In this document: piece after piece, positions 1 to 64,000 of the stretch
How positions within the stretch are numbered: the first letter of the stretch is position 1
How the letters are laid out: each line of letters begins with the position of its first letter
Assembly (NCBI GenBank): GCA_902806095.1
Contig: CADCVF010000036.1
Location: 41,969-105,968, forward strand
Length of the DNA: 64,000 bases
From: an uncultured Rubrobacteraceae bacterium
GTDB taxonomy: Bacteria > Actinomycetota > Rubrobacteria > Rubrobacterales > Rubrobacteraceae
Reading direction: 5' to 3'
Notes under the pieces: model-generated
The model's database searches: none
Told to the model about the DNA's origin: nothing
Seen by the model: the letters and a program-made list of their open reading frames with translations, nothing else
Program-made: the position numbers and the translations under genes

Positions 1-90
1 GATAAAGAAGAAAAGTGCCACGCCGAGGAGCAGGAGTATCGCCCCTATTACGGAGGCGATGAACAGCGTCAGGCGCCACCTGATGGGCAT
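1..90 (-). CDS. Sensor histidine kinase, N-terminal fragment (continues beyond window)
   Basis: Reverse strand from ATG at 90 reads MPIRWRLTLFIASVIGAILLLLGVALFFFI, a typical kinase N-terminal TM helix, 4 nt downstream of the response regulator stop. Confidence 0.75.
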   Translation of the reverse strand, partial: MPIRWRLTLFIASVIGAILLLLGVALFFFI

Positions 91-94
91 GTGC

Positions 95-772
95 TCACGC
101 CCCCTTCAAGGCGTAGCCAGCCCCACGCACGGTACGGATCAGCTGCTCCTCACCAGGGGAGTCCACCTTTCTTCTGAGGTAGCCAACGTAGACGTCGACC
201 AGGTTGGTCGTAAGGCCGAAGTCCTCTCCCCAGACGCGCGAGAGCAGGAGATCTCGGGAGAGAACCCGGCGATCATTCTGGGCCATGAACTCGAGCAGCT
301 CGTACTCGCGGGCCGTTAGCTCGATCTCCCGGTTGGCCCGCCTCACCTCGCGGGTGGAGGTGTTGATCTCCAGGTCGGCCACACGTAGTATCTCGTCTCC
401 CTCGACCCTCCTCAGTAGCGCACGGATGCGGGCAAGGAGTTCCTCTATGTCGAACGGCTTGGTCAGGTAATCGTCAGCGCCACGATCGAGGCTGTGCACC
501 TTGTCGAGCGTGGTGTCGCGGGCCGTCAGCATGATCACAGGCACCCTATTGCCCCCCTCACGCAACCGCTTGAGAACCCCAACCCCGCATAACCCCGGCA
601 GCATGATATCCAGGACGATCAACGCAGGCCCGAATTTTCGCGCCTCCTCCAGGGCGGCGGCACCATCGTAGGCGCACCGTACCAGGAAGCCCAGATGTTC
701 GAGCTCGGGTTGGACGAAGCTGGCGATCGAAAGGTCGTCCTCCACCAATAGTATCCTGGTGCCTGGTATCAT
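95..772 (-). CDS. OmpR/PhoB-family response regulator
   Basis: Receiver domain (RILLVEDD, LIVLDIMLPG, MLTARD, DDYLTKPF) plus winged-helix DNA-binding domain (LTAREYELLEFMAQN...RTVRGAGYAL). Confidence 0.96.
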   Translation of the reverse strand: MIPGTRILLVEDDLSIASFVQPELEHLGFLVRCAYDGAAALEEARKFGPALIVLDIMLPGLCGVGVLKRLREGGNRVPVIMLTARDTTLDKVHSLDRGADDYLTKPFDIEELLARIRALLRRVEGDEILRVADLEINTSTREVRRANREIELTAREYELLEFMAQNDRRVLSRDLLLSRVWGEDFGLTTNLVDVYVGYLRRKVDSPGEEQLIRTVRGAGYALKGA

Positions 773-1106
773 TCACTCCTCTTTGGGCTCTGGATAGGTA
801 TTGTACTCCCGTCCATTAGTGTGTGGGCCTCCGGCGCTTCCCCTCGCCGAGCGCAACGGACTCCGAGAATCCTCCAGCGCACGCAAAGCTGCGGGTCTGC
901 GCACCTTACGCCACAGTGCCTCTCCTTTTATCTGCCAAATCTGTTCTCGTCCGTCGGCGGCTATCGGCGGTTGCACGAGGGTCCACCCTAGACACTCTCT
1001 CTGAGAGGGAGATGAGAACCTGCGAGGCAGCCCCGACGCCGAGCGGTACCGCAGGAGGTTCGTACCGCGAGGAGGTTCTTGCGATCATAATTAGGGTTTG
1101 GAAGTC

Positions 1107-1114
1107 TGTATAAT
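1107..1114 (+). promoter_or_regulatory. Putative -10 element upstream of sucC
   Basis: tgTATAAT about 40 nt upstream of the sucC TTG start; no convincing -35. Confidence 0.4.
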
Positions 1115-1153
1115 TTCGGATCGTTATGGCCGTCTTCGCGGGAGTCTTCTAAC

Positions 1154-2305
1154 TTGGATCTCTACGAGTATCAAGGGAAAGAGCTGTTGAGGCATTACGA
1201 CCTGGAGACGCTGCCAGGCATCGTCGCGGGTACTCCGGAGGAGGCGGGAAGGGCCGCCGAGACACTCGGGGGAACGGTGGCGATCAAAGCCCAGGTCCTG
1301 ACCGGAGGACGTGGCAAGGCCGGCGGAATCAAGGTCGTGGACAGCCCACGGGAGGCCGAAGAGGCGGCGGGGCAGATCCTCGGTATGGATATCCGCGGGC
1401 ATACTGTGGGGCGCGTCTACGTCGAGCACGGAGAGAAGATAGACAGGGAGTTCTACCTCTCCATCACGGTGGACAGGACGGCGAAGCGGCCCCTGATCCT
1501 GTTCTCCACAGAGGGCGGGGTCGAGATCGAGGAGGTCGCGGAGACGAACCCAGAGGCCATCGTCAGGCTGCACGTAGACCCCCTGCTCGGCCTCCTTCCC
1601 TACCAGGTGCGTGAGATCACGTTCTCCGCGGGACTGGAAGGAGACGTCGCAAAGGGCGTAGGAACGGTGCTCTCGCACCTGTACAAAGCTTTCGAGGGAC
1701 TCGACGCGAGCCTGGTCGAACTCAACCCTCTCGTCGTTACCGGGGAAGGGCGCGTCCTGACGTTGGACGCTAAGGTCACGGTGGACGACTCCAGCCTGTA
1801 CAGGCACGAAGACATAGCAGGGATGCACGACGTCGAGGCTGCTGACCCGCAAGAGGAGCGGGCGCAGGAGGTCGGGCTGCAGTATGTCAAGCTGGACGGC
1901 GACGTCGGCATCCTCGGCAACGGGGCTGGGCTCGTGATGAGCACACTCGACGTCGTCGCCCAGGCCGGTGGCGAGCCAGCCAACTTCTGCGACGTAGGCG
2001 GCGGGGCCGACGCCGAGCAGATCTCGACCGCCCTCGATATCGTCACCTCCAACGAGCAGGTAAAAAGCGTCCTCTTCAACATCTTCGGCGGCATAACGCG
2101 CGGCGACGAGGTGGCGCGAGGGCTGCTCTCGGCCATAGAGCGGACAGGGATCACACTCCCCATAGTCGTCAGGCTCGACGGTACGAACGCCGAGGAGGGA
2201 CGCAGGATCCTCGCCGAGAACACGCCGGAGAACGTTGTCACCGAGGAGACGATGCTGGATGCGGCCAGCAGGGCTGTAGAGCTCGCTAGAGACGGGGGAA
2301 GGTAG
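1154..2305 (+). CDS. sucC: Succinate-CoA ligase (ADP-forming) beta subunit
   Basis: [20 protein letters not shown]-grasp, [29 protein letters not shown] start. Confidence 0.97.
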
Positions 2306-2309
2306 ATCT

Positions 2310-3185
2310 ATGGCCATACTCGTAGACAATGGGACGCGGCTCCTCGTTCAGGGCATAACGGGCAGGGAGGGCGCGTTCCACACAGGTAGGATGCTTCAGA
2401 GCGGCACTAAGGTGGTCGCGGGTGTAACGCCGGGCAAGGGCGGGCAGGACTACGAAGGCGTCCCTATCTTCGACACCGTCGAGGATGCCGTCCGAGAGAC
2501 TGGCGCGAACGCGAGCGTGATCTTCGTCCCCCCGCCTTTCGCCGCCGACGCCATATTCGAGTCCCTGGACGCCGGACTCTCGACCATCTGCTGCATCACA
2601 GAAGGCATCCCCGTGCACGACATGATGCGAGTCACGAACTACCTGGGGACCAAGGACGCGACACTTATTGGGCCAAACTGCCCGGGCGTACTCTCGCCGG
2701 AGAAGGCGAACGTCTCGATAATGCCCAAGGACATCTTTATGCCAGGCAACGTAGGTGTCGTAAGCCGCAGCGGCACGCTGACGTACCAGATCGTCAACGA
2801 GCTCACGCAGAGGGAGATCGGGCAGAGCACCGCCGTCGGGATCGGCGGCGACCCGATAATAGGGACTGATTTCATCGAGATCCTGAGCAAGTTCGAGGCC
2901 GACCCCGAGACAGAGTGCGCCGTGATGATCGGGGAGATCGGGGGCAACGCGGAACAGCTCGCGGCCGAGTACGTCAAGAGCGAGATGAACATCCCCGTCG
3001 TGGCCTACATAGCCGGCTTCACGGCCCCAGAGGGCAAGACGATGGGACATGCCGGCGCGATCGTCTCTGGCGGCGAGAGCACGGCGGAGGCCAAGAGCGA
3101 GGCGCTCAGGGAGGCAGGCATCAGGGCCGCGACGAACCCGTCCGAGGTCGCCGAGCTCGTCTCCGAAGCGCTCGGTCGGGGCTGA
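2310..3185 (+). CDS. sucD: Succinate-CoA ligase alpha subunit
   Basis: [61 protein letters not shown]. Confidence 0.98.
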
Positions 3186-3211
3186 AGCCCAGGGAGTATA
3201 CTTCCTGGGCT
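3186..3211 (+). terminator. Hairpin directly after sucD stop
   Basis: agcccagggagtatacttcctgggct, near-perfect inverted repeat starting one nt after the stop. Confidence 0.6.
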
Positions 3212-3274
3212 CACCATGAACGGGTATCGTGCAACCCAGGCAAGCCCGACCTCCCCGACCAGGGCACGGCCATA

Positions 3275-3496
3275 ATGGCCGAATCCACCGTTTCCAAGCA
3301 GCCTGCCGGAAGGCGGTTCATGCCCTGGCTCCTCGAGGAGCGCAACGAAGAGGTAAAGGGGCCAGGGGCCAGGGAGGGAGAAGAACAGCACGCGTGGTGG
3401 CAGGTTGTGTGCCTGACCGGCGTCGATTATTACTCCACCCTCGTCTACAAACCAGGGATAGCACAGCGCCCGGCGATCCTCGTGGACGGACGATGA
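3275..3496 (+). pseudogene. Truncated APC-family amino acid permease, N-terminal fragment
   Basis: MAESTVSKQPAGRRFMPWLLEERNEEVKGPGAREGEEQHAWWQVVCLTGVDYYSTLVYKPGIAQRPAILVDGR*; WWQVxCLTGVDYxSTLxYxPGIA resembles the first TM segment of APC permeases, then stops; ATGA overlap with next gene. Confidence 0.6.
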
Positions 3497-4164
3497 GCCG
3501 GCAGTTCGTCGTCGTCGGCCTGGGACGACTCGGTATCTCCATGGTCGGCACCCTCGACTCGTTGGGACACGAAGTGCTCGCCATAGACAAGAGGGAGGAC
3601 GTGATACAGCGTCTCGCTGATGACCTGCCTAACGTCCACCTCGTGACCACAGACGCTACAGATGAGGATGCCATGCGGGGCCTGAATATCAGAGACTTCG
3701 ACGCCGCCGCCGTGATGATTGGCGAGAACCACGTCGAGGCCGGTATCCTCACGACGGCAACCTTGAAGGAGGTCGGAATACCCAGGATCGTGGCGCGGGC
3801 CACGGGCGGCATCCACGCGAGGGTGCTCGAGAGGGTGGGCGCCGACAGGGTGATACAGCCAGAGCGGGAGATAGGAGAGCAGCTCGCGAGGTCGATGGCC
3901 TCGCCGGTCCTGCTCGACTACGTCGACCTCGGAGAAGACGAGGCCCTGATCGAAGCCGAGGTCCCGAAAGAGTGGCTCGACAAGTCCCTCTCCGAACTCG
4001 ACCTCTCGCAGAAGATGGGCCTCACGGTCTTGGCCCTCAAGCCGAAGGGCGGTCCAGGGTCCCTGCCCCATGGCGACACCGTGTTGCAAGAGGGGGACGT
4101 GCTCGTGGTCGGAGGCTCCAAGAAGGCCATGGACAGGTCCCCACTCGTTCAGCCCGACGGTTAG
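3493..4164 (+). CDS. TrkA/KtrA-type K+ channel regulatory (RCK) protein
   Basis: MSRQFVVVGLGRLGISMVGTLDSLGHEVLAIDK Rossmann fold plus TrkA-C; ATG overlaps preceding TGA. Confidence 0.93.
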   Translation: MSRQFVVVGLGRLGISMVGTLDSLGHEVLAIDKREDVIQRLADDLPNVHLVTTDATDEDAMRGLNIRDFDAAAVMIGENHVEAGILTTATLKEVGIPRIVARATGGIHARVLERVGADRVIQPEREIGEQLARSMASPVLLDYVDLGEDEALIEAEVPKEWLDKSLSELDLSQKMGLTVLALKPKGGPGSLPHGDTVLQEGDVLVVGGSKKAMDRSPLVQPDG

Positions 4165-4180
4165 CAGGAGGTTTTCCGCT

Positions 4181-5515
4181 TTGCACACGGTGATCATTGG
4201 AGCAGGGGAGGTCGGGCTCAATACGGCCCGCATGCTCTCACAAGAAGGCCACAACGTCGTGCTCGTCGAAAAGGACGAGAAGCTCGTGGAACAGGCTGCC
4301 GAGGAGCTCGATGCGCTGGTGATCGCCGGTAACGGCGCCAATCCCAAGCTGCTCGACGAAGCCGGCATCAGGAGTTCCGACCTGCTCATAGCGGCGAGTA
4401 ATTCCGACGAGGTGAACATCATCGCCTGTCTGGCGGCGAAGGCCCAGGGAGTCTCCAGCACTGTGGCGCGTATACACAACCCCGACTACCTCGAAGCAGG
4501 AGAGCCGTTCGCCAGGGAAATGCTCGGTATCGACTTCATAATCCACACGGAGCAGATGGCGGCGCAAGAGATCAAGGAAGCGCTGCTGGTGCCCGGTGCG
4601 ATCAACGTGGACAGCTTCGCCGAGGACACCATCGAGGTGGCCGAGGTGATCCTGAACGAGGGTTCTGAGGCCGTGGGCCGCGCTCTGCGCGACGTGAGTT
4701 TGCCCGACGACAGCCTCATCGTCGGCGTCGTAAGGGGCGGAGAGGCGCTCGTGCCGAAGGGTGCGACGGTGCTGGAGAAGAGGGACCATGTACTGCTGAT
4801 CAGCGGCCGCAGGCAGGTCTCCGAGGCTGTTGGCGCCCTGGCCACGGACACGGCGCCGGTAAGGGAGGTGACGATCTACGGCGGAGGGCGCATCGGTCTG
4901 CGGCTGGCCCTCTCGCTGGAGAAGGTAGGCATGTCGGTGAGGGTCATAGAAAGGGACGAGGGCAGGGCACGCTATGTGGCTTCCCAGCTCAGGAAGGGGT
5001 TCGTGCTCCACGACGAGGGGATCTCCCGCGACTTCTTGCTCCAGGAAGGCGTTGACCGTACAGACGCCTTCGTAGCCGTCACGGGAGACGACAGGGCCAA
5101 CCTTCTCGCCGCCATGTACGCCCGCCAGTTGGGGGCCCGCATAACCATCGCTGGCGTAAGCCGCGGTGAGTTCGCGCCGCTCGCCGACGCCCTCGGGGTC
5201 GACCTGACGATCTCACCGCGGATGCTCGCGGCCGAGGCCATACTCCGCTTTGTGCGCAAGGGTGAGGTCATAGATGTAGCGCTTCTGGCAAGCGGGGCCG
5301 AGATGATCGAGCTCAGGGTCCCCGAGCGGTGCAGGGTCGCAGGCCGCCCACTCTCTGAGGTAGGGTTCCCCGAAGGCGCTATAGTGGGAGCCTTACTGCG
5401 CAACGGAACCGTCATCATCCCGACGGGCAAAGAGATTCTCAGGCCCGGCGATGACGCAGTCGTGTTCACCATCGAGGATGCCGTAGAAGAGGTCGAGAAC
5501 CTTTTCGCCACCTAG
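4181..5515 (+). CDS. trkA: TrkA-type K+ uptake protein with two RCK units
   Basis: TTG start after caggaggt; MHTVIIGAGEVGLNTARMLSQEGHNVVLVEKD and second VTIYGGGRIGLRLALSLEKVGMSVRVIERD. Confidence 0.95.
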   Translation: MHTVIIGAGEVGLNTARMLSQEGHNVVLVEKDEKLVEQAAEELDALVIAGNGANPKLLDEAGIRSSDLLIAASNSDEVNIIACLAAKAQGVSSTVARIHNPDYLEAGEPFAREMLGIDFIIHTEQMAAQEIKEALLVPGAINVDSFAEDTIEVAEVILNEGSEAVGRALRDVSLPDDSLIVGVVRGGEALVPKGATVLEKRDHVLLISGRRQVSEAVGALATDTAPVREVTIYGGGRIGLRLALSLEKVGMSVRVIERDEGRARYVASQLRKGFVLHDEGISRDFLLQEGVDRTDAFVAVTGDDRANLLAAMYARQLGARITIAGVSRGEFAPLADALGVDLTISPRMLAAEAILRFVRKGEVIDVALLASGAEMIELRVPERCRVAGRPLSEVGFPEGAIVGALLRNGTVIIPTGKEILRPGDDAVVFTIEDAVEEVENLFAT

Positions 5516-5518
5516 CCT

Positions 5519-6982
5519 TTGAACCCGAGGGTTATCATCAGGGTGAACGCCAGTGTGATCCTCGCGCTAGGGCTGGCGCTCCTGATCCCCCTCGCGCTCT
5601 CATTGCTCTACAGCGACGGATCGTGGGCGAGCTTCCTGCTTCCTGCCACGCTGATGGTCGCGGCCGGTATCGTTGGCATCCGGGCCGCCAGGTCTCGGGG
5701 CCGCGCGCCTGAGTACGTGTCGAACAGGGACGTCTACCTCTCCGTGACGCTTGCCTGGACGCTCGCGGCCCTGCTCGGCGGTACGCCGTTTCTGGTCGAG
5801 GGCACCTTCCATAGCCTGCTCGATTCGAGCTTCGAGGCCATGAGTGGGTTCACCACCACGGGGGCGACCCTACTCTCCGACATCGAGGCCGAGACCCCAT
5901 CCATACTATTCTGGCGGAGCATGACCCACTGGCTCGGGGGAATAGGGATCGTGGTCCTCTTCGTCGCGGTCGCGCCGCTGCTAGGGGTCGGTGCGGCGCG
6001 TCTAATCGGCGCTGAGATGTCGGGCCTCACAGGGCCCCGCCTGACGCCTCGGATCGCCGACACGGCCAAGGCCCTCATAATCATCTACCTCGCGATCTCC
6101 ATCGCCGAGATCGTCGCTCTGCTACTGGCGAAGATGCCGCTCTACGACGCCGTCATCCACACGTTCGGCACCGTCGCGACGGGGGGCTTCAGCAACAAGA
6201 CTGCGTCGGTAGGCTTCTACGAGTCGCTGGCCATAGAGGCGATCATAGGCTTTTTCATGGTAGCCTCGGGCGTATCTTTCTCGCTCTACTACCTCCTCTA
6301 CACCAGGCGCAGGTTCAATGTTTTTCTAGACAGAGAGTTGCTGGCTTACCTCGGGATCGTCGCTGCGGCCTCGATCTTCGTGTGGGGGACCCTCGTCCTC
6401 GGAGACGACTACGGGGCCTCCTGGGGCAGGGCTTTCAGGGACTCGGCGTTCGCGGTGTCCAGCATCATCACCACGACCGGATTCGTAACGGCCGACTTCG
6501 ACCGGTGGGACCCTGCCGCCAAGATCACCCTGATCCTGCTCATGTTCATCGGGGGATGCGCCGGTTCGACCGCGGGCGGGATCAAGGTCATCCGCGTCCT
6601 CATCATCTTCCGCACGATCCTCCAGGACGTCTTCAGGATGATCCACCCTCGCGCGGTCACACCACTCCAGATTGGCGGGCGTGTAGTGCCGGAGACCGTG
6701 CGGATTGCAGTCCTCGGCCTCTTCGCTGCCTGGATGGGGGTATTCGGCATAGCGACGTTCATCGTGGCCCTACAAGGGGAGCTGACGCCGCTCTCTGCCG
6801 CCACCGCCGTAGCGGCGACCCTGAATGACGTAGGCCCGGGACTGGGGCAGGTCGGTGCCGCGGAGAGCTACGAGATCGTCGACCCTCTGGGCCGCTTTGT
6901 ACTCACCGCCTGTATGCTCCTCGGGAGGTTGGAGATCTTCACCGTCTTGGCACTCCTATCCCCCGCATTCTGGAAACGCTGA
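5519..6982 (+). CDS. trkH: TrkH-family K+ transporter
   Basis: Multi-TM; SGFTTTGATLL, WLGGIGIVVL, TVATGGFSNKTAS, TTTGFVTADFDRWDPAAK, GGCAGSTAGGIKVIR selectivity motifs. Confidence 0.96.
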   Translation: MNPRVIIRVNASVILALGLALLIPLALSLLYSDGSWASFLLPATLMVAAGIVGIRAARSRGRAPEYVSNRDVYLSVTLAWTLAALLGGTPFLVEGTFHSLLDSSFEAMSGFTTTGATLLSDIEAETPSILFWRSMTHWLGGIGIVVLFVAVAPLLGVGAARLIGAEMSGLTGPRLTPRIADTAKALIIIYLAISIAEIVALLLAKMPLYDAVIHTFGTVATGGFSNKTASVGFYESLAIEAIIGFFMVASGVSFSLYYLLYTRRRFNVFLDRELLAYLGIVAAASIFVWGTLVLGDDYGASWGRAFRDSAFAVSSIITTTGFVTADFDRWDPAAKITLILLMFIGGCAGSTAGGIKVIRVLIIFRTILQDVFRMIHPRAVTPLQIGGRVVPETVRIAVLGLFAAWMGVFGIATFIVALQGELTPLSAATAVAATLNDVGPGLGQVGAAESYEIVDPLGRFVLTACMLLGRLEIFTVLALLSPAFWKR

Positions 6983-7013
6983 GTAGGGGCGGGTTTCAAA
7001 CCCGCCCCTACTC
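6981..7013. terminator. Bidirectional terminator-like palindrome between trkH and arginase
   Basis: gagtaggggcgggttt-c-aaacccgcccctactc, 16-bp perfect arms between convergent genes. Confidence 0.85.
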
Positions 7014-7022
7014 ATTCAGCGC

Positions 7023-7952
7023 TCATCGTGGTAGGTCGATTATTCTGCGTCCCATGAGGCTCTCGACGAGCTCGACTGCGAGTGTGGCTGTGCCGTTCTT
7101 GATGTCGAGGATGGGGTTGACTTCGACGACGTCGAGTGAAGAGATTATTCCTGCTTCGTTGACCAGTTCCATCAGGAGGTGCGCCTCCCTGTAGGTGAGG
7201 CCTCCGCGGACGGGGGTGCCGACGCCAGGGGCGATCTCGGGGTCGACGACGTCGAGATCGAATGAGAGGTGTACTCTGTCGACTTGTGAGAGGCCTTTGA
7301 TGGCGCTTCGGACGACGCGTGCCGCGCCGTAGGCGTCGATGTCCTTCATCGTGTAGACCCTTACGCCGGCCTCGCGCAGCAGGCGCTTCTCCTCCACATC
7401 CACGGAGCGCAGGCCGATGATCACGACGTCCTCGGTACTGACGCTCGCCTCAGGAGTGCCGATCCCGACGAGGTCGGGGTGGCCGAGGCCCATTATGGCC
7501 GCCAGCGGCATTCCGTGGATGTTGCCGGAAGGCGAGGTCTCTGGGGTGTTGAAGTCAGCGTGGGCGTCGACCCAGATCACGCCCGTCCGGTCCCCCGATG
7601 TGGAGCGCGCGACCCCTGAGACGGTCCCGATGGCGATGGCGTGATCCCCGCCGAGGAAGATCGGGAACATCCCCTCGGAGACTATGGTTGCTGCCCTATC
7701 GGAGACCTCTTCGCAGACTCTCTTTACGGCGGCGAGGTGCTTGACCTCCGTCTCGGCCACGACGGTCTCGGGGATGGGCACTCCTGCATTGCCGAGGTCG
7801 GTAACCCTGTGGCCGAGATCTTCCAGGCATGCTTCGATGCGGGCGTAACGGATGGCGCTCGGTCCCATATCCACGCCTCGCCGGTCCTGGCCTAGGTCCA
7901 TAGGCACGCCGAAGATGCCGACAGGCTGGCGCCCGTTGTCAGGCAAAGGCAC
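7023..7952 (-). CDS. rocF: Arginase
   Basis: GVPMDLGQDRRGVDMGPSAIRYA, GGDHAIAIG, WVDAHADFNTPETSPSGNIHGMP, SFDLDVVDPEIAPGVGTPV. Confidence 0.96.
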   Translation of the reverse strand: MPLPDNGRQPVGIFGVPMDLGQDRRGVDMGPSAIRYARIEACLEDLGHRVTDLGNAGVPIPETVVAETEVKHLAAVKRVCEEVSDRAATIVSEGMFPIFLGGDHAIAIGTVSGVARSTSGDRTGVIWVDAHADFNTPETSPSGNIHGMPLAAIMGLGHPDLVGIGTPEASVSTEDVVIIGLRSVDVEEKRLLREAGVRVYTMKDIDAYGAARVVRSAIKGLSQVDRVHLSFDLDVVDPEIAPGVGTPVRGGLTYREAHLLMELVNEAGIISSLDVVEVNPILDIKNGTATLAVELVESLMGRRIIDLPR

Positions 7953-9489
7953 TCCCTCCCGAACGACGGGGATCGGCCGCCGCCTCGAAATGTCCCTCCG
8001 GTGTGCGTCTGACTGCGTTGACGCCGCCGAAGAACATGTTCGGTGTCTCGTAGGTCAGGACCCGTTCGTAGCTGTCGAGGTCAGCCGTGCTGGCACCGGC
8101 CTCGCAGGCGAAGAGATCCCCCTCCGCGTGGAAACGCGGTGCCAGTACCGCCTCCTCCAGCGTCATCCCGAAATCAAGCACGTTTATGACCGTCTGAAGT
8201 ATGGCCGTGGGTATGCGCGAGGCGCCAGGCGACCCGAGCGCGATGATGCCGCCCTCCTCCGAGGAGACGACGGTCGGGCTCATGTTGGAGATCAAACGCT
8301 CCCCCGGCGCGAGCGCGTGGAAGCCTCTCGGGTTTAGCTCTGGCTCGCCGAGAGTGTTGTTCATCGGGATGCCCGTGCCAGGTACTACGAGCCCTGACCC
8401 GTAGCCCATGCTGGCCGTGATCGAGACGGCCAGGCCATCGCTGTCCACGCACGAGAGATGTGTGGTATGCGGCGAGCCGAAGCCGGAGAAGATCCTGCGC
8501 CGCTGCTCCGCCGCGTACTCCTCCCCTGTCAGCCGCTCGGCGACCCGGCCGTTCTCTTCACCGTCGAGGTAGGCCGTCTCGCGATCTTCGAGCGCCAGCT
8601 TCATCGCCCCGGTCATCACCCTCACGTACTCTGCCTCAGGCATGGTTGCCAGCTTGTAGGCGGAGACGACTTTGAGCATCTGGGCCAGCGTCGGGCCCCC
8701 GGCGGAAGGCGGGCCGTTGGTATGCATGGCACCCGCGCCGTACCGAACGCTCATAGGCTCCCTGATGACGGCCTCGTACCCGGCGAGGTCCTCTTCGGTT
8801 ATGATGCCGCCCATCTTCAGCATGTAGGAGGAGATCGTGCGCGCCAGGCCCCCCTCGTAGAAGAGCCCCGCCCCATCCTCCCCGATCGCCTCCAGCGTAT
8901 CGGCGAGCTCGGGGAACCGCACCTCTTCGCCTTCCAGATACACCCGCTCCCCATTGTAGAAGTGCTTGCGGGTCTCGTCGGTGAGCCTCAGTACCTCCTC
9001 GGCGACCCCGAACCAGAGTGCCGAGGTCCTGCACAACCTGAACCCTTCGCGCGCGAACCTGACCGCCGGGGCCAGAGCCTCCTTCATACCGAGCCGGCCG
9101 TGGCGCGCCAGGAGCTTCTCCCATCCCCGCAGGGAGCCTGGCACGGCAGACGATGCCCCCCCGACGATGGAGCGTACTCCAGCCCCATACTTGAGGAGGA
9201 TCGTCTGCGGGCTGCCACCGGCCCCGAAGGCCGAGGCAGGGAGCCCCTTGCCAGGCATCGCGTCGTAGTAGTCGATAAGCTCAGCCCCGCCGGAAGAATC
9301 CCTGACCAGGGCGAACCCGCCGCCCCCGATCGAACTCATCAGCGGCTCCGTTACGCCAACGGCCGCCGATGCGGCCACGGCCGCATCGGCGGCATTGCCC
9401 CCCGCCCTGTACGTCTCGGCGGCGGCCTCGGCCGCGTAAGGCGTACCCGCGGCGGCGGCGAACGTACTGTTACTGCCTGTAGTCTCCAT
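7939..9489 (-). CDS. ggt: Gamma-glutamyltransferase family protein
   Basis: GGNAADAAVAASAAVGVTEPLMSSIGGGGF; nucleophile region TTHLSCVDSDGLAVSITASMGYGSG. Confidence 0.93.
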   Translation of the reverse strand: METTGSNSTFAAAAGTPYAAEAAAETYRAGGNAADAAVAASAAVGVTEPLMSSIGGGGFALVRDSSGGAELIDYYDAMPGKGLPASAFGAGGSPQTILLKYGAGVRSIVGGASSAVPGSLRGWEKLLARHGRLGMKEALAPAVRFAREGFRLCRTSALWFGVAEEVLRLTDETRKHFYNGERVYLEGEEVRFPELADTLEAIGEDGAGLFYEGGLARTISSYMLKMGGIITEEDLAGYEAVIREPMSVRYGAGAMHTNGPPSAGGPTLAQMLKVVSAYKLATMPEAEYVRVMTGAMKLALEDRETAYLDGEENGRVAERLTGEEYAAEQRRRIFSGFGSPHTTHLSCVDSDGLAVSITASMGYGSGLVVPGTGIPMNNTLGEPELNPRGFHALAPGERLISNMSPTVVSSEEGGIIALGSPGASRIPTAILQTVINVLDFGMTLEEAVLAPRFHAEGDLFACEAGASTADLDSYERVLTYETPNMFFGGVNAVRRTPEGHFEAAADPRRSGGSAFA

Positions 9490-9596
9490 GATTGGCTATT
9501 ATGCACCGTCTTTACCGCGTCGTGCCGCCCAGGACTGAAAAATGCCAATTCCAACAATATATGAGGAGAGGCCGCAGGAGACAGAGCGGCCTCGAA

Positions 9597-9639
9597 CAAA
9601 AAGGAGCCCGGATGACGCGCGATGGCGCCTCCGGGCTCC
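9597..9639 (-). terminator. Rho-independent terminator for minus-strand transcription
   Basis: ggagcccgga...tccgggctcc 10-bp stem; on the minus strand followed by TTTTTG. Confidence 0.75.
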
Positions 9640-9699
9640 CGAACTCTGTGCTCTGCGAAACTCACTCACTCCTCCGGTGCCACCCGGAGGGAGGAATCG

Positions 9700-10047
9700 C
9701 TATTGACTCCCCCAGTAAGGATCTTGGTCGCTTGTAGAGTTGTCGGTGACTGGCTTCCTACCACCCCCGTCGGGTGCGATCGTATAGATCTCATCGTCGG
9801 TTCCGGGTCCGGCGTAGTTGGCATAGGCTATGCGCTTACCCGAAGGCGAGTAGGAAGGACTGAAGTCGGACGTGGAGTTGTCGGTGACGTTGAGCTTGCC
9901 TCCCCCGCCGCCTCCATCGCCTCCCCCATCTTCCTCAGCGTCTCGGGGGTGAACACGCCGCGCAGCGCCCTGACCTTTTCCCCTCGAAGACGGGCGCGAC
10001 CGGCTGGCTAGAGCCATTGTCGCCAGCACAAGCACTACTCGTCGCAT
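9700..10047 (-). CDS. Short TolB/PD40-type beta-propeller repeat protein, possibly decayed
   Basis: VTDNSTSDFSPSYSPSGKRIAYANYAGPGTDDEIYTIAPDGGGRKPVTDNSTSDQDPYWGSQ: about one and a half PD40 repeats after a low-complexity segment. Confidence 0.4.
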   Translation of the reverse strand: MRRVVLVLATMALASRSRPSSRGKGQGAARRVHPRDAEEDGGGDGGGGGGKLNVTDNSTSDFSPSYSPSGKRIAYANYAGPGTDDEIYTIAPDGGGRKPVTDNSTSDQDPYWGSQ

Positions 10048-10200
10048 GCCTACTCCTGTGCATCCCCTACACGCTCCCCACCGGAGCGTTTGGACACAAG
10101 GTAACAAATCTGTGAGGCTGGGGCTACTACTTCCGAGAAATCAGCTTACGAGAAGCCCAACTTCAGGGAATCCACCTTCCATGCACTCGGGTCGATAAGG

Positions 10201-11412
10201 CTAGCCGGCTTGCTCGTCCGTCGGAGCCTCATCAGGGCGCAACCACAGCGAGACGTGGGCTGGCTGCATCGTCTCCTTTACCACACCTACCAGGTCGCCG
10301 CTGAGTGCGTCCAGATCTGTTTCCTCGCGCAACTGTGCAGAGAAGGCTTCGAGGGTGTTCCTTGCGTCGTACTTGTTGCGATAGAAGCGCCTATCTATGA
10401 AGGACTGGATACGCCGCCTCAAGGGGTTGAACATCGCCGCTATCAAGAGGGTGGAAGCCACGACCGCAAGGGTAGACTGCTGGCCAGTGAGTGCTACGAA
10501 GAGCCGCTGCAGTAAAACGATTCCACCGAAGTACATCAGCGCCAGCACAAGCGTCAGCGAGCCGTAGACGAGGGTGCGGTTCACGATAAAGTCTATGTCG
10601 TAGAGGCGATACTTGAGGATCGCGATACCCGTCGCGACGGGAAGCCCTATGAGGGGGAGCTCATACATCAGCGAACTGGCCGGCACGAGCCCCGTCAAAG
10701 CGAAGGAGAACCAGATCACGAACACGACGATCATGACGCCGACGGCGTACACGAACCACTTCAGTTGCTGGCGTTCGTCGCCCCTCGACCGGCGGAAACG
10801 TACGATCACAGCCGCCCCACTCGCCACGATCAGCACCGGGAACGTGTAGTTGAAGAGCTCGTAGAGCAGGCCCATGATCTCGGACTCCAACCCCAACGGG
10901 TTGCGGACGGACGTTAGCCTGAGATCGTTGGTCTCCGGAGATAGCCAGGACGCCAGCGTGAAAAGCACGACGGAGCCCGCAGTCCCCCATAAGAGCGGAC
11001 GCCAACGTGGGGAGGGCAGCCTCCCCGTAGGGAACAACAAGAGTAAGAACGAAACGAGAAGGAACCATCCGAGCCCGCGCGCCCACGCGCCGAACCACGC
11101 AGCCCACACCCCGGCAGGTAGCGCACCAGGGTCGGTGATCAGCGCGTAGACGCCGTATTCCAGCGTGAACTCTCCCACAATCCAAACGAAGGCTCCAGAG
11201 AGAAAGAGCCAGCCGATCGCGTTCTCGGGACGGTACGAGGCGACCAGGGCGCCAACCGTAGAGAACGCGAGAATCAAGACAGGGAGTAGTGCCTCGCCCC
11301 ACAAGGAGGATGCGGGCTCGTTGAGTGATGCAAAAAACAGTGTGAGCATCGAAATCGGCACGATCAACGCCCACACACTCCACGCAAACCAGCCGCCAGT
11401 GCGACCGCTCAT
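10201..11412 (-). CDS. Multi-TM membrane protein resembling sensor input modules
   Basis: Several TM helices then FIDRRFYRNKYDARNTLEAFSAQLREETDLDALSGDLVGVVKETMQPAHVSLWLRP; ATG at 11412 chosen over ORF start. Confidence 0.75.
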   Translation of the reverse strand: MSGRTGGWFAWSVWALIVPISMLTLFFASLNEPASSLWGEALLPVLILAFSTVGALVASYRPENAIGWLFLSGAFVWIVGEFTLEYGVYALITDPGALPAGVWAAWFGAWARGLGWFLLVSFLLLLFPTGRLPSPRWRPLLWGTAGSVVLFTLASWLSPETNDLRLTSVRNPLGLESEIMGLLYELFNYTFPVLIVASGAAVIVRFRRSRGDERQQLKWFVYAVGVMIVVFVIWFSFALTGLVPASSLMYELPLIGLPVATGIAILKYRLYDIDFIVNRTLVYGSLTLVLALMYFGGIVLLQRLFVALTGQQSTLAVVASTLLIAAMFNPLRRRIQSFIDRRFYRNKYDARNTLEAFSAQLREETDLDALSGDLVGVVKETMQPAHVSLWLRPDEAPTDEQAG

Positions 11413-11786
11413 GCCACCGACTCTCTCGCCCGTTCCGTCACACCACCACACTACACCACTACCGTCTTCCAAGCGTTACGACAAACGTTACGAGGATGGT
11501 CTTGTGAGCAGCGCAGAGGCGGAGTTCCGAACATGGGATAGATCCCCTACGGAGAAGAACTTCCACTCTACCCACAGGAATGAAGTTCGGGCTAGCAAGG
11601 CGTTCTGCCAAAAAGTAGGTGTCATGGGTGGAAGTCAATCTGCATGTTGGTGCGCGAAGGGTCCAGCTTGTAACTCGGCTCTTTACTTTTTCCTGCAAAG
11701 TGAGATATTCGATGGCGAATTGACTTGTAGGGAGTCTAATTGGCTATGATACGCCAGTAAGCACTCTAGCGGAAAGGGTTGGCATC

Positions 11787-12956
11787 TTGCGAGAGGAGAG
11801 TAAGGGCATTGGTAGCAGGAGGTTCAACTCGGCCACGGACGCGGAGATCCTGAACGCCGACGTTGCAGACTCCTACTTCCACAGGACGATGGAGATCCTG
11901 CGTGCCCGCGGCCTCGAGGACACCCCCGTGCACGCCGAGCTCGCCTACAAGACCTCAGACCCTGACGAATGGTTCGTGGTCGCAGGCCTCGACGAAGTCG
12001 CCTACCTTCTCGACGGCGTCGACGTCGATGCGCGGGCCGTGCCCGAAGGTACGATCTGCCGTCCCCAGGAGCCGATCCTGACGCTCTCTGGCCCCTACGG
12101 CGCTTTCGGCGAGCACGAGACGGCGATACTCGGCCTGCTCTGCCAGGCCTCTGGCGTGGCCACAGGGGCGGCCCGCTGCCGCCTCGCCGCCGGTGAGAGG
12201 CCTGTGATCTCCTTCGGCGCGCGCAGGATGCACCCTGCCGTCACCCCCATGATCGAACGCGCAGCCTACCTCGGAGGCTGCGATCTGGTCGCCGTAGACC
12301 TTGCCGTCGAACGCCTCGGCATCCCGGCCACGGGGACGACTCCCCACGCCCTCGTCCTGATCCTCGGCTCGACCGCCGAAGCGGCCAATGCTTTCGACGA
12401 GGTGATGGAACCGGAAGTGCAGCGCACCATAATCATAGATACCTTCGACGACGAGAAGTTCGGCGCACTACTCGCCGCCGGGGCCATACCGGATTCGATC
12501 TCAGCGATCCGGATGGACACGCCGGGCAACCGCCGCGGCGATTTTTTGGACCTCATGCGTGAGGTCCGCTGGGAGCTGGACCGCAACGGCTTCGAGCACG
12601 TGAAGATCTTCGCCTCAGGCGGCATCGACGTGGAGTACATTCTCCACCTGAACCCGATCTGCGACGCTTACGGTGTCGGCGGCGCTATCGCGGACGCCCC
12701 CATGATCGACTACTCTCTCGACATAGTGGAGGTAGACGGCGAAGACCGCTCGAAACGCGGCAAGCGCGGCGGGCGCAAACGCCTCCTGGAATTGGACGGT
12801 GGCGAGCGCAAGATCCTGCCACAGACCACCCCAGCTCCTGAGGGCGCGACCGACGTCCTGAGCCCCCTAAAGGACCTGTACTCCTCCCCGCCCGATATCG
12901 GCGCCGTGCGTCAGCGCGTCCTGGACCAGCTGCGCACCGGCGACTTCGAACTCTGA
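11787..12956 (+). CDS. pncB: Nicotinate phosphoribosyltransferase
   Basis: NADVADSYFHRTMEILRARG, SFGARRMHPAVTPMIERAAYLGGCD, SAIRMDTPGNRRGDFLDLMREVR, FASGGIDVEYI. Confidence 0.92.
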   Translation: MREESKGIGSRRFNSATDAEILNADVADSYFHRTMEILRARGLEDTPVHAELAYKTSDPDEWFVVAGLDEVAYLLDGVDVDARAVPEGTICRPQEPILTLSGPYGAFGEHETAILGLLCQASGVATGAARCRLAAGERPVISFGARRMHPAVTPMIERAAYLGGCDLVAVDLAVERLGIPATGTTPHALVLILGSTAEAANAFDEVMEPEVQRTIIIDTFDDEKFGALLAAGAIPDSISAIRMDTPGNRRGDFLDLMREVRWELDRNGFEHVKIFASGGIDVEYILHLNPICDAYGVGGAIADAPMIDYSLDIVEVDGEDRSKRGKRGGRKRLLELDGGERKILPQTTPAPEGATDVLSPLKDLYSSPPDIGAVRQRVLDQLRTGDFEL

Positions 12957-12997
12957 AGCCCCCTCCTCGCCGCGTAGGCCAAACTAGCTAGTCATAA

Positions 12998-13015
12998 ATC
13001 ACCCATTTGGGTGAT
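12998..13015. promoter_or_regulatory. 18-bp palindrome upstream of zinc-ribbon gene
   Basis: atcaccca-tt-tgggtgat, perfect 8-bp arms about 60 nt upstream of the 13078 start. Confidence 0.4.
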
Positions 13016-13077
13016 GTGGGATTGTATCCACTGGTCCATGATAGTGGTGTGCTCAACGCGACAAGAAGGGAGGCGGC

Positions 13078-13551
13078 ATGGACAATTCGGACGGCGGAGC
13101 CAGAACCCTGACCTGCCCCTTCTGCTCGGAGGCCGAGCTCTGCGCCTTCGGCCGCAACTCCCTCAGGTGTGAGGAGTGCGGTGGGGTCCTCGGCGGGGCG
13201 CTCCTGGAGACGCTCAACCGGATAATCTCACTCCCCGACGCGGCCGGTGACCACGCTTGCGAGTGCGGTCACCCTGAGATGAGACGCCTTCCCGACAGCG
13301 TGTACCGATGTCCGGCCTGCGGATCGGAGGTCACCCCCATCTCCGCCCCTGTGTCCTGGAAGTCCCCAGACCACACCGAGGCGTACTGGTGTGGCTGGCT
13401 CGACGGCCGTTACGGAGATCCGGACTGGTTCACCAACAACGTCCGTCTGGCCAAATGGGAAGACCCCTCAGACCGCCTCGACTACTACCGCGGCCACCGC
13501 GCCGGCCAGGAGGCCCGTCTGCGGAAGTCCGGGCTAGTCGAAGCGTCATAG
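13078..13551 (+). CDS. Zinc-ribbon hypothetical protein
   Basis: CPFC...CEECGG and CECGH...CPACG pairs; good SD gaagggaggcggcATG. Confidence 0.75.
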   Translation: MDNSDGGARTLTCPFCSEAELCAFGRNSLRCEECGGVLGGALLETLNRIISLPDAAGDHACECGHPEMRRLPDSVYRCPACGSEVTPISAPVSWKSPDHTEAYWCGWLDGRYGDPDWFTNNVRLAKWEDPSDRLDYYRGHRAGQEARLRKSGLVEAS

Positions 13552-13590
13552 CATTTCAGCACGCGCCCTTTCGGGCGCTTTCAGCATTTC
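13551..13590 (-). repeat. GCTGA-frame hairpin repeat, unit 1
   Basis: Minus: GAAATGCTGAAAGC-GCCCGAAAGGGC-GCGTGCTGAAATGC; begins at the stop codon of 13078-13551. Confidence 0.85.
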
Positions 13591-13726
13591 GTATTTTCTC
13601 GTAGCCGAATGCGCGGTTCGGGATGGGTCGACACCCCTGCATATCGCTCCTGGGGACTCCGCGACACTCTCGTAACCGGCCATCTCACAGATAACACTTC
13701 GGACACACCCACCCGCTGTGCAAGGG

Positions 13727-14296
13727 TCACGTCCCGCGCGAGCTGATCACCAGGTAGTAGCTACATGCCCCCTCGCCTGCATTGTCGAAGCGGTGCGGCA
13801 TGTCAGCCTCGAAGTACACCGCATCGCCCTCCTCAAGCAGATACTCCTCACCGCCAAGTGTCGCCTTCAAACGCCCCTGCTCGACGACGATGTGCTCCTC
13901 GACGCCCCTGCGGTGCGGCGGAAACTCGCCCGAAGTGGAGCCTTCGGGGATCTCGTTGCGGATGAACTCGACGCCCCTCCCGACGAAGTTCGGCGAGAGC
14001 AACTGACGCTCGAAACCCGTCTCGGGGTCGCGCATGACCATGCGCCTCTCTCTGGGCACGACGACGACCTCGCGCCGCTCCTCCATGCCGGCAAGCTGCG
14101 AGAGCGTCACACCAAGCCCCTCAGCAAGCTTCGCGGCGACCACCAAAGTTGGGTTCTTCTCCCCGCGCTCGAGCTTCGAGATCATGGCCCTGCTAACCCC
14201 GGAACGCTCGGCCAGCTCCTCCAACGTCAGACCTCTCCCCCGGCGTAACTCCTTTACACGGGCCCCCAACCGACCGGAGGAGACCGCGGCGACCAT
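13727..14296 (-). CDS. XRE-family regulator with C-terminal cupin domain
   Basis: LGARVKELRRGRGLTLEELAERSGVSRAMISKLERGEKNPTL HTH; cupin PPHRRGVEEHIVVEQGRLKATLGGEEYLLEEGDAVYFEADMPHRF. Start at 14296 or 14329. Confidence 0.93.
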   Translation of the reverse strand: MVAAVSSGRLGARVKELRRGRGLTLEELAERSGVSRAMISKLERGEKNPTLVVAAKLAEGLGVTLSQLAGMEERREVVVVPRERRMVMRDPETGFERQLLSPNFVGRGVEFIRNEIPEGSTSGEFPPHRRGVEEHIVVEQGRLKATLGGEEYLLEEGDAVYFEADMPHRFDNAGEGACSYYLVISSRGT

Positions 14297-14330
14297 CGTA
14301 GAACCCCCGGTTGCAGTCGTATAGTTCATT

Positions 14331-14350
14331 TGGTAGAAGTTATTCTATCA
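14331..14350. promoter_or_regulatory. Candidate operator between XRE-cupin gene and lactate permease
   Basis: tggtagaa-gtta-ttctatca, inverted repeat with one mismatch in the divergent spacer. Confidence 0.5.
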
Positions 14351-15759
14351 TGGTAGATTCGTTGGGGGTTTTGGTCTCGGCTTTACCTTTCGCCGTCGCC
14401 GCTGTGGGGTTAGCAGGCCTGGGGTGGCCTGCGTCGAGGGCTGGTGCTGCGTCGCTGGCGACGGCGGTGTCGGGGGCTGTGGTGTGGCCGGGGTTGGAGG
14501 CGACTGCGGTGCCTGGGGCATTGCTCGGGGGACTCGGGACGTCGGCCCAGGTGCTTTACGTGCTGTTCGGGGGGTTATTGCTCTACAACCTGCTCTCGGC
14601 CGCAGGGGCGGTGGAGTCTGTGTCGCGGTTTCTCGGGAGATTGGAGCCTGACCGTGTGGCGCTTGCGGCAGGGGTTGTGGTAGGGGTGGCGCCTTTCTTC
14701 GAGTCCGTTACGGGATTCGGGGTGGCCGTGGTCATAAGCGCCCCGATCCTTTTAGCAGCGGGGTTCACACCGCTATGGGCCGCGGTGCTTGCGAGCTGGG
14801 GCCAGTGCGCCGTGCCGTGGGGCGCGCTTGGTGTTGGGACCGTGATCGGGGCCGACCTCGCGGGGATGGACTTCGGGACGCTCTCCGACGCGAGCGCATT
14901 CTTGAGCCTCCCCCTCTTCCCCGTCTACGGCGTCGCCGCCGTCGCGCTCGCGGGCGGGTGGACGGGTGTACGCCGACGTGGCGCAGAGGCGATGGTGCTC
15001 GGGCTGGTCGCAGGCGCGGGGACCATTGTGACGAGCCTGTACCTGGTCCCTGAGCTCTCTGGTGCCGTCGGAGGACTCGCCGCCACGGCGGTCTTCCTGG
15101 CGCGTAGGCGTCACCGCCTCTCCGGGGTTCCCGTACGCGCGCTCGTCCCTTACGCGTTCCTTCTCGCGCTGCTCGCGGCGGCGAACGGCATCGGGGGGCT
15201 GCGCTCGGTCATCGAAAAGCTCGGTCCCGTCTTCGATGGTCCGGGCCTTCCATTGCTTGTTTCCGGGGTGTTCGCGGCGCTGCTGTTGGGCCTCGGTGGA
15301 GAGGAGGCCGGTGCCGCAACCCGAAGAACCGTGAGGCAGTGGCTTCCGACTGCAGGGGCCGTCCTTACTTTCGTTCTGGCTGGAGAGGTGGTGGCAGAGA
15401 GCGGTGCAGCCGGGTTACTCGCCGGAGGCGCAGAAGCCCTTGGTGTCTACTTTCCCGCGGTCTCGCCTGTGCTCGCTGCCCTTGGCGGCGCTCTCACCGG
15501 CTCCAACGCGGCCTCGAACGCATTGTTCATGCCGCTTCAGGTCGAAGCTGCGCGGGGACTCCACATATCGGAGGTGCTCACGGCTGCGGTGCAGAACGTC
15601 GCGGGCAGTCACGCCAGCATGCTCGCCCCGCAGCGGATGGTCCTCGCGGCCACGGCTACGGGCCTGCTCGGCAGGGAGGGCGACATTCTGCGGGCCTCGG
15701 TCGCCCCCGTAGCCGTATCGATCGGCCTGCTTGCGCTCCTCGGGATGTTCCTTCATTAG
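14350..15759 (+). CDS. L-lactate permease family transporter
   Basis: Multi-TM; VVVGVAPFFESVTGFGVAVVISAPILLAAGFTPLWAAVLASWGQCAVPWGALGVGT and GSNAASNALFMPLQVEAA are LctP-like. Confidence 0.85.
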   Translation: MVDSLGVLVSALPFAVAAVGLAGLGWPASRAGAASLATAVSGAVVWPGLEATAVPGALLGGLGTSAQVLYVLFGGLLLYNLLSAAGAVESVSRFLGRLEPDRVALAAGVVVGVAPFFESVTGFGVAVVISAPILLAAGFTPLWAAVLASWGQCAVPWGALGVGTVIGADLAGMDFGTLSDASAFLSLPLFPVYGVAAVALAGGWTGVRRRGAEAMVLGLVAGAGTIVTSLYLVPELSGAVGGLAATAVFLARRRHRLSGVPVRALVPYAFLLALLAAANGIGGLRSVIEKLGPVFDGPGLPLLVSGVFAALLLGLGGEEAGAATRRTVRQWLPTAGAVLTFVLAGEVVAESGAAGLLAGGAEALGVYFPAVSPVLAALGGALTGSNAASNALFMPLQVEAARGLHISEVLTAAVQNVAGSHASMLAPQRMVLAATATGLLGREGDILRASVAPVAVSIGLLALLGMFLH

Positions 15760-15783
15760 AGGGGTTTGCAAAGAGGCATGCAA

Positions 15784-15862
15784 GCAAGTCAGCACGCTCC
15801 GGATTCGCCTCCGCTTGTCAGCACTTCAGCTTGTTGTTTGTTTTGGGCTGAAATGCTGATGG
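15784..15862 (-). repeat. GCTGA-frame hairpin repeat, unit 2 plus linker copies
   Basis: Minus: CAAGCTGAAGTGCTGACAAGC-GGAGGCGAATCCGGA-GCGTGCTGACTTGC; further gctgaaatgctgat at 15847-15860. Confidence 0.85.
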
Positions 15863-15909
15863 CGCCTCGTGCGTAAAGCCGTGCGGGTTCTCCCGGTTCT
15901 GCGTGGACG

Positions 15910-16101
15910 TTACGCGGTTATTGGCGAGGTTTCGGCGGTGGAGGACTCCGACGCCAGGGTCTTCTGGCCCGAGGGCTGGGCTGCGATCTTGCACTTCTCG
16001 AGGAGGGCGATAGCCTTCTTGTAAAGCTCCTCCTCGGTACTAGCGTATCGACCGCCCTCGAAATCTACTTTCTGTTTGTCACCGATTTCCTGCATCACCA
16101 T
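15910..16101 (-). CDS. Small hypothetical protein (63 aa)
   Basis: MVMQEIGDKQKVDFEGGRYASTEEELYKKAIALLEKCKIAAQPSGQKTLASESSTAETSPITA; protein-like composition only. Confidence 0.4.
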   Translation of the reverse strand: MVMQEIGDKQKVDFEGGRYASTEEELYKKAIALLEKCKIAAQPSGQKTLASESSTAETSPITA

Positions 16102-16273
16102 GAGGCTACACGTTCTACCTCGCCTTTTGGTTACAGGAGGGCAACAACCCGGTAAGAGTCCGGTAACGTGAGAGAGGGCCAAGCTATACCCACTATGCAG
16201 TCGGCGACAAAGGAGATAGGATTCGCATACACTTGTACTGACGCCTGAAACCTGATGCCTTGGAGGAGGCCAT

Positions 16274-17596
16274 ACGAATCCTACTTCGAAGCGTCCGAAC
16301 GTGATCGTCTTCTTCACCGACCAGCAGCGGTGGGACACCATCGGACTGCACGGCAACCCTCTCGACCTGACCCCGAACCTAGACCGCGCGGCCAAGAGTG
16401 GGACGCACCTGTTCAACTCCTTTACGCCGCAACCCCTGTGTGGTCCCGCGCGCTCGTGCCTGCAGACGGGACTCTACGCGACCACGACCGGCTGCTACAG
16501 AAACGGCATCCCCCTGCCGCGGGAGGCCACGACGCTAGCCCACAATTTCCGCAACGCGGACTACGACACGGGGTACATCGGCAAGTGGCACCTGGCCGGC
16601 GCAGAACCGGTTCCCGAAGCCGAACGCGGCGGGTACCAGTACTGGCTCGCATCCAACGTCATCGAGTTTACTTCCGAGGCTTACCGCACGGTCGTCTACG
16701 ACGAAGACGATGAACCCGTGCGACTGCCGGGCTACAGGGTGGATGCGCTCACGGACGCGGCGATCCGTTATGTAGATTCGCACCAGGACCGTCCATTCTT
16801 CCTGTTCTTGTCGCTGCTCGAGCCTCACCACCAGAACCAGACCGACAGCTACCCTGCGCCCGCCGGCTACGCCGAACGGTACGCCGGGCGTTGGATGCCG
16901 CCGGATCTGGCGGAGTTGGGCGGTTCGGCGCCCGAGCACCTCGCGGGTTACTGCGGACAGATCAAACGCATAGACGAGGCCTTCGGACGACTACTGGAGG
17001 CGCTCGAGAGCCTCGGCCTCCGCGAGAATACCGTCTTCGTGTTCGCGTCTGACCACGGCAACCACTTCAAGACGCGAAACGACGAATACAAGCGCTCTCC
17101 GCACGAGAGCTCGATCCGCGTGCCGATCGTGCTCCTAGGGCCGGGCTTCGAGGGCGCAGGACGCGTAGAGCAGCTCGTCAGCCTCCTGGACCTACCCCCT
17201 ACGCTCCTCGATGCCGCCGGTCTGCCCGTCCCCGACGAGATGCAGGGACGCTCGGTCCTGCCGTTGCTCGAGGGCGAACGAGAAGGGTGGCCTGAGGAGG
17301 TCTTCGTCCAGATAAGCGAATCGCAGGTCGGACGCGCGATCCGCACTCGCCGCTGGAAGTATTGCGTCGTCGCCCCAGAAGCTGACCCCAAAGAAGATCC
17401 CTTTGCCGAACGCTACGTCGAGGACGGCCTATACGACCTGGAGAGCGATCCTTACGAACTGCACAACCTCACCGGTCTCAGGTCGCACAGAGATGTCGCC
17501 GACACCTTGAAGCGTCATCTGATCGCCCGCATGGTCGAGATCGGTGAACCGAACCCGATCGTCGAGCCGCCATCGAGCATAGCCTCTACGACATAG
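16274..17596 (+). CDS. Sulfatase (arylsulfatase family)
   Basis: RPNVIVFFTDQQRWDTIGLHGNPLDLTPNLDRAAKSGT; formylglycine motif C-G-P-A-R; GYIGKWHLAG; FASDHGNHF. Start uncertain: ACG at 16274 or GTG at 16301. Confidence 0.92.
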   Translation, partial: TNPTSKRPNVIVFFTDQQRWDTIGLHGNPLDLTPNLDRAAKSGTHLFNSFTPQPLCGPARSCLQTGLYATTTGCYRNGIPLPREATTLAHNFRNADYDTGYIGKWHLAGAEPVPEAERGGYQYWLASNVIEFTSEAYRTVVYDEDDEPVRLPGYRVDALTDAAIRYVDSHQDRPFFLFLSLLEPHHQNQTDSYPAPAGYAERYAGRWMPPDLAELGGSAPEHLAGYCGQIKRIDEAFGRLLEALESLGLRENTVFVFASDHGNHFKTRNDEYKRSPHESSIRVPIVLLGPGFEGAGRVEQLVSLLDLPPTLLDAAGLPVPDEMQGRSVLPLLEGEREGWPEEVFVQISESQVGRAIRTRRWKYCVVAPEADPKEDPFAERYVEDGLYDLESDPYELHNLTGLRSHRDVADTLKRHLIARMVEIGEPNPIVEPPSSIASTT

Positions 17597-17890
17597 ACCT
17601 CACGTGATGGTAACCGTGGCCTTTCCACGCTATGAGGATGCGTCGAGATTTCGCATGGTGCACACTGGGTATCGAGCAGAGAGCTACCCTGGGAGGACCT
17701 CGTTGAAGGAAGTGAACACCATACATCCTGGCGCGCCGGACGCCATCTTCATGAACTCAAGCTGTGAATGACCCCACACAGGTCGGAGGAGCGAGTCGAA
17801 CGCCACGAGGAAATCATGGGCGGGACGGAGCGTTCCCGACCCTCACAGACCACTCCTTCGGCGGGACACGCCCAGTGAGGGATCTCTGCG

Positions 17891-19432
17891 ATGGGCGCTA
17901 GGTTCACGCGACGCCGGTTTCTCGCAGCGGCGGGCGCCGGCGTCACGTACTTCGCGCTGTCAAACACGGTTGGCTGCGAACCGCCCGAGCGATCCTCGAA
18001 GGTCGCCTCCTCGGGCACACCAAAGATCAGGCCCTTGCCGGGCGTTGCATTCCCGCCTGCGGGAGGCGTGTGGGCCTTCCGCTCGCGCCCCGACCTCAGC
18101 CCACCCGCCGTCGAGGTAGCCACAGAGGCGCACGACGACACCGCCGCCGGCTACATTTTCCTCGCCCCGGAGAAGGGCGGCGCCGGGAAGGGCGGCTCGA
18201 TGATCATCGACGATCGCGGTGAGGTGGTGTGGTTCCATCCTTTGCAGGGCCCGTATGGACGCACGATGAACTTCGAGACACAGACCTACCAGAGCAGAGA
18301 TGTACTTACCTGGGGGCAAACACCAGGTGAGTATGTGATCTTCGACGGCTCCTACCGTGAGATAGCCCGGTTCGGGGCCGCCAACGGCTACAACGGGGAC
18401 CACCACGAGTTCCTCATCAGCCCGCAGGACACCGCACTGATCACGATCTACAAGGCGGTGCCTCAGGACCTCTCCCCTGTCGGCGGCCCCAAGAACAGCG
18501 TAGCGTGGCAAGGGGTCGTCCAGGAGTTGGACATCGAGACCGGAGAGGTGCTCTTCGAATGGCGCAGCCTCGACCATGTTGGCCTGGAGGAGACCTACGT
18601 CACACCGTCAGAGGATCACTACCCTGGTATCGACTACTTCCACATCAACTCCATAGACGTAGATCACGACAACAACCTGCTGGTCTCTGCCCGCGAAACC
18701 TCCACCGTCTATAAGGTAGACCGCAACAGCGGCGAGGTCATGTGGCGCCTCGGCGGCAAGAAGAGCGACTTCGAGATGGGCCCTGGCACCCGATTCGCCT
18801 TCCAGCACGACGCCCGCCGCCTCCCCGACGGCACCATCAGCATCTTCGATAACGGCAGCCTGGTCTTCGAAAATGGCACCCCCAAAGCGGTAGAAGAGTC
18901 CCGCGCAGTCGTATTGGAGCTCGACGAGGAGCAGATGAACGCCTCGCTGGCGCGCGAGTACACCCACCCAGACAAGCAGTACGCCGATGCGGCCGGCAAC
19001 ATGCAGGTGCTACCGAACGGTAACGTGTTCGTAGGGTGGGGCAGAGGACTGGCAATCTCGGAGTTCAGAAAGGATGGGGAGCTGCTCTTCGATTTCAGGG
19101 TGTCGCCCGAACACAGGTCCTACAGGGCCTTCCGCTTTCCGTGGAGCGGCCAACCGCCGGATCAGCCCGCTGTTGTGGCGGAGCGGACCTCCGATAACGA
19201 GCTCGAGGTCTACGCCAGCTGGAACGGGGCCACTGAGATCGCCGCCTGGGAGGTGCTCGCCGGCCAGGACCCTGGCCAACTAGAGTCTCTGGGATCTATC
19301 CCCCGGGACGGATTCGAGACAGCCATGGTGGTGCAAACCTCCGATCCTTACGTCGCCGTGCAGGCCAAACACCGTTCGGGACGAGTACTCGGCGTCTCCA
19401 CGCCCGTCGAAGCAAGTCAGCATGTCAGCTAG
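17891..19432 (+). CDS. Arylsulfotransferase (ASST) family protein with twin-arginine signal
   Basis: FTRRRFLAAAGAGVTYFALSNTVGC lipoprotein/TAT-like N-terminus; HEFLISPQDTALIT, HINSIDVDHDNNLLVSARETSTVYKVDRNSGEVMWRLGG, FAFQHDARRLPDGTISIFDNG. Confidence 0.88.
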   Translation: MGARFTRRRFLAAAGAGVTYFALSNTVGCEPPERSSKVASSGTPKIRPLPGVAFPPAGGVWAFRSRPDLSPPAVEVATEAHDDTAAGYIFLAPEKGGAGKGGSMIIDDRGEVVWFHPLQGPYGRTMNFETQTYQSRDVLTWGQTPGEYVIFDGSYREIARFGAANGYNGDHHEFLISPQDTALITIYKAVPQDLSPVGGPKNSVAWQGVVQELDIETGEVLFEWRSLDHVGLEETYVTPSEDHYPGIDYFHINSIDVDHDNNLLVSARETSTVYKVDRNSGEVMWRLGGKKSDFEMGPGTRFAFQHDARRLPDGTISIFDNGSLVFENGTPKAVEESRAVVLELDEEQMNASLAREYTHPDKQYADAAGNMQVLPNGNVFVGWGRGLAISEFRKDGELLFDFRVSPEHRSYRAFRFPWSGQPPDQPAVVAERTSDNELEVYASWNGATEIAAWEVLAGQDPGQLESLGSIPRDGFETAMVVQTSDPYVAVQAKHRSGRVLGVSTPVEASQHVS

Positions 19433-19475
19433 TCAGCCCGCGCCCGATCGGGCGCGGGCTGACTAGCTGACAGCT
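19409..19475. repeat. GCTGA-frame repeat locus containing a perfect 50-bp palindrome
   Basis: gcaagtcagca then tgtcagctagtcagcccgcgcccga/tcgggcgcgggctgactagctgaca (19423-19472, no loop) between convergent genes. Confidence 0.9.
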
Positions 19476-20143
19476 CACAGACTTCGAAGATCTCCGACCA
19501 GCACCTTCTCACCACTAGAGCCGGGGTTGCCATCATCGGGCTCGCGGGTCACTTCGATCTTCGGATACGACGTGGCGCCTACAGGAGCCGTGAGGTTGAC
19601 GGTGGTCTGACCTCCCGGCTGCGCGCGGAAGGTGCCGCAGCTGATCCGTCCGCCATCCTCCTTGGCGTACCACAGCTCATAGTATTCGTCCTTTCGGAGT
19701 TCGGGCAGGCCCCACACCACCAGTTCGATCTGAAGGTTCCCCCCTTCCACTTCCCCGCTGACCTCGCCGCCGCCCTCTGAGGCAGGAACTGTGGCGGTCA
19801 GCGGAATACCTTCCGAAGACCCTTGGGTGATCGCCCAGAGGAGACCGGCGCCAAGGACAGCGATCGCCAGCAGCGCGGCCGCCGAAACCCAGAGCCTCCA
19901 TCCGCCCCGGGAACGTGCCGGAATCTCACCTCTCGCCTGTGCCAGCACGCGGTCCTTGAGCTCCACTGGTGGCCCGCCGGCGGCTAGCCCTCGGAGGAGA
20001 TCGTGGGCCTGGCGGGCGCGGGCGAGCTCAACCCGACATCCGGAACACCCCTCCAGATGTCGCTCCAACTCGCGCTCCTCTTCGACGGAGAGCTCGCCGA
20101 GCAAGTAGGTGCCAAGGAGCTCCTCGAAGCGGTCTTCAGTCAC
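19475..20143 (-). CDS. Anti-sigma factor, RskA-like with zinc-finger N-terminus
   Basis: LGTYLLGELSVEEERELERHLEGCSGCRVELARAR; one TM; C-terminal RskA domain (VWGLPELRKDEYYELWYAKEDGGRISCGTF). Confidence 0.9.
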   Translation of the reverse strand: MTEDRFEELLGTYLLGELSVEEERELERHLEGCSGCRVELARARQAHDLLRGLAAGGPPVELKDRVLAQARGEIPARSRGGWRLWVSAAALLAIAVLGAGLLWAITQGSSEGIPLTATVPASEGGGEVSGEVEGGNLQIELVVWGLPELRKDEYYELWYAKEDGGRISCGTFRAQPGGQTTVNLTAPVGATSYPKIEVTREPDDGNPGSSGEKVLVGDLRSL

Positions 20144-20708
20144 GTTGAGACTCCTCCGCTGCGGGATTTACCAGGCTCCGGTGGAGCCTCTTAAGGGCGA
20201 CCGTAGTCCGGCTCTTGATAGTTCCCAAAGGGATGCCGGTCCGGCGGGAAATCTCGCGCTGAGAGAGGCCCTCGAAGTATGAAAGGGTCAACACCTCACG
20301 GTGCTCATCGGGAATGCGCGAGAGCGCCCGGGCGACGTCCCACCCATCCACCCCTCCCTCGGGCTCGGGGCCGCCGGACACGTTCAGGAGCGGCTCCTCG
20401 CCGGCGGACAAAGGCCGTACCTGCCGCCTCCGATCGAGATCCACAGCCCGGTTGCGGGTGATCCGATAGAGCCAGGTCGCAAAACTCGCCCGCCCAGGGT
20501 CGAAAGTTCCCGCCGCCCGCCAGACATTCATGAAGGCATCCTGGACCAGCTCCTCGGCCAGGGAGGCATCTCCAAGTACCCTGATGCCAGTGGCGTATAC
20601 AGGCCGCGAATAGCGGTCGTATAGTAGGGAGAGCGCCCGGTCGTCTCCTTCCGCTACCCGGCGCATCAACTCCTCGTCCTCCACACCTCTCACTGCTTGT
20701 CCAAACAT
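20136..20708 (-). CDS. ECF RNA polymerase sigma factor (SigK-like)
   Basis: LYDRYSRPVYATGIRVLGDASLAEELVQDAFMNVWRAAGTFDPGRASFATWLYRITRNRAVDLDRRRQ; region 4 LSQREISRRTGIPLGTIKSR. Confidence 0.95.
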   Translation of the reverse strand: MFGQAVRGVEDEELMRRVAEGDDRALSLLYDRYSRPVYATGIRVLGDASLAEELVQDAFMNVWRAAGTFDPGRASFATWLYRITRNRAVDLDRRRQVRPLSAGEEPLLNVSGGPEPEGGVDGWDVARALSRIPDEHREVLTLSYFEGLSQREISRRTGIPLGTIKSRTTVALKRLHRSLVNPAAEESQRD

Positions 20709-20925
20709 TTTCCTCCCACGCGGGAGTTCTGAGCTAGCTGATCAAACCGCACTCCGGCATCCGCCTCGGTAACCGCAGAACCACCTGGACAGGGGGTAGT
20801 GCTCTCCACGGCGTCCTCGCCGATCTCTATTGGGTTTGTACGCAACAAGCCGGCCCGGTGGTTTGTTTCAGGAATAGGCCGCCTGCATCCATTGTCAGCG
20901 TGGGCAAAACGTTCTAAGGTGTTAG

Positions 20926-21621
20926 GTGATGGGTTCTGGGCAGATCGACGATCAACGCTCGTCGGCGCGACGGGTACGCAGCGTGATCGAGCGTCTCGTT
21001 CGCGACGGCAACGCCGTCGCACGTTCCGACGGTACGGTCCATAGCCTCTTTCCGGTAGCGGTGAGTGCCGCCGAAGGCGAGGCGCTGCGGGAGTGGGTCT
21101 CGCTGGAAGGGGCGACGCGGACGATCGAGATCGGCCTCGGCTACGGCATCTCGGCGCTCCATGTTTGCGAGGGCTTGCTTGGGAACGTCGGTCAGACGCC
21201 GCGACACGTGGCCCTCGACCCCCACCAGGCCACAAGGTTCGCCAACTGTGGTCTGCAGTTTCTCGAGGAGGCTGGGGTCGCGGAGCTGGTGGAACATCGC
21301 GCGGAGGAGTCGCAGATCGCACTGCCGCGATTTCTCAGCGAAGGCAAAAGCTTTCACCTCGCGTTCGTCGACGGCAACCACCGCTTCGACGGGGTCTTCC
21401 TCGACCTCGTCTTTCTCGGTAGGCTCGTACGCGCGGGAGGGATCGTGTTCGTCGATGACTATCATCTGCCCTCGACCAGGCGCGCAGCGTCGTTCTGTCT
21501 GAAGAATCTGGGCTGGACGCTCGAGGAGGCCTCGGCTGTGGACGATCCTCACCAATGGGCCGTCCTCCGCACGTCGGCAGGCCCGGATACGCGCCCGTTC
21601 GACTACTACGTCGATTTCTGA
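20926..21621 (+). CDS. Class I SAM-dependent methyltransferase
   Basis: TRTIEIGLGYGISALHVCEGLL, HVALDPHQ, FHLAFVDGNHRFDGVFLDLVFLGRLVRAGGIVFVDDYHLP. Confidence 0.85.
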   Translation: MMGSGQIDDQRSSARRVRSVIERLVRDGNAVARSDGTVHSLFPVAVSAAEGEALREWVSLEGATRTIEIGLGYGISALHVCEGLLGNVGQTPRHVALDPHQATRFANCGLQFLEEAGVAELVEHRAEESQIALPRFLSEGKSFHLAFVDGNHRFDGVFLDLVFLGRLVRAGGIVFVDDYHLPSTRRAASFCLKNLGWTLEEASAVDDPHQWAVLRTSAGPDTRPFDYYVDF

Positions 21622-21778
21622 TGCCACTGAAGGGCTTGCTTCTCGGGACAGCGCGAATACACCAGTCCGGGTCGAGGCGTTGAGAGTTGGCGGCATGTCG
21701 ACGGAATCTACCTATCCGGCGCAGTAGCCGTTAGCCTCTTGGGCGGTGGTTTCGACGTGCAGCGCGAGAGGAGACAGC

Positions 21779-22417
21779 ATGGCGCAGACCCATGTACCGG
21801 GCCAGATCGTTATTCTGAACGGCGCGCCGCGATCCGGGAAATCGAGCATCGTCGCCGTGATCCAGGACACCTTCGATGGCGTGTGGATGAACCTGGGGGT
21901 CGATCGGTTCATGCAGATGACACCCGAGCGTTACCTACCTGGGATCGGTCTACGGCCAGGGGGTGAAAGACCAGAGCTGGAACAGGTTGTTGTAATCATG
22001 TATCGCGCGATGTATGAAGCCATCGCCGCACACAGCCGCCTCGGACTGAACGTGGTAGTGGATGTCGGACACCATGATGCACACAGCGAATCACGCGGGA
22101 TCCTTCCGGATTGTGCTCGGCAACTGACCGGGTTGCCGGTCTTGTTCGTGGGCGTTCAGTGTCCCATCGAGATCATCATGGAGCGCCGTCGCACCACGGG
22201 CTGGAGCGCAGGCAAACATCCGGCCGGCGCGTCTGTACCACCTCCTGTGCGCTTGTGGCAACAGGAAGCCCACCTCCCTGGCATATATGACCTTGAAGTC
22301 GATACTTCTATGCTCAGCCCGGAGGAGTGTGCCACGATGATACGACAGCACCTCGAAACCGATCCGGTCCCGTCGGCAATCCAACGACTTGCCGCAATTG
22401 CAATCAAGCAAGGCTGA
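21779..22417 (+). CDS. Chloramphenicol phosphotransferase-like P-loop kinase
   Basis: GQIVILNGAPRSGKSSIVAVIQ Walker A; WMNLGVDRFMQMTPERYLPGIGLRPGGE; YRAMYEAIAAHSRLGLNVVVDVGHHD. Confidence 0.78.
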   Translation: MAQTHVPGQIVILNGAPRSGKSSIVAVIQDTFDGVWMNLGVDRFMQMTPERYLPGIGLRPGGERPELEQVVVIMYRAMYEAIAAHSRLGLNVVVDVGHHDAHSESRGILPDCARQLTGLPVLFVGVQCPIEIIMERRRTTGWSAGKHPAGASVPPPVRLWQQEAHLPGIYDLEVDTSMLSPEECATMIRQHLETDPVPSAIQRLAAIAIKQG

Positions 22418-22461
22418 ATAACGGGAGTAAATCGCATCACTCAGCGTCGCGACGGGCTCTC

Positions 22462-23289
22462 CTACCAGTCGTAGGCCTCGGGGCGACGGTTCTTCAGAGC
22501 TGGAAAGTCCTCCCGAAAGCGGTCGAGATAGTCGAGATCCAGGGTGGCGAGCGCGAACCCGTCGCGGTCGGGACATTGGGCGAGCACCGTGCCCCACGGG
22601 TCGACGATGATGGAGCGTCCGTAGGTCCATCGTCCGTCGGCCTTCCTTCCCCACTGGGCCGGTGCGACGACATAGGCCTGGTTCTCCACGGCCCGCGCCC
22701 GCAAGAGTAGCTCCCAATGATCCTTGCCCGTCTGGAGCGTAAAGGCGGCAGGGACAGCGAGTACCTCGGCGCCGCGCAGCGTCAGCAAGCGGTAGAGCTC
22801 GGGGAAGCGTACGTCGTAGCAGACGGAGAGCCCGATCGTTGCGGCGCCTGCCTTCGCTGTAACGATCTCCGTGCCGGCCGCGATGGTCCTGCTCTCGAGG
22901 TATGCGCGATCCGGGGCCTTCACGTCGAAGAGGTGTATCTTGCGGTAAACAGCCGACATCCTGCCGTCAGGCCCGAAGAAAGTGGATGTATTGTGCAGTT
23001 TCTTAGATTGGAGGCCTCCTTCGAGGATCGAACCGCCCAGTAGGTAGACCCCGAGCTCGCCCGCGAGGCCGCCGAGGAACTCCGTCGTAGGCCCTGGTAC
23101 CGACTCGGCGTTCTCCCTGTAGACGTCCTCGAGGCCGTGGCAGTTCCACAGCTCAGGCAAGGCTATCAGGCCGGCCCCCGACGACACGGCCGAACGTATT
23201 AGCCGTTCGGCCGTGTCGAGATTCTCCCCCTTATTCGGGGTCGAGGACATCTGGATCGCCGCCGCAATGATCTCACGCCCGTTCATCAC
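22462..23289 (-). CDS. Carbon-nitrogen hydrolase (nitrilase superfamily)
   Basis: IALPELWNC (Glu), RKIHLFDV (Lys), LSVCYDVRFPELYR (Cys). Confidence 0.92.
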   Translation of the reverse strand: MMNGREIIAAAIQMSSTPNKGENLDTAERLIRSAVSSGAGLIALPELWNCHGLEDVYRENAESVPGPTTEFLGGLAGELGVYLLGGSILEGGLQSKKLHNTSTFFGPDGRMSAVYRKIHLFDVKAPDRAYLESRTIAAGTEIVTAKAGAATIGLSVCYDVRFPELYRLLTLRGAEVLAVPAAFTLQTGKDHWELLLRARAVENQAYVVAPAQWGRKADGRWTYGRSIIVDPWGTVLAQCPDRDGFALATLDLDYLDRFREDFPALKNRRPEAYDW

Positions 23290-23337
23290 ACCGCTCCTCT
23301 CTATGCCGGTAGTGCACTACGTTGACTATTATCCGGG

Positions 23338-23808
23338 TCATTCAGTGCCATCTTCGGCGCCAGAGCCATGTCCGGCGAGTAAACGAAGTAGCGACTCCAC
23401 GTCGTCGACTACATAGTCTAGCGGGACACGCACCATCGGGTTCAGTCTCCCGCCGATGAAGGACGCCCTGGTGTCCGTGTGGAGCCCAACGAGCAGCTTC
23501 TCGTTGTTCTGGAGGTACTTCTGGCAGTAGGCGATCCCGAGCTCCACGCACGCCCCCTCGTCAGGGACGCGCCCGTCGAGCACGAACAGGAACACGTCTG
23601 AATCAAGGATCCTGGTTCTGTCGAGGCGGAACATGGCGTGGCGCCGCTCCTCGGGAATCATCGTGTCGTATGGCTGTCTGTCGCGCTCAGCGCCGTCGCG
23701 TTGCGGGAGGAAGACGTCGAAGCCGAGAGACTCGAGCATGTGTGTAAGCCCGAGGTTGAAGCGCCTCTCAGCCTCAGAGAATAGGGATCCTGCGAAGTAG
23801 ATCAGCAC
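23338..23808 (-). CDS. Nucleoside 2-deoxyribosyltransferase-like protein
   Basis: VLIYFAGSLFSEAERRFN..LESLGFDVFLPQRDG...DSDVFLFVLDGRVPDEGACVELGIAY; GTG start suggested just after the ftcD stop. Confidence 0.8.
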   Translation of the reverse strand: MLIYFAGSLFSEAERRFNLGLTHMLESLGFDVFLPQRDGAERDRQPYDTMIPEERRHAMFRLDRTRILDSDVFLFVLDGRVPDEGACVELGIAYCQKYLQNNEKLLVGLHTDTRASFIGGRLNPMVRVPLDYVVDDVESLLRLLAGHGSGAEDGTE

Positions 23809-23812
23809 GCCT

Positions 23813-24724
23813 CTACAGGCTCCGAGAATCGGACGGGCCATAGAGCCTCGACTCGAGCACGTGATGGGCATTCAGCTCCCGCAAGCCGAGGTAGTAACTG
23901 GCCGCCTGCAGGATAGCCTCCAGCGGAGCCAGGCCGACGAGCTCGGTCGACTCCACGGAGGCGCCGAGGTCTGCCGCAGCCGAGCGAACAGCTTCGAGGG
24001 CCACGGGGATGGGGGTCTGCTCGAGGTCCGTCAGGTTCATCGAGACCTGAGCTTTGCCGCCGATACCGAAGCCGAGCGCCCTTACGGCCGGAAGGCCACC
24101 CCCACTCTCCCTGACCCGTCTGGCCACTGCTCGCGCGACCTCGACATCGCCTGTATCCAGGTACGCGTTGAAAGCAACGAGGAAAGGACGCGCCCCGATG
24201 GCGACGGCCCCTCTGTGCGGATCGAGCGTTTTCGGACCGTAATCCGGCTTCCACAGGGGGTCTTCGAGGCGGGATGCGACGCCGTCGTAGCCGCCACGCC
24301 TGATGTCGGGGAGGACCTGACGGTGTGGGTTTGTCGCGGCAGAACCGTAGAGGTAGACAGGAAATCCAAGGCAACCCAGGCCCTCGCCGGCCCGATGGGC
24401 CAGCCTGACGGCGTCATCCATAGTGGCGCCTTCGAGGGGCACGAAGGGGAGTACGTCGAGCACGCCCATCCTTGGGTGCTCGCCGGACTGGAGGGCGAGG
24501 TCGAGTTCGGTGGCGCACGCCTTCGCCAGGGCGAGGGCGCCAGATAGCACGGGGTCCTCTTCTCCGGCGAAGGTCAGGACGCTCCTGTTGTGGTCGGGAT
24601 CGGAGTGGAGGCCGAGGATACGGGCGCCGGGAACGGCGCGGACGGCCTCTGTGATGCGTGAGATCTTCGTGCCGTCCTTCCCCTCGCTGAAGTTCGGGAC
24701 GGCCTCGAATAGCGGAGCGTGCAC
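23813..24724 (-). CDS. ftcD: Glutamate formimidoyltransferase
   Basis: LFEAVPNFSEGKD, DPDHNRSVLTFAGEE, GEHPRMGVLDVLPFVPLEGATMDDAV, GFPVYLYGSAA. Confidence 0.93.
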   Translation of the reverse strand: MHAPLFEAVPNFSEGKDGTKISRITEAVRAVPGARILGLHSDPDHNRSVLTFAGEEDPVLSGALALAKACATELDLALQSGEHPRMGVLDVLPFVPLEGATMDDAVRLAHRAGEGLGCLGFPVYLYGSAATNPHRQVLPDIRRGGYDGVASRLEDPLWKPDYGPKTLDPHRGAVAIGARPFLVAFNAYLDTGDVEVARAVARRVRESGGGLPAVRALGFGIGGKAQVSMNLTDLEQTPIPVALEAVRSAAADLGASVESTELVGLAPLEAILQAASYYLGLRELNAHHVLESRLYGPSDSRSL

Positions 24725-24730
24725 GGGGGT

Positions 24731-26527
24731 TCAGCTTGCTCCGAGCGCGCGATCCAAGTGTACCGCGGCGCTGATGAGCGCCAGATGGGTGAAGGCTTGC
24801 GGGAAGTTGCCGAGGGCTTCACCGGAATGCCCGATCTCCTCGGCGTAGAGGCCCAGATGGTTGGCGTAGGAGAACATCTTCTCCAGGGCGAGACGCGCCT
24901 CATCGAGGCGACCGGCCCGAGTGAGGCACTCGACGAGCCAGAAAGAGCACAGGCTGAAGCTGCCTTCTCCCCCCTCGAGGCCGTCAGGGGCCGCGTGCTC
25001 TGGCCGGTAACGGTCCACGAGCGTGTCGTGGGCCAGTTCCTGCTGGATACGGTCGAGTGTGGCGATCCAACGCGGGTCAGTGGGGCCGACGAACTTGACC
25101 AGCGGCATCATGAGCAGCGAGGCGTCGAGGGCGTCAGAGCCGTAGTATTGGACGAAGCTGTTCTTCTCGGGGTTCCAACCCTTCTCCATAATCTCTTCGT
25201 AAATGGCATCGCGCTCGGCCATCCAGCGTCCGTCCCCCGCCGGTAGTCCGCGCTGGCGGGAGATCCTGCCAGCCCGCTCGAGGGCCACCCAGCTCAGGAG
25301 CTTCGAGGAGACGAACTGGCGTCTTCCTCCTCGCACCTCCCAGATACCCTCGTCTGGCTCCCGCCAGTTCTCGCTAAGCCAGTTCAGGATCTTCCTGAGG
25401 TTCTTCCAGAGGTCGTAGTCCAGGGGGGCCCCATATTTGTTGTAGAGGTAGGCTGCGTCGAGCACGGCCCCGTAGAGGTCGTGCTGGCGCTGATTGTAGG
25501 CGCCGTTACCTAGTCTCACAGGGGATGAGTCCATGTACCCGGAGAGGTGCGAGAGCTCCGTCTCGGTAATGTCTTTGCGGCCGTCTATGCCGTAGAGCGG
25601 CTGCAGGAGGCCGTCTACGTCCTCGTGGCAGCGGTCCCTGAGCCATCCCATGAAGTGTCGCGCTTCGTCCTCGAAACCGACGTAGATCAGGGCGTAGAGC
25701 GCAAGCGCCGCGTCCCTGAGCCAGGTGTAGCGGTAGTCCCAATTGCGCGTACCCCCGATCCTCTCGGGCAGGCCCATCGTTGGGGAGGCGACGAGCGCAC
25801 CCGTCGGATCGTAGACCATGAGCTTGAGGACGAGGGCGGAACGGTGGACTATCTCCCGCCATCGCCCTTGATAGGTGCTGTTCGAGAGCCAGCGCCTCCA
25901 GTATCCGAGGGTGCTGTGGAGCAACTCCTCGAACCCGACGTCCGAGAGGATCTCTCCTGGCCCCTCACCCTCCGCAAGATGCGCCAGGACGAACGTCGCC
26001 CTCTCGCCCGCACCGAGCGTGAACCGCGTCCCCGCAGCCCCCTTAGTCCGTTCCTCCAGCCGCACGCCGGTTGCCAGCCCGAGACAGTATTCCCCAGACG
26101 AGAACACGGCCCCTGACTTCCCGACCGAGATCGAGTGGCCGCGGCGGGCGTAGTCGAAGGCCGGAAGGCACTCGACGCTGAAGTCCATCCTACCCCTGAT
26201 TACCCGCACGTTGCGGACGAGCCTGTGACGCTCACCCTGGCGCGTCATGATCGGCATGAAGTCAAGGGTCTCGGCCAGGCCCTCAGGCGAAAAGAAGCGG
26301 GTCAGGAGCACGTTGGTGTCCGGCAGATAAAGTTGTTGGCTGCGGGTGTACTCGACAGGGCGCAGGGCAAAGTGCCCGCCCTTCTCGTCGTCGAGGATGG
26401 AGCAGAAGACGCTCGGAGAGTCGAAGGCCGGAAGGCACAGCCAATCTATCGTGCCATCCTTACCGACGAGCGCCGCCGTATAGAGGTTCCCGATGATCCC
26501 GTGGTCTTCGATGGGCAGGTAACTCAT
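24731..26527 (-). CDS. Glycoside hydrolase family 15 protein (glucoamylase/trehalase-like)
   Basis: YLPIEDHGIIGNLYTAALVGKDGTIDWLCLPAFDSPSVFCSILDDEKGG; SPTMGLPERIGGTRNWDYRYTWLRDAAL. Confidence 0.95.
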   Translation of the reverse strand: MSYLPIEDHGIIGNLYTAALVGKDGTIDWLCLPAFDSPSVFCSILDDEKGGHFALRPVEYTRSQQLYLPDTNVLLTRFFSPEGLAETLDFMPIMTRQGERHRLVRNVRVIRGRMDFSVECLPAFDYARRGHSISVGKSGAVFSSGEYCLGLATGVRLEERTKGAAGTRFTLGAGERATFVLAHLAEGEGPGEILSDVGFEELLHSTLGYWRRWLSNSTYQGRWREIVHRSALVLKLMVYDPTGALVASPTMGLPERIGGTRNWDYRYTWLRDAALALYALIYVGFEDEARHFMGWLRDRCHEDVDGLLQPLYGIDGRKDITETELSHLSGYMDSSPVRLGNGAYNQRQHDLYGAVLDAAYLYNKYGAPLDYDLWKNLRKILNWLSENWREPDEGIWEVRGGRRQFVSSKLLSWVALERAGRISRQRGLPAGDGRWMAERDAIYEEIMEKGWNPEKNSFVQYYGSDALDASLLMMPLVKFVGPTDPRWIATLDRIQQELAHDTLVDRYRPEHAAPDGLEGGEGSFSLCSFWLVECLTRAGRLDEARLALEKMFSYANHLGLYAEEIGHSGEALGNFPQAFTHLALISAAVHLDRALGAS

Positions 26528-26630
26528 ATAGGCTACAGGTTACAGGCTTCGGCTTTCAGGTGACACCTCTACGATCACCATTGGCAGTTCTTCCTGATGC
26601 CTGAAGGCGCGATTTGCGAAGCAAGCCGCT

Positions 26631-27053
26631 CTAGAAGCTGACTACCAGCGCGCCGCCGACGATGATGAGGACGACTCCGAGCGCCTTGAGGACGCTGAAA
26701 TCGGCCCCGGCTCCGAAGACCCCGAAGGCGTCGAGGACGAGGCCTACGATCAGCTGGGTGGCTATAACGAGCGAGAGGGCGCGCGCCACCCCGGCCTGCC
26801 CGGCTGCGACGGCGATAGAGCCCACGATCACGGCCCCGAGGAGGCCTGAGGCCACGGCGTAACCCACCGCACGGCCTGTAAACTCCGGTTTCGCCAACAC
26901 AAACGAGATCAGGAGCGCGAGTACGCCGGTCGTGAGGCCCGAGATAGCGACCAGGACCAGGGGGCCGAGCGTTCGTTGGGCCGCCCCCGTGAGGCTGGTC
27001 TGGACGGCCACGCACAAGCCCGCAAGTACCGCGAGGATAAGGGTAGATCTCAT
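26631..27053 (-). CDS. DMT-type small transporter (DUF606/YdcZ-like)
   Basis: MRSTLILAVLAGLCVAVQTSLTGAAQRTLGPLVLVAISGLTTGVLALL...; four-plus TM helices. Confidence 0.75.
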   Translation of the reverse strand: MRSTLILAVLAGLCVAVQTSLTGAAQRTLGPLVLVAISGLTTGVLALLISFVLAKPEFTGRAVGYAVASGLLGAVIVGSIAVAAGQAGVARALSLVIATQLIVGLVLDAFGVFGAGADFSVLKALGVVLIIVGGALVVSF

Positions 27054-27210
27054 ACGTTCCCCCTGAGGTTCGTGGTCTCGACACAGCACCCCGGTCGGTG
27101 CGCCCGCAGGATTATACTGAGGTACAGGTCGTTTCTCCGGATTGTGAGGTGGGTATACATCCCTTTGTTCTTTCCTCGGGTCACAGTCAGTCAACTTACG
27201 GAGGGTAATC

Positions 27211-27942
27211 GTGGAACAGATGCTAGGCGGAACGAGGATCACCTATCTCGGGCACTCGACGTTCAGGTTTGTGACCCCGGGCGGTGAGCAGATCATCATA
27301 GATCCTTTCCTCACGAATAACCCCCATACTCCGGAGGACCTGAAGCGGGTCGGAGAGCTCGACACCATCCTGATAACCCACGGCCACTTCGACCACTTCG
27401 ACGATGTGGAGTCACTGGCGGCGCAGACCGACGCGGGGACTGTCTCCAACTTCGAGATCATGTCTTACCTACAAGGTCAGGGAATCGAGAAGGCCGTACC
27501 TGTCATGAAGGGCGGTAGCGCCCAGGTAGGCGGCATCAAAGTGACGGCCACTCACGCCTTCCACTCCTCGTCCATCGCACTGGACGACGGGAGCATGATC
27601 TACGGCGGCGAGCCGCTCGGGTTCGTGCTGGAGTTCGAGAGCGGGTTCAAGCTCTACCACGCCGGCGATACCGCCGTGTTCGGCGACATGCGACTTATCG
27701 GTGAGCTCTACAGTCCTGACGTGGCGCTCCTGCCTATCGGCGACAGGCTCACGATGGGCCCGTTCGAGGCGGCCCACGCCGCCCGACTCCTCGGCGTCAA
27801 CCACGTAGTCCCGATGCACTACAGTCCCGAAGTCATGCCGATCTTCACCGGCACGCCGGAGAAGTTTCAGGAGCATGTGGCCACCATCGCACCGGGCGTA
27901 AGTGTTCACGTGATGGAACCCGGCGACGATCTGGAATCTTAG
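27211..27942 (+). CDS. UPF0173-type metal-dependent hydrolase (metallo-beta-lactamase fold)
   Basis: RITYLGHSTFRFVTPGGEQIIIDPFLTNNP; ILITHGHFDHFDDV; LYHAGDTAVFGDMRLIGE; VVPMHYSP. Confidence 0.93.
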   Translation: MEQMLGGTRITYLGHSTFRFVTPGGEQIIIDPFLTNNPHTPEDLKRVGELDTILITHGHFDHFDDVESLAAQTDAGTVSNFEIMSYLQGQGIEKAVPVMKGGSAQVGGIKVTATHAFHSSSIALDDGSMIYGGEPLGFVLEFESGFKLYHAGDTAVFGDMRLIGELYSPDVALLPIGDRLTMGPFEAAHAARLLGVNHVVPMHYSPEVMPIFTGTPEKFQEHVATIAPGVSVHVMEPGDDLES

Positions 27943-27993
27943 TGTAGAGGTGGTTCGCGAACCGCCCGCATACCAGCTGCGACTACAGGTTTC

Positions 27994-28019
27994 AGCCCCG
28001 GCTCGTATGGGCCGGGGCT
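27994..28019. terminator. Hairpin between UPF0173 gene and cobS (convergent)
   Basis: agccccggc-tcgtatgg-gccggggct; overlaps the cobS stop codon. Confidence 0.65.
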
Positions 28020-28749
28020 ATACCGTTGCCGCGAGCAAGACGAGCAACACGGCGCGACACGCCTCCCCGGTCGCCCCTACGAGGTCGCCGCCGATCCCGC
28101 CAAACTTCGACGCGGCGATCCGTAGAGCACCCAGCGTGACTAGGGGTGCCGTCAGGATGGCGAGCGGCGCGAGGGCGCCCGTCGCCAGTAGAAATGGCAG
28201 CGGCGCGAGCAACGCCACGACGATGCTACCGGTACGTCGCGGCCCGGAGAGCGTCTTTACAAAGGGAACGGAGGAAGAACGCGCGTCCGCCGGCTCGCCG
28301 AAGGCAAGCGTTAGGAGCATCGCGGAGCGGGCAGAGACCTCGCCGGCGAACAAAGCGAGCGCCGCACGGCCGGGAGAGGCGGCGCAAAGCGCGGCGAGTG
28401 CGCCAATGGTGGGTGCGTAGACCAGGAAGAGCGCCCCGAGACCACCGATGCCTACGCGGGTGTCTGCGAGTACCTCGCGGCGCCGGTCTGGCGCCCCGTG
28501 GGCCATCAGGGCGTCACCGACGTCGAGCACACCGTCGGCGTGGTGCAGTCCGGCAGCGAGGAGCACGGCCCCGAGCGCCAGGGTGGCGGCGACACCGGGA
28601 GAGACTACGTTGGCCGCCAGTAGCACGACGGCTCCGGGCAATCCCGTCACCAGGCCGAGGAGGGGCAACAGGGGGGCCGCCCGCGCAGCCTCTTCCAGAG
28701 ACGCCCCGCGAACGGGAAGAACCGTGAAAAACGAGAGTAGATCCTTCAA
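28018..28749 (-). CDS. cobS: Adenosylcobinamide-GDP ribazoletransferase
   Basis: FFTVLPVRG...ALGAVLLAAGLHHADGVLDVGDALMAHGAPDRRREVLADTRVGIGG; TTG start adjacent to cobU stop. Confidence 0.93.
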   Translation of the reverse strand: MKDLLSFFTVLPVRGASLEEAARAAPLLPLLGLVTGLPGAVVLLAANVVSPGVAATLALGAVLLAAGLHHADGVLDVGDALMAHGAPDRRREVLADTRVGIGGLGALFLVYAPTIGALAALCAASPGRAALALFAGEVSARSAMLLTLAFGEPADARSSSVPFVKTLSGPRRTGSIVVALLAPLPFLLATGALAPLAILTAPLVTLGALRIAASKFGGIGGDLVGATGEACRAVLLVLLAATV

Positions 28750-29244
28750 CTACTTTATCCTTATGCCTACCCCGGCCACGCAGAAGTGGACCTCCTCAGC
28801 CGCCTCGGCCGCCCGCTGATTGACCAGCCCGAGTACGTCGCGGAACCTCCTCCCTGCCTCACTCTCCGGCACGACCCCGAGCCCGACCTCATCGCTCACC
28901 AGAAAAAACGGCACGCTGAGGTCCCCGGCCCTGGCCAGGAACCGGTCAAACTCGGCGGGCGCTCGCTCCTCCCTGGCCGAAACCCACAACGTGAGGGCAT
29001 CGAGCAGGACCGCTTCCCAGATCTCCGCCGCGGTAGGGACTTCGTCGAGGTCCCCGATCTCCAGCGTACCCCACCCACGAGGTCTGCGCTCCCTGTGGAG
29101 CCTGACGCGCCGCCGCAGGTCCTCGTCCCCCTCAACCAGGGCCGTCGCCACGTACAGGACACGCTCTCCTCCGAGTGAGAAGGCCAGCCGCTCGGCGAAG
29201 GCGCTCTTGCCGCTGCGGGCGCCGCCGAGTATGAGGGCGCGAAT
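28750..29244 (-). CDS. cobU: Adenosylcobinamide kinase / guanylyltransferase
   Basis: Extending past the tracked ORF (28750-29151) adds (I)RALILGGARSGKSAFAERLAFSLGGERVLYVATA with Walker A; candidate ATT start at 29244. Confidence 0.88.
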   Translation of the reverse strand: MRALILGGARSGKSAFAERLAFSLGGERVLYVATALVEGDEDLRRRVRLHRERRPRGWGTLEIGDLDEVPTAAEIWEAVLLDALTLWVSAREERAPAEFDRFLARAGDLSVPFFLVSDEVGLGVVPESEAGRRFRDVLGLVNQRAAEAAEEVHFCVAGVGIRIK

Positions 29245-29246
29245 GG

Positions 29247-30320
29247 CTACAGCTCCTCCACGATCGCCGCGACTAGCCGCCCGTTCTCCTCAGCACCCCT
29301 GACCGCGACACGGAAATACTCGGGCCCGAGCCCAACGAAGGGGCCGCAACCCCGCACGAGCACCCCCCGCCTGGCGAGTCGCCCTGGTAGTCCATCAGGC
29401 CCGCGGACGAGCAGGAAGTTCGCGGCTCCGGGAAATGGTTGTAGGCCGGAGAGTGCATCCAGGGCCCCGAAGAGGTCATTGCGCAGGCGGGCCACCTCGG
29501 CTACCGAGGCTTCGGCGAAGCGCCGGTCCCTGACGGCGGCGATCCCCGCGGCGGCGGCGACGGCGTTCACCGGCCAGGAAGGCTGGAACGCCTGGACGCG
29601 TCCGGCATCGTCGCAGACGAGACAGCCGAGTCGCAGACCAGGGATCGCGAAGAACTTGGTGAGAGACCGCGCGACCCAGAGTCCCCTGTCGACCATCGCT
29701 GTGACGCTGATCCCCGGAACGAAGTCGGCGAAGGCCTCGTCGACGACGAGAACGGCGCCGGCCTCCTTTACGCGCGCGGCCACTTCGAGGACTTCGCCGC
29801 AGCCGAGCGAGTCGCCCGTAGGGTTGTTCGGGTTACACAGGAACACAGCAGAGATCCCTTCCAGGTCTTCGAGCGATGTGGGATCCCACCTGAAACCCTC
29901 CTCGTGCCGCCGGGCCACCCTGCGGACGGACTCCGCGCCCGAGGCCCGCGCCGCCGCAGCATACTCCGAGAAGGTTGGCTCGAGCACAAGCGCCCTTCCA
30001 CCCGTTCCTGCCGCCCTGGCTGCGAGGAACAGCGCCTCGGCCCCGCCATTGGTCGGAACGATCATCCCGGCACCGACGCCGAGGTAGGCGGCCAGCGCCT
30101 CGCGCAACCCGGTATATTCCAGGTCGGGATAGCGGCTTGATTCTTCGTCGAGGGCCCGTCGGGCTGCTCTCAGGGCGTCACGCGGCGCACCGAGAGGGTT
30201 TATGTTCTGGCTGAAGTCGAGTAGCTCCCCGACGCGGAAGTCGAGGGACCGCGAGACGAGGTCGCCGTGGGCGCCGTGGTGGCGGTAGCCGGGGTGCTCT
30301 GCCCAGCCTCTAACCACGAC
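29247..30320 (-). CDS. cobD: PLP-dependent aminotransferase-fold protein, threonine-phosphate decarboxylase-like
   Basis: LLDFSQNINPLGAPRDALRA, NGGAEALFLAAR, FLCNPNNPTGDSLG, VDEAFADF, VARSLTKFFAIPGLRLG; within cobalamin block. Confidence 0.9.
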   Translation of the reverse strand, partial: VVVRGWAEHPGYRHHGAHGDLVSRSLDFRVGELLDFSQNINPLGAPRDALRAARRALDEESSRYPDLEYTGLREALAAYLGVGAGMIVPTNGGAEALFLAARAAGTGGRALVLEPTFSEYAAAARASGAESVRRVARRHEEGFRWDPTSLEDLEGISAVFLCNPNNPTGDSLGCGEVLEVAARVKEAGAVLVVDEAFADFVPGISVTAMVDRGLWVARSLTKFFAIPGLRLGCLVCDDAGRVQAFQPSWPVNAVAAAAGIAAVRDRRFAEASVAEVARLRNDLFGALDALSGLQPFPGAANFLLVRGPDGLPGRLARRGVLVRGCGPFVGLGPEYFRVAVRGAEENGRLVAAIVEEL

Positions 30321-31245
30321 CAAACCTCTCCGCCAGGAATACCAGAATGCCGACCAACACGCAGGTGCGATGCATGAGATCAACAGCGCGCCTTATATCA
30401 TCATGTACTGGGAGACTTCCATCGCCGAGTATCGGTCCTTTTCGCACCACCCCTCCGTACGCGTTGGCGCCACCGAGCCTGACATCGAGGGCACCGGCGA
30501 AGGCGGCCTCGGCCATGCCTGCGTTGGGGCTGGCTGTGAGTGGGCCGTAGCGAACTGCGGTCAGGAGCGTTCGAAGAGGCCGCCCCGAGATGGCCGCGGT
30601 AGAGACCATCGTAAGCCTCGACGGCGCCAGATTGGCGAGGTCGTCCAGGCGGGCAGGGCCCCATCCGAGGTCCTCGTAGGGAGGTTGCCGGTAACCCAAC
30701 ATCGAGTCAAGGGTGTTCACGGCCTTGTACGCCAGCGCGCCTGGGGCGCCGAAGAGGACGCCGTAGAGCATCGGGGCCACGACACCGTCGCTCGTATTCT
30801 CCGCGACCGATTCCACAGCGGCCCTGCAGATCTCGGATTCAGACAGGTCGCCCGTGTCGCGCCCGACGAAGTGACCCACCCGCGTTCGTGCTCTTTCGAG
30901 CCCTCCGTCGCGCAGCCCGGTCTCCACGTTCCCCGCGGCCTCACCGAGGCCGCGCATAGAGAGCGTGGTGGAGATCAAGGCCGTCCCGATCATCCACCTT
31001 GGTTTGCGGGGCGCGATGCGGAGGACCTTCTGTGTCGAGACGAACACAAGCGTCGGCAAGGAGAGGGCGAGCACGATGCCCGCGAGGCGCCTGGATCTCG
31101 GGCTCTTTAGCCTCAATGCCCCCTTCTCGAAAGCCGAGACCACACGCCCCATCAACACTGTCGGGTGTATGGCTTCTGGAGGCTCGCCGAGCACGGCGTC
31201 CATGAGCAGCGCCGCGACGACCTGTCCTCCTCTCTCCCGACTCAT
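30310..31245 (-). CDS. cbiB: Adenosylcobinamide-phosphate synthase
   Basis: DAVLGEPPEAIHPTVLMGRVVSAFE; VGRDTGDLSESEICRAAVESVAENTSDGVVAPMLYGVLFGAPGALAYKAVNTLDSMLGY; SPNAGMAEAAFAGALDVRLGG. Confidence 0.96.
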   Translation of the reverse strand: MSRERGGQVVAALLMDAVLGEPPEAIHPTVLMGRVVSAFEKGALRLKSPRSRRLAGIVLALSLPTLVFVSTQKVLRIAPRKPRWMIGTALISTTLSMRGLGEAAGNVETGLRDGGLERARTRVGHFVGRDTGDLSESEICRAAVESVAENTSDGVVAPMLYGVLFGAPGALAYKAVNTLDSMLGYRQPPYEDLGWGPARLDDLANLAPSRLTMVSTAAISGRPLRTLLTAVRYGPLTASPNAGMAEAAFAGALDVRLGGANAYGGVVRKGPILGDGSLPVHDDIRRAVDLMHRTCVLVGILVFLAERFGRG

Positions 31246-31916
31246 TCCCTGCGAGGGGCCCTGCGGGGCTTCTCATCATCCGAGAGCGTAGGACGACCTC
31301 GGAGCGCCCCGACCAGCCCGCCCAACGTACCGAGGAGGACGGCGCGCAGGACGAAGTTGGCCATAGAGCGGCCTAGATCCCTTATGGAGGGCGGTTGCAG
31401 GGTCGCCTCTACCACTCCCACCTGCGCCGGTGGCGGGAGGTCCCTGACCTTCTCGGGAGACGCCCCGCGCGCTTTGCGTTCCTGCCGGATCTCAATACGG
31501 ACCTCGTTGACGTAGGAGACGATTTTCGGGGCTGCCTGCCCAGCGTAATCGTGGGCGGTCCCGGCGAGCAACGTCGCCTGCAAGGCGGTCGTCAGGAATA
31601 GTGTGATTCCCACCATGACGGCAACCACCGTCGCGGCCAGGGCGCCGTCGCGCAGAAGCAGCGACCGGTAGGGCACCCCGGGGTCGAGGCGCGTGGGGCG
31701 CACCCTGAGGGCAGCCAGTATGGCCAGGAACAGGAACAGAGCGAGGGCCAGCCGCGTCCTGTACTGGGCTATTGCGGCGAGGACCCAACCAGGTGTATCG
31801 GCGGGATCTACGAACAGGAAATACAGATCCGAGGCGAGCGCGACGAGCACACCAGCGAGCCCGTACAAGTAACCCGTCCTGATCGGTCCCGAAACTCTTC
31901 CTGGGTAGCCGTACAT
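31242..31916 (-). CDS. Hypothetical membrane protein in the cobalamin block
   Basis: MYGYPGRVSGPIRTGYLYGLAGVLVALASDLYFLFVD... several TM helices; 4-nt overlap with cbiB. Confidence 0.7.
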   Translation of the reverse strand: MYGYPGRVSGPIRTGYLYGLAGVLVALASDLYFLFVDPADTPGWVLAAIAQYRTRLALALFLFLAILAALRVRPTRLDPGVPYRSLLLRDGALAATVVAVMVGITLFLTTALQATLLAGTAHDYAGQAAPKIVSYVNEVRIEIRQERKARGASPEKVRDLPPPAQVGVVEATLQPPSIRDLGRSMANFVLRAVLLGTLGGLVGALRGRPTLSDDEKPRRAPRRE

Positions 31917-31973
31917 ACTGGTGAGGATACAGCATCCCCCAGGAACGCTCTGTGATCGAAGAACCCACATCGG

Positions 31974-32807
31974 CTAGGGGTCGGGCTCGACCGAACGTCC
32001 CTTGAGGAGAAAATACAGCCCTGCTAGCACGATCGCGCCGCCGACGACCGTCAGAAGACCTGGCGTCTCGGAGAGGACGAGCCAGGCCAGAAGTGCGGCG
32101 ACGACGGGTTCGGCCAGGATGGTGCCAGAGATGACAGAGGCCTGCATGTAGCGCAGGGCCCAGTTGAAGACCGTATGGCCCATGAGCTGCGGACCTACGG
32201 TGATCGCCGCTAACCAGAACCATGTCTCTCCCGAGTAACCCCAGAGACGGAACTCGAAGACGAGGGCGACGGGCAGCAACGTCGCCGCCGCCGCCGAGTA
32301 CACGACTATGGAGTAAGGGAGCACGCCGACGCCCCCGGTCGTACGGGAAGAGCGTCCGATCAGGACGTACACGGCCACCGTCACGGCCCCGACGAGCGCG
32401 AGGACGTTTCCTAGGGTGGCGGCCGACCCTACGGTCGTGTCGAAGGCGATAATCGCAGTCCCCGCTATGGCGACCACGATGCCGAGGAAAGATAGCGGGG
32501 TGGTCCGCTCTCCGAAGAGCAAATACGCGAGGACAGCCACGAAGACAGGCTGGGTGGATACGAGGACGACGCTCGCAGCCACGCTCGTATAGTCGAGCGA
32601 GGAGATCCAGAACCCGAAATGGGCCCCGAGTGCCACACCGGAGGCTATCCCCGCATACAGGGCACGGCCCCTCGGGAAACTGTCCTTCCTGACGAGTGCC
32701 GGCGGCAGGAGCACGGCCGCCCCGAGGGCACACCTCCAGAACGCTATGGCGACGGCGGGGGCTTCGGCCAGCCGGATAAAGATTGCGGACGCCGATACGG
32801 CCAGCAC
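31974..32807 (-). CDS. EamA/DMT-family transporter
   Basis: Ten-TM pattern with two EamA repeats (FIRLAEAPAVAIAFWRCALGAAVLLPPALV; ...GTILAEPVVAALLAWLVLSETPGLLTVVGGAIVLAGLY). Confidence 0.88.
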   Translation of the reverse strand: MLAVSASAIFIRLAEAPAVAIAFWRCALGAAVLLPPALVRKDSFPRGRALYAGIASGVALGAHFGFWISSLDYTSVAASVVLVSTQPVFVAVLAYLLFGERTTPLSFLGIVVAIAGTAIIAFDTTVGSAATLGNVLALVGAVTVAVYVLIGRSSRTTGGVGVLPYSIVVYSAAAATLLPVALVFEFRLWGYSGETWFWLAAITVGPQLMGHTVFNWALRYMQASVISGTILAEPVVAALLAWLVLSETPGLLTVVGGAIVLAGLYFLLKGRSVEPDP

Positions 32808-32815
32808 CCCGACGG

Positions 32816-33388
32816 CTACAGCCGGGAGAGCGCCCCTACCCCGTACCTTATCCTGTACCAGACCAGAGCCCCACTTTCCCTGACGAACTGCCCCCTACGA
32901 GACCACTTCTTGCGCCACATCGGGCTACTATACACCGGCTCCGCCACAGCGAGCAGTCCAACCCTGCCGAAGGACGCGACCGTCCTGACGCAGTGCAGCG
33001 GGTCGGTAACCACAAGGACCTCACTGATGCCTCTGCGGCGTGCGATCTCAGCGACCCTCACTGCTGACTCCCAGGTGCTCCCGGCAGTGTCTTCCCGCAG
33101 GATTGCCGCCTCTGGCACGCTCATCTCCCGCAGGATGCCCGCCATCACGACTGCCTCACCGGGAGCATGTTCGCCCTCGCCTCCTGTCGGTACGAGGAGA
33201 TCTGCCAGTCCCCGGCCGTACAACTCGCCTGCGTGACGCGCCCTGGCCTCGAGCGTCGGACTCGGTCTCCCGCCACGCAGTACCTGCGCTCCGAGAACCA
33301 CAGCGACCCGGGATCTCACTCCGGCCTCACCAGGGGCGGAGGCCGGTGGCAGGCCCACAAGCACTCTCCGTAGTTCGCTTAGCTCCAT
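32816..33388 (-). CDS. YdcF/DUF218-family protein
   Basis: VAVVLGAQVLRGGRPSPTLEARARHAGELYGRGLADLLVPTGGEGEHAPGEAVVMAGILRE...VLVVTDPLHCVRT. Confidence 0.85.
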   Translation of the reverse strand: MELSELRRVLVGLPPASAPGEAGVRSRVAVVLGAQVLRGGRPSPTLEARARHAGELYGRGLADLLVPTGGEGEHAPGEAVVMAGILREMSVPEAAILREDTAGSTWESAVRVAEIARRRGISEVLVVTDPLHCVRTVASFGRVGLLAVAEPVYSSPMWRKKWSRRGQFVRESGALVWYRIRYGVGALSRL

Positions 33389-33414
33389 GAGGATGCCACC
33401 CGAAAACGGTCCCT

Positions 33415-34011
33415 TCAATGCCGGAGCCCGCGTCTTGCCCGCTGAAGATCCCCGGGCGAGTTGACGTTCACCAGCAGAAGGCTGGGGTCCCCGAAACGCC
33501 GTAACTCCACTTCGACATAATCGACCTCGTCAACCCCTTCCAGGAACCCTTTCACAGCCCGCGCCCCGCCGTCGAGATCCGTCTCTATACGTGGCAGCAG
33601 CGCCCTAGCGTAGGCGGCACAGAGCGGGTGCGTTCTGCCCCTGTATCGCGGGACCACGGCCACAACTCTGCTCCTGTCGAGACGTTTGAGTAGATAATCC
33701 ACCATGCTCCGGGTCAAGAAAGGCATGTCACCGGCTGCGACGAAGGTTAGTGGGTGGCGTGCGGAGGCGAGGCCGGCCTCCATGCCGGCCAGTGGGCCAA
33801 GTCCGCCAGGTCGCTCGCCGGTGACGTACCTGACTCCTTCGAGCCTTGCACCGCCATCTCCGACCACGAGTACTTCCTGGCAGCAGCCTGCGAGCACGTC
33901 TCTGACACGTTCGATCAGGGGCACCCCCTCGACCTCCAGGGAGAGCTTCTCGCGTCCCATCCTGCGGCTGGCGCCACCGGCGAGTATTATGCCCGAGGCC
34001 GGACGGCTCAG
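33415..34011 (-). CDS. mobA: Molybdenum cofactor guanylyltransferase-like NTP transferase
   Basis: Upstream extension of tracked ORF gives SGIILAGGASRRMGREKLSLEVEGVPLIERV; VAAGDMPFLTRSMVDYLL; candidate CTG start overlapping the prsW stop (CTGA). Confidence 0.85.
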   Translation of the reverse strand: MSRPASGIILAGGASRRMGREKLSLEVEGVPLIERVRDVLAGCCQEVLVVGDGGARLEGVRYVTGERPGGLGPLAGMEAGLASARHPLTFVAAGDMPFLTRSMVDYLLKRLDRSRVVAVVPRYRGRTHPLCAAYARALLPRIETDLDGGARAVKGFLEGVDEVDYVEVELRRFGDPSLLLVNVNSPGDLQRARRGLRH

Positions 34012-34997
34012 AAGACCGCCCGAACGGTCGCTTTCTCTCTCAAGTCGAGGATTTTGCGGCGGAGCAATCTGACGCGATCCATGCTGCCGGGACTGCCAGT
34101 TCGGCGGGCGAGGCGTTTCGCGAGGGCCAGGTCAACGGCGGTGGCGTGCAGTCTGCGGACCCTGAACCAAGTCATTAGGTTTCCCGTAAAGACCAGTCCT
34201 AGATAGTAGCCCGTCCTTCGGAAGTAGCTAGGGAGCATGGCGTATTCTTGCGAGGTGATCGTCCCTTGCGGAACCTCATCCCGAAGCTCTTCGCGTATAG
34301 CGCGTCGCTCGACGGCGAGCCACACGATGATTACCACGACGTAGACGAGGATTACGCAGAACAACACCAGGTAGCCGATGGGGCCGAACACGGTGGCCGT
34401 AAAGTTGAAAGCCGCGTGCAACACTATCGCCCCGAGGAGACCGAGCACGGGCAGGATGCCCTTGAGCATTCTGTTGTTGACCAAGGGTACGAGGCCGATA
34501 CCGATCCCCGTAAGCGAGGTGAAAGACGCGTGGGCGAAACCACCGAAGATCCTGCGAACGATGAACGTCTCAGGACCGAACTGTAGACCGTAGAGCAGAT
34601 CTTCAGCGATGGCGAAGCCGAAACCGACTGCCGAACCGTAGACGATACCGTCCATCACACCGGCGAACTCGACCAAACCGCTCCTACGGCGCGCGAGATA
34701 GGCGATAAAGAAGATCAAGAGCAGAGCGGCACCCTTGGAGCACTCTTCGACTACGGGCGCCTCGACTACAGCGGTGAAAAAGCTGGCGGTCTTCACGCTC
34801 GTCACGGAGCTGAGCGTGAGCTGGAAGAGCGTGTTGAAGACTAGTGAGACCGTCGTAGCCACGGTGAACCCCCACACGAAAACAGGTATCACGTAGCGTA
34901 GCGGCTCCCGCTCGTAGAGGTCTATTGCCCGGATAAAGAGGAGGTAGATCACGGCTTGCAGGATGCCGAGCCAGATCAGGGAACCGCTCAGGCTCAC
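34008..34997 (-). CDS. PrsW-family intramembrane metalloprotease
   Basis: DLYEREPLRYVIPVFVWGF, VEAPVVEECSKGAALLLI, GSAVGFGFAIAEDLLYG, HASFTSLTGIGIG, LHAAFNF. Confidence 0.92.
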   Translation of the reverse strand: MSLSGSLIWLGILQAVIYLLFIRAIDLYEREPLRYVIPVFVWGFTVATTVSLVFNTLFQLTLSSVTSVKTASFFTAVVEAPVVEECSKGAALLLIFFIAYLARRRSGLVEFAGVMDGIVYGSAVGFGFAIAEDLLYGLQFGPETFIVRRIFGGFAHASFTSLTGIGIGLVPLVNNRMLKGILPVLGLLGAIVLHAAFNFTATVFGPIGYLVLFCVILVYVVVIIVWLAVERRAIREELRDEVPQGTITSQEYAMLPSYFRRTGYYLGLVFTGNLMTWFRVRRLHATAVDLALAKRLARRTGSPGSMDRVRLLRRKILDLREKATVRAVF

Positions 34998-35080
34998 GAG
35001 GCTGGCCGTCCGGAGAATGACATGGTCCGCAGTATACCCGCTCCTGATAAAATACCTCTGTCCGTACCGGAAGGAGAGGA

Positions 35081-35575
35081 TTGGACAGGGACCTCCAAGA
35101 CCGCGACTCCATACCGGCGGCCCTGCGTCACCTGACCCACGGGGTCTACGTGATGGGAACGCGCCGCGGCCGCCAGTCCAACGCTATGACGGCGTCTTGG
35201 GTGATGCAGACCTCCGAACGTCCGCCATGCCTGGCGGTCGCCGTCAGGAGCGACCGTTACACACACGACATCACCCTCGAGAGCGAGACCTTCGCCCTTA
35301 GCGTCCTACGCGAGGATCAGGTAGACGTTGCGACCCACTTCGCGGACACGAGCGGCGAGTACCACGACAAGCTCCAGGGCATCCCCTACGGCCTAACGCC
35401 TGGGGGCTCGCCTTTCCTTCTAGACTGCCTGGCCTACCTCGACTGCAAGGTCATTGACAGGGCCCGCGCGGGCGACCACACTCTGGTCGTCGGCGAGGTC
35501 ACCGCAAGCGACACCCTCGACGAGAGCTACCCCCTGATCTACGACCCCGGCGAGTACGAAGGGGCCCTCCGGTAG
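35081..35575 (+). CDS. Flavin reductase domain protein
   Basis: ALRHLTHGVYVMGTRRGRQSNAMTASWVMQTSERPPCLAVAVRSDRYTHDIT; TTG start with SD ggagagg. Confidence 0.9.
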   Translation: MDRDLQDRDSIPAALRHLTHGVYVMGTRRGRQSNAMTASWVMQTSERPPCLAVAVRSDRYTHDITLESETFALSVLREDQVDVATHFADTSGEYHDKLQGIPYGLTPGGSPFLLDCLAYLDCKVIDRARAGDHTLVVGEVTASDTLDESYPLIYDPGEYEGALR

Positions 35576-35667
35576 GCGGACAAAGAGCCCGATGCGGCGT
35601 GAGATCCAGCCGCTCCTGGTATGATATATTCGAGAGATCAGATCTATCTAATATCGGGAGGTGTGCT

Positions 35668-35916
35668 ATGGATGCTACCCTACAGAAGACAGGCATAAGA
35701 CTTTACACGGGCGACTACTGCCCTTTCTGCAGACGGGTAAAGAACGAGCTCGAGCGGCTCGGGCTCGAGTATGAGACCGTCGACGCCGACGCGGACATGC
35801 GCGAGGAGGTCATCCGGCTCTCGGGACAGCGGGCGATCCCGATCCTCACCATCGGCGACGAGGTGCTCGTCGACTCCTCTAACATAATCCGTCAGCTCCG
35901 CAGCCGTTACGCCTAA
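35668..35916 (+). CDS. Glutaredoxin-like protein
   Basis: IRLYTGDYCPFCRRVKNELERLGLEYETVDADAD, CPFC active site; SD gggaggtg. Confidence 0.93.
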   Translation: MDATLQKTGIRLYTGDYCPFCRRVKNELERLGLEYETVDADADMREEVIRLSGQRAIPILTIGDEVLVDSSNIIRQLRSRYA

Positions 35917-35931
35917 GCCTCGCGGGGCTTC

Positions 35932-36771
35932 TCATCCCCCGTCCCACTGTTCGAGTACATACTCGGCGTAGAAAGCCAGGGACTCCTCGGGTCCGTATTC
36001 GAGGAAAGCCCTGGCTTTGCCGACGGGATCGAGTACGAACTCCCCTATCTCGACGATGGGTCCTTCTCCCCACTCCTGGTGTGGGCGCCATACACCGGGT
36101 GGGCTGACGTTGCGGCGGATGGTCTCGCCCAGGAAGCATCCGAGCCCGGCCACGAGCCCGCTGGAGAGCGGCGGGCTGTTCTGGGCTTCGTCGCCTTCGA
36201 GCGCGGCGATGAGTAGCTCTTCGACAAGCGGGAGGTACCCCGGCTCGTAGTCGAGGTCGACGCCCCAGTGGTTGCTCCCGACTTCCCGGAAGAGGCCTGC
36301 GCACACCTCGGGCCGGTCCGGTGTGAGCCGCGCGAGATCGAGCTGCAGCAGCGCAGCCGGCGACGTGCCGAAGAAGAATTCGATCTCGGGGGGCACGGGG
36401 TAGCCGCTCAGTATCTCCAGTCCCGCCTCGGCATGCTCCGAACTCCGCAGAATAGCAGCTTTGTCGAGCGCCTCGACCGCCTTGCGGTCGTCCCACGGCC
36501 CGGTCGCGACCTCGACGAAGAAATCCCTGTCATCCTGGCGCAAGTATATGGGAAGGACCACCCTTCCGAGCGGAGACTCGATCTCTTTGAAGAGCTCGAG
36601 GATCCTGCCCCCCCGCTCTTCCAACTCCCCTGCCACCCGGAGGATCGTAGCCGGGCGGGCGGCGTCGCGCCCTATCTTTATGGGATCCGTATGCTCCTCA
36701 GGAGCTTGCGCAACGCCTTCTTCGGGCGTCGCTTCTTCGTCTCTCCAGGTCATCCCGGCAAGCCTCCCCAT
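35932..36771 (-). CDS. Hypothetical protein
   Basis: Long ORF with good codon pattern; DPIKIGRDAARPATILRVAGELEERGG..., SGLVAGLGCFLGETIRRN. Confidence 0.7.
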   Translation of the reverse strand: MGRLAGMTWRDEEATPEEGVAQAPEEHTDPIKIGRDAARPATILRVAGELEERGGRILELFKEIESPLGRVVLPIYLRQDDRDFFVEVATGPWDDRKAVEALDKAAILRSSEHAEAGLEILSGYPVPPEIEFFFGTSPAALLQLDLARLTPDRPEVCAGLFREVGSNHWGVDLDYEPGYLPLVEELLIAALEGDEAQNSPPLSSGLVAGLGCFLGETIRRNVSPPGVWRPHQEWGEGPIVEIGEFVLDPVGKARAFLEYGPEESLAFYAEYVLEQWDGG

Positions 36772-36844
36772 CGAACCACGAACCCGAAGATTCTAGCATC
36801 GGCGAAGATTTGCCGGAAGCGCCTCCATACACTACCCTTACCCG

Positions 36845-37498
36845 ATGCCGGAACTACAAGAGATACTCCTGGTGCGTCACGGACAGTCCACGGCGAACGC
36901 GAAAGGCATCTGGCAGGGCCAGATGGAGTTTCCGCTCTCGGAGAGAGGCAGGGTCCAGGCCGGCCTTGCGGGACGCAGTCTCTCCGGCCAGCCGTTCGAA
37001 GGCCTCTACTCCAGCCCGCTCTCTCGCGCTTTCGAGACCGCAGAGATTATCCGCGACCGTACGGGAGTCGCAAGGGACGTCGTCGCTTGCGACGGTCTGA
37101 TCGAGAGGCGCGGAGGCATCCTAGAAGGCCACACTTGGGTCGAGCAGGAGCAGCAAAACCCCGAGCTGGCAAAGAAGTTCCTCGCGATCCCTGAGGAGGA
37201 ACGCTGGGAGCTTGTCGGCGCAGAGACAGACGAGGAGGTCATCGCGAGGTTCGAAGAGGCCCTCTCTTCCATCCGCGCCCTCCACCCCGACGGTGCGCGC
37301 ATCGTCGTAGTCTCGCACGGGGGGGTGATGCGGGCGTTTCTCATGAAACGCTTCGGGCCCGAGATACTGCCTGGCGCGCAGCGGGCGGCCAACGCTTCGA
37401 TCACACGCCTGCAATGGGGCGCCACAGGGCCGCGCCTGCTCGAGGTGGCCTCGACGGCCCATCTCACCGAAGATCCAGGCCCCTCTACCGTAGAATAA
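36845..37498 (+). CDS. Histidine phosphatase (phosphoglycerate mutase-like)
   Basis: EILLVRHGQSTANAKGIWQGQMEFPLSERGRVQA; VVSHGGVMRAFL. Confidence 0.94.
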   Translation: MPELQEILLVRHGQSTANAKGIWQGQMEFPLSERGRVQAGLAGRSLSGQPFEGLYSSPLSRAFETAEIIRDRTGVARDVVACDGLIERRGGILEGHTWVEQEQQNPELAKKFLAIPEEERWELVGAETDEEVIARFEEALSSIRALHPDGARIVVVSHGGVMRAFLMKRFGPEILPGAQRAANASITRLQWGATGPRLLEVASTAHLTEDPGPSTVE

Positions 37499-37575
37499 TC
37501 CAGGCCAGGGAGTCCAAAGCTATACGCATATATATCGGACACTCGCCAATCACGTCCTAAGATCGAGAACAAGAA

Positions 37576-37638
37576 GCTGGCAAGCTGAAGTGTTGACTTG
37601 CTGAAATGCTTGCAAAGAGGTTCAAAACCTCTTTGCAA
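37576..37638. repeat. GCTGA-type linker followed by perfect terminator-like hairpin
   Basis: ctggcaagctgaagtgttgacttgctgaaatgc then ttgcaaagaggtt-caa-aacctctttgcaa (37610-37638) between convergent genes. Confidence 0.85.
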
Positions 37639-37639
37639 C

Positions 37640-38272
37640 CTAGCCTAGAGTCCGGACGCTTCGTGCGTTCGGGCCCCGGTCGTTACGACCGACTTCGTAC
37701 TCTACTTCTCCGCTGGGAGAGAGTTCCGAAGGGTCACCCTGTACTTCAGAATGATGGACGAAGAGATCGTCGCCCGTGGGTCGCACCAGGAAACCATAAC
37801 CTTTCTCCGCGTCGAACCACTTGACGCGCCCCCGCTCGCGTGGCAGCCCGGAGGCCTCGTCGTCATCGAAAGTCCCGTCGAGGGTAGCCACAGATGTCGC
37901 GGGGTCGTCTGCAGACCTCGCCTCTCCCCCTTCGGCCTCGAGCACTATAGAGTCTTCTGCCACCTTCACGACGACGGCCTCCACCCCTGCCCAGTACTCC
38001 TTCCAGATCGGGTCATCCGCGATGGAAGGGTCGAGCCACAGGCCCCAGCCGTCGCGTTCGCCGTGATCGAGAACGCCTTCGAAGACGCTCGCGGGCTCAC
38101 GAGGCCCGCGTTCACGACGGTAGATATCGTTGCGCGAGCGGAAAGATTGTACCGAGGAGGCGCTGGTGCCGAGGGCGTCTGCGATCCAGTCGTCCGTCTT
38201 GCCCGTATCCACCCACTCCCTGATACGCTCCATGTGAGGCTTCAACGCTATGCGCTTTCTGGAGTCTGCCAT
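37640..38272 (-). CDS. Cold-shock domain protein with N-terminal HTH-like extension
   Basis: C-terminal GRVKWFDAEKGYGFLVRPTGDDLFVHHSEVQGD CSD; N-terminal IREWVDTGKTDDWIADALGTSASSVQSFRSRNDIYRRE. Confidence 0.9.
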   Translation of the reverse strand: MADSRKRIALKPHMERIREWVDTGKTDDWIADALGTSASSVQSFRSRNDIYRRERGPREPASVFEGVLDHGERDGWGLWLDPSIADDPIWKEYWAGVEAVVVKVAEDSIVLEAEGGEARSADDPATSVATLDGTFDDDEASGLPRERGRVKWFDAEKGYGFLVRPTGDDLFVHHSEVQGDPSELSPSGEVEYEVGRNDRGPNARSVRTLG

Positions 38273-38483
38273 GCTAACGCCTGCTCCTTCTTCGAACCCG
38301 TTCTGGTAGATGCTGCGCTGAGCGGTTGCTAGACGAGTTATTGTTGGTAATTCCTCCGGCCATTCTACCATTTCTCCGGGCTTGCGGGAGCCTTCGGGCC
38401 TGCCCGTCTGTTCACCGTCGGCGGTACAAGCGGTGCCTGCGAAGGCAGGCTCGGGCACGGAGGGCCCAAGCCAGGGTCATCGC

Positions 38484-38510
38484 GGCCCGTCCGGCGGGCT
38501 GACTAGTCCG
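38484..38510 (-). repeat. Partial GCTGA-type repeat fragment
   Basis: cggcccgtccggcgggctgactagtccgcggg; stop codon (TAG) of the 38503 gene lies in gggctgactag, the same module as 19457-19466. Confidence 0.5.
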
Positions 38511-39288
38511 CGGGACTCGGCTTCTCCTCGGCTGCCGCTCCACCCTCCGATGGGACACCCTCCTCAGGCTCTGCGGTCTCGCACGGCGGTTCGGGAAAGT
38601 CGTCGAAACCGTCACGGCCGAGGTCCTCGAGCATCTCCCCGACGATCGGAGCGGGAAGCTCGAGATGCAGGGCGAGTCCCTCCGCGTGGGCGAGGGCCTC
38701 GTATGCGTCCCCCTCGTAGCCGAGGACACGGAGTACCCTGAAGACGTTCTCGGTAGGCACGAGGGTATTGCCGCCGGCCGCCACGCGAAGGTACTGGAAG
38801 AGCGTAAGGTCGAGGCCACCGACCACCCCGACCACAGGCTCGGTCTCGTGAATGCGACGCCTTACGAAGAGGCGTGTATCGTAGCCATCGGCCCAGCGTC
38901 TTGCGACCTCACGCTCGTCCACGTAGTTGTACTGGGCCACCCTGTGCTGGAACTGCCCGAGCAGCCTGCCCGTAAGGACGCGGAGATTCTCGTCCCCGAA
39001 GAACCAGCCGTCGCCCTCGACGCTCATTATGGCGCTCGCACGGGGGATGGTCAGCGGATCTTCCTCATCCTCGAACGTCTCGCGGAACTCGCGGACCATC
39101 CCGCGGATCTCATCCTCACTACGTTCGCTCTTCTTGAGTGCGGTCTCATAGACCATCAGCGCGGGTTCGAGGCGTTCCCTAGAGATCTCGTCGAACCTTT
39201 GCGCCGCCCTCTCGAGACGCCTGTCGTAGTCCTCTAGGTTCCTGATCTTCCAGGCCGCTTCGCTGAGCCTATCCGCTAACTCGACCAT
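38503..39288 (-). CDS. Hypothetical protein, possible transcriptional regulator-like
   Basis: MVELADRLSEAAWKIRNLEDYDRRLERAAQRFDEISRERLEP...; SD present; C-terminal acidic low-complexity tail. Confidence 0.65.
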   Translation of the reverse strand: MVELADRLSEAAWKIRNLEDYDRRLERAAQRFDEISRERLEPALMVYETALKKSERSEDEIRGMVREFRETFEDEEDPLTIPRASAIMSVEGDGWFFGDENLRVLTGRLLGQFQHRVAQYNYVDEREVARRWADGYDTRLFVRRRIHETEPVVGVVGGLDLTLFQYLRVAAGGNTLVPTENVFRVLRVLGYEGDAYEALAHAEGLALHLELPAPIVGEMLEDLGRDGFDDFPEPPCETAEPEEGVPSEGGAAAEEKPSPAD

Positions 39289-39337
39289 GGTCTCTCCTCG
39301 GCTCTCAAAGAATAGTTCTCCGCAATATAGCATGGAA

Positions 39338-39408
39338 GCACTTCAGCGAGTCAGCATTTCAGCTTATGATTCTCGTTTACTGTCGAATGTGCGATTCAAG
39401 GGAGGTCG
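39338..39408 (-). repeat. GCTGA linker plus 60-bp companion module
   Basis: Minus: CAGAGGGTATCGACCTCCCTTGAATCGCACATTCGACAGTAAACGAGAATCATAAGCTGAAATGCTGACTCGCTGAAGTGCT; resembles 13581-13655. Confidence 0.65.
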
Positions 39409-39428
39409 ATACCCTCTGCAAATCGGCT

Positions 39429-39653
39429 TTAGAACGCTCTCTTCAGTCCGTAGACGCCGGGTGCTGACTGGAAGAATAGCGTATCCGGATTGTCCCTGAC
39501 GTCCACGGAGAGCCTCGCCCTCATCGTGTTCTGGGGCGTACGGCCCGCGCTCTGCAAGTATCCTGACTGCAGTGCGATCTCCGTTATATCCGTGTAGTGG
39601 AGAGGATGGCCGACCTCCTCGAGGACCTCCCGCGCGGCGGCCTTGAAGTCCAC
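39429..39653 (-). CDS. Stand-alone HARE-HTH-like domain protein
   Basis: MDFKAAAREVLEEVGHPLHYTDITEIALQSGYLQSAGRTPQNTMRARLSVDVRDNPDTLFFQSAPGVYGLKRAF. Confidence 0.72.
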   Translation of the reverse strand: MDFKAAAREVLEEVGHPLHYTDITEIALQSGYLQSAGRTPQNTMRARLSVDVRDNPDTLFFQSAPGVYGLKRAF

Positions 39654-39667
39654 GCCGTCTCGGGCCG

Positions 39668-40810
39668 TCAGGCTACTTCAGGAGAGACTGCGGGGTAGGC
39701 TCCGATCAGGCCTACGTAAGGGCAGTGCTCCTCGAGAGCTTGGAGGGCGTGCTTTACTCTATCCTCCTCGGGGTGACCGAGGAAGTCTGCGAAGAACACG
39801 TAGGTCCAGGCCCGCTTGCGGCTCGGGCGGCTCTCGATGCGGGTAAGGTTGATACCCTCCTCAGCGAAAGCCGAGAGCGCGTCCTTGAGAACGCCGGGGC
39901 GGTCCTTGACGGAGAATACGACGCTCGTCTTGTCCTTGCCGGTACGCGCGGACCACGTGCGCCCGAGCACGATAAAGCGCGTGGTGTTCGCGCGGGCGTC
40001 CTGGATATTGCGCGCCAGGACCGTCAGACCGTGGGCGCCGGCCGCCAGAACGCTGCCTATTGCGGCCACCCCTGGCTCGACAGCCGCCCGGCGGGCCGCC
40101 TCCGCCGTTGAATCCACCTCATCCAGGCGTGCTCCCGGAAGCTCGCGCCTGAGCCAGCTCGCGGCTTGGGCCAGGGCCATCGGATGCGAGCACACCAGGC
40201 TCACCCTCTCCATTGACTGTTCTCTGGAGATCAGGTTCTGGGAGACGGGCAGGTAAACCTCCCCGCATATTTTCAAGGGGCTGTTCATCAGCTCGTCCAG
40301 TGTGTGGGTCACGGCGCCTTCCATCGAGTTCTCGACAGGCACGACGCCGTGTTCGACCTCCCGGCGCTCGACCCTGGCGAAGACCTCAGCGACCGTCGTC
40401 TGCGGATCGAGCTCGATGCTCGCGCCGAACGAACGCAGGGCGGCCTCGTGTGTGAACGTCGCTTCAGGCCCGAGGTAAGCGACCTTGAGGCGGGCCTCGA
40501 GCGAGATGGAAGAGGAGATGATCTCACGGAACACGGCCTGGAGTCCAGGCTTGGGGAATTTCCCATCGCCCAGCGCTGCGACACGGTCGAGGACGGCCCG
40601 CTCTCTGGCAGGGGCGTAGGCCGCCAGGCCGTTCTCGTGCTTGATCTCACCTATCCTTCGCGCCAGCCAGGCACGCCTGTCGAGCAGGCGTACGATCTCC
40701 TCGTCCACCGAGTCTATCCCCAGGCGCAATGCCTCCATCTCGCCCTGGGGCGCCTCTCCTGATTCAGCGAGACGAGCATCTTCTCTATCTGGTAAGTTGG
40801 ACTGAGTCAT
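39668..40810 (-). CDS. pheA: Chorismate mutase / prephenate dehydratase
   Basis: N-terminal CM helix (IDSVDEEIVRLLDRRAWLARRIGEIKHENG), PDT (VAYLGPEATFTHEAALRSFG, VPVENSMEGAVTHTLD), ACT domain (KDRPGVLKDALSAFAEEGINLTRIESRPSR). Confidence 0.96.
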   Translation of the reverse strand: MTQSNLPDREDARLAESGEAPQGEMEALRLGIDSVDEEIVRLLDRRAWLARRIGEIKHENGLAAYAPARERAVLDRVAALGDGKFPKPGLQAVFREIISSSISLEARLKVAYLGPEATFTHEAALRSFGASIELDPQTTVAEVFARVERREVEHGVVPVENSMEGAVTHTLDELMNSPLKICGEVYLPVSQNLISREQSMERVSLVCSHPMALAQAASWLRRELPGARLDEVDSTAEAARRAAVEPGVAAIGSVLAAGAHGLTVLARNIQDARANTTRFIVLGRTWSARTGKDKTSVVFSVKDRPGVLKDALSAFAEEGINLTRIESRPSRKRAWTYVFFADFLGHPEEDRVKHALQALEEHCPYVGLIGAYPAVSPEVA

Positions 40811-40968
40811 GACGTGTGTGATCTCCTGTCGAAATGTTGTTAGGATGCGGATCAGGAGGAGCGCACTCGCGCCTCAGGAACGGGAGCGCCCCTCCCGGAT
40901 AAATCGCCGCGGTGCCGTAAGCTGGTGGTGCATAGGCCTGGCAAATTACCAGAGGGGTGCGGCCTTTG

Positions 40969-41799
40969 TCAAAAGCCCCCGATACCGAGGAGGAGCAGCA
41001 CGACGACCACGGTGGCGAGCGCGAAGCGGTAGTAGGCGAATACCCGTAGAGAGTGGCCGGCCAGGTAGCCGAGCAGGAACCTTATCGCGAGGTACCCGAC
41101 GACCCCGGACGAGACACTACCGGCCAGAAACAGCAGCGCCCCGTGCGCGTCTACGCCCTCGCCGAACAAGTCGGTCAGGCTCAAGAGCGCGGCCGCGGTC
41201 GTGATCGGCACGCTCATGAGAAAAGAGAACCGCGCCGCCTCGTCCCTGCGCAACCCCAAGAACAGCCCCAGCGTGATCGTCGCCCCGGAGCGCGAGACGC
41301 CGGGGAAGAGCGCGGCGGTCTGGGCCAGCCCGATTCCCAGCGCCTCCCCGAATCCCAGCTTGTCCCAGTTGCGGTTCTTCAGCCCCACGGCCTCCCCGAC
41401 GATAAAAAGGACGCCCACGAGTACCAGGTTGAACGCGACGAGCCATGGCGAGCGCACCTCCTGCTCGAAAAAGCTCGAGAAGAAAAACCCCACGATCCCC
41501 GCCGGGATGGTCGACACCAGGATCAAGTAGGCCATGCGCTGGTTCCGATCCTCGAGATTCGGATCGCGCAGGAAGGCCAAGAATGCCCACGCCATTCGCA
41601 GGAGGTCCCTCCAGAAATAGGAGATCACCGCCAGCACCGTGCCCGTGTGTATCGCCGCGTCGAAGGCGAGGCCGAAGCGTTCCTGGTTCATACCCAGAAA
41701 GTACTGCGAGAGCAGAAGATGTCCCGAGCTGGAGACGGGCAGGAACTCCGTGAGACCCTGCACCACCCCGAGGATTACAGCCTGTATAAGCTCGAGCAA
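40969..41799 (-). CDS. uppP: Undecaprenyl-diphosphatase
   Basis: IQAVILGVVQGLTEFLPVSSSGHLLL; FPGVSRSGATITLGLFLGLRRDEAARFSFLMSVP. Confidence 0.96.
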   Translation of the reverse strand: MLELIQAVILGVVQGLTEFLPVSSSGHLLLSQYFLGMNQERFGLAFDAAIHTGTVLAVISYFWRDLLRMAWAFLAFLRDPNLEDRNQRMAYLILVSTIPAGIVGFFFSSFFEQEVRSPWLVAFNLVLVGVLFIVGEAVGLKNRNWDKLGFGEALGIGLAQTAALFPGVSRSGATITLGLFLGLRRDEAARFSFLMSVPITTAAALLSLTDLFGEGVDAHGALLFLAGSVSSGVVGYLAIRFLLGYLAGHSLRVFAYYRFALATVVVVLLLLGIGGF

Positions 41800-41840
41800 T
41801 TCAGCACGCTGCCTTCGGCAGCTTGTCAGCCATCAGCAAG
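41796..41840 (-). repeat. GCTGA-frame hairpin repeat, unit 3
   Basis: Minus: CTTGCTGATGGCTGACAAGC-TGCCGAAGGCA-GCGTGCTGAATTGC; contains the uppP TTG start. Confidence 0.88.
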
Positions 41841-41927
41841 TCATCTCGGGGCGTCGCCACGAGCATCGAAGCCGACTGTCCCAGGCAGCTGTTCCTCGCA
41901 CGACCAGAGTGAGGCCATCAGAGGAAA

Positions 41928-42040
41928 GCTGACATGCTGACAAGCGAAGGCCTTAAAGGCCCGAAGCGTGCTGACAAGGCGCGAAGCGCCGTGCTGACTT
42001 GCGAAGGCGTTAGCCTGAGCGTGCTGACTTGCTGACACGC
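41928..42040 (+). repeat. Tandem array of three GCTGA-frame hairpin units
   Basis: GCTGACATGCTGACAAGC-GAAGGCCTTAAAGGCCCGAA-GCGTGCTGACAAG-GCGCGAAGCGCC-GTGCTGACTTGC-GAAGGCGTTAGCCTGA-GCGTGCTGACTTGCTGACACGC. Confidence 0.92.
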
Positions 42041-42741
42041 TATTCGAGGCTGAGTCTTGCCAGGGTGCGGGTATCTTTGAGGGTGATACGGCCGGCATCC
42101 ACATCGATCACGTCGCGGTTGCGCATCTCGTTGAGGACCTTGGTAACGGACTCCCTGGTGGAGGCGACCATGGCGGCGAGGTCCTGGTGGGTTAGGCGAA
42201 GGTCAATGGTAACGAGGCCGTCGGTGCTCTGGCCGAACTTCTGCGCCAGCAGCGGTAGCAGGTTTGCAAGCCGCACTTCGGTCTCGCGCGGCAACAGACA
42301 CTTGACAAGCTCCTCGTACTGCACGAGACGCAACTCCAGTAGGGTCATCAGCTTGAAGGCGGCCCGCGGTTCCTGACGCACGGCGCGTTCGACGAAGATC
42401 TTGGGGACCTTCGTCACCCTGCACTCCGTAACGGCCTCAGCGTAAGCGCGCTGCCTGGTCTCCCCGGCGAACGCCAGATGGCCGAAGATATCCCAGGGCT
42501 TGAGCAGGCGTAACGTCGCTTCCTTGCTGCCTGAGTAGGGCCTGAAAAGCTTAAGCACGCCCGAGGTCAGCACATAGAGGGCGTCTCCGTACTCGCCCTG
42601 GTTGTATATGGCGTCACCTGGTCCGTAGACCCTCTCGGCCGTGGCGATGCCCATCTCGCCGAGAAGCTGCAAGAGCGACTGGCACTCCTGCTCCTGCAGC
42701 TTCGTGTACTCGGTCAGGGAAGTATCTACGGCCACGTTCAT
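42040..42741 (-). CDS. Crp/Fnr-family transcriptional regulator
   Basis: cNMP-binding fold (VYGPGDAIYNQGEYGDALYVLTSGVLKLFRPYSGSKEATLRLLKPWDIFGHLAF) and HTH_Crp (LTHQDLAAMVASTRESVTKVLNEMRNRDVI). Confidence 0.94.
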   Translation of the reverse strand: MNVAVDTSLTEYTKLQEQECQSLLQLLGEMGIATAERVYGPGDAIYNQGEYGDALYVLTSGVLKLFRPYSGSKEATLRLLKPWDIFGHLAFAGETRQRAYAEAVTECRVTKVPKIFVERAVRQEPRAAFKLMTLLELRLVQYEELVKCLLPRETEVRLANLLPLLAQKFGQSTDGLVTIDLRLTHQDLAAMVASTRESVTKVLNEMRNRDVIDVDAGRITLKDTRTLARLSLE

Positions 42742-42883
42742 CCCCTCCCTAAAATCCCGCCCCAAGACCACACAGAACCTCACGAACCTCGGGGCTGAGC
42801 GTGCTACACATTGCTACATTGTACATTACGCGCGGGCTAGCATGTGTGCATTCCGCGGGACGGACCTTGCCGATTGGGTTAGA

Positions 42884-43057
42884 ATGGCGCGGACGTTCGC
42901 ATTCGAGAGAGGAGACGAGGTGCGGGAGCGGCTGGCGTTCGGAATCCTGATCCTGTTGCTGATCCTCTTGTTCGCCTTCACCTTCGCCGTCCTCGGGAAG
43001 GGCGAGTACGAACCGGCTGGAAAGCCGCCACACCAGGTCTTTTCGAGCCTGGCCTGA
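42884..43057 (+). CDS. Small single-TM protein
   Basis: MARTFAFERGDEVRERLAFGILILLLILLFAFTFAVLGKGEYEPAGKPPHQVFSSLA. Confidence 0.5.
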   Translation: MARTFAFERGDEVRERLAFGILILLLILLFAFTFAVLGKGEYEPAGKPPHQVFSSLA

Positions 43058-43060
43058 TCC

Positions 43061-43381
43061 TCAACCCGGCTCCGAAACCTCCGGAGCACGCTCGAGAGCG
43101 ACCAGGTAGGAAGTCATCTTGGGGTGGCCCGTTAGCAGCCCGCCCGCTCCACTACGCCCGTGCGCTTTCGAGAACGCATCGCTGTGAACCCAGGCATCGA
43201 AGGATTCCCGGTCCTGCCAGCGCGTAACGACGAGCACCTCGTCTTCTGCGTCGGCCTTCAGGACTTCCATGGAGACGAACCCTGGGAATCCCTGCACGTG
43301 TCCGCGACTTTCGGCGAAACGGGCCACGATCTCATCGGCGGCTCCTACTTTGACGGGCAGGCTGTTGAAGATCGCGATCAC
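43061..43381 (-). CDS. Antibiotic biosynthesis monooxygenase / IsdG-like ABM-domain protein
   Basis: MIAIFNSLPVKVGAADEIVARFAESRGHVQGFPGFVSMEVLKADAEDEVLVVTRWQDRESFDAWVHSDAFSKAHG. Confidence 0.88.
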   Translation of the reverse strand: MIAIFNSLPVKVGAADEIVARFAESRGHVQGFPGFVSMEVLKADAEDEVLVVTRWQDRESFDAWVHSDAFSKAHGRSGAGGLLTGHPKMTSYLVALERAPEVSEPG

Positions 43382-44313
43382 ATTTGTCTCCTGGCTACCA
43401 CGATGCCGCTGCCGCCGACGCGTTTAGCCATCTTGAGCGCCCTGAGAGTCTCTCCCATCAACTCCCCCGCGCCTGTACCGTGCGTCGGATACTCGGCGAC
43501 GCCGACGTCCACCTCGAAGCCTGCCATGTCCTCTGCCAGACGCCTGAGCACCCGCTCCGCCAAACGGTAGCCACCTTCTCCGCTCTCGCCGGGCAGGATC
43601 ACACAGACCTCGTCGTCCCCGAAGCGGGCGAACACAGACCCCTGCGGTGAGGACTCCTGCACGGCCTCGGCCAGCCTGCGCAGCACCTTCCTGGCGCGTT
43701 TGACCTTCCCCGCGGCGACGGTCTCGGTAAAGTCAGCGACGTCGAAGACAGCCACGGAGAACCGGTCGTGCGAATCGATCGCCCGTGGCAGAAGGAGGCG
43801 GTTGAGCTGGTCTCTGTCAGGAAGCCCGGTTACCAGGTCGGTGGCTGCGGCCTGCCCGAGAGCCTGCTCCATCTCGCGCCGCACGATAGCGTCGAAGGCC
43901 TCCAGCCCGGTCTCTGTTAGCCAGTCCGAAGCCTGCATCAGCTTGGCGAAAAATCCTGAGACTTCTTCCCCGCGGAGCCCGCCGAGGTCGACACCGGACT
44001 CGACCGAGCGCCAGATGCACCGTCGCAGGACACTGAAGTCCTCTATGACCCCGACCGCGTCCCTGCCCAGATCGTGCTGGTGCTCGGCGATCCTGTGGAC
44101 CATAGCCCTGGTCGCGCCACCCCGGGAAAAGGTGTCGACCATCTCCATACTGCGCAAAAAGCCGACGAACACCGAGACCAACTCCTCCATACCGGCGAGC
44201 ATACGGTCATAGACCCCGTCTTCATTGTCTCCACGCCTGCTCGCCTGCCAGCAGGCCACAATGCCGGCGACGTCCTCGTTTATGCGGTCCGGAATGCGGG
44301 AGGTATTCTCCAT
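43378..44313 (-). CDS. GGDEF-like domain protein with degenerate active site
   Basis: ATDLVTGLPDRDQLNRLLLPRA; FARFGDDEVCVILPGES (GGDEF replaced by GDDEV); N-terminal helical sensor-like region. Confidence 0.85.
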   Translation of the reverse strand: MENTSRIPDRINEDVAGIVACWQASRRGDNEDGVYDRMLAGMEELVSVFVGFLRSMEMVDTFSRGGATRAMVHRIAEHQHDLGRDAVGVIEDFSVLRRCIWRSVESGVDLGGLRGEEVSGFFAKLMQASDWLTETGLEAFDAIVRREMEQALGQAAATDLVTGLPDRDQLNRLLLPRAIDSHDRFSVAVFDVADFTETVAAGKVKRARKVLRRLAEAVQESSPQGSVFARFGDDEVCVILPGESGEGGYRLAERVLRRLAEDMAGFEVDVGVAEYPTHGTGAGELMGETLRALKMAKRVGGSGIVVARRQM

Positions 44314-44533
44314 GAGCCCAAGTATAACCGCGCCCGCCGCAAGACACCGGCAACACGACGATGAGGCGGGTCCCATGCAACTATTTAGTGCCGACGTACG
44401 TATGTATCTGTGCAGTGACAAGCGGTGATGAGGGGAGCCTCCAGAGGTTTAGGGAATTAAACCTCACGGTAAAACCAATAGTAGTTTCTAGAACTGATTT
44501 CCGGTAAGATGAGTTTGTAGTGAGGAGGGTATT

Positions 44534-45418
<885 letters not shown>

Positions 45419-45422
45419 AGCA

Positions 45423-45474
45423 GCTGCAAGGAGGTTTACCTCCTTGCAGCAAGTCAGCACTTCAGCTTGTCAGC
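45423..45474. repeat. Terminator-like hairpin plus GCTGA-type linker
   Basis: gctgcaaggaggt-tt-acctccttgcagc (45423-45450) directly after the sigma factor stop, then aagtcagcacttcagcttgtcagc. Confidence 0.85.
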
Positions 45475-45483
45475 TTCTTTTTT

Positions 45484-45533
45484 CGAGGATACGAAAGCGC
45501 CGGGCTCAAGGGTCCGGCGCTTTCGTATCCTCG
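45484..45533. repeat. Strong 20-bp-stem inverted repeat
   Basis: cgaggatacgaaagcgccgg-gctcaagggt-ccggcgctttcgtatcctcg between sigma factor and PAP2 gene. Confidence 0.9.
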
Positions 45534-45553
45534 CTTTGATAGTCTGAGAGGAC

Positions 45554-46210
45554 GTGAAGGGCGACAACAGGCTGATCCTGCTGCTCTCGACAGCGGCTTT
45601 CCTCGTCTGCTCGGCGGCGGCCGGCGTAGGGCTGTTCCGCCCCTTCGACGTGCTTGTACTCGACCTGGCCCTGAGGATAGACTCAGGGGTCCTGGATGTG
45701 GCCGGGATGATAACCTCCCTCGTGGGCGGGGTCGAGTTCGTCGCTGTCGCCGCCGTCGCGCTCGCCGCCGGTTTGCTGGTGCAAGGGCGGGGTCGTCTCG
45801 CATTGAGGCTCGTCGTCGCGTTTCTGGTTACAGGGCTTGTCGAGCTCGCCGCAAAGACGGTCGTGCCGCAGCCGCCTGTACCCGAGGAGGCCATGCGTAC
45901 ATCGGACCCATCGTTGCTAGACGTTACTACACCATACCCTTACCCCAGCGGGCACATGCTACGCGCGGTCCTCCTACTCGGAGCCATCTACGTACTGTGG
46001 CCGAGCAGGCCTGGCAGGGTCGCGCTCCTGATCTTCCTCGCTGCATCCGCCACGAGCAGGGTCTACCTCGGGACCCACTGGCCCTCAGACGTCATCGGTG
46101 GCACCCTCCTCGGCATCGCCGGACTCGCGTGGGCATTCGAAGAGCAAAATGTAACGGACCAGACTGGAAGCCGTCACGCCAACGTCCGGAGAAAAGACCT
46201 GAAAAGCTGA
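45554..46210 (+). CDS. PAP2-family phosphatase
   Basis: KTVVPQPPVPEEA; YPYPSGHMLRAVLL; SRVYLGTHWPSDVIGGTLLG (PAP2 signature); GTG start. Confidence 0.92.
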   Translation: MKGDNRLILLLSTAAFLVCSAAAGVGLFRPFDVLVLDLALRIDSGVLDVAGMITSLVGGVEFVAVAAVALAAGLLVQGRGRLALRLVVAFLVTGLVELAAKTVVPQPPVPEEAMRTSDPSLLDVTTPYPYPSGHMLRAVLLLGAIYVLWPSRPGRVALLIFLAASATSRVYLGTHWPSDVIGGTLLGIAGLAWAFEEQNVTDQTGSRHANVRRKDLKS

Positions 46211-46266
46211 CAAGCGAAGGCGAAGCCTGAGCGTGCTGACTGGCCGACAAGCTGAAAAGCTGAGCG
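46206..46266 (+). repeat. GCTGA-frame hairpin repeat, unit 7
   Basis: GCTGACAAGC-GAAGGCGAAGCCTGA-GCGTGCTGACTGGCCGACAAGCTGAAAAGCTGAGCGAGCG; first GCTGA supplies the PAP2 stop codon. Confidence 0.9.
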
Positions 46267-46282
46267 AGCGAAGGGAGCGATC

Positions 46283-47041
46283 ATCGAAATCACCGTCGTA
46301 GGATCGGGCACCGTAGTTCCACGCCTCGAGAGGCGCCAGAGCTGCGTGGTGGTGCGCGCGGGTTCGCAGACGCTCGTCTTCGACCTCGGTTCCGGCGCGG
46401 TCCGCGGCATGCTCCGGTCGGGCGTGGACCCTCTGGCGGTAGATCGCATCTTCCTTACACACCTCCATCCTGACCATACGGTAGACGTCGTTTCGCTCCT
46501 CTTCGCCATCAACTACGGTGCACCCGAGAAGCGTACCCTGCCCCTCTACGTTACCGGTCCCGAGCCTTTCCTCCGGTTCTGGGGCTCCGTGATGGAGGCC
46601 TGGGGAGAGTGGATGGCCGGCGAACACGCGACGCTCGTCTCCGAGCTGCCTCAGGAGTGTGTATCCCCAATCGTCCTCGCAGGCTGCCGGCTCTCGTGGG
46701 CCCCGGCGGAGCATCGCCGCGAGAGCATCGCCTACAGACTGGATGCCGAAGGTGGCGCCTTCGTATACACAGGTGACACCGAGTACAGCGAGTCAGTCGT
46801 CGCACTGGCACGCGGCGCTGATACCCTCCTGATCGAGTGTTCCTTCCCCGACGAAGCCCCCGTTCCCGGCCACCTGACGCCTTCAGGCGCAGCACGCATC
46901 GCGAGCGAGGCAGGAGTACGTCGTGTGGTACTCACCCACATCTATCCGGCGGCGGACACCATAGACCTCGTCTCTGAGGTAAGCCGCGGATTCGATGGAG
47001 AGGTGATCCTCGCAGAAGACGGTCTGACGCTTACCGTCTAG
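46283..47041 (+). CDS. MBL-fold metallohydrolase (RNase Z-like)
   Basis: In-frame extension (I)EITVVGSGTVVPRLERRQSC upstream of the tracked ORF; FLTHLHPDHTVDVVSLLFA; YTGDTEYSE; VVLTHIYP. Start uncertain (candidate ATC). Confidence 0.9.
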   Translation: MEITVVGSGTVVPRLERRQSCVVVRAGSQTLVFDLGSGAVRGMLRSGVDPLAVDRIFLTHLHPDHTVDVVSLLFAINYGAPEKRTLPLYVTGPEPFLRFWGSVMEAWGEWMAGEHATLVSELPQECVSPIVLAGCRLSWAPAEHRRESIAYRLDAEGGAFVYTGDTEYSESVVALARGADTLLIECSFPDEAPVPGHLTPSGAARIASEAGVRRVVLTHIYPAADTIDLVSEVSRGFDGEVILAEDGLTLTV

Positions 47042-47444
47042 AGCAGTTCGCGCACCGGCCGTGGAGTGTGATCTCGTGCCAGTCCGTTACGAAACCGGTC
47101 TCCCGCTCGACCTGCAGGGCCAGGTACTCCATCAGCTCCTCGTTGAACTCGATGACAGCGCCGCACTCACTGCAACGGGCGTGGTGGTGCACTCGCTCGG
47201 TCGTGAGCTCGTAGCGGGAGTAACCCTCGCCGAAGTCATCCTTGCGTACGATGCCGAGCTCGGTAAGCAGGTCGAGCGTACGGTACACCGTGGAGAGGCC
47301 AAGGTCGGGATGCTCGCCCTTGACCCGGTCGTAGATCTCCTCGGCCGAAAGGTGCCGCTCCCCCTCCAGTTCATGTACGATGATCCGCCGCTGGTTGGTT
47401 AGGCGGTAGCCCCTGTCTTTGAGTATCCGTTCGAAATCCAACAT
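47031..47444 (-). CDS. Fur-family transcriptional regulator
   Basis: MLDFERILKDRGYRLTNQRRIIVHELEGERHLSAEEIYDRVKGEHPDLGLSTVYRTLDLL; HHHARCSECGAVIEF, CANC metal site. Confidence 0.94.
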   Translation of the reverse strand: MLDFERILKDRGYRLTNQRRIIVHELEGERHLSAEEIYDRVKGEHPDLGLSTVYRTLDLLTELGIVRKDDFGEGYSRYELTTERVHHHARCSECGAVIEFNEELMEYLALQVERETGFVTDWHEITLHGRCANCSRR

Positions 47445-47536
47445 CAGCCACAGTCTATCCCTACCACCTAACAAGATCAAGAATCGATCTTATCTCGTCA
47501 CCTCCGACAGGTCTCGTTGATGCATCTATATAGAGA

Positions 47537-50101
47537 TCAGCCCCTGTCGGGCGCTTTCGGACCGGTGCCGAAGGTCGCCTTGCGTCCTCCTGGCCACCAG
47601 TTCCAATCGCCCAGGATGCGCATGGTGGCGGGAACGAGGAGGATGCGGATGATCGTCGCGTCTACGAAAACGGCCACGGCGAGACCGAGGCCCACGGCTT
47701 TGGTCAAGATGATCCCTGTGAACGCGAAAGCCCCAGTAACCACTATGATGATCGCGGCGGCCGAAGTAATGATACCTGCTGTCGCCACAAGACCCTTGGA
47801 GACGCTGGCGGTGTTGGAGTCGCCGTTCTCGTAGGCCTCCCTTATGCGGGAGAGCAGGAAGACCTCGTAGTCCATGGAGACCCCGAAGATGGTACAGAAC
47901 ATCAGTATAGGGAGCGTCGCGTCGACGAAGCCTAGAGGGGTGAAGTTGAGAAGGCCCGAGAGGTTGCCATCCTGGAAGACGAAGACCATAGCTCCGAAGC
48001 TGGCCGTGAGGCTCAGGATGTTTACGATGACGGCCTTCAGCGGGATGAAAACGGAGCGGAAGGTGATCAGCAGTACCAGGTAAGTCACCCCGATGACGAA
48101 GGCGGCGGCGAATGGCGCCTTGCCGTAGAGACTTGATATGAAGTCCTTCTGGCCGGCGGAGAGGCCGCCGACGAGGAAGCTCGTTCCATCAGGAGCCTCG
48201 ACGGCGCGCACGGCGTCGACCGCGCCGTAGGCCTCCTGCGTGTACGGGTTCGCCTCGGTTACCCCCCGCAGCAATGTTCGGTCTCCCGCCACGTAGGAGT
48301 CCAGCGTTGTCTGTAGATCCTCGGACCCTCTGGCCGCCGGCAGCTCCAGGAAGTTCGCAACACCCTCCGGCGTAACCTTACCGTCGGCCGAGATCCCCTC
48401 AGGCAGCCCTGGCACCTTGCGGTCCACTTCTTCGGCCAGGCGCCGCTCGACCTCATCCCTTATACGTACCTCAGAGGCGCGCACCTCGCTCTCCACCCGC
48501 GGCCGAATATCCGCCCGCAGCCGCTCCTCGGTCCCCGGCGGGACGGTGCCGTAGGTAGCCTTTATCTCAGAGAGTTGCTGGTTCACGGCCCTGTCAGTCT
48601 CGGTCTTCGTCTGCTCTTCGATCTGCCGCTGCACGAGCCCGTCCACCTCTTCTGCGGCCTCTTCCCGCGCCTGCTCGCGAGCGTTTGCAACACGCCTTGC
48701 ATAGTCCTCCGCCGCCGCTTCTCCGACGGTGTAGACGCTCTCGACACGGGAGACTCCGTCGGCACCGCCGATCCTTTCGCCGAGCTCTCTCGTGTCGGAG
48801 AGAGCACGAGCGCTGAGCGGGTCATCCTCGAAAGTGGCGACGATCTCCATCGGGTTGAGTGCGGAGTAGTCGAAGTTCCTCTTCAGGATGTCGTCACCGG
48901 CGCGAGACTCGTACTTCTGCGGCAAGACGGTCGCCTCAGGGATGCCGACCTTCATGTGGCCGACAGGGTAGAGCAGGATGCCGAGGATCGCGGCTGCGAG
49001 CAGGATCACGGTGAGAGGACGGCGCATTACGACCTCGGCGCTGCGGCTCCAGAAGGCCGTGCCAGCCCCGCCCCTGCGGCGCCGGATGGCGAGCCTGTTG
49101 ATCCGCTGTCCGAGAACACCAAGGAGGGCTGGGAGAAGCGTGAGCGCCGCAAGGACGGACACGAAGACAACCACAACACCGGCCACTCCGATCGAACGCA
49201 TGAACATGAAGGGGAAGAAAAGCAGGCCGGAGAGCCCGATCAGGACGGCCGTCCCCGAGAAGAAGATGGACCGTCCTGCGGTAGCCGCCGTACGAGGCAC
49301 CGCCTCCGCGGGCGGGTAGTGCTCGAGTTCCTCCCTGAAACGGCTAACGAAGAACAACGCGTAGTCTATCCCGAGCCCGAGACCTAGCATCGTCGAGAGC
49401 GTCAGCGTAAACACGGACATATCGTAGAAGCCTGTGACGAAGTAGAGCGTGGCGAGCGCCGTCAACACGCTCGCGCCCCCGATCAGAACGGGAACACCCG
49501 CGGCGACTAGCGTGCCGAAGGCGAAGATCAGTATGATCACGGCGAAAGGGAACGCGTATTTCTCGGCATCCTTCACGTCCTCGTTGCTGGCCTCCTCGAG
49601 GTCCTGGTAGACGGCCGGCGCCCCCGTTACGTAGGTATCGAGCTTGTCGGAACGGACCTTGCTCCTCACCGCTTCGACCACGTTGCGCGTCGCGTCGACA
49701 GAGACATCGGAGGTGACCACCGCGTAGGACTTCTTGCCATCCTCCGAGATAAAGCGAGAGTCTTTGGAGCGGGCGTAGGAGGCGACCTGGCGTACGTTGT
49801 CCAGCTTGCGTACGCCCGCGAGCGCATTCTCCTGGGCCTTCTGGAACTCTTCGCTGCGGGCCGGGATACCGTCGCCGGCAAAGACCACCGTCAAGGTCGC
49901 CGGAGAGAGGCCGAACTCGCCCGACATCAGATCCTGCACCCTCTCCGCCTCCGAGTTCGCGCCGTCGAACCCACCGCCCTTCAGTTTCCCCGAGAGCCCG
50001 GGGGCGAAGAACGAGCTCGAGATCAGGAGCAAACCCCAGATCAGCAATATGGCCCACCTGAAACGGTAGGCGAAGACGCCGATACTATGGAATACGCTCA
50101 C
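47537..50101 (-). CDS. MMPL/RND-superfamily transporter
   Basis: 12-TM pattern; GLGLGIDYALFFVSRFREEL; MFCTIFGVSMDYEVFLLSRIREAYENG; VDATIIRILLVPATMRILGDWNWW. Confidence 0.95.
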   Translation of the reverse strand: MSVFHSIGVFAYRFRWAILLIWGLLLISSSFFAPGLSGKLKGGGFDGANSEAERVQDLMSGEFGLSPATLTVVFAGDGIPARSEEFQKAQENALAGVRKLDNVRQVASYARSKDSRFISEDGKKSYAVVTSDVSVDATRNVVEAVRSKVRSDKLDTYVTGAPAVYQDLEEASNEDVKDAEKYAFPFAVIILIFAFGTLVAAGVPVLIGGASVLTALATLYFVTGFYDMSVFTLTLSTMLGLGLGIDYALFFVSRFREELEHYPPAEAVPRTAATAGRSIFFSGTAVLIGLSGLLFFPFMFMRSIGVAGVVVVFVSVLAALTLLPALLGVLGQRINRLAIRRRRGGAGTAFWSRSAEVVMRRPLTVILLAAAILGILLYPVGHMKVGIPEATVLPQKYESRAGDDILKRNFDYSALNPMEIVATFEDDPLSARALSDTRELGERIGGADGVSRVESVYTVGEAAAEDYARRVANAREQAREEAAEEVDGLVQRQIEEQTKTETDRAVNQQLSEIKATYGTVPPGTEERLRADIRPRVESEVRASEVRIRDEVERRLAEEVDRKVPGLPEGISADGKVTPEGVANFLELPAARGSEDLQTTLDSYVAGDRTLLRGVTEANPYTQEAYGAVDAVRAVEAPDGTSFLVGGLSAGQKDFISSLYGKAPFAAAFVIGVTYLVLLITFRSVFIPLKAVIVNILSLTASFGAMVFVFQDGNLSGLLNFTPLGFVDATLPILMFCTIFGVSMDYEVFLLSRIREAYENGDSNTASVSKGLVATAGIITSAAAIIIVVTGAFAFTGIILTKAVGLGLAVAVFVDATIIRILLVPATMRILGDWNWWPGGRKATFGTGPKAPDRG

Positions 50102-50178
50102 CCTAGCGGATGACCTTCTCTAAACGCCGGTCTCATCGGCGATATGGTACTCGACCCTAGTAGGAGCGTTGTGTTCGA

Positions 50179-51363
50179 TTACACGGACTCGTACGCCCTC
50201 ATCCCGCGTGGCAGGGTCAGGGCGAGGAGGAGGCCGGCCGCAGGTAAGACGGCTATAACTAGCATGGTGAAGGAGAGACCGGCGTTGTCAGCGACGAGAC
50301 CGAGTATCGGTGCCCCGACACCACCGAGGCCGATGGAGAGCCCCATTGTGATACCGGCCGCGAGCCCAATGCGTCCTGGCAGGTACTCCTGACCCATAAC
50401 GACGGTAATCCCGAACGTCCCAACGGTAGCCGCCCCGACGAGGACGAGCAGCGCCATGCCGACGAACGGACCGGCGAGCGTAAAGCAGAATACCAGGGGC
50501 GGAAGTACTAGCATAGAGGCTACGAGTACCGTGCGCCTGCCGAACCTGTCTGCGAGGGGACCCATAGTCAGGGTTCCCGCCGCCCCACCGAAGAGCATCA
50601 GCGTTAGGGCCGTGTTCCCGAACGCCGGCGACATGTCGAGCACACGCTCGTAGTAAGAAGCGACGAAGGCCACGAGCCCGAAGTAGACGAAGGACCGCAC
50701 CGTGACTACCCCGATCATACGCACAAAGGGTCCCCAGTATTCTGGCGCAGCCACCACCCCCTCCCCCTCGCTCTCGACCACCTCGGGTTTGAACCCGAGC
50801 ATCCGCGGCAGTTCGTGGAACAGCACGGCGGCCATCACGACGGCTGGCAGCGCGAGAAACAGGGCTCCTGGCAGACCGAAAAGGAGGACCAGGGGCGTGG
50901 TCAGCGCGGGGCCGAGTGCGAAGCCGGCGTTACCGCCCACGGAGAAGAAGCTCATCCCGCGCGCCCGGCCCGACCCGGAGACGTAGTTGGCGAACCTCGC
51001 CGCCTCGGGGTGGAACGCCGCCACCCCGATACCGCTCAGGACGACGCAGAGCAGGATCATGGGATAGCTCGGTGCCACGCCGACGAGCGCCATTGCGCAC
51101 CCCGCGAGCAACACCCCGAGCGGCATGAGGGCGGGTACTGGCCGCCTGTCCGAGAAGATGCCGAACAAAGGCTGCACGATCGACGAGCTCACAGTCGCGG
51201 CGAACAAGAGAGATCCGGCCGCGGCCAGGGAGATGCCCCGCTCCGAGATCAGGAAAGGCAAGAGCGCCGCCACGGCACCCTGGTTCAGATCCGTGAACAG
51301 GTGACCCGCCGACAGCCCGGCCATGGCCCGCCGGTCGACGCCTTTGTTGGGGATCTCGCTCAA
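50179..51363 (-). CDS. MFS transporter, fosmidomycin-resistance (Fsr)-like
   Basis: 12-TM; GHLFTDLNQGAVAALLPFLISERGISLAAAGSLLFAATVSSSIVQPLFGIFSDRRPVPALMP; GIGVAAFHPEAARFANYVSGSGRARGMSFFSVGGNAGFALGP. Confidence 0.9.
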   Translation of the reverse strand: MSEIPNKGVDRRAMAGLSAGHLFTDLNQGAVAALLPFLISERGISLAAAGSLLFAATVSSSIVQPLFGIFSDRRPVPALMPLGVLLAGCAMALVGVAPSYPMILLCVVLSGIGVAAFHPEAARFANYVSGSGRARGMSFFSVGGNAGFALGPALTTPLVLLFGLPGALFLALPAVVMAAVLFHELPRMLGFKPEVVESEGEGVVAAPEYWGPFVRMIGVVTVRSFVYFGLVAFVASYYERVLDMSPAFGNTALTLMLFGGAAGTLTMGPLADRFGRRTVLVASMLVLPPLVFCFTLAGPFVGMALLVLVGAATVGTFGITVVMGQEYLPGRIGLAAGITMGLSIGLGGVGAPILGLVADNAGLSFTMLVIAVLPAAGLLLALTLPRGMRAYESV

Positions 51364-51405
51364 TACGGAGTCCTTCTCGAACTGCGGCCTTCGCCGAAAA
51401 TCCTA

Positions 51406-53100
51406 TCAGCCTTCTGAGATCTCGTATGGCGCGAGCGCCAAAAAGCCGCCGGCGCGAAGCTCTGAGAGCGCAAGCCACATCTCCCCTATCGCGTCCACAG
51501 CGCTCTGCGCTGGCTCTCCGGGGGAGGGGCGACCGCTCCTTGGTGGGTTTATCTTCTTCAGCACCCCTGGTACGTCCCGCTCTATGCCGCCGAGCTCCCT
51601 CGCCTTGCGCAGCGCTTCCCTGAAACCGCCGGTCTCGTCTACGAGCCCAAGATCCAACGCCTCCGCACCCGTCCACACCCTTCCTCCGGCGATGCCTTCG
51701 AGGCCGAGAAGCTCCATTCCGCGCCCCCGCGCGACACGATCCTTGAACTCGGCGTAGATGCGTCCGATCTGGCCTTCGATCACCCGCAGCTCGTCAGGGC
51801 TTGGACGTCGGCTCGGGTCGAGAAGACCGGCACGCGCCCCGCGCTCTAGTGCGACGGGGTTGATGCCCAGCTTTTCGTAGAGTCCGAGCGCGATCGGACG
51901 GATGGCCAGCACGCCTATAGAACCCGTGAGCGTGCCGCGGCGCGCGACGACGTGGCTCGCCGCCGCCGAGACGTAGTAGCCGCCCGAGGCGGCCGCATTT
52001 CCCATAAAGACGACGACCGGTTTCTTGGCGCCGATGCGCTCGACCTCGCGCCAGATCAGATCCGAAGCCAGCGCGTCGCCGCCGGGTGAGTCGACATAAA
52101 ACAGCACGGCGGCGATCCTCCGGCTCTTCTCAGCCACCCGCAGCGCGGCGACTACGGTGTCGCTCCCCGCCTGCTCCCTTCCCAAGAAAGGCAGCGGGAC
52201 GGGCAGTCTCCTGCTCCTACCCCGCACTATGGCCCCCGAAAGGGTGACGAGCGCGACGTTTCTTCGGGACCGCCTCCTGTAAGGCATACGCAGGGACCCT
52301 TGGGCCCGGCCCAACTCGGCTAGGGTGACCCGCCGTTCTCCCGACCCGAGCCTCCCTGGCAACCCGTCCTCGTAACAGACGCCGTCGAGCAGGCCTTCCG
52401 AGAAGGCTTCCTCAGCGCCATAAGGGGCCAGATCTATCCTGGCGCGCACCTCTTCGCGGGAAAGGCCCCTGCCTTCGGAGATCGCATCGACAACCTCCTC
52501 GAAGCGGCGGTCGAGGAGACGCCCGGCCTGCTCGCGGGACTCGCGGGAGAAGTCGTCTCTGACGAATCGTTCGCCTGCGGACTTGTAAGGCGAGACGGCG
52601 ACGACCTCGACTTCGAGGCCGACGTTGTCGAGGGCTCCTTTGAGGAAATCTACCCTGGCGCGGATACCAACGACGTTCAGATCGGCGAGGGGTGTGGCCA
52701 GGATCTCGTCCGCCGCGCACGCGAGGTAGTAGGAGCGTATGTCTGCGGGGTCCGCAAAATAGGCCACGACCCGGCCGCCGCGCGACCGGAAAGCGAGGAT
52801 CTCGCGGCGTAACTCCTCGATGGCGGCCCACCCGGCATCGAGGTTCTTGATGCGCAGGACGACGCCGCACGGACGCCCATCGGCGGCTATGCGGTCGAGC
52901 CACAGGCGCAGCCTCTCCATCGTCGGCGGGCTCGGGCCAGGAGACAGACGGCGCCTGAGGAAGCCAACAGGCGTCTCGAACTCGGCCAGAGGGCCCCAAA
53001 CCTCGATCCAGACGTACTCCGGTAGCCTGCCGAGTAGACGCGCGCGGGCGTTGCGAAGCAGGCGCCAGAGGTTCACCAGGGCGTCGGTAAGAGGCGACAT
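51406..53100 (-). CDS. sppA: Signal peptide peptidase SppA-type S49 protease
   Basis: IAAVLFYVDSPGGDALASDLIWREVERI; VVFMGNAAASGGYYVSAAASHVVARRGTLTGSIGVLA; KAGERF-like SAGERFVRDDFSRESR. Confidence 0.93.
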   Translation of the reverse strand: MSPLTDALVNLWRLLRNARARLLGRLPEYVWIEVWGPLAEFETPVGFLRRRLSPGPSPPTMERLRLWLDRIAADGRPCGVVLRIKNLDAGWAAIEELRREILAFRSRGGRVVAYFADPADIRSYYLACAADEILATPLADLNVVGIRARVDFLKGALDNVGLEVEVVAVSPYKSAGERFVRDDFSRESREQAGRLLDRRFEEVVDAISEGRGLSREEVRARIDLAPYGAEEAFSEGLLDGVCYEDGLPGRLGSGERRVTLAELGRAQGSLRMPYRRRSRRNVALVTLSGAIVRGRSRRLPVPLPFLGREQAGSDTVVAALRVAEKSRRIAAVLFYVDSPGGDALASDLIWREVERIGAKKPVVVFMGNAAASGGYYVSAAASHVVARRGTLTGSIGVLAIRPIALGLYEKLGINPVALERGARAGLLDPSRRPSPDELRVIEGQIGRIYAEFKDRVARGRGMELLGLEGIAGGRVWTGAEALDLGLVDETGGFREALRKARELGGIERDVPGVLKKINPPRSGRPSPGEPAQSAVDAIGEMWLALSELRAGGFLALAPYEISEG

Positions 53101-53160
53101 CTGGAGGCTATAGTACACCGCAGCACGAAAAAAGCCGTATGATAGACTCTAAAAACAGGA

Positions 53161-53625
53161 ATGGTTACTGATCACCAGACGGCGCAGAAGGATACCTCAG
53201 GCGTGTTCGTACCCGACATCAGAGAGAAGCTACGCGGGTCCGGCTACACCCTAACCTCCCAGCGCAGGGCCGTTCTCGAGGCCCTCCTAAGGGCGAAGGG
53301 ACACCCTTCGGCCGAGGACGTATACCTGATCGTCAAGCGTGAGAACCCGCGCGTGGCTCTGGGTACGGTCTACCAGGCGCTCTCCGTACTGGAAGAGGTC
53401 GGCGTTATCGGCTCCAAGCACTGGGCCGAGTCACCAACGCGCTATGACCTCAACGTCGAGCCGCACCTGGACATCAGGTGCATCCGTTGCGGCGAGGTCT
53501 CCGAGGTCCCCGGCGTCGCACTCGGCGCCGTGGAAGAACAGATTCGCGACAATACACCTTACAGGGTCACCCACTCCGCCATGGTCGTCGAGGGCCTGTG
53601 CCCAGCCTGCCTGGACGGCGAGTAA
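53161..53625 (+). CDS. Fur-family regulator (PerR-like)
   Basis: GYTLTSQRRAVLEALLRAKGHPSAEDVYLIVKRENPRVALGTVYQALSVLEEVGVI; HLDIRCIRCGEV; CPACLDG. Confidence 0.94.
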   Translation: MVTDHQTAQKDTSGVFVPDIREKLRGSGYTLTSQRRAVLEALLRAKGHPSAEDVYLIVKRENPRVALGTVYQALSVLEEVGVIGSKHWAESPTRYDLNVEPHLDIRCIRCGEVSEVPGVALGAVEEQIRDNTPYRVTHSAMVVEGLCPACLDGE

Positions 53626-53704
53626 GAGGGGTCTTTACCGCGGGCTTGCCAGGAGTTACCCTTTCGACCAATGTGACGTTGTGGGTAACACAGGAGAGGC
53701 GATC

Positions 53705-55531
53705 ATGAGCGAGGATCCCAGGGATGAGGCGGCCGCGCTCGCTGAGGGCATGGAGGCCGCCAGCGCCCTGATCGAAAACCTCGAGCAAGAGGTGGCTGAC
53801 CTCAGGAACGACGTGGACCAGGCGGTCGTGGCGCTGAAGGCCGCGCAGGAGGAGGTCTCCTCCCGGGCCGGCGCGCTCGAGGAGAAAGAGCGGGCCCGCG
53901 GCGAGGCCGAGGACCTAAGGGCAGAGATCTCCGACCTCAAACAGCGGCACTCCGACGAGCAGCTCCGCCTCAGCAACGAGCACATAAACGAGCTCGCAGA
54001 GGTACGCCGCACGCTCGAGGAGCAGCGACGCACCGACGTTGACGCGGCCTCCTCGGGGACTCGCCTCGACACCATCAAGGAGGAGTTCAGGCGCGAGCGC
54101 GAAGCCCTGGAGGCACGTTACAGGGAGGAGATCGAAGCCCTCAAAAACGCCTCCGAGCATTGGGAGGAGCAGCTAAGGACGTCTTACCAGGAACAGGAGG
54201 CGCGCCACGCGGCCGAGCTCGAATCGGCCCGCAGTGAGGCAGCCGAAAGGGATACCATCCTCGAGCGTTCCCTCAGTAAAGACTTCGAAAGGAGGCTGGC
54301 CGAGGAGCGGATCGCTGCAGACGATCGTCAGACGGCGGCCGTTCAGGCCCTGAGGAGCGCGGCGGCAGAGAGGGAGTTGGAACTCCAGAAAGAATACAGG
54401 GACGTCACAGGGACGCAGCAAAGGGAGATAGATGCGCTGCAGGAGGAGCTCGATGAGGCCCGCCGAAGCTCGCAGGAATGGCGCAAAGAGGAGCTGCGGC
54501 GGGTCAAGGCGCTCGCCGAGGGGCGTGAGAACGACCTGAGGAAGACCCACGCGACCAGGCTCGCCGAGGCGAAAGAGTCGGCAGACCGTAGGGTCGCGGC
54601 CATCCAGGCTCAGAGAGAGGCGGACAACAGGGCGCTCAGGACGCGCCACGAGGAGGAGCGTGCGCGCCTGCGACGTGAGCACCAGGAGCAGCTCGCGGCC
54701 GAGGACGAGCGCAGGAAGTCTGAGACGTGGGCACTCGAGGAGCGGTTGAGGGAAGCCGCACTCCAGCGCGAGACCGAATTGCGCGCCTACACGGCCCGCC
54801 TGAAGGAACTCGAGGCAGCCAGGCTAGCCCGGAAGTCCTCCTCACAAGAGGATCTGGAGCGGGTGGTAGAGCGTTTCGGGGTGGAGATCTCCGACTTCGA
54901 GAACCGCGTCACCGAGCTGGAAGGGGCCCTGAAAGAGTCCGAGGCACACAGGAACGAGCTAGAGGCCCTACTAGGGTCGATCCGCGCCGGTGGTGAGGAG
55001 TCGTCCGGAATCACAGCCAGTCCCGACGACGACACTGCGGACCCAGAGCCGAGAGCGCGGCTGGAGGACGTCGAGGCACAGAACATACTGGCCGAGGAGA
55101 AGGTCGAAGACCTGCAGGCAAGGCTCTCTGAGGCGAGAGAAGAGAGCCGGCGCAACGCCGAAAAGCTACAAAGAGCCCTGGAACGCCTCGACCGTCTCTC
55201 CGACCCGGCACGCCGGCTGAGGGAGGGCATAGCGCTGTTCAACCACAGCGAGCACGCGAGGACCGTAGCTTCCATCTCGAAGGCCTTCGGCCTCCCCAGG
55301 GTCCACGCAGCCCTCGACGACTCAGCCCCCGGCAAACCAACTCTGACGTTTCTCTGGGGCGATATGGCCTGGCGCCGCTACGTCTCCGACCCGACGGAGG
55401 GGGTCGAGGAACCCAGGGTCTACCTCGAGGGTACTGGCGAAGACCCGGCCGAGATCGAAGCGTCGAGTCGTCAGCCCAACGCCAGGATGGACTCGCGGGG
55501 CCGGTTGATGATCGGCGTCCAGGCCCGCTGA
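53705..55531 (+). CDS. Long coiled-coil protein with C-terminal globular domain
   Basis: About 500 residues of E/R/A heptad-rich sequence, then REGIALFNHSEHARTVASISKAFGLPRVHAALDDSAPGKPTLTFLWGDMAWRRYVSD; ATG at 53705 preferred over tracked ORF start. Confidence 0.85.
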   Translation: MSEDPRDEAAALAEGMEAASALIENLEQEVADLRNDVDQAVVALKAAQEEVSSRAGALEEKERARGEAEDLRAEISDLKQRHSDEQLRLSNEHINELAEVRRTLEEQRRTDVDAASSGTRLDTIKEEFRREREALEARYREEIEALKNASEHWEEQLRTSYQEQEARHAAELESARSEAAERDTILERSLSKDFERRLAEERIAADDRQTAAVQALRSAAAERELELQKEYRDVTGTQQREIDALQEELDEARRSSQEWRKEELRRVKALAEGRENDLRKTHATRLAEAKESADRRVAAIQAQREADNRALRTRHEEERARLRREHQEQLAAEDERRKSETWALEERLREAALQRETELRAYTARLKELEAARLARKSSSQEDLERVVERFGVEISDFENRVTELEGALKESEAHRNELEALLGSIRAGGEESSGITASPDDDTADPEPRARLEDVEAQNILAEEKVEDLQARLSEAREESRRNAEKLQRALERLDRLSDPARRLREGIALFNHSEHARTVASISKAFGLPRVHAALDDSAPGKPTLTFLWGDMAWRRYVSDPTEGVEEPRVYLEGTGEDPAEIEASSRQPNARMDSRGRLMIGVQAR

Positions 55532-55532
55532 A

Positions 55533-55568
55533 GCGGGATGAGGAAGGGCAAACCCTTCCTCATCCCGC
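55533..55568. terminator. Perfect 16-bp-stem terminator-like hairpin
   Basis: gcgggatgaggaaggg-caaa-cccttcctcatcccgc directly after the coiled-coil gene stop. Confidence 0.85.
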
Positions 55569-55576
55569 GCATTTGA

Positions 55577-55654
55577 GCATTTCAGCACGCTCAGGCTTCG
55601 CCTTCGCTTCTCAGCAAATCAGCAAAAAGAAGAAGCTGAAGTGCTGAAGTGCTA
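55577..55654 (-). repeat. GCTGA-frame hairpin repeat, unit 8 plus inverted linker
   Basis: Minus: GCTGATTTGCTGAGAAGC-GAAGGCGAAGCCTGA-GCGTGCTGAAATGC; gaagctgaagtgctgaagtgct on + at 55632-55653 abuts the next minus-strand stop. Confidence 0.88.
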
Positions 55655-56095
55655 TCGTCGGTGCCGCGCGACCTTCTGGTTGTGGGCATAAAGCGTCTCG
55701 CCGCGGTGGGCTCCTATGTAAGAGGCCACGCCCGAGACGACGAGGAAGACGCCTACGAGCCCCGCGGCCACGGCGCCATCGACGCCTGGCAGGAAACCTC
55801 TGCCAAGAACGAGGTTGAGCACCAGCGAAAGAACGAAGGCCACGGGGACGACCAGTACCCCGTGCAGACGATGCCTGAAAGGCGCCTTGTAGCTGGCGGC
55901 CATCCCACCGAAGTAGAACGCGAAGGCGGCAGCAAAGACGAGCAAGACGAGTGGGAGGGCGGCTGGGCCCGTGCGCTCGAGGCCGAAGAAACGTGTGAGA
56001 ATCGGCGCGAATATCCCCTGCGCCACGAGTAGACCGAGCGCGAGCGCCAGCAGCAGCCCGATCCCAACGGCCATGATGCTTCTCATAAGAGCCAT
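55652..56095 (-). CDS. Hypothetical multi-TM membrane protein
   Basis: MALMRSIMAVGIGLLLALALGLLVAQGIFAPIL...; four TM helices. Confidence 0.75.
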   Translation of the reverse strand: MALMRSIMAVGIGLLLALALGLLVAQGIFAPILTRFFGLERTGPAALPLVLLVFAAAFAFYFGGMAASYKAPFRHRLHGVLVVPVAFVLSLVLNLVLGRGFLPGVDGAVAAGLVGVFLVVSGVASYIGAHRGETLYAHNQKVARHRR

Positions 56096-56194
56096 TCTAG
56101 CAGTCCTCCCAGTTCTCCAGGGTGGCCGGGTTCACGGCTGCGCCCCGCCCATCGAGCTTGTGGGACGCATGGTTGCGTAGTACCCTCTTGCCTC

Positions 56195-57700
56195 GTGAGA
56201 AAACGCACGCTGACCCGCAGAGACTTCCTCAAGATGACAGGCGCCGGAATGGCCGGGGCGACGCTGCTCGGTGCCACAGGCTGCGACCTCACAGAGCGCA
56301 TCCGCAACATCAGGAATGTTCCTCCCGGCGTAAAAGAGGGCACTAACGTGGTGCTGATCATCATCGACAGCTTGAGGAAGGATCACATCGGCGCCTACGG
56401 CAACGATAAGATCCAAAGCCCCAACCTTGACGCCCTCGCCAAAGACAGCATACTCTTTACCCGGGCATACCCCGAATCCATACCGACAATCTGCGCGAGG
56501 AGGGCCATACACACAGGCCTTAGGACCTGGCCCTTCAGAGACTGGATACCGCCCAAGGGTGAGGACATAATCCTGCAGGGCTGGGAACCGATACCCGACT
56601 ATCAGACGACGCTCGCCGAAATGATGCAGGCGGTGGGGTACGGGACCTACTTGGTGACAGACAACATGCACCAGTTCAAGCCTTCGTACAACATTCACCG
56701 TGGCTTCGACGTCTTCGACTTCTTCCGAGGCCAGACCACGGACAATTACAAGCCTGCCTGGACGTACCCAAAGGACAAGGTCGCCCAGGCGCTTCTCAAG
56801 GGCAATGTCCCTGCCATGACGGGCCAGATGCGCCAGTACTTTGCCAACGTGAAGGAGAGGAAGACGGAGGCTGACTGGTTCTCACCCATGGTTTTCTCCC
56901 AGGCCACAAACTACCTCGAGGTCTTGAGCGAGGGCGGACCTTTCTTCCTTACCGTGGACAGCTACGACCCGCACGAGCCCTGGGACCCGCCCGAGAAGTA
57001 CGTCGAGATGTACGACGATGAGCCCTACAACCTCAAAGAGCCGTTCTCGGTGATCTATGGTCCGAGCAGCTATCTGTTGCCGAGGGAACTGGAGAGGATG
57101 AAGGCACGTTACTCGGCTGAGGTAACGATGATGGACCGCTGGCTCGGCCACTTCTTAGACAAGATGGAGGAGCTTGGCCTCTTCGACAATACCCTCCTCA
57201 TACTCCTCTCCGACCACGGCGTCGCCCACGGAGAGCACGGCTACACTGGCAAGCCAGATAACGTGCTATGGCCCGAGGTCACCGACATTCCGTTCTATAT
57301 TAGGCACCCTGAAGGCAAGGGGGCGGGTCAGATGAGCGACTACTACGCCTCGACCCACGACGTGGCCCCAACGATACTAGGCTTCCTCGGGATCGAGCCC
57401 CAGCAGGAGCTGGACGGCCAGGATCTCTCCGTCCTGCTCGGAGGCGGGGAGGCCGAGAGGAGACCCCACTTCTCGATCGGCTACAACGACCATGTCTGGG
57501 CCCGCGACGATCGCTACGTCATGTTCAGCACCAACCGGGGCGCAGACGCCAAGCTCTACGACGTGCAGCGAGACCCAGGTATGCACAACGACATCGCAGG
57601 GAGTGAGCCCAACATAGTCAAGAGGATGTTCGAAGGCTACGTGCTCGAAGACGCCGGCGGACCTCTCCCCACCTACGACTACGGCACCGAAGCAAGATAG
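56195..57700 (+). CDS. Sulfatase-family lipoprotein with twin-arginine signal
   Basis: RKRTLTRRDFLKMTGAGMAGATLLGATGC; NVVLIIIDSLRKDHIGAYGNDKIQSPNLDALAKDSILFTRAYPESIPTICARRAIHTG; LLSDHGVAHGEHGY. Confidence 0.9.
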   Translation: MRKRTLTRRDFLKMTGAGMAGATLLGATGCDLTERIRNIRNVPPGVKEGTNVVLIIIDSLRKDHIGAYGNDKIQSPNLDALAKDSILFTRAYPESIPTICARRAIHTGLRTWPFRDWIPPKGEDIILQGWEPIPDYQTTLAEMMQAVGYGTYLVTDNMHQFKPSYNIHRGFDVFDFFRGQTTDNYKPAWTYPKDKVAQALLKGNVPAMTGQMRQYFANVKERKTEADWFSPMVFSQATNYLEVLSEGGPFFLTVDSYDPHEPWDPPEKYVEMYDDEPYNLKEPFSVIYGPSSYLLPRELERMKARYSAEVTMMDRWLGHFLDKMEELGLFDNTLLILLSDHGVAHGEHGYTGKPDNVLWPEVTDIPFYIRHPEGKGAGQMSDYYASTHDVAPTILGFLGIEPQQELDGQDLSVLLGGGEAERRPHFSIGYNDHVWARDDRYVMFSTNRGADAKLYDVQRDPGMHNDIAGSEPNIVKRMFEGYVLEDAGGPLPTYDYGTEAR

Positions 57701-57757
57701 TCGCTACTCCGGGGCCAGGACGGCCACGAGCTCTTGGCAGAAGACGGAGATGGTCAC

Positions 57758-58174
57758 TCAGGAGGGTTCACGAACTACCTGTCGCGAGGGGGCGATCCGA
57801 AGCACCACTCGTTCACTTTGGATCGATGTTTGGTAGGTCTCACCACGGTATTTGTGGGACAATTCGTCGATGTGCTCCCGCGACTCCTGACCTTTCACCT
57901 TCCCAACGACTTCCCCGCGCACTTCGACAAAGCGATAGGGGTCGTTCATGTCCCAGATCGTGACGGTCACCCTCGGGTCACGTTCGACGTTGCGAAACTT
58001 CTGGCGGTGCACCTCGGTGTTGACCAAAAGGTGCTGCTCATTAGCATCGACCCACATCACCTGGGTTTGCGGGTGGCCACCGGGTAGCAGAGTAGTGAGT
58101 GCCGCGAAGTTCTGCCCACGGGCCAGTTCGAGAACCATCGGATGAAGGTCCTGGCCATCTAATTTGTCCGACAT
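57758..58174 (-). CDS. PPOX-class (pyridoxamine 5'-phosphate oxidase-like) protein
   Basis: LARGQNFAALTTLLPGGHPQTQVMWVDANEQHLLVNTEVHRQKFRNVERDPRVTVTIWDMNDPYRFVEVRGEV. Confidence 0.9.
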   Translation of the reverse strand: MSDKLDGQDLHPMVLELARGQNFAALTTLLPGGHPQTQVMWVDANEQHLLVNTEVHRQKFRNVERDPRVTVTIWDMNDPYRFVEVRGEVVGKVKGQESREHIDELSHKYRGETYQTSIQSERVVLRIAPSRQVVREPS

Positions 58175-58397
58175 GCGTTCCCCTCCTTGCTCGGGTGTTC
58201 GTTGCGCTAATGATACTTCGCCCATACCATCGGTCGGGCCCACTCCAACGAGTAAGGGGCCACGGTCCATCGACACTTACCATCCTCGTCCGGCATAGAC
58301 GCGGGCGCTTGCCTACGTTCTATGCCCAGTACCATCCGGCCTACACTCCTGTCGTTTCTGGATCACTAGCGCCTTCTAGCGGGTCCGCGCAAGAGAA

Positions 58398-59327
58398 TCA
58401 CAGCATCAGCTCCCAGGTCTGGCCTACGAGATCATGCCCGAAACTGTGGTGCGGCTCCTCGTGGACGAGCCGGAAGCCCAATCCTCTGTAGATACGGCTG
58501 GCGGCAATGAGCACGTCATTCGTCCACAATGTGATCTTCCGGTAACTGGCCAGTCTGGCGAAGCGAACGCATTCTTCCACAAGCCGGCTGCCGATGCCAA
58601 GCCCGCGGGCCTGCGGCTCGACGAGGAGGAGTCGCAGCTTGGCGATCTCCTCCGACTCCCTGACGAGAAACACACTGCCGACGATCTCGCCGTCCCTCTC
58701 GGCGATCCAGCACCTCTCCAGCTTCGGGTCGTAGTGTTGGATGAACTTCGCTACGATCTCCGCCACGAGTGCCTCGAACCGCTCATCCCAGCCGTACTCT
58801 CTGGCGTAGAGGACGCCATGGCGGTGAACGACCCACCCCATGTCGCCGGGCCAATGGGGCCTCAAAATGTAAGGAACCTCTGGCTCGGACCGAGCACCGA
58901 GGAGCCCCTCGATCGTTCGCATCGCCCCGACCAGACGCTCTTGCCCTATTCTGGAAAGGCCACCAAGCATTGCTCCGATGTCCTTGCGGGACCGCGCGTC
59001 GAGCGGGGCGAAGACCTCCCGACCTCGCTCCGTAAGCCGGAGGAGCCTACGTCGGCCGTCAGCTTCGGAGGGTCGCTTGTGGATCAAGCCATCCTTCTCG
59101 AAGTCGCGCAGGATGCGGCTCAGGTAGCCAGCATCCAATCTTAGCTCCTCGCCGAGTTCTTTCGCCATGGTCTCCTCGCAGTGAGCAAGCTCATAGAGGA
59201 CGCGCGCCTCGGTCAAAGAAAAAGGACTCTCAAGGTACCCTTCTCGCAATACGCCGATCTTGCGGGTCCAGAACCGGTTGAAGCGCCGCACGGCTACTAT
59301 ACGTCGATCGAAATCCTTGTCGGACAT
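58398..59327 (-). CDS. MarR-family regulator fused to GNAT acetyltransferase
   Basis: MarR (LTEARVLYELAHCEETMAKELGEELRLDAGYLSRILRDFEKDGLIHKRPSEADGRRRLLRLTERG) plus GNAT (LLLVEPQARGLGIGSRLVEECVRFARLASYRKITLWTND). Confidence 0.93.
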   Translation of the reverse strand: MSDKDFDRRIVAVRRFNRFWTRKIGVLREGYLESPFSLTEARVLYELAHCEETMAKELGEELRLDAGYLSRILRDFEKDGLIHKRPSEADGRRRLLRLTERGREVFAPLDARSRKDIGAMLGGLSRIGQERLVGAMRTIEGLLGARSEPEVPYILRPHWPGDMGWVVHRHGVLYAREYGWDERFEALVAEIVAKFIQHYDPKLERCWIAERDGEIVGSVFLVRESEEIAKLRLLLVEPQARGLGIGSRLVEECVRFARLASYRKITLWTNDVLIAASRIYRGLGFRLVHEEPHHSFGHDLVGQTWELML

Positions 59328-59511
59328 CGGAATAACCCCCAATCCCCAAACATGCAAATATATGCTATCGTCAACTAATTACTTGATTTTGTCAATATTC
59401 TAGCATCCGGTGGACTGCGCCACGAGGAGTGTGCAATCTTCCGAGCCATGAGCATGGACCAGGGTATTCTTAGGGGGAGCTTCGGCCCGCTTATGAGAAG
59501 AGAGGTGGTAG

Positions 59512-59607
59512 GTGAACAGGCAACGCGTTGCGAGGCTGATCGCGCTGCTCGCCGTCGGCATCGCCGTAGGAGCCGCTCTTGCGTTTCTTGCCCTAAGGTA
59601 CCTGTAG
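59512..59607 (+). CDS. Putative 31-aa single-TM peptide
   Basis: GTG start after agaggtggta; MNRQRVARLIALLAVGIAVGAALAFLALRYL*. Confidence 0.4.
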   Translation: MNRQRVARLIALLAVGIAVGAALAFLALRYL

Positions 59608-59715
59608 ACCTGGACATAGCCGGGGTCTCAAGTAAAGGCTCCTGCCTACTTGCCTCTCCCTACTCTTCAGCATTCTGAAAAGCACTACAGCACACGGATG
59701 CGTTTTTCGCGAAGA

Positions 59716-62298
59716 TCAGGTGTCGGAGCGGGTTCTGCCCCTTTCGCCGCCGAACAAGTATGCAGCGAGCAGGAACGCCGTTCCGAAGCCGCAGAACAAG
59801 AGTATGCGCAGGATGGGTTCCACTGCGGCGAGGTCGTAGAGGAAAAGCTTGGCGACCACCACTGCGAGCACGACGTAGCCCGCTCTCGAAGACCAGTAGA
59901 CCAGCCCAGCCGAACCAGTCTCTCGTGGTGAAGGGGCGAACAGGAGGGCGGGGCCGCCGAGGAGCGCGGCGGAAAGCAAGCCCCACGCGACGCTAACGAG
60001 CGCGCCGCCGCCCGAGCGAGGGTCGAGCACCGTCCAGGTCCAACACAGCGCGAAGAAGGTGGAAGCCGCGAGCAACAGCACCGCCCCCGCGGGCAACAGG
60101 CTTTCATCCTCCCACGCGGTCGAGGAACCCCTATTGGCATTGCCCCACAGGAAGAGGAGCCCAGCGACACCGAACAGCACCAGGACGCCGACGAGGTTGG
60201 CGAGGTGGGCGCCTGGCTCGTCCAACGCCGGGGAGGCAGCCGTAGGATAGCCCGTCCACGTCCCAGCGATGTCAAGACGCTCCCACAGCCACGGCGCGAC
60301 CACGCAGAGCACCGCACCGACGTCGAGCCAGGACGCCACCCACGACGGCGGACGCCACGGCGCAGGCGAGTGCGCGCGATGTCCGTCCGTGGTCGGCAAG
60401 TTGCGATCGGAAAAGAACCGTGCGAGCGTCAGGACGAGTGCGTAGAGCGCGAGGAAGGCAAAAGAGACACCTGAAGGGAGGTCCGAGCGGGCGAACTCCG
60501 AGACGACTCCCAGAGCCAGGATCAGGTGACCGAGCAGGCGGCATCCCGCGGCCACGCCGCGCCAGGTCGAGGCGTCGGCCCTCTCTCCGATCCGGCCGAC
60601 GAAGAACAGGGAGGCGACCACCGCAAGCAAGGAGACGGCGTCGCCGTTCAGGAAGGGCAGGTAAGCGTCTTCGCCGCCCGTCGCGCCGAACGGGTCGGTT
60701 GCGCGCCACGCCACGGTGAAAAAGGAGTGGAGTGCGGCGATCGTCAAGAGGAGCCACGACTTCGCGGTGATCAGGCGTCGCCCGGAGAGTCTCGGCGCTG
60801 TGTCGCCTCCTACGGAAGGACGTACGAGGTAGGCAAGGAGCGCGCCTTCCACGGCGAGGGCGCTCGCCAGCGCCGCCCCGTCGAGGAGGAACACTACGGC
60901 CAGCGTCAGGAGCACGACGGCTGCGAATGCCTGCGCCCTTGCGTAACGCAGCACGATACTGCTTTCCGCCGGGCAGTCTTCCAGGAGCCCTGTAAGGGCG
61001 GATGCCTCGAAGAACCCGCCGGCGTTGCCCCGCTGCCCCCTGGACGCGCCGGCGACGGAGGAAGAGAGGGCTCTGTTTGCGACGACGGCGTAGGCGACGA
61101 GGTGGACGAGCGCCATCGCCACAGCGAGGGAGGCGAGGTCGACACCGGAGAGGGTTTCCGATGGCCACGCGCTCCACACCAACACCAAGGCGACGAGCGG
61201 GGCGACGCTGGTCGTGGTCGCCTCCGTCAGGACTCCGGCACGGCCTTCCCCATTCGCCGCAGAGACGCTTGCCGGAGCGCTTGCCCCGGCCCCCGCGCGC
61301 AGGTAGCGGCGGGCGCTGGTGAGCAAGAGTATCGTCAACCAGGCGACGAGCGCCCCCGTTGACACCGACCACGCGACGTGGGTGGACAATACGCCCTCCA
61401 TGGTAATGGTATAGGTGCGCGCGCCGAGGTCGGACACAGCGAGGATCGCCCATATGCCGAAGATGGCGGTGCCGTACACCGAAAGCCACCCTCTGAAGAC
61501 GTAGACCATCAAATAGCCACCGAGCAGCAACAGGGAATAGCCGACCAGGGCTGGTACGCTTGAGTAGGGTGAGAGAAGCATGAAAGGCGTCGCGTAGCCG
61601 CCCACGACGCCTAACAGCGCGAGCCACTCCGCGCTCAGACGCACCGCCGCAGCGAACGCGAACGCGGTGGTAAGCACGCAGAAGGCAAACGCCGCTTCAT
61701 AGGGCACGAGTTGCCATACGCTCCACGCGCCGAAAGCGGAAAGGTAGAACGCCACGACACCACCGCCAACGAGCAGTTGCGAATACGCGGGACGGGAGGT
61801 TCTGGCACGCAGCCCGAAGGCAGAGAGCGCTACGCCAATGACAACGCCGCCCGCCACGCGCACGGCCGGCGTAAGCCATCCTTGCTCGACGCCCATTCGC
61901 AATAGGAAGGACACCCCCACGAGCAGCAGGACGACGCCAGCCCTCGCCACCCACCACGTCGCCGGCGGCAGCCCGTCGGGGAACAGCCGGAAGAGCGGTC
62001 CCCTTGCTAGTGCGTTTCCGCTCCTGCGCCACGTGGGATTGCGGGTGGCTTCGGCGAAGGGGGAGGAGACGATCTCACTTCGCGCACGGCACTCTGTAGT
62101 AGAGGTCGCTACCTCGCCAGGTGTTTCCACGCGCACCCCATGGTAGGTCTCTGCCCTAGCCCGCCCTTGCGACTGCGCGTGGGTTCGTACCTGCTCTCGC
62201 AGTTCTTCCACGTCCTTCTCCAACCGCAGCACGCGCTTCTCGAGCGGCGTTGCCCCAGTCCCCCCGCGGTGTCCTGCGTCCCCGCTTTCCGCGGCCAT
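59716..62298 (-). CDS. DUF2339-type large polytopic membrane protein
   Basis: N-terminal coiled coil (LEKRVLRLEKDVEELREQVRTHAQ) then about 20+ TM helices; WWVARAGVVLLLVGVSFLLRMGVEQGWLTPAVRVAGGVVIGVAL. Confidence 0.88.
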   Translation of the reverse strand: MAAESGDAGHRGGTGATPLEKRVLRLEKDVEELREQVRTHAQSQGRARAETYHGVRVETPGEVATSTTECRARSEIVSSPFAEATRNPTWRRSGNALARGPLFRLFPDGLPPATWWVARAGVVLLLVGVSFLLRMGVEQGWLTPAVRVAGGVVIGVALSAFGLRARTSRPAYSQLLVGGGVVAFYLSAFGAWSVWQLVPYEAAFAFCVLTTAFAFAAAVRLSAEWLALLGVVGGYATPFMLLSPYSSVPALVGYSLLLLGGYLMVYVFRGWLSVYGTAIFGIWAILAVSDLGARTYTITMEGVLSTHVAWSVSTGALVAWLTILLLTSARRYLRAGAGASAPASVSAANGEGRAGVLTEATTTSVAPLVALVLVWSAWPSETLSGVDLASLAVAMALVHLVAYAVVANRALSSSVAGASRGQRGNAGGFFEASALTGLLEDCPAESSIVLRYARAQAFAAVVLLTLAVVFLLDGAALASALAVEGALLAYLVRPSVGGDTAPRLSGRRLITAKSWLLLTIAALHSFFTVAWRATDPFGATGGEDAYLPFLNGDAVSLLAVVASLFFVGRIGERADASTWRGVAAGCRLLGHLILALGVVSEFARSDLPSGVSFAFLALYALVLTLARFFSDRNLPTTDGHRAHSPAPWRPPSWVASWLDVGAVLCVVAPWLWERLDIAGTWTGYPTAASPALDEPGAHLANLVGVLVLFGVAGLLFLWGNANRGSSTAWEDESLLPAGAVLLLAASTFFALCWTWTVLDPRSGGGALVSVAWGLLSAALLGGPALLFAPSPRETGSAGLVYWSSRAGYVVLAVVVAKLFLYDLAAVEPILRILLFCGFGTAFLLAAYLFGGERGRTRSDT

Positions 62299-62729
62299 CT
62301 CGCCTCCGTCCGACCATTTACTTACATCGTAAGTCTACTGTAGCACATGTGGGGGAGCTCTGCCACGGGGGATCTGGGATTTTCTCGGAACGAGCGGTTG
62401 GGGAGCCTCTACGTTCTCCAATTAGGCGTCTGAGACGAACCCGATGCGGCCTCTACTTGATGCCTCCGGAAGCAGGGCCTTTCAGTTGACCTAGCAATCG
62501 AAGATTCAGAGCGGTGGCGGTCCGCGAGTAAGGCGACAGACTGTTTACGCGTAAAGCTCCTGCGAGTCTCGAGGCACGAAATGTTTCGATCATTGGTTTG
62601 TCGCCTAGTGTGTACCTCTTCGCTACTCCTCGGCCAGGGCGGCGAGGTGGAACTGAAGGTAGTGCCTTAGCCGCCTAAGAGATGCTAGCACCCAGAAATC
62701 TGCGAAACACCAAGGGGGCAAATATCTGT

Positions 62730-62951
62730 TCAATTACTCCAGCGCTTGCTCAGGACGTCGCGGATCAAACGGGATGCCGCAATGGTGGCCAGGACCGAAA
62801 ACGTGCCTTGCACAAGGGCCTCCTTCACGTCGTCTTCCGACCCGCGGTTTTCAGGCTCGTCCAAAAACATACCTGCGAGCTTGGTCGCCGTCCACGCCGC
62901 CAGCGCGGTGGACAGGATCAAGACAATCCGCTTCTGCATATCCTCGCTCAA
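62730..62951 (-). CDS. Small membrane protein (DUF4235-like)
   Basis: MSEDMQKRIVLILSTALAAWTATKLAGMFLDEPENRGSEDDVKEALVQGTFSVLATIAASRLIRDVLSKRWSN. Confidence 0.65.
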   Translation of the reverse strand: MSEDMQKRIVLILSTALAAWTATKLAGMFLDEPENRGSEDDVKEALVQGTFSVLATIAASRLIRDVLSKRWSN

Positions 62952-63086
62952 GACCTCGCCTCCTCCGCTGCTCGACCTGCCTGTGAATCACCAGTCTATT
63001 GTAGCCCGGCGAGAACTATATCAGGATGGTGCGTCAAGCACGGCGTAGCGGCAGGCCATGCACCCCGAGATCGGGGCGAGCTAGAG

Positions 63087-63257
63087 TTACCGGCCTCGGC
63101 GGTTGGTGAAGAGCCTGTAGGCGATGAAGGTGATCAGCACCACGAGCACGACCGGCCCGAGCAGAGTCGTGAACAGCAGCACGAACAGGATCCTCAACAT
63201 TCGGAACGATCCGAAGCCTCTACCAAAGCCTCGTCTGCCAAAGCCCAGCCTACGCAT
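63087..63257 (-). CDS. Small membrane protein (56 aa), below the ORF-track cutoff
   Basis: MRRLGFGRRGFGRGFGSFRMLRILFVLLFTTLLGPVVLVVLITFIAYRLFTNRRGR*. Confidence 0.6.
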   Translation of the reverse strand: MRRLGFGRRGFGRGFGSFRMLRILFVLLFTTLLGPVVLVVLITFIAYRLFTNRRGR

Positions 63258-63726
63258 TATCAGCAGAAGCTCGTCCGGCAGCCAGCTCCTCGGCGCCCCA
63301 AAAGGCGAAGCGCACGCGGTTTCGCGGTGCGATGCCCAGCTCGGACATCTTGTCGGCGATCTCCAGGGGCGCGAGCACCCGGAAGAAAGAGAACTCGAAG
63401 GACTGCACCCTCACGCTGTAGTCTGCTCTCCGGAGCCTCTCCGCAACGTACTCCCGCGACTCGCGGTAGCCAGGCGTGCCCGCCGCCCGAGTGTTGCCGT
63501 GGGCCTCGGCGATGGCCTGGAATCTGCGTTCGTGCTCCAGAATCCCCTTGGATGTCACCGCCTCCAGTAACTCCTAATAGCCCGAAAGGTCCGCAGTTAC
63601 GGCCCCTTGTGACTCCGGCGGTCGCGTCGAGCGATCCGTGGACCAGGCCGCTACGGCGACACCCACAGCTCCCAGTGCCGCCAACAATACCAGCGTGCCC
63701 AAAACCGCACGCCCGCTCAGTTGCAC
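63250..63726 (-). pseudogene. Decayed M28-family aminopeptidase
   Basis: Signal-like N-terminus (QLSGRAVLGTLVLLAALGAVGVAVAAW...VTADLSGY) then in-frame TAG, then ELLEAVTSKGILEHERRFQAIAEAHGNTRAAGTPGYRESREYVAERLRRADYSVRVQSFEFSFF joined directly to IAPRNRVRFAFWGAEEL; C-terminus missing. Confidence 0.72.
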
Positions 63727-64000
63727 GCTTCCTCCCGAGAAAAACACCCCAGGTCAACGAGCGCGACACGTATTAAGGAGGCGAGGGACGATTCCATCAG
63801 ACTCAATCATACCGGAAGGCAGATGCCCGTCGCGTTTTACGGCAATGGCGCGGTGAATGTCTCCTGTGTGGGTCCCTAATGCTGGCGTCCTCGGCAGCGC
63901 GAGGCCCGCGAGGAGTCGAAGGACGGGCGCCCACGACGAAGGGTGCAGCATCTGGCAGAGTGGATCGTGGTGCGGTATGGTAGCCTCAGGGTTAGTAGTT

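Follow-up and report, generated by a model that had tools for sequence, protein, structure and literature searches.

REP, BIME, and REPIN elements are high-copy intergenic inverted repeats that form mosaic clusters, and they lie mostly between tandem or convergent genes, near 3′ ends (PMC3733652, PMC3116915, PMC2817692). GTAG REPs carry a tag, often have a RAYT, and often provide the gene next to them with a TAG stop (PMC3733652). The BOX elements of Streptococcus pneumoniae are modular, intergenic, and RNA-folding, with fixed outer modules around a variable interior in which one internal module is repeated in tandem, and the paper describing them also names the family of Neisserial intergenic mosaic elements (PMC3049150). 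The TAACTGA repeats of Beggiatoaceae and Cyanobacteria are direct heptamer arrays, short tandem intergenic words that occur in many sets, are patchy across lineages, and mostly lie just upstream of start codons (PMC4679880). Here we describe a mosaic repeat built from KTCAGC words in the genome of an uncultured Rubrobacteraceae bacterium (assembly GCA_902806095.1), one copy of which, in a 64,000-nucleotide window (the whole stretch of DNA that we analysed), is a perfect palindrome. The palindrome is a compact, unusually symmetric copy of this dispersed repeat and no stand-alone oddity.

The initial annotation had reported a perfect loopless 50-bp palindrome between two convergent genes, with the stop codon of one of them inside its left arm, and each of these features was recovered (Table 1). 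The two 25-nt arms (19423-19447 and 19448-19472) are 100% complementary with a spacer of 0, and the perfect 50 bp lie in the middle of a longer, imperfect palindrome of 81 bp with 88% self-complementarity, to which an outer clamp, TCGAAG/CTTCGA, also belongs. Loopless palindromes with 25-bp arms are expected by chance about 3e-10 times per window at the G+C of 0.632 of the sampled sequence. Loopless palindromes reaching 28 bp or more number five in about 509 kb of the host genome; this one is the longest, and four of them have a repeat array no more than 70 bp away. A search for other copies, proposed in the same annotation, returned none in 40 family genomes with up to 3 mismatches allowed; the palindrome core has a single occurrence among those genomes, and plasmid sequences gave no match to the palindrome.

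Table 1. Features at and around the palindrome, in window coordinates.
Feature	Position	Strand	Basis
Arylsulfotransferase gene (PF14269), 513 aa	17891..19432	+	ORF and domain match
Imperfect 81-bp palindrome enclosing the perfect 50 bp	19407..19487	.	Minus-strand self match, fold
Whole repeat element, family ends AGC...GCT	19411..19475	.	Boundaries inferred
Left arm, three KTCAGC words at 8-bp period (GTCAGC-AT-GTCAGC-TA-GTCAGC)	19416..19437	+	
Perfect loopless 50-bp palindrome	19423..19472	.	Sequence read directly, palindrome search
TAG stop of the arylsulfotransferase	19430..19432	+	Spacer TA plus G of GTCAGC
20-nt self-complementary core CCGCGCCCGATCGGGCGCGG	19438..19457	.	
Right arm, two inverted words (GCTGAC-TA-GCTGAC)	19458..19471	-	
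Anti-sigma factor gene (PF10099 RskA_C, PF13490 zf-HC2)	19475..20143	-	ORF and domains

The palindrome had been said to share words with a dispersed repeat, and the likeness extends to exact spacing, with GTCAGC recurring every 8 bp in both arms. The copy reads AGC-AA-GTCAGC-AT-GTCAGC-TA-GTCAGC-[CC-GCGCCCGATCGGGCGC-GG]-GCTGAC-TA-GCTGAC-A-GCT, and it has everything by which we recognise the repeat: at least two words at exact 8-bp spacing (three on the left, two on the right), inward-facing arms around a core, the outer ends AGC...GCT, and an intergenic position against a gene 3′ end. No target-site duplication is seen at its boundaries. The core has the length of the commonest core of the family and a different sequence, close to a GCGCCC..GGGCGC hairpin module.

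In the 3.83-Mb draft of the host genome (85 contigs), whose nearest named matches are Rubrobacter MAGs, KTCAGCNNKTCAGC has 739 matches compared with 4 for a reversed control; among eight congeners, matches are numerous in three (441, 298, and 100) and number at most 10 in each of the other five, where all per-genome figures are pattern matches and not numbers of elements. Same-strand pairs of KTCAGC words occur 226 times at a distance of 8 and at most once at each other distance from 5 to 15 in 0.5 Mb of sampled stretches, which were picked around repeat matches, so that densities are biased upwards. For statistics of architecture the words were grouped into 89 elements, 50 of which have the strict order of plus-words, core, and minus-words seen in the window copy, the rest being one-armed or having extra words. 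The outer ends of the 89 listed elements are AGC...GCT, hairpin modules linked by AC...TT lie between KTCAGC words, and the commonest core type is 20 nt long and close to CAGGACTTGCACACGCGAAA, others being ~90-110 nt. Further copies in the window lie at 15788, 39342, 41800, 45453, and 55527. The window has no match to Rfam covariance models at the gathering score, and in the literature on Rubrobacter repeats we found nothing relevant and no description of a KTCAGC element, an abundant and apparently undescribed element in Rubrobacter.

The repeat is tied to gene ends. Arrays are intergenic in 86 of the 88 scored cases, though 87% of the sequence is coding; they are enriched in convergent gaps (24 arrays, with 16% of the intergenic length) and depleted in divergent ones (9 arrays, with 24%), and the commonest setting is between tandem genes (53/89). 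The median distance of the outermost octamer word is 10 nt to a gene 3′ end and 63 nt to a 5′ end, where single distances are approximate because gene models come from a simple in-house codon-usage caller. Stops adjoining elements show a modest excess of TAG (32/55 versus 225/492), since a T followed by AGC spells this codon, as does the spacer TA followed by GTCAGC.

The window copy illustrates both tendencies. The arylsulfotransferase gene (PF14269 match, E 4.6e-51) reads into the repeat and terminates inside it, its final six codons (ASQHVS) coming from the repeat boundary and arm, and the TGA of the convergent anti-sigma gene, part of an ECF sigma/anti-sigma pair adjoining the palindrome, touches the right end of the element. 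In contrast, none of the seven arylsulfotransferase homologues whose 3′ ends were inspected has a repeat-derived tail; in six the stop codon follows the last aligned residue by no more than two codons, and in the seventh it comes after five. The element has handed the arylsulfotransferase a replacement TAG stop.

In copy number, inverted intergenic layout, mosaic clustering, and location between tandem or convergent genes near 3′ ends, the KTCAGC repeat resembles the REP, BIME, and REPIN elements, and it shares TAG donation with the GTAG REPs. It differs in that its arms are inward-facing tandem octamers with an 8-bp period and cassette hairpins between them, and in having no apparent tag and no RAYT-like partner that we could find: by inspection, neither a GTAG nor a CGTC tag is common to the 89 elements, whose ends are AGC and GCT, and PF01797 (RAYT, Y1 transposase) is absent from the octamer-rich genomes G006, G002, and G020. 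A link between PF01797 and repeat count, considered from G000, G008, and G038, was rejected because it failed in those three genomes. Both PF01797 genes of G000 were also rejected as partners, as they adjoin a TnpB-type gene, lack octamer arrays, and look like ordinary TnpA genes. With BOX elements the KTCAGC repeat has in common its modularity, intergenic position, RNA folding, and fixed outer modules around a variable interior; the sequences are different, the repeated octamers form the arms, and the cassettes inside are of varying type. Neisserial intergenic mosaic elements have dRS3 arms and likewise place short inverted repeats around varied intergenic cassettes, a likeness of architecture; the arms here are octamer arrays of variable number. 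TAACTGA repeats are similar in being short tandem intergenic words with many sets and a patchy distribution, but the octamers of the KTCAGC repeat form inverted pairs at 3′ ends. We place the KTCAGC element among the interspersed mosaic repeats as a variant of its own, outside the REP, BOX, and TAACTGA families.

Comparison with the sister genome G008 at nine orthologous gene junctions, with flanks 82-97% identical, showed rapid turnover. At three junctions G008 has no octamers, and at the other six both genomes have them, with interiors merely 55-75% identical; at one additional site G008 has an element and the host none, and the G008 gene ends on a TAG within the element. Over the divergence of sister species, copies of the family have come and gone and their interiors have been rearranged. 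The counterpart of the window element at 41800-42036 has another type of core in the sister species. Of the features of MITEs, terminal inverted repeats are present as the inverted octamer arms, and filled and empty sites exist at which no target-site duplication can be defined because divergence blurs the junctions. No mobilising enzyme or partner transposase was found for the repeat, which we infer to be mobile.

The perfect symmetry of the window copy is exceptional in the family. Over their innermost 16 nt, the arms of two-armed elements have a mean of 11.4 matches, compared with 11.5 (sd 0.19) when arms are shuffled among elements, and we reject arm-to-arm complementarity as a sign of selected pairing. 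Because arms are not normally held complementary, the 25/25 match here, which extends to the spacers, calls for a local explanation. The most likely is local template switching on a quasi-palindrome, a process known to make such sequences perfect (PMC7202029). The arms would at first have formed an inverted repeat of the usual imperfect kind. Replication that switched template at the hairpin, or fold-back repair to the same effect, would then have copied one arm onto the other, leaving an exactly symmetric centre. The G008 contig ends about 130 bp short of the orthologous site.

Folded as RNA, the centre is predicted to form a stem of 23 bp whichever strand is read (−52 kcal/mol for the 50 nt), with z-scores of −9.8 and −11.9 when flanks are included, and a transcript from either strand would form the same stable hairpin. 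There is no T-run or U-tract on either side, on either strand, and we reject a classical intrinsic (Rho-independent) terminator, as the hairpin is present and the T-run absent on both strands. Without being one, the hairpin would protect mRNA ends and hinder read-through, and the most likely role is that of an mRNA 3′-end structure with some hindrance of read-through. We regard it as probable that the palindrome is a dispersed-repeat copy made symmetric by template switching or fold-back repair and acting as such a structure.

Bidirectional termination, a test proposed for the site from the outset, is possible as an activity of the palindrome. A dedicated bidirectional terminator of the two convergent genes, with its symmetry selected for function on both strands, would fit the convergent location, the 23-bp stem on both strands, and the enrichment of the family in convergent gaps. 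We consider it unlikely, since the T-run is lacking on either side, the family is most often found between tandem genes, sister species differ in their copies, and other copies do not keep up arm symmetry; the preference for tandem genes and the lack of conservation in place make a purpose-built terminator less likely than a 3′-end structure. Long near-loopless hairpins with arms of 16-20 bp, often around GGAAGGG..CCCTTCC, are found directly beside octamer arrays, with sequences that vary while complementarity is kept (L023:5214-5251, L025:11700-11739, L027:16586-16621, L029:6611-6650, and L040:10801-10834, and in the window at 45484-45533 and 55533-55568), and these array-adjacent hairpins may be the genome's real terminators.

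Very improbable is an assembly or library artefact, in which read error correction or graph simplification perfected a quasi-palindrome, or a fold-back chimera arose. The draft genome is fragmented and short reads handle perfect inverted repeats poorly, but on either side the contig passes into unique genes in the correct orientation, the arms consist of the family's ordinary octamers, and the genome holds other near-loopless palindromes of independent sequence. There is hardly any case for a locus-specific protein-binding dyad (an operator or recombination site), which the perfect two-fold symmetry and the neighbouring ECF sigma/anti-sigma pair might suggest, as the site is at gene 3′ ends, outside a promoter region, with no promoter-like site found near it, and its core occurs nowhere else in 40 genomes while its octamers are at hundreds of unrelated places.

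The initial annotation called the persistence of the palindrome notable on the grounds that long loopless palindromes are usually unstable in bacteria, which is a weak argument. The in-vitro limit of SbcCD hairpin cleavage corresponds to palindromes of 20-36 bp (cited in PMC4245961), which 50 bp exceeds just modestly; other loopless palindromes, of 34-40 bp, are present in the same genome, where SbcD gives a sub-threshold match only. Because the site belongs to a repeat family with fast turnover, long persistence is not demonstrated, and the remarkable points are the family itself and how exceptionally symmetric this copy is, rather than persistence.

Related words occur elsewhere. Among viral contigs with KTCAGC words, the inverted architecture is found at several gene junctions in one phage only: L094 (IMGVR_UViG_3300033514_000114), a tailed phage of 50% GC that has inward-facing GTCAGC/GCTGAC arrays at most structural-gene junctions across 47-7795, and of which L132 is the same phage reversed. 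In a phage collection it comes nearest to Virus Rctr41k (37% in the capsid/protease protein), and its host, judged by composition, is not Rubrobacter. Another viral contig, L196 (62% GC), has three outward-facing octamer clusters, opposite in orientation to those of the family, and G038, from another family of the phylum, has 15 matches of a fixed form, TTCAGCTCTTCAGC, possibly a separate octamer repeat.

We speculate, as a doubtful extension of these comparisons, that a dedicated recombination or transposition system uses the octamer arms as its working sites, depositing elements at gene ends and exchanging the cassettes that the arms enclose. If so, hundreds of intergenic regions would have been re-equipped between sister species by an octamer-arm system, of which the tailed phage with its similar gene-junction architecture would be a second, unrelated carrier. 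The palindrome alone is a curiosity, and a candidate natural product of template switching; the element family is the more interesting object. Its copies abut genes and sometimes supply their stops, and their interiors diverge while the flanking genes stay ~82-97% identical, so that the KTCAGC family offers a manageable natural setting in which to study how repeats spread between genes and whether mRNA 3′ ends are set by them.
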